Assembly: GCA_024640385.1 (NCBI GenBank)
Contig: JAHEFC010000054.1
Span: 1-14,187 of the forward strand
DNA length: 14,187 nt
Direction: 5' to 3'
DNA from: Sphingobacteriales bacterium
Lineage (GTDB): Bacteria; Bacteroidota; Bacteroidia; Chitinophagales; Chitinophagaceae
The notes beneath the pieces were generated by a model, which saw nothing but the letters and a program-made list of their open reading frames with translations, searched no databases and was not told the origin of the DNA. Within the stretch, counting starts at the first letter, position 1; every line of letters starts with the position of its first letter. Of this stretch, positions 1 through 14,187 are shown in pieces. Position numbers and translations under genes: made by a program.

Positions 1-1
1 G

Positions 2-1015
2 TTTTTCCTCGCCATCGTTTTATATGTTGCCATATTTTCATTCATTGACTTCATTGCCATCATCGCCAACATATACAATTCCCCTGACCGGCTCACACAA
101 GTGAGAGTGGACCTGATATACGACAAACTCCTCTATCTCGTACGGTTCCTTGCTGTTGCATTCTGGTTCGGCACCTTATTGGTCAACATTAATGCAGTTT
201 CCTTCCTGAAGGAAAATGTGTTCAGTGTTTTCAATACAACACTTTCCATAGGCGACTTTACCTATACCCCGGGAAGTTTACTGACCTTTTTCATAGTTGT
301 TTACCTGGCATTCTATCTTTCCGGATTATTAGATGGCTTATTTTTTGATGAAAAAAGATCAGACGAGGTGTCTGGTAAAACCAGCCTGGGAAGCATAGTA
401 CTTATGCTCAGGCTGTTCGTAATATCCCTGGGATTTATAATCGGTCTTGTGCTCGCCGGTATACCGCTGAACAACCTGAATCTGTTTGTGGGGGCACTGG
501 GTGTTGGTATTGGCTTCGGTCTGCAATCCCTGATCGCCAACCTGATCTCTGGAATTATCATTGCGTTTGAAAAACCTATTTATGTGGGTGATATCATTGA
601 AGTGGAAGGTTCGCGGGGACGGGTAACAGATATAGGGATAAGGGCTACCAAAGTTGACACTGCTGATGGTGCCGAATTCATAGTTCCCAATGGAGAAATG
701 ATATCGAAAGTATTGAAGAACTGGACCCTTACCAGCAGGAATTTCAAGATCGATACCAGCTTCTGTGTAGATCACACTAATAACGCGAACATGATCGCTG
801 ACCTGGTTGAAGATGTACTGAAAGAAACGCCTTTCATACTTCCATTCCCCAAGCCCAAAGTGCATTTACAGGAAATTGCACCGCAGTTCATGAAGTTCAG
901 CTTATCCTGCTGGATCAGCAATATCACAGAATCGGGGCACCTGAAGAGCGAACTGCTTAAGAAAATACATACCAGGATGGATGAAGCCGGTGTGACCTAT
1001 CCAAAAAAATCTTGA
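2..1015 (+). CDS. MscS-family mechanosensitive ion channel, 5'-truncated by window edge
   Basis: The reading frame is open from the first complete codon of the window to the TGA at 1013-1015, giving 337 visible residues; the N-terminus lies outside. The GTG at 101 is therefore an internal valine and not a start, because the 33 codons before it are open and encode a hydrophobic segment. Several membrane segments are followed by the diagnostic MscS pore helix (about visible residues 164-188: GALGVGIGFGLQSLIANLIS), then the beta domain with GDIIEVEG, GRVTDIGIRAT and VPNG. The family forms heptameric inner-membrane channels that open under membrane tension and release solutes on hypo-osmotic shock. 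The visible length exceeds E. coli MscS, so this is probably one of the larger MscS homologues with extra N-terminal helices. No lipid, nucleotide or cyclic-nucleotide-binding C-terminal domain is seen. It converges on the beta-barrel gene downstream. Confidence 0.93.
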   Translation, partial: FFLAIVLYVAIFSFIDFIAIIANIYNSPDRLTQVRVDLIYDKLLYLVRFLAVAFWFGTLLVNINAVSFLKENVFSVFNTTLSIGDFTYTPGSLLTFFIVVYLAFYLSGLLDGLFFDEKRSDEVSGKTSLGSIVLMLRLFVISLGFIIGLVLAGIPLNNLNLFVGALGVGIGFGLQSLIANLISGIIIAFEKPIYVGDIIEVEGSRGRVTDIGIRATKVDTADGAEFIVPNGEMISKVLKNWTLTSRNFKIDTSFCVDHTNNANMIADLVEDVLKETPFILPFPKPKVHLQEIAPQFMKFSLSCWISNITESGHLKSELLKKIHTRMDEAGVTYPKKS

Positions 1016-1020
1016 CAACT

Positions 1021-1057
1021 GTTTAAATAAAAAACTCCCGGGAAAATATCCCGGGAG
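1021..1057 (-). terminator. Intrinsic terminator for the beta-barrel protein gene
   Basis: CTCCCGGG (1035-1042) and CCCGGGAG (1050-1057) form a perfect 8-bp GC-rich stem with a 7-nt loop. Read on the minus strand, the stem is followed by TTTTTTATTTAAAC, a good U-tract, so it ends the minus-strand gene whose stop is at 1084. On the plus strand the stem is followed by ACATATATAC, so termination of the convergent MscS transcript here would be weaker. Confidence 0.85.
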
Positions 1058-1083
1058 ACATATATACTACCAAAAACCAATGA

Positions 1084-1665
1084 TCAGAAATTAAACCTGA
1101 AACCTGCGTTCAAAAAAAACGAACGTGTTTTACCCACTTCAATATTGGATACATTTTCCTGGAGATTGGTCAATGACCACTCATAACTCAAGTCAACGAA
1201 AACTTTCCAGACATCAATTCCCGCACCTGCAAACACACCGAAATTTGTTGTGTTGATATTGTCCTTGTCAATATTATCGCTGGTATTTGTTATAAAGAAT
1301 GCAGAAGCACCCCCGAAACCTCTCAGTGAAAAAGTGGTTTTCTCATTTCCTAAAAGATTGATGCCTAAGGCAACGGGAACCCTGAATCCGCTCAGTGTTG
1401 TGTTGGGATCCCAGGTAGCTGGAGGATTGGTGAGGTCTGTTATCTCAGTTGACTTCTGAACATATTGCAGTCCGGGTTCGAAATAGATCTTCTTCCCGAA
1501 TGCAACACTTAATCCGGCCAGGAAGCCAGCCTTGCCACTGGCATCTCCTCCGGTTACAGATACATCAGTAATATTCAATCCTACGTGGGGCTTTAATGTA
1601 GTTTGAGCATGTAAGGCCATTGTGAAAAATGCTGCAAACACTGAAAGTAACATGATCTTCTTCAT
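1084..1665 (-). CDS. Small outer-membrane beta-barrel protein (PorT/OMP_b-brl type)
   Basis: A 193-residue protein with a typical Sec signal peptide (MKKIMLLSVFAAFFTMALHAQ, cut likely after the final AQ). It continues as alternating hydrophobic/polar beta-strands with glycine-rich turns (PHVGLNITD, GFLAGLSVAFGKKIYFEPGLQYVQ, FGVFAGAGIDVWKVFVDLSYEW) and ends in FRFNF. The terminal phenylalanine is the usual signal for barrel insertion. This fits the Bacteroidota outer-membrane beta-barrel group with about eight strands. These proteins sit in the outer membrane; most have no known substrate, so no specific role is assigned. The ATG at 1665 is chosen because it starts a canonical signal peptide; the frame extends 17 codons further upstream but that would bury the signal peptide. 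It is monocistronic, with its own terminator, and divergent from the lipoprotein gene. Confidence 0.85.
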   Translation of the reverse strand: MKKIMLLSVFAAFFTMALHAQTTLKPHVGLNITDVSVTGGDASGKAGFLAGLSVAFGKKIYFEPGLQYVQKSTEITDLTNPPATWDPNTTLSGFRVPVALGINLLGNEKTTFSLRGFGGASAFFITNTSDNIDKDNINTTNFGVFAGAGIDVWKVFVDLSYEWSLTNLQENVSNIEVGKTRSFFLNAGFRFNF

Positions 1666-1780
1666 CGTAATAATCGTTAGGAATACAAAAATTATCTTTT
1701 GCAGCAAGAATTGCACTATTGGGATGTGTCAATATTTAATTTGAAACGAATAGGCATTTCGAAGGAATATTGCTCTCCGG

Positions 1781-1798
1781 ATTTTGGTTTACCAAAAT
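1781..1798. repeat. Interrupted palindrome in divergent spacer, possible operator
   Basis: ATTTTGGT-TT-ACCAAAAT is a perfect 8-bp inverted repeat with a 2-nt centre. It lies within the 251-bp spacer between the divergent beta-barrel (start 1665) and lipoprotein (start 1917) genes. It is AT-rich, has no U-tract and lies 116 bp upstream of the nearer minus-strand start. Position and symmetry suit a dimeric regulator site, but no regulator gene is adjacent. The rest of the spacer shows no gene. Confidence 0.35.
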
Positions 1799-1858
1799 GA
1801 CTGATTGGCCCTCTCGCAGGGTCGCTTCATCAATTACCATCATGTAATTCATGTCAGA

Positions 1859-1884
1859 TTGATAACTTATAATCCAATAATTTG
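1859..1884 (+). promoter_or_regulatory. Candidate Bacteroidota-type promoter for lipoprotein gene
   Basis: TTG at 1859-1861 and TAATTTG at 1878-1884 are separated by 16 nt, resembling the Bacteroidota -33 TTTG / -7 TAnnTTTG pattern with one spacer base missing in the -7 box. A TATAAT follows immediately at 1885-1890. The start codon is 32 bp downstream. This is a pattern match only. Confidence 0.3.
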
Positions 1885-1916
1885 TATAATTTTTACATCA
1901 TCAAGACCACAACACC

Positions 1917-2576
1917 ATGAGATATAATCTGGCGATAATTACAGTTTTTTTTATGGTTGTCGCTTTTGCATGCAGCACTGCCGATAAAAAAGAAGAGAAC
2001 GCAGCAACAACCGAAACCAGCGTAACCGCGGACACAATTACAGCAGCAGCTCCTGTTACCGAACCTTCATATGATCCGGATCCAACAGATACTATTCCGG
2101 GTGACCAGTATGGTATCAACTCTTCATCCAAACAAACAGCAGACCTGGTCAGGCTTACATTACAAGACAAGCTTAAGGCTGACCTGGAAAAAAATATAGT
2201 CGATTCACTCAGCAGGAAATTCATATTCTTCGAATATGACCTGAACGACGATGGTAACAAGGAGATCTTTGTAGGATTAATTGGCCCATACTTCTGCGGT
2301 TCTGGCGGTTGCTCACCCTATCTACTGGACAACCAGGGGAATGTCATAACTCATTTTTCCGTCAGCGACTACCCCATCGTGATTGATAACAACAAAACCA
2401 ACGGTTGGAAAGATCTGTTTATCCGCAGCAACGGGAAGGACAGAATAGTAAAATTTGATGGGAAGAAATATCCCTCAAATCCATCTACATTACCGGCATT
2501 GAAAGTTCTTCCAGGTGATGGACTGCCAAGGGCCCTGAACTTTGTAAACGAGCCCTATCCCTGGTTCCGTTTCTGA
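1917..2576 (+). CDS. Putative lipoprotein of unknown function with EF-hand-like loop
   Basis: A 219-residue protein with a short basic N-terminus, a hydrophobic helix and Cys19 in the context VVAFACS, which fits a lipobox and export as a lipoprotein. Residues 20-65 are a Thr/Ala/Asp/Glu-rich low-complexity linker. The folded part starts near residue 70. It contains DLNDDGNKE (108-116), like the acidic calcium-binding loop of FG-GAP/VCBS or EF-hand proteins. A CGSGGC pair (Cys127, Cys132) may form a small disulfide loop. I do not recognise the family and assign no function. The single acidic loop recalls the many such loops in the large FG-GAP protein elsewhere in the window, but nothing links the two genes. 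It stands alone on the plus strand and converges with the flavin reductase-like gene 36 bp away. Confidence 0.8.
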   Translation: MRYNLAIITVFFMVVAFACSTADKKEENAATTETSVTADTITAAAPVTEPSYDPDPTDTIPGDQYGINSSSKQTADLVRLTLQDKLKADLEKNIVDSLSRKFIFFEYDLNDDGNKEIFVGLIGPYFCGSGGCSPYLLDNQGNVITHFSVSDYPIVIDNNKTNGWKDLFIRSNGKDRIVKFDGKKYPSNPSTLPALKVLPGDGLPRALNFVNEPYPWFRF

Positions 2577-2612
2577 TCAATACATCCAGGTGGAAGCGCT
2601 TCCGGAAATCAA

Positions 2613-3257
2613 TTATAAACTGTCAAATTCTGGCAGGGCTTCCACTTTAGCATATGGAAACGATTTTAGCTTATGTACCCTATGATAATTCTCAAGCCCT
2701 GATATGCATACTGAACCCGCCTTGTCCAGGTTGATATTTCCATCTTCTTCCAGGCATTGCTGATCAAGCAAAATATGTCGGATCTGACCTATTACCAGTT
2801 TGGTGTTATTATGAGAGATGGGAATTATTTCCACCATTTCCATCCCTAGTCTTACCCTGCTTTCCTGCACGAATGGTGCACTGAATCCTTCGATACGGTA
2901 TGGCGTAAGCTTACAAGCCTCAAACTCTGAAACATTTGATTCAAATTTCGCCGATGTGTAATGTGCCTTTTCTATAAAGCCTTCATGCACATGATTGATC
3001 GTATAGACCCCATTGGCCATAATATTCCTGAAGGTATCGCCAGACACACCAACTGGTCTTTGTATAAATCCTACCAAGGCAGGATCGGCTCCCAGATGAA
3101 CCACAGAAGAGAATATGGCAAGATTGCTCTGCCCTTCTTTGTTTTGTGTACCAATAAGCATGGCTGGTTTGTAACCGGTAATGCTATTAACGAGGTTTGC
3201 CCTGTAAAAACGCCCATAGTTTTCCAGGTGGGCATTGGTCAGATGTAATTCACTCAT
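2613..3257 (-). CDS. Flavin reductase-like FMN-binding split-barrel protein
   Basis: A 214-residue protein matching the flavin reductase-like split-barrel group: FRANLVNS-type opening (FYRANLVNS, 17-25), then GYKPAMLIGTQNKEGQSNLA and IFSSVVHLGADPALVGF (48-64), which form the FMN-binding barrel. Later come YTINHVHEGFIEKAH and the C-terminal GSVCISGLENYHR. Members bind FMN and are cytosolic oxidoreductases; the true substrate of this subgroup is not established. The frame runs on to 3302, but the ATG at 3257 is chosen because it overlaps the TGA of the upstream gene as ATGA (3257-3254), a translational-coupling arrangement, and because the protein then begins as its relatives do. It forms a two-gene operon with the TIGR03643 protein. 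Confidence 0.88.
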   Translation of the reverse strand: MSELHLTNAHLENYGRFYRANLVNSITGYKPAMLIGTQNKEGQSNLAIFSSVVHLGADPALVGFIQRPVGVSGDTFRNIMANGVYTINHVHEGFIEKAHYTSAKFESNVSEFEACKLTPYRIEGFSAPFVQESRVRLGMEMVEIIPISHNNTKLVIGQIRHILLDQQCLEEDGNINLDKAGSVCISGLENYHRVHKLKSFPYAKVEALPEFDSL

Positions 3258-3523
3258 CGTTTGCTGATTTTGTTCAGGCTGATGACTCGCTGCCTGTTGC
3301 ATTTGAACCTGCTGATCTCCGGATTTCTTTTGGCAAGATGTTTCTTGCTGATTCCGCTATTGACCCGCTTTCGCCAGAGATTAAAACTGCTTCGTTTCAG
3401 CGAGCGGCGCATCAGAGCGATCACTTCAGCCTCTGACATACCAAACTGGGCATGGATCGCCTCAAAGGGAGTTCTGTCTTCCCAAGCCATCTCAATGATC
3501 CTTTCCATATCCCCGAGCGTCAT
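3254..3523 (-). CDS. TIGR03643/DUF2805 family small protein
   Basis: An 89-residue protein whose core (ERIIEMAWEDRTPFEAI, FGMSEAEVIALMRRSLKRSSF, LWRKRV) matches the TIGR03643/DUF2805 family, small helical proteins of unknown function with a helix-turn-helix-like look (an AI..QFG..E.EVI pattern). The start at ATG 3523 is preferred; the frame continues to 3538, but only a TTG lies there. The C-terminal 30 residues are strongly basic (KKHLAKRN, RFKCNRQR). Relatives often lie near cryptochrome/photolyase and other light- or oxidation-response genes (from memory, not checked). The partner here is a flavoprotein, but no photolyase is in the window. Its stop codon overlaps the flavin reductase start. 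Confidence 0.85.
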   Translation of the reverse strand: MTLGDMERIIEMAWEDRTPFEAIHAQFGMSEAEVIALMRRSLKRSSFNLWRKRVNSGISKKHLAKRNPEISRFKCNRQRVISLNKISKR

Positions 3524-3619
3524 CGGGATAGTAAACAAGGCAGGGGTGCTATGGTTCAGTAAATTCCTGGCCGAACTGTAAGGAAGCCGGGTCGCATGCG
3601 TCTATAGGGCAAAAATCAT

Positions 3620-4021
3620 ATGAGCGAATCGAATAAAAATATCCTGACCTGGGCATTGAGGCTGATTGCAGCAGTCATCATGCTGCAAACCTTGTTTTTC
3701 AAATTCACTGCGGCTGAAGAATCGGTCTATATCTTTTCAACCCTTGGTATGGAGCCCTGGGGCCGTATAGGTACCGGGGTTATGGAACTGATCGCTTCCA
3801 TTCTTATACTCATTCCCAGAACTACCGCCATTGGTGCGGTACTGGGATTGGGCATCATGGGCGGGGCCATTTTATCTCACATATTCATTCTCGGCATATC
3901 GGTGCAGGGCGACAACGGCCAGCTCTTTTTTTATGCATTGCTGGTATTCATGAGTTGCATGGTCTTACTCTATTTGCGTCGCCATGAGCTGCTGCGCTGG
4001 AAACAACTCATCAGGGCTTAG
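3620..4021 (+). CDS. DoxX-like small integral membrane protein
   Basis: A 133-residue protein with four hydrophobic segments: about residues 10-27 (WALRLIAAVIMLQTLFF), 50-66 (IGTGVMELIASILILIP), 69-95 (TTAIGAVLGLGIMGGAILSH) and 102-120 (LFFYALLVFMSCMVLLY). It ends in a basic tail (RRHELLRWKQLIRA). The layout and the first-helix pattern followed by KF are those of the DoxX-like family of inner-membrane proteins. Some members belong to oxidoreductase complexes; the role of stand-alone ones is mostly unknown. The gene is divergent from the TIGR03643/flavin reductase pair, with a 96-bp spacer, and lies 111 bp before the dehydrogenase gene in the same direction, so the two may be cotranscribed unless the hairpin between them stops transcription. 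Confidence 0.82.
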   Translation: MSESNKNILTWALRLIAAVIMLQTLFFKFTAAEESVYIFSTLGMEPWGRIGTGVMELIASILILIPRTTAIGAVLGLGIMGGAILSHIFILGISVQGDNGQLFFYALLVFMSCMVLLYLRRHELLRWKQLIRA

Positions 4022-4060
4022 GAATCTTCCGAAAAAAAGCTTAACTAGATGTTGATTTTC

Positions 4061-4104
4061 CCCTACCTCCAAGGTAGGGCTAGTACCCTACCTTGGAGGT
4101 ACTA
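4061..4104. promoter_or_regulatory. Perfect 16-bp inverted repeat with nested dyads ahead of SDR gene
   Basis: TACCTCCAAGGTAGGG (4064-4079) and CCCTACCTTGGAGGTA (4086-4101) are exact reverse complements around a 6-nt loop, CTAGTA. Inside this lies a smaller dyad, CCCTACCT-CCA-AGGTAGGG (4061-4079). CCCTACCT recurs directly at 4086, 25 bp from its first copy. A third dyad, TAGTACC-N10-GGTACTA, spans 4081-4104. Neither strand shows a U-tract after the stem, so it is a poor intrinsic terminator. The arrangement fits tandem operator half-sites for a dimeric regulator, or a strong RNA hairpin in the leader of the dehydrogenase gene that starts 29 bp downstream. Confidence 0.6.
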
Positions 4105-4132
4105 AATTCTTCAAACAACTAAAAAGCTAACT

Positions 4133-5029
4133 ATGGCAATTGTACTAGTTACCGGAACCAGCAGCGGGATAGGATTGGCCACCGCTACAGTTCTCGCCCG
4201 GGCAGGTCACACCGTTTACGCCACCATGCGTAATCCCCAAAAATCACCCAAACTAATTGAACTGGCAGAAAAAGAACACCTGCCGATCACTGTGCTCACC
4301 ATGGACGTGAACAACAGTGATTCTATTAAAGAAGCCGTAGCCATTTTAATGAATATTGAAGGCCATATTGATGCACTGGTGAATAACGCCGGCATCGGAG
4401 CTATGGGTTCTGTTGAAGAAACTCCCATTGAATTGTACAGGGAAGTCATGGAAACCAATTACCTCGGCGCCATTCGCTGCATTCAGGCCGTTCTGCCTTA
4501 TTTGAGGCAGAAAAGAGCCGGCACTATTATCAATATCACTTCCGTTGCCGGTAAACTATGGGGACAGTCGCACAGTCCCTATTGTGCATCAAAAGCAGCA
4601 CTGGAAGCTTTAAGTGAATCCCTGGCCCAGGAAGTGGCCCAGTTCAATATCAGGGTGGCAGTGGTTGAACCCGGTGTGATCGATACGGCAATATTCAGCA
4701 AGGAAACTGAAATACCAGCGCATACCCATTATCATTACTACCGCAGGCTGCAGGCACTATTTGCTGCTTCGTTGGAAAACCATGTTCCACCGGAAGTTGT
4801 AGGTAATGTAGTGAAAGATATTTTGGAGGGAAGATCAACTTCATTCAGAAACCCTGCCGGACCTGATGCAGAAGGTCTGATTCAATGGCGCGCATCTTTG
4901 AAAGATGAAGAATGGGTGCAGTCGCATAATATGGACGATGAAACCTGGCTGGCCCATGCCAAAGAAGCATTCGGTGTTGATATGCGGAAATACCTGGAAT
5001 CTGACATTAAATTCACAGCTCCGGCTTAG
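4133..5029 (+). CDS. Short-chain dehydrogenase/reductase (SDR), classical type
   Basis: A 298-residue protein with the full classical SDR signature: nucleotide-binding TGTSSGIG (7-14), MRNP after beta-2 (Arg33 suggests NADP preference), D58 in TMDVN, NNAG (84-87), the catalytic Ser137 in NITSVAG, Tyr150 and Lys154 in YCASK, and PGVIDT after beta-6. It is a cytosolic NAD(P)-dependent oxidoreductase; the substrate cannot be deduced. The C-terminal 70 residues are longer than in minimal SDRs and contain DAEGLIQWRASLKDEEWVQ, probably a subgroup-specific substrate cap. The start at 4133 is the first ATG and gives the standard beta-1 strand (MAIVLVTG). Its 3' end overlaps the convergent anti-sigma gene by 17 bp. 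Confidence 0.93.
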   Translation: MAIVLVTGTSSGIGLATATVLARAGHTVYATMRNPQKSPKLIELAEKEHLPITVLTMDVNNSDSIKEAVAILMNIEGHIDALVNNAGIGAMGSVEETPIELYREVMETNYLGAIRCIQAVLPYLRQKRAGTIINITSVAGKLWGQSHSPYCASKAALEALSESLAQEVAQFNIRVAVVEPGVIDTAIFSKETEIPAHTHYHYYRRLQALFAASLENHVPPEVVGNVVKDILEGRSTSFRNPAGPDAEGLIQWRASLKDEEWVQSHNMDDETWLAHAKEAFGVDMRKYLESDIKFTAPA

Positions 5030-5264
5030 CTCCAAGGACACTATCGATGATCTCTTCTTTCTGCTTTTCGGTCAGTTTGCTCACAGCTTGCTGCAAACCA
5101 AAAGCTTTTACGATCAGCTTATTTTGTGCCGAAAATCTTCTGCATAAACTGCATTCCGCCAAATGCCTCCAAAGCTGGAAACGCTGAAAAGCAGAAAGCT
5201 TTCCTTCCTCTTTTTTTGAAATCAGGTCCACCGCTTTTTTGCATGTGATCTTTGAATGGGTCAT
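5013..5264 (-). CDS. Small zinc-finger (zf-HC2) anti-sigma factor candidate
   Basis: An 83-residue protein with Cys8 and H34-x3-C38-x2-C41 (in RHLAECSLCRRF), the zinc-binding ZAS pattern of anti-sigma factors that hold ECF sigma factors. No transmembrane helix follows the finger, so it should be a soluble cytosolic regulator. Soluble ZAS proteins of this sort can sense redox state or metal through the zinc thiolates (family knowledge). Its ATG overlaps the stop of the sigma factor gene as ATGA (5264-5261), which ties the two in translation and strongly supports a sigma/anti-sigma pair. The C-terminal tail (LTEKQKEEIIDSVLG) is a charged helix. Its 3' end overlaps the convergent dehydrogenase gene (5013-5029), leaving no room for a terminator between them. 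Confidence 0.82.
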   Translation of the reverse strand: MTHSKITCKKAVDLISKKEEGKLSAFQRFQLWRHLAECSLCRRFSAQNKLIVKAFGLQQAVSKLTEKQKEEIIDSVLGAKPEL

Positions 5265-5836
5265 TTTGTTATCCAGTTTTTTTCAAGGCAGGCCCTTAAC
5301 TGCACCTTGGCGCGGTGGATCAATACCCAGTAATTAGAAGATGTCAGCCCCATGATTTTACAGATCTCTTCGCTGTCCAGGTCATCCACATATTTCATTA
5401 CAAATACTGCATGCTGGATCTGCTTGAGTTTTTTACCGCAAGAATCAAATACTTTAAAAAATTCCCGGCCCTCTATTTCATTTCGAAAATCCACACTGAA
5501 AGAAGAAGGATACATCCCCTTACGCCAGTGATCTTCATGGTCAAAATAAGTACCGTCTTCATTCTCATTCCTGATCCCTGCCACCACAGCACCGCTGTTC
5601 AGTTTCCTGTAATGGTCAATGATCTTCGATCTCAGGATAAGGAAAAGCCAGTTCTTTACTGACGACTCTCTACGGAACGAATCCCTGTTTCGCCAGGCCG
5701 CCAGGAAAGTATCCTGCACCAGGTCCTTACCAAGCTCTTCATCAGCTACCCTTCTGACTGCATAATGGAAAAGAAGATCAGAATGATCTTCCACCCATTT
5801 GCGGAATTCCGTTTCACTCAGTTTAGTTGTTTCCAT
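5261..5836 (-). CDS. ECF-type RNA polymerase sigma factor
   Basis: A 191-residue group 4 sigma factor. Region sigma-2 spans about residues 16-80, with LFHYAVRRV, the ELGKDLVQDTFLAAWRN core-binding segment and VKNWLFLILRSKIIDHYRK for -10 recognition. An acidic linker (about 85-120) follows. Region sigma-4 spans about 130-187, with MKYVDDLDSEEICKIMGLTSSNYWVLIHRAKVQLRACLEKNW. The SSNYWVLIHRA helix resembles the TIGR02943-type sigma-70 subgroup (recognised from memory). It directs RNA polymerase to a small regulon, likely including its own operon. The gene follows the second YHS gene by 48 bp on the same strand and overlaps the anti-sigma gene. There is no extra C-terminal domain. Confidence 0.95.
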   Translation of the reverse strand: METTKLSETEFRKWVEDHSDLLFHYAVRRVADEELGKDLVQDTFLAAWRNRDSFRRESSVKNWLFLILRSKIIDHYRKLNSGAVVAGIRNENEDGTYFDHEDHWRKGMYPSSFSVDFRNEIEGREFFKVFDSCGKKLKQIQHAVFVMKYVDDLDSEEICKIMGLTSSNYWVLIHRAKVQLRACLEKNWITK

Positions 5837-5846
5837 GCAGCGTATT

Positions 5847-5878
5847 CCAATATAGCCAATTGCACCAGAAAACGCAAT
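5847..5878 (-). promoter_or_regulatory. Candidate internal promoter before sigma factor gene
   Basis: On the minus strand, ATTG (5878-5875) and TATATTGG (5854-5847) are separated by 20 nt. The second box matches five of the six fixed positions of the Bacteroidota -7 element TAnnTTTG. It falls in the 48-bp gap between the YHS gene and the sigma gene. The expected leader would be only about 5 nt before the ATG at 5836, which weakens the case. If real, the sigma/anti-sigma pair could be expressed without the upstream structural genes. Confidence 0.3.
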
Positions 5879-5884
5879 CCCTGT

Positions 5885-6322
5885 TCACTCAACATTTCTG
5901 AGCCTAGGCCAGTTCAGGTCTGCTTTTTCGATCATTCCCCTGGTATCCATACTCCATAACTCTTTTACTTTTTTGTTGTAATTGAAATAGAGTTTATGGT
6001 CAATAATGGTCCAGGTCTCTGTTTCTGTTGGCGCTTTATGACCGTCAGCCATTCCATAGGCGCAGTAACCTCCGTACTGGGGCGCATATTTTTCAGGACT
6101 TTGCTTGAACTGATCGAGGTTAAATTGGGAAGAAAATAGCCAGCGTGCATCTTTCCATTCGTAACTATATTTCTCATCACCCTTCACTGGTTTTCCTTCT
6201 GAAAAGAACGCCACTGCATCATAACCCCTGATGGCTGCACCATCTTTCTGAAAAATCTCGGCTTTCTGTGCATGTACATTCACGTACAGGAACAAAAAAG
6301 CCACTACATAGATGATCTTCAT
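5885..6322 (-). CDS. Secreted YHS-domain '(seleno)protein'-type protein, second copy
   Basis: A 145-residue protein with a signal peptide (MKIIYVVAFLFLYVNVHAQ). It then has a YHS-type domain: IRGYDAVAFFSEGKPVKG (32-48), YSYEWKDARWLFSS, KYAPQYGGYCAYGMADG (79-94), WTIIDHKLYFNYNKKV and a closing KADLNWPRL. This matches the family often named 'YHS domain-containing (seleno)protein', in which the residue after GGY is Cys or selenocysteine. Here it is Cys87, codon TGC, and it is the only cysteine in the protein. The product is probably periplasmic, and the role of the family is unknown; a redox or metal-handling function is inferred from the conserved Cys/Sec site. It is a tandem paralogue of the upstream gene (8-bp gap) and precedes the sigma factor. 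Confidence 0.88.
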   Translation of the reverse strand: MKIIYVVAFLFLYVNVHAQKAEIFQKDGAAIRGYDAVAFFSEGKPVKGDEKYSYEWKDARWLFSSQFNLDQFKQSPEKYAPQYGGYCAYGMADGHKAPTETETWTIIDHKLYFNYNKKVKELWSMDTRGMIEKADLNWPRLRNVE

Positions 6323-6330
6323 AGTAAATT

Positions 6331-6798
6331 TTATTTGGTTAATTTCTGCCAGTTCAGGTCGGCTTTGGAGCGAAGGCTGCTCTCGTCTTTATTCCAGCTT
6401 TTCAATGTGTTGTTGAAGTATTTATTGTAGAACAGGTAAAGCTTTCCATCCAGCACCTTGAATGTTTCCGGATCCACTTCCACTTTTTCACCATTCTTTC
6501 CCATGGCATAGGCACACCAGCCGCCATATTGGGGCTCATAGCGAGCGGGTGCAGCCCTGAAGGTTTCTTTATTTTGCGGAGTAGAGAAATGATAAGTAAC
6601 GCCCTCATAAACCAGGGCGTTGGCGGCATTTCCCCTGATGGCTTTACCCTGGGTGAAATAAGCTACCGGGTCATATCCTTCTATGGCAAGTGAGGAACCG
6701 GAAAGATTGAAATCTTTTTTTCTTTTTTCCTGCTGTGCATCGGCAGCCAGGTGCAGGCTGAGGAACAAGAATAACATGGGCAATAACCTCTTCATCAT
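6331..6798 (-). CDS. Secreted YHS-domain '(seleno)protein'-type protein, first copy
   Basis: A 155-residue protein with a signal peptide (MMKRLLPMLFLFLSLHLAADAQ). A YHS-type domain follows: IEGYDPVAYFTQGKAIRGN (39-57), GVTYHFSTPQNKETF, RYEPQYGGWCAYAMGKNG (86-103), FKVLDGKLYLFYNKYF and a closing KADLNWQKL. The conserved position after GGW is Cys95 (codon TGT), the sole cysteine. It shares the order of motifs with the following gene but differs at many positions, so the duplication is old rather than recent. Two in-frame ATGs lie together at the start; either gives a good signal peptide. It lies 44 bp after the haloperoxidase-like gene. Expected location is the periplasm, and the substrate is unknown. 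Confidence 0.88.
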   Translation of the reverse strand: MMKRLLPMLFLFLSLHLAADAQQEKRKKDFNLSGSSLAIEGYDPVAYFTQGKAIRGNAANALVYEGVTYHFSTPQNKETFRAAPARYEPQYGGWCAYAMGKNGEKVEVDPETFKVLDGKLYLFYNKYFNNTLKSWNKDESSLRSKADLNWQKLTK

Positions 6799-6842
6799 TT
6801 GGCTTTCCCATTAAGACGCAGTTCTATTGCTATCCTTACAAA

Positions 6843-8159
6843 CTACTTTGAATTTTTTGCAGCTCCATAGTGAACCGCCATCTTGTTGACCATGAATTGA
6901 CCAACCTGCCTGCCCTGCCACACACCCTGGTCAATGGCATCCATATAATGTATTCCGCCATACATACGTGATATGGACGCTTCTGCTGCCGCAGCATTGA
7001 AAGAACTGAATTTTCTTGCCTTAAGGCCAAATTCCATTTCGGTATTATCATTGAATGCCAATGAATCTCCGAAAATAGCCGTCAGTATAACAGCCGCAGC
7101 ATTAGATGCCACACTATGCCCGGATACATATTCCGGGAAAGGCGGTGTCTGAAGCAATGGCTTCCAGGCCGGGTCTATTAGCCGCTGGATCACATGTTCG
7201 GGCCTGACCCGGTTAGAACGGTATTTCTCATCCCAGCATGCCATGAAAGCATCAGCGAGTCCTATGGATACTAAAGCATGTACCAGCACAGTTTGCTCAA
7301 TATTCAGTTTTCTTAGCCTGCAGGCAATGCCTGTGATACCTACCCAATGCCCGCCGGGCGAGATCTTCTTCAATCCGAATTCCACATGCCCGATCTGCTG
7401 CACAGCAAATGGATTGCAGTCCCAGAAACTGGCGATCTCCTGTTTGTTTGGATCCCGTTCCCTGTCCACGTCATAGACTTGTTTCATCATCTTGTAAAAA
7501 GATGAACCCTTAGCCGTATCATAGGGCACAGGAGGCTCCGGTTTGAACTGCTGTACCGAATCCAGGTAGAATGTTCTCAGGCTGTTCCAGTGCGGCTCAA
7601 TTGGCGCCATAAAAGCAGGCGGGGTTGGCTTCCAGTATCCATCACCGTTACGAAGGATATAACGGGGCATGTTGTTGAGTTTGTTAAATCCATCACCCGC
7701 AACATATTTCATCACCTGCGCAACAACTGAATCAACCAGCATGGCTGTTTTATTCAACGCCGGGTTCTTCGCATAGGCTGCCATCAGTGAATCCGTATCT
7801 TTCTTCACCATATACCCCGATGGCAACAAACGTTCCCCGGTTTTCATGATGGCCAATAAAATAGCAAGATCTTTGTCCGTTCCGTTCAGCAGCTCTTTAG
7901 ATACGCTGATTCCATTAAAACCATTCAACACCCCTTTGAAAGAAGGCAGTTTGGCATACAGGGTGGCAGTTTCATATGCCGCCAGTGACACATAAGCATA
8001 ATACCTGCTGGCAGCCACCGGTGAAGCCACATCATTCACCATCACATCTGTCACTTTCTTCAGGCATAGCACATACTGATCAGTGGCTGAAGGCTTTGGC
8101 TTCCCGGCAAAAAGGGAAGAAGCAATAAACAGCGATACAGTAAATAATCTCATTTTCAT
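6843..8159 (-). CDS. Secreted vanadium-dependent haloperoxidase / PAP2-family enzyme
   Basis: A 438-residue protein with a signal peptide (MKMRLFTVSLFIASSLFAG) and all three parts of the vanadate/phosphate site shared by vanadium haloperoxidases and type 2 acid phosphatases. These are K312-x6-R319-P320 (KYRSNRVRP), S346-G347-H348 (EYVSGHS) and S397-R398-x5-H404 (SRMYGGIH). His404 would be the residue bonded to vanadium, and His348 the acid/base. Length and the long helical N-terminal half fit vanadium-haloperoxidase-like proteins better than short PAP2 phosphatases. The proposed reaction is oxidation of halide by H2O2 in the periplasm or outside the cell; a phosphatase role cannot be excluded from sequence. 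The gene starts 3 bp after the stop of the large FG-GAP gene, a tight pairing suggesting joint function. A second in-frame ATG (8153) is an alternative start. Confidence 0.88.
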   Translation of the reverse strand: MKMRLFTVSLFIASSLFAGKPKPSATDQYVLCLKKVTDVMVNDVASPVAASRYYAYVSLAAYETATLYAKLPSFKGVLNGFNGISVSKELLNGTDKDLAILLAIMKTGERLLPSGYMVKKDTDSLMAAYAKNPALNKTAMLVDSVVAQVMKYVAGDGFNKLNNMPRYILRNGDGYWKPTPPAFMAPIEPHWNSLRTFYLDSVQQFKPEPPVPYDTAKGSSFYKMMKQVYDVDRERDPNKQEIASFWDCNPFAVQQIGHVEFGLKKISPGGHWVGITGIACRLRKLNIEQTVLVHALVSIGLADAFMACWDEKYRSNRVRPEHVIQRLIDPAWKPLLQTPPFPEYVSGHSVASNAAAVILTAIFGDSLAFNDNTEMEFGLKARKFSSFNAAAAEASISRMYGGIHYMDAIDQGVWQGRQVGQFMVNKMAVHYGAAKNSK

Positions 8160-8162
8160 GGC

Positions 8163-11100
8163 CTAGTAATTTATAAAAACGGGTTGGCCATTATTGACTC
8201 CTGCCATCAGGATCTTCTTGCCTGACCTTTCACCAATGATCTTTACATCACGCACACAACCGCCTATTTTCAGGCCACTCTCAGTCTGATCCTCATACCT
8301 GAAATTTCCTTTCCCATCGCCCAATAACACCACACCCTCATTCGCATCGATCTTTCCGATCTTGATCCGGGTCTGTTCAATATTGCCCAACAACAAAATA
8401 TCTTTCTTCCCGTCTTTATTAAAATCATCAATATGGATAGCATATACAGGGGCAAAATCAGCCTGCACTGGCAAGGATCTTGCCACGTAAGTTCCATTCA
8501 CATTTTCCAGCCAGGTGGTACTGAGATAAGTCACCGAAAGTACCGAGGCCTTTTGCAATTGTTCCGGCGTCAGCACATCTTTGATCTTTACATCTGCATA
8601 CGAATCATAGGTAGGATATTTCTGCCGCAGGCTTACGATCTGGTCAGTCATTTCATCCCGGGACGCCATGGGATAAGAAGTCCCCTGGATATAATAACAG
8701 ATCAGCGGATCTATGAACCCGTTGTTATCAAAGTCTCCATAATATAATTCAACAGGCTGGGTTGCACTGGCATGCAATTGGGAATTATCTCCCCAGTTTC
8801 CTGCTACCATGTCCAGATCGCCATCTCCATCAAGATCATCAAATGCCATCCTGTTCCACCACCCGTTCAGTTTTTCTTTGAATATTTTTTCAGAAACATC
8901 ACTGCATTTGCCATTCTCAAAATGAAATGCCTTCAACGGCATCCACTCACCGCAGATGATCAGTTCATTCTTCTTATCCCCATTCATGTCAACCCAAGCC
9001 GCATCCGTAACCATACCCAGGTTATTGAACATAGGCGCCTTCGAAGATGTCACATCGGTGAACTTCCCTTTTCCGTCATTCTCCAACAACATGCTGGGAA
9101 CCGGCATGGGATATTGCTCTGGCTTTACTCTGCCAGAAATAAAAAGATCGTTATCTCCATCCCCGTCAAAATCCAACACAGTAACTTGGGATCCTGAAAT
9201 ATTATCTACAGGCAACAGCTCTTTCTTCAGCAGAAACCTTCCCCCTTCATTGATATATAACCTGTCCTGCAAACTGGATGGATCATCAATGGCATAGCCT
9301 CCGCTTACCACGTATAGATCCATATCTCCATCTTTGTCAGCATCGAAGAACACCGCACCACAATCTTCATCTCCGGCATCAGCTTCAATATCCGGTTGCT
9401 TCGACTCTACATAACGGCCATCCTGCAGCTGAATAAAGATCGCTCCTTTCTGGCCTTTGGGACTGCAGATGTAAAGGTCCGTCAGCTTGTCACCGTTGAC
9501 ATCACCCGTTGCAATTCTGGGCCCGCTGTAGGAAAGCATATTCGGCATCAGGGGCTGGATCTTGAAATCATTGACCACATCTTCTGTATGCTTATAAGGC
9601 AACGAAACACTGGCTTCACTGAACAGCGTTTTTGCAGGCAATGCCGGGGGGATATTCTTCAATCCCGGTTTGTATTCAAACAACACTGTTTTATCTATAC
9701 CAATATTTCCCCTCATCACTTCGTAGGTTCCATCAGGCCAGACGATCTTTATAGAATCAATTTTGTTTTCTTTCAATCCAAAATGCAATGGCCCCTGCAT
9801 GGCGCTCTGAAAACCGTGTACAGGATAATTCTGGACCGAGTAACTTTTTGTGCCAGCGTAAACTGATACTGATGCACCTAAAGCCAGTGTATTTTTCCCG
9901 TACCCTTTCAGATTCACGTTCAGGAAATGTCCGCCTTTCGCATCTTCGATCGTATTGTTCCGGTACAATCCCGCCTCCTGGTTCATTGAATTGACCACCA
10001 GGTCAAGGTCGCCGTCATTGTCCAGATCAGCATATACTGCACCATGACTGAAATTCAACTCCCCAAAACCCCAGTCTGCAGACCTGTCTTTAAAACTCAA
10101 TCCATCCACATTTTCAAAAATATAATTATGAAGAGGTGTTGACACAATTGTTTGCAGCATGCCAAACATCTTATCATCGGTAGTACCCTGTATGTGCTTC
10201 AAACGCTCGTTGGCATAGAATTTCATGAAGTCGCGGTTGATCATGTCACGGCCATAGCCATTGGTGACAAACAAATCTTTGAAACCGTCATTATTATAAT
10301 CAGCTAACAAGGCTGACCAGCTCCAGTCAGTATTGGACACTTTAGCGATCTGGCCTATTTCACTGAAGGTACCGTTGCCGTTATTGATCTGCAGCATGTT
10401 CCTCATCAACTGATGATAGAACCCATTCTGCAAAGTATTATTATAGAGTTCATAATTATCCGGTGCATACAAAAGTTTCTGCCTCCGGTTATCTTCAGGA
10501 AGCATATCGAGCGTATAGATGTCTGCACGACCATCATTATTAATGTCTGCAACATCAACGCCCATGGAGAAATTAGAAAGATGGCCCAATGAAGATTTGA
10601 GCACTTCCCTGAATGTGCCGTTGCCATTATTCATGTACATATAATCCTCTTCAACATAATCGTTGGTCACATACATATCTGGCCAGCCGTCGTTGTTGAT
10701 ATCGGAAATATTTAATCCTAATCCATATCCCAACGGATTAGAAATGATACCTGCCTTCAGGGTCACATCCACAAACTTACCCTCCCTGTTCTCATATAAC
10801 CTGTCACCTGCGCCTGGGTCAACCATCTTCTTGACATAGGCTGCATCAAAATTCCGGAGGTTCTTGATATTGTGATTCATCACGAAAAGATCCAGGTCAC
10901 CATCGCGATCATAATCAAAAAAAGCAGACTGCGTTGAGTAGCCCATATCGTTGACTCCCATTTCCGCTGCTTTATCGGTGAACGTTAGATTCCCATTATT
11001 GATCAGCAATTGGTTCTGACGATGTGAAGAATCCAGATCACCCGAATAACACACATAGATATCCAGGAAACCGTCTCCATTTACATCTGCTACGGAAGCT

Positions 11101-11456
11101 CCTGTTTTCCACCCCCTTCGGCCACCTGCACCCGAAGTGCGGGTGATATCAGTGAATTTCCAGTTGCCCTGGTTGATATAAAGTTTGTTGGGAAGAAGAT
11201 TGGCGGTAAAGAACAGGTCCACCAATCCATCGTTATTGAAATCACCGGCAGCAACACCGCCCCCGTTAAAGAAATATTCGTAGGTGATAATGTTCAGCTC
11301 GGGTGATTCCAACACTTTGTTCTGGAAAAGAATCCCGGTTTCAGCAGAAGGCTGTTTTGTGAATAGTGTTTTTTCCTGGCTGAACGAATTAAAATCTGTC
11401 AGGATAATCAGCAGCAACAGGATCGCACAACTCCGCAGGTATAATGATATCAACAT
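8163..11456 (-). CDS. Large secreted FG-GAP/VCBS repeat protein with ASPIC/UnbV domain
   Basis: A 1097-residue protein with an N-terminal signal peptide (MLISLYLRSCAILLLLIILT...FSQ). I count fourteen DxNxDGxxD-type loops of the FG-GAP/VCBS kind. Seven fall at about residues 72, 124, 181, 252, 304, 386 and 478 (for example GDFNNDGLVDLFF, ADVNGDGFLDIYV). An ASPIC/UnbV domain follows at about 510-593 (GASVSVYAG, SMQ-like QSAMQGPLHFGL, IKIVWPDGT). Seven more fall at about 652, 705, 762, 823, 874, 908 and 1010. FG-GAP repeats form calcium-binding beta-propeller blades, so two propellers around the ASPIC domain are plausible. Relatives are CRTAC1-like surface or periplasmic proteins with a binding or scaffold role. 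The ATG at 11456 is preferred; the frame reaches 11477, where only a TTG lies. It is first in the six-gene minus-strand array. Confidence 0.92.
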   Translation of the reverse strand: MLISLYLRSCAILLLLIILTDFNSFSQEKTLFTKQPSAETGILFQNKVLESPELNIITYEYFFNGGGVAAGDFNNDGLVDLFFTANLLPNKLYINQGNWKFTDITRTSGAGGRRGWKTGASVADVNGDGFLDIYVCYSGDLDSSHRQNQLLINNGNLTFTDKAAEMGVNDMGYSTQSAFFDYDRDGDLDLFVMNHNIKNLRNFDAAYVKKMVDPGAGDRLYENREGKFVDVTLKAGIISNPLGYGLGLNISDINNDGWPDMYVTNDYVEEDYMYMNNGNGTFREVLKSSLGHLSNFSMGVDVADINNDGRADIYTLDMLPEDNRRQKLLYAPDNYELYNNTLQNGFYHQLMRNMLQINNGNGTFSEIGQIAKVSNTDWSWSALLADYNNDGFKDLFVTNGYGRDMINRDFMKFYANERLKHIQGTTDDKMFGMLQTIVSTPLHNYIFENVDGLSFKDRSADWGFGELNFSHGAVYADLDNDGDLDLVVNSMNQEAGLYRNNTIEDAKGGHFLNVNLKGYGKNTLALGASVSVYAGTKSYSVQNYPVHGFQSAMQGPLHFGLKENKIDSIKIVWPDGTYEVMRGNIGIDKTVLFEYKPGLKNIPPALPAKTLFSEASVSLPYKHTEDVVNDFKIQPLMPNMLSYSGPRIATGDVNGDKLTDLYICSPKGQKGAIFIQLQDGRYVESKQPDIEADAGDEDCGAVFFDADKDGDMDLYVVSGGYAIDDPSSLQDRLYINEGGRFLLKKELLPVDNISGSQVTVLDFDGDGDNDLFISGRVKPEQYPMPVPSMLLENDGKGKFTDVTSSKAPMFNNLGMVTDAAWVDMNGDKKNELIICGEWMPLKAFHFENGKCSDVSEKIFKEKLNGWWNRMAFDDLDGDGDLDMVAGNWGDNSQLHASATQPVELYYGDFDNNGFIDPLICYYIQGTSYPMASRDEMTDQIVSLRQKYPTYDSYADVKIKDVLTPEQLQKASVLSVTYLSTTWLENVNGTYVARSLPVQADFAPVYAIHIDDFNKDGKKDILLLGNIEQTRIKIGKIDANEGVVLLGDGKGNFRYEDQTESGLKIGGCVRDVKIIGERSGKKILMAGVNNGQPVFINY

Positions 11457-11566
11457 AAGGGCTTTTGACAATTGCAAGTTGGTGAATTTAAATAAAAACT
11501 GCCCTTTCCAGCCCCTTTTTTATGGGAGAGGACCATAGTAAGTGTTAAATCATAAAACCGGGCGTA

Positions 11567-12331
11567 TCAGACTCCTGCAATACGTGATTTATAAGTGGCC
11601 AGTGCCTCTTCCAGCCTCTCCTTGGCCGTGGTGTCTCCCGGCACATTATGGGAGGGGTGAATATGAAGCTTGAAGCCCCTGTCCGCAAGGATCTCGCCAA
11701 CGGTGGTGACCGTCATCCAGACTGCAGTCACAAAGGCCATGGTAGACAATGGCCCGAGTTTGTCCTGGTGATTTTTTACCGGTACGCTGGCATCTTCTGC
11801 CGGCGCACAGGAGTCCACCACCAGGTCGGCCACATCGAAAATGGTTTTTCCGGAGGAATGGCGTGTCTGCTTGCCTTTTGCAGCAGCGGCAGATCCATAG
11901 GCGATCACCTTCATACCCTTTTTCTTGGCCTCAATGGCAACATCAATATTCACATTATTGATTCCCGAATGGGAAAAGATCCACATAGTATCCCGGGGAT
12001 CGAAATTGTAACCCTTCATGATCTCTACACCATAGCCTTCCACCCTCTCCAAAAAAACAAACTGGTGCACGCCCATCTCACCCGTGATCCGGGTAAAAAA
12101 TGTAAGCGGCAATTCTACCATGGGATGAAAGCCCACAAATCCGCCGATCCGCGGATACATTTCCTCCACCGGAATGGTTGCATGTCCACATCCGAATGTG
12201 TGCACCCATCTTCCACATTCAATACTGTCTGCCATTATTTCCGCAGCCTTTCGGATATTCTCCATCTGGGTGTCTTCGATCTTCGTCATAACAGCCCTTG
12301 CATTTTCGAGCCACTGTTTTGCTAACATCAT
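11567..12331 (-). CDS. SIS-domain sugar isomerase-like protein (UPF0309 type)
   Basis: A 254-residue cytosolic protein with a SIS (sugar isomerase) fold: VHTFGCGHATIPVEE (43-57) as the first phosphosugar loop, then FSHSGINNVNIDVA (119-132) as the serine-rich phosphate loop, KKGMKVIAYGS, and TRHSSGKTIFDVADLVVD (156-173). A long N-terminal helix precedes the domain. This layout is that of the UPF0309 / 'sugar isomerase domain-containing' group, thought to act on phosphorylated sugars or amino sugars; the exact substrate is not known. The first loop carries Cys48 and His50. The gene starts 3 bp after the permease stop and is last in the ROK-permease-SIS unit. Two adjacent ATGs open the gene. A 110-bp gap separates it from the large FG-GAP gene on the same strand, where I see no clear terminator or promoter. 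Confidence 0.88.
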   Translation of the reverse strand: MMLAKQWLENARAVMTKIEDTQMENIRKAAEIMADSIECGRWVHTFGCGHATIPVEEMYPRIGGFVGFHPMVELPLTFFTRITGEMGVHQFVFLERVEGYGVEIMKGYNFDPRDTMWIFSHSGINNVNIDVAIEAKKKGMKVIAYGSAAAAKGKQTRHSSGKTIFDVADLVVDSCAPAEDASVPVKNHQDKLGPLSTMAFVTAVWMTVTTVGEILADRGFKLHIHPSHNVPGDTTAKERLEEALATYKSRIAGV

Positions 12332-12334
12332 TCG

Positions 12335-13483
12335 TTATTTTTTATTTAGTTTTTGCATAATGAAATAAAACAGAATGGCCATTACCAGGATCTCCACATA
12401 ACAGACCAGCGCCAGGTTGGCTACACCGTACTCCTGTATAATGATGCCCGTAAAATAATTGATCAGCATATTGCCGATCAGGGCCACAACAAATACAAAA
12501 CTGATCGCTGTTCCTGAAATGGCCGTAAAATGGTGCCCCACAAATCCAAGCATCACCGGGAATCCGCCCGATAAACCCGCACCCGACAAACAAAGACCTG
12601 CTGTAACACTGACCACATCATTACCGAACTGCATCAGCAATACACCTGCGATCAACAGCACAAGGCAAGTCCAGAGTAATCTCACCTGCGATATTTTTCT
12701 CAACATTGTGCCTGTTACTATGCGCATAGCAACCATTCCCATCATATGGAACGACAAGGCAAACAATGCCTGTCCTTCGCTCATCAGATCCCTTGATCCA
12801 ATATAGACGGTGGTCCAGTTTGTAATGATCGACTCCAGGCTGCTCTGGAAAAACAGGAAGAACGAGATCAGTAATAATAAAGGCACCAGTAGTTTGCTCC
12901 ACTCGATCCGGATACCTCCCTGGCTTGTTTTTGCAGGCGGAAACCGGGTGAAAAGATATATCAAGCCCAGCACCAGTGTGATCCAGCCCAATCCGGCGAG
13001 AACCTGCAAAGGCGCCACTACATTGATCAGCAGCCCAAGTATCAGTGGCATTCCCAATGCCCCCAAACCGAAAAACACGCCGAGGATATTGAGATTGGGA
13101 CCCTTGTGTTCATCACTCAAATCAACCACAATAGAATTGGTGGCTCCATTGATCACACCTCCGCTTATCCCAAAAAGAAATATGAATGCCCTCAGCAAAT
13201 TGACGTCATGGGAATATGCAATGCCCTCAAATCCTATAAAGATGCCGAGCGCGGCAGCAAACATGAGGTATTTATATCCGTATCGATCACAGACGGGACC
13301 GAAGATCAGCGAGCCGATGATGAGACCAATGGGAAGAATGGAAAACAAGGTGCCTGAATCATAATTATTCAGCTCGAATTTCGTTTTCAGCTCATTGGCC
13401 AGCGAGCCCAGCGTTACGATGGTCATACCGAATATCAGCATGCCGGAACAGGCCGCAGCAAATGCGATCTTCTTATTATACAA
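12335..13483 (-). CDS. MFS sugar permease candidate
   Basis: A 382-residue membrane protein with about twelve hydrophobic segments in the usual 6+6 layout, with the central loop near residues 185-200 (RFPPAKTSQGGIRIEW). The loop between helices 2 and 3 reads GPVCDRYGYK (62-71), the MFS motif A with Asp66 and Arg67. The segment INGATNSIVVDLSDEHKGPN (111-130) resembles the fucose/glucose-galactose (FHS-like) transporters, which carry an Asn-rich motif in helix 4, so a sugar cargo is likely. It is about 20-50 residues shorter than classic FHS permeases. The flanking ROK and SIS genes, 4 and 3 bp away, support uptake of a sugar that is then handled in the cytosol. Substrate is inferred only. Confidence 0.9.
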   Translation of the reverse strand: MYNKKIAFAAACSGMLIFGMTIVTLGSLANELKTKFELNNYDSGTLFSILPIGLIIGSLIFGPVCDRYGYKYLMFAAALGIFIGFEGIAYSHDVNLLRAFIFLFGISGGVINGATNSIVVDLSDEHKGPNLNILGVFFGLGALGMPLILGLLINVVAPLQVLAGLGWITLVLGLIYLFTRFPPAKTSQGGIRIEWSKLLVPLLLLISFFLFFQSSLESIITNWTTVYIGSRDLMSEGQALFALSFHMMGMVAMRIVTGTMLRKISQVRLLWTCLVLLIAGVLLMQFGNDVVSVTAGLCLSGAGLSGGFPVMLGFVGHHFTAISGTAISFVFVVALIGNMLINYFTGIIIQEYGVANLALVCYVEILVMAILFYFIMQKLNKK

Positions 13484-13487
13484 GATT

Positions 13488-14187
13488 CTAAATTTTCCGG
13501 TTTCTTAATGCCAGTAATCCCGCACCGTACAAACCCGCTTTATCATGCAATGAGCTGGCTTCGATCTCCACCAACTTCATACTCACCGGCTGCGCCCATT
13601 TCTCCGCTTCTTTCCTGATATCAGGGATGAATCTGGCAGCAGGACCAAAAACTCCTCCGCCTAAAATGATCTTCTCCGTATCAAACAAACTCACAAGATT
13701 GGCAATGGCCATGCCCCATAATTCAATGGCGGAGCTGATCACTTTGCGCGCAATGGGATCATCATTTTCAAAAGCATCAAATACGTCATGGGCCGTAATG
13801 TCTCTTCCTTTGAGGGTTCCATGATAATCTTCATCTTCTGCCACAAATTTACGGGCCTGTTTTGCAATGCCCTCGCCCGATGCCATGCCTTCAAAGCATC
13901 CTGCACTGATAAACTCATCGCGGAATGGGCGTTCCAATGCGAGCCAACCAATTGCCCCGGCAATATCATGTGCACCCCTGAGTACCTGGCCACCCGTCAT
14001 GATCCCAGCGCCAATGCCTGTACCCACAGACAGGAAAATCGCGTCATTGCAGCCTTTGGCAGAACCTTTCCAGGCTTCACCTAAAATATAACAGGCCCTG
14101 TCACTGTCGATACTGACAGGTATGCTACCCGTGACCTGTTCTACTTTATGTCTCAATGGGTAATTTTCCCAGCCACTGATATTGGGA
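13488..14187 (-). CDS. ROK-family sugar kinase-like protein, N-terminus cut by window edge
   Basis: The frame is open to the window edge: 232 residues are visible, beginning PNISGWENYPL, a normal ROK segment. The TTG at 14156 is therefore an internal leucine codon and not the start. Seen are the catalytic-Asp region (VSIDSDRACYILGE), the phosphate-binding SVGTGIGAGIMTGGQVLRG, and DNA-binding-free C-terminal helices ending GLYGAGLLALR. ROK kinases phosphorylate glucose, N-acetylglucosamine, N-acetylmannosamine or fructose; some members are repressors. Unusually, the zinc-site pattern is mostly absent: the GEIGH histidine is Trp (GAIGWLAL), and the CxCGxxGC stretch is reduced to a single Cys in FISAGCFEG. 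It is first of the visible ROK-MFS-SIS unit, whose promoter is outside the window. Confidence 0.9.
   Translation of the reverse strand, partial: PNISGWENYPLRHKVEQVTGSIPVSIDSDRACYILGEAWKGSAKGCNDAIFLSVGTGIGAGIMTGGQVLRGAHDIAGAIGWLALERPFRDEFISAGCFEGMASGEGIAKQARKFVAEDEDYHGTLKGRDITAHDVFDAFENDDPIARKVISSAIELWGMAIANLVSLFDTEKIILGGGVFGPAARFIPDIRKEAEKWAQPVSMKLVEIEASSLHDKAGLYGAGLLALRNRKI

Follow-up and report, generated by a model that had tools for sequence, protein, structure and literature searches.

Two probable adjacent units, a predicted ECF sigma/ZAS switch with exported YHS proteins and a haloperoxidase-like pair, in a Sphingobacteriales genome

ECF sigma factors paired with a small cytosolic anti-sigma factor of the ZAS type (C/H-X23-26-H-X3-C-X2-C) are described for H. 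influenzae (RpoE2-HrsE) and Neisseria (SigE), and the excerpted text of PMC7907618 gives the RpoE2/HrsE regulon as MsrAB and a DoxX/DUF2063 operon, with expression raised by HOCl/H2O2. According to the same excerpt, H. influenzae without RpoE2 is not more stress-sensitive in vitro. Neither is C. crescentus without SigF. In the SigH-RshA system of C. glutamicum, the sigma coding sequence contains a sigma-dependent promoter that serves the anti-sigma gene only (excerpt of PMC3489674).

The window analysed here (the whole stretch of 14,187 nucleotides, a contig of a Sphingobacteriales bacterium) carries a predicted ECF sigma/ZAS pair, and the earlier reading of the two genes as an ECF sigma factor with a soluble zinc-finger anti-sigma factor was borne out. 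The sigma factor (191 aa; 5261..5836, minus strand) matched Sigma70_r2 and r4_2 (PF04542, PF08281) above the Pfam cut-offs and no further sigma domain above cut-off, the domain content of an ECF factor; its top NCBIfam match, TIGR02943, fell under that family's cut-off. Its Cys133, Cys159 and Cys183 are kept in 166, 157 and 165 of 166 homologues, respectively. The predicted anti-sigma factor (83 aa; 5013..5264, minus strand), whose ORF overlaps that of the sigma factor by 4 nt, scored 50.2 with NF052368 (cut-off 50) and had no Pfam match. Its ligands, C8-X25-H34-X3-C38-X2-C41, fit the ZAS pattern, and the four are conserved in 142-144 of 144 homologues; no solved structure related to it by sequence was found at E up to 1. 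The likeness to RpoE2-HrsE, as far as the excerpt of PMC7907618 describes it, lies in the regulon and the anti-sigma type: in relatives of the window's sigma factor the motif described below stands 5' of Msr, bufferin and DoxX genes, whereas the window's own predicted targets, YHS-YHS and DoxX-SDR, include neither Msr nor bufferin.

Six minus-strand ORFs with the spacing claimed earlier were confirmed by ORF coordinates and profile families. They encode an FG-GAP/ASPIC protein (8163..11456 from ATG; the longest ORF, 8163-11477, starts from TTG 11477; FG-GAP_3 and UnbV_ASPIC above the Pfam cut-offs), a vanadium-haloperoxidase-like PAP2 enzyme (6843..8159; PAP2 above the Pfam cut-off), the YHS proteins YHSa (6331..6798) and YHSb (5885..6322), both probably exported, and the sigma/anti-sigma pair. 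The gaps are 3 bp (FG-GAP/haloperoxidase), 44 bp (haloperoxidase/YHSa), 8 bp (YHSa/YHSb) and 48 bp (YHSb/sigma), and the N-termini of the presumed exported products are hydrophobic as judged by eye. On the plus strand, a DoxX-like membrane protein (3620..4021; PF13564 above cut-off) is followed 3' by an SDR oxidoreductase (4133..5029; PF00106), presumed to share its transcript, whose 3' end reaches 17 nt into the convergent ZAS gene. These two genes, outside the coordinates of the earlier note and absent from it, belong with the YHS/sigma unit and lie on the opposite strand. We consider it likely that the locus consists of two neighbouring units under separate control. Unit A, an ECF/ZAS envelope-oxidant switch, would comprise YHSa-YHSb-sigma-ZAS and have DoxX-SDR as a further target; Unit B would be the FG-GAP/ASPIC protein and the haloperoxidase-like enzyme. 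In place of a guessed six-gene pathway, this gives a stress switch that is widespread in Bacteroidota a defined, predicted regulon and promoter.

By analogy with the described regulons, the most probable role of Unit A is that of a switch for envelope oxidants, with the exported reactive-Cys YHS proteins and DoxX under its control. An oxidant of the reactive-chlorine/peroxide type, or a thiophilic metal, would disturb the zinc site (C-H-C-C) of the anti-sigma factor in the cytosol, and the freed sigma factor would initiate at TGTAAGG-N15-CGTCT[AT] 5' of YHSa, raising sigma and anti-sigma as well, and also 5' of DoxX-SDR. The task of the exported YHS proteins and the DoxX membrane protein may then be to deal with oxidised thiols or metal in the envelope. 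Both the inducer and the YHS chemistry are proposed from analogy, and the oxidative or metal-type stress role suggested earlier for the sigma pair is supported in this same way, through the regulon.

The motif TGTAAGG-N15-CG[AT]CT[AT] was derived by comparison. Only two zero-mismatch sites exist in the 4.08-Mb genome and both lie inside the window: a predicted ECF promoter of YHSa-YHSb-sigma-ZAS (TGTAAGG-N15-CGTCTT; 6813..6840, minus strand), 14 nt 5' of the YHSa start, and one of DoxX (TGTAAGG-N15-CGTCTA; 3577..3604, plus strand), 15 nt 5' of that gene. The predicted regulon is YHS-YHS-sigma-ZAS and DoxX-SDR. Of the genes in an RpoE2/HrsE-type regulon, DoxX has a site in the window and Msr genes have one in relatives. 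The evidential weight of the motif is in where the exact sites fall, not in their number: at no more than one mismatch this genome has 25 sites against 123 for the reversed pattern, shuffling the window 200 times gave at least two matches at no more than two mismatches in 25 cases, and across 147 genomes the exact sites number 57 and those of the reversed pattern 92, i.e., no genome-wide numerical enrichment. A sigma-70 promoter scan of 3400-12400 was uninformative (15 found, 16.1 expected). Around 167 sigma genes, 126 exact sites were found in 2,418 kb; the reversed pattern gave two there and two patterns with wrong spacers gave none each, and in 738 kb from 52 sigma-free loci there were two exact sites. 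A motif site was present in 27 of 42 sigma-bearing genomes and in 14 of 105 others (p 2e-9). Part of this excess is owed to sites within sigma genes. In relatives the motif lies 5' of MsrA/MsrB, bufferin, peroxiredoxin and DoxX genes. Off-locus matches in sigma-bearing genomes fell in 13 regions (L346-L358), several of them probably by chance. Among the open-licence PMC matches listed for 'TGTAAGG', no title concerned bacterial sigma factors.

Both YHS proteins exceeded the cut-off of 70 bits of the YHS (seleno)protein family NF041384 (YHSa 135 bits, YHSb 159 bits) and matched Pfam YHS. A GxU motif is listed for this family in the excerpt of PMC13188914; the window proteins have the corresponding G-x-C/U motif with Cys, not Sec (G-W-C in YHSa, Cys87 within G-Y-C in YHSb), and in each this single conserved Cys coincides with the residue given as Sec for a family member. 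Cys87 is present in 60 of 60 YHSb homologues. The AlphaFold model of the YHS protein has a mean pLDDT of 74.6, falling below 50 at 84-86 and 93-97, which flank Cys87; a Foldseek search with this model, weak near Cys87, found nothing at E of 0.001 or below, and no solved structure was related to YHSb by sequence at E up to 1. The linkage of the sigma pair to exported YHS genes, which the earlier note had assumed, held up: the two lie within 5 kb in 8 of the 19 other genomes of the phylum that have both (about 0.08 expected), in several families, and in the one other genome among 40 congeners with the sigma gene YHS is linked too. Most sigma loci are without YHS, which occurs at 13 of 92 loci from the family, genus and phylum sets and at 7 of 77 from the named scan. 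Of 43 distinct YHS loci, the window among them, 24 have a DoxX gene no more than 4 kb from YHS. Among 19 distinct loci with both sigma and YHS, the motif was found within 200 nt 5' of YHS, DoxX or sigma in 14 at up to two mismatches and in 11 at up to one (reversed control 0), five having no site; at two mismatches or fewer, 42 of 63 YHS genes, many of them the second gene of a tandem, had no site, and the same held for 24 of 28 DoxX genes. In this way two poorly known families, the YHS (seleno)proteins and DoxX, are tied to a predicted sigma-controlled stress response.

Bufferin (gig) clusters bear on what the switch would respond to, and a doubtful though conceivable reading makes Unit A mainly a copper/metal homeostasis switch whose YHS proteins bind metal. 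Relatives have the same sigma family and motif beside MNIO, DUF2063 and DoxX genes as in the clusters outlined in excerpts of PMC12452194 and PMC10304878, the motif precedes bufferin genes, MNIO was found by Pfam in one bufferin locus, and gig is copper-induced in C. metallidurans (excerpt of PMC10304878). However, the window has YHS in place of the bufferin peptide; a PF05114 search found no MNIO gene in this genome (94% complete); the other motif targets are Msr and peroxiredoxin, and the YHS proteins retain one Cys only. An oxidant switch is preferred for Unit A.

The haloperoxidase matched the vanadium-dependent haloperoxidase of PDB 4cit/4usz over residues 27-428 (E 3.8e-114), with the active-site blocks kept; the blocks aligned with 4cit include the K/R, S-G-H, R and H residues, which we take to bind vanadate. 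The 4cit/4usz enzyme is presumably from Zobellia; unlike it, the putative haloperoxidase of the window has an FG-GAP/ASPIC partner. In all 20 relatives examined that partner adjoins the enzyme; SusC/SusD-like genes are near 15 of the 20, and YHS or sigma is near none. This is an independent conserved pair, widespread and usually with SusC/SusD. Unit B lies upstream of Unit A, without a sigma site, and would be outside the switch. The alternative that the sigma factor drives FG-GAP, haloperoxidase, YHSa and YHSb as one six-gene operon from upstream of 11456 would account for the shared strand and short gaps, and read-through could join the genes, as no terminator-like site was found between haloperoxidase and YHSa. 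The 44-bp gap itself holds the promoter-like site, which the earlier note overlooked, and is therefore no argument for a single operon. No motif was found 5' of FG-GAP or haloperoxidase (best 5 mismatches within 300 nt), and in the locus collection it precedes 0 of 23 haloperoxidase and 1 of 27 FG-GAP genes at up to two mismatches. Haloperoxidase is near sigma at 2 of 92 family, genus and phylum loci, the window being one, and at 0 of 77 named-scan loci. On motif placement and neighbourhood the one-operon reading was rejected as very unlikely, and an action of the switch on all four exported genes was not supported; the proposed neighbourhood check upheld sigma with YHS but not sigma with haloperoxidase. 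No evidence was found for FG-GAP as a scaffold with the YHS proteins as enzyme partners. Transcription may still read through from Unit B into Unit A. A coupling by function, in which the haloperoxidase makes hypohalite and the switch protects the producer's envelope, would suit the adjacency of the units, the vanadium-haloperoxidase-like sequence and the HOCl-type regulon analogy, and in one genome (G143, L134) a distant haloperoxidase relative lies 351 bp after a sigma-bufferin set; we consider it quite unlikely, given that the gene order was found in one genome only and that none of the 20 haloperoxidase relatives is near sigma.

Control of the anti-sigma gene may differ among relatives. 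Within the sigma gene, 5' of the anti-sigma gene, 92 of 166 sigma relatives carry the motif at up to one mismatch, which suggests a dual-coding anti-sigma promoter. The window's own sigma gene has three mismatches there and so lacks a SigH/RshA-type embedded site, which was probably lost. Embedded and upstream sites occur together in 0 of 166 sigmas. This mutual exclusion (p 0.004, from an uncorrected table of 91) is not counted as independent evidence because the upstream trait changes just twice on the tree and an independent-pair test is unable to reach significance. We lean towards the view that widespread, mostly Bacteroidota, oxidant-type ECF sigma genes are dual-coding: the codons of C-K-x-x-x-x-x-[APS]-S would double as the sigma factor's own promoter, raising the anti-sigma factor and downstream effectors without sigma, and in lineages of the window's type, with the embedded site lost and the promoter upstream (here 5' of the exported YHS genes), pure negative feedback would have become combined feedback. 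SigH-RshA, in the excerpt of PMC3489674, concerns one actinobacterium, whereas here the embedded site is deduced from codon constraint across many relatives, mostly Bacteroidota, a proposed case, with codon-level evidence from many species, of a sigma gene whose reading frame contains the promoter that it targets; no such description was found in the open-licence PMC literature among the matches listed. A coincidence of coding or codon usage, with no promoter, would fit the overlap of the motif with the conserved protein segment C-K-E-L-N-I-T-[AP]-S-N, yet it is unlikely: the four codons of the motif rank first to fourth in synonymous constraint among 177 scored columns, these four again stand out among ten codons in a further 72 sigmas, and the embedded motif keeps the spacing of the intergenic sites.

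The ECF sigma factor (5261-5836) and its small predicted anti-sigma, ZAS (5013-5264), are a switch of a known kind with a new predicted target set, lying beside an ordinary FG-GAP/haloperoxidase pair. The six minus-strand ORFs described in the earlier note, their gaps and their families were all borne out by ORF coordinates and profile searches; the longest FG-GAP ORF starts at TTG 11477, and the start given earlier is the ATG at 11456. Four of the products are probably exported, as judged by eye from their hydrophobic N-termini. The observation itself was confirmed and its interpretation partly supported: in the neighbourhoods of relatives FG-GAP and haloperoxidase form a conserved pair and the sigma and YHS genes are linked separately, and the six genes did not hold up as one set.

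The enzyme encoded at 6843-8159 aligns over residues 27-428 with the vanadium-dependent haloperoxidase of PDB 4cit/4usz (E 3.8e-114) and retains in this alignment the K-x6-RP, S-G-H and S-R-x5-H blocks of the active site. On the alignment and the retained blocks, "haloperoxidase-like" is better supported as a label than "PAP2 phosphatase", the two having stood side by side in the earlier assignment. Haloperoxidase matches were found in 79 of the 147 genomes of the family, and the window's own genome holds nine, one of which adjoins another FG-GAP gene (locus L285). For the 20 other genomes with the strongest matches, the best match of each was taken with flanks of unequal length (just 3 kb at L011), and genes were mapped by means of the window's proteins and of profiles derived from the loci. 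An FG-GAP relative adjoined the haloperoxidase on the same strand in 20/20 of these loci, SusC/SusD-like genes were present in 15/20 (three representatives Pfam-checked), and YHS or sigma genes in 0/20; therefore the pair is independent of the sigma. From the side of the sigma genes, a haloperoxidase was nearby in 2/92 loci (the window and L134) and in 0/77 loci of a named scan, two sets that overlap slightly. L134, the only other neighbourhood of this kind found, carries a distant haloperoxidase relative (6233-7606) 351 bp after the DoxX gene of a sigma-ZAS-bufferin-DoxX set. In L156-L174 the FG-GAP/ASPIC and haloperoxidase genes usually have SusC/SusD-like genes close by, which gives them the look of a nutrient-uptake locus. 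Upstream of FG-GAP, at 11567-14187, the window carries ROK, MFS and SIS-domain genes spaced 3-4 bp apart, and in this genome it may be a sugar operon, and not SusC/SusD, that precedes the pair.

By sequence comparison, the sigma gene and its small anti-sigma are a unit of their own, apart from FG-GAP/haloperoxidase. The 147 family genomes were searched for haloperoxidase, sigma and YHS, and flanks were then taken; a close sigma relative (at least 99 bits) was tallied in 42 and the YHS family in 40. Nineteen of the 42 sigma-bearing genomes also carry YHS genes, within about 5 kb of the sigma in eight of them by hand tally, window included. The phylum set of 395 genomes, which shares genomes with the family set, contains the sigma in 57, the YHS family in 50 and both in 20, and the two are no more than 5 kb apart in 9/20, window included. 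Leaving out the window, linkage in 8/19 compares with 0.08 expected under random placement, and 200,000 simulations never gave more than 3 linked genomes. Among 41 genomes of the genus, the sigma was found only in the window's own and in genome G530, whose locus L284 brings YHS, sigma, DoxX and YHS together. The order sigma-ZAS-YHS(-YHS)-DoxX-DinB-like-TANGO2-ATP-grasp, labelled from profiles and Pfam, is conserved at L249 (7854-12972) and L253 (7942-12363); L249 is the fullest form, all on one strand, with two YHS genes and a possible barrel protein before DoxX, and L253 additionally carries a DM13 electron-transfer protein. The one TANGO2 match in the window's genome lies elsewhere (G000:C198). 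DoxX was within 4 kb of YHS in 24/43 distinct YHS loci, window included, so the window's DoxX (3620-4021, plus strand) belongs with the YHS genes though it lies outside the reported module. Bufferin genes adjoin sigma relatives in 10/92 and 9/77 loci, and L414 is a sigma-ZAS-bufferin locus.

The motif TGTAAGG-N15-CGACTA emerged when bipartite words were enumerated in the 250-nt stretches that precede 91 sigma genes. Two predicted promoters of the exact CGTC form lie in the window, both outside the stretches used for discovery: at 3577-3604 on the plus strand, 15 nt before DoxX, and at 6840-6813 on the minus strand, in the 44-bp gap 14 nt before the first YHS gene (6331-6798; the second is at 5885-6322). 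Flavin-reductase-like and DUF2805 genes are found on the opposite strand at 2613-3538, upstream of the DoxX promoter. At zero mismatch, TGTAAG-N16-CGWCTW occurs only at these two sites in the 4.08-Mb genome (585 contigs, 94% complete); one mismatch gives 25 matches vs 123 for the backward-read pattern, and with up to two mismatches two matches per window are unremarkable, being equalled or exceeded in 25/200 shuffles. Motif sites concentrate in sigma-bearing genomes (27/42 vs 14/105 others, p 2e-9, an excess that partly consists of sites inside sigma genes), although across the 147 genomes the total counted is not raised over the reverse (57 vs 92 sites); the reversed pattern shows no such concentration (22/42 vs 42/105 genomes, p 0.2, sets transcribed by hand).

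The sequence around 167 non-redundant sigma loci (2,418 kb) contains 126 exact sites. Of these, 36 fall within sigma genes; 24 precede sigma, 8 bufferin precursor genes, 6 YHS, 2 DoxX, 2 bufferin DoxX and 39 other ORFs; and 9 lie elsewhere. The counts describe the motif and are no blind test because its source loci are included. In the same sequence the reversed pattern gave 2 sites and spacers of 11 and 20 gave 0 and 0; 52 sigma-free loci (738 kb) held 2. At 19 distinct sigma+YHS loci, the motif stood no more than 200 nt ahead of YHS, DoxX or sigma in 14/19 with up to two mismatches and 11/19 with up to one (reversed control 0/19), and with up to two it was absent from these stretches in L255, L258, L360, L400 and L423. 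Both YHS genes of L284 have a two-mismatch motif upstream. Counted per gene (up to two mismatches, 150 nt, duplicates kept), it preceded BufA in 13/15, YHS in 21/63, DoxX in 4/28, haloperoxidase in 0/23 and FG-GAP in 1/27 (L174; four of the 27 were too short to test). The best match in the 300 nt scanned before the window's FG-GAP and haloperoxidase genes has 5 mismatches.

What is new here is the predicted target set of the switch and most of all the predicted promoter embedded in sigma genes of relatives, the newest element. Many relatives carry the motif within the sigma gene itself, mostly 60-90 nt ahead of the called anti-sigma start, where it spans codons for C-K-E-L-N-I-T-[AP]-S-N. Over 177 scored codon columns of 91 sigma genes, synonymous bias was strongest at columns 166, 160, 167 and 159 (G/n 2.27, 1.70, 1.19 and 0.81; next 0.78, mean 0.36), which spell TGTAAG...CGTC. 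Codons were counted in the 82/91 genes with the segment recognised: Lys is AAG in 43/46 cases vs 28% within the same genes, and the codon at position 166 ends in CG for 20/23 Ala, 21/23 Pro and 15/18 Ser. When ten codons were compared in another 72 sigma genes of the named scan, the four named above again stood out (0.45, 1.34, 1.45, 1.18 vs 0.04-0.35); this set leaves aside two duplicates and a few genes without a recognisable segment. A strict-pattern embedded site occurs in 41/91 and 21/72 genes. Among 166 distinct sigmas an embedded site (up to one mismatch) was found in 92, an upstream site in 29 and both in none, an exclusion that amounts to one or two events since on the FastTree tree the upstream form was gained or lost just twice. 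The window's sigma has an embedded site with three mismatches. Many sigma genes of L096-L135, L231-L284 and L359-L438 show the embedded motif under strong synonymous constraint shortly before the anti-sigma. A working example of this logic is C. glutamicum SigH-RshA, where rshA is described as having a promoter that SigH controls and that lies within the sigH coding sequence (PMC3489674). Among the open-licence PMC papers listed in literature searches, none was seen to describe a conserved promoter embedded in a sigma gene.

Weighing the motif targets in relatives and the RpoE2, SigF and gig precedents, we favour an envelope oxidant as the signal that the switch would sense, with metals as the rival. 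The motif lies within 150 nt upstream of MsrA, MsrB or MsrBA fusion genes in L119, L126, L127, L275, L367, L389 and L400, and also precedes genes for DUF1223 (L238), cytochrome b561 (L243), an AhpC/TSA protein (L388), an ArsS-type radical SAM protein (L123) and, in L378, a protein with weak RclC similarity (63.6 bits, far under the cut-off of 275). H. influenzae RpoE2, with its 67-aa ZAS anti-sigma HrsE, is described as controlling periplasmic MsrAB and a DoxX/COG3220/DUF2063 operon; HOCl and H2O2 raise its expression, though cells without RpoE2 were no less resistant to oxidative stress in vitro (PMC7907618). A metal signal would agree with C. crescentus SigF and its anti-sigma NrsF, reported to respond to Cr and Cd with no sensitivity phenotype (PMC3511200), and with the response of C. 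metallidurans gig to Cu and Au (PMC10304878).

The anti-sigma retains C8-X25-H34-X3-C38-X2-C41 in 142-144/144 homologues, and the sigma could itself be a sensor too through its three nearly invariant Cys (133, 159 and 183, kept in 166, 157 and 165 of 166). The YHS proteins match profile NF041384, which is listed with one selenoprotein of motif GxU (PMC13188914). Their G-[WY]-C Cys matches this motif and is invariant in 60/60, thus a reactive Cys is likely. Small Met/Lys-rich repeat proteins are encoded right behind the motif in L366, L371, L379, L380, L382-L384, L386, L389 and L390; three that were searched had no NCBIfam match, and they are possible sacrificial methionine or metal sinks. At L400 (8030-9631) an MsrBA fusion gene stands behind the motif, with YHS and DoxX after it on the same strand, which joins methionine repair to YHS within a single locus.
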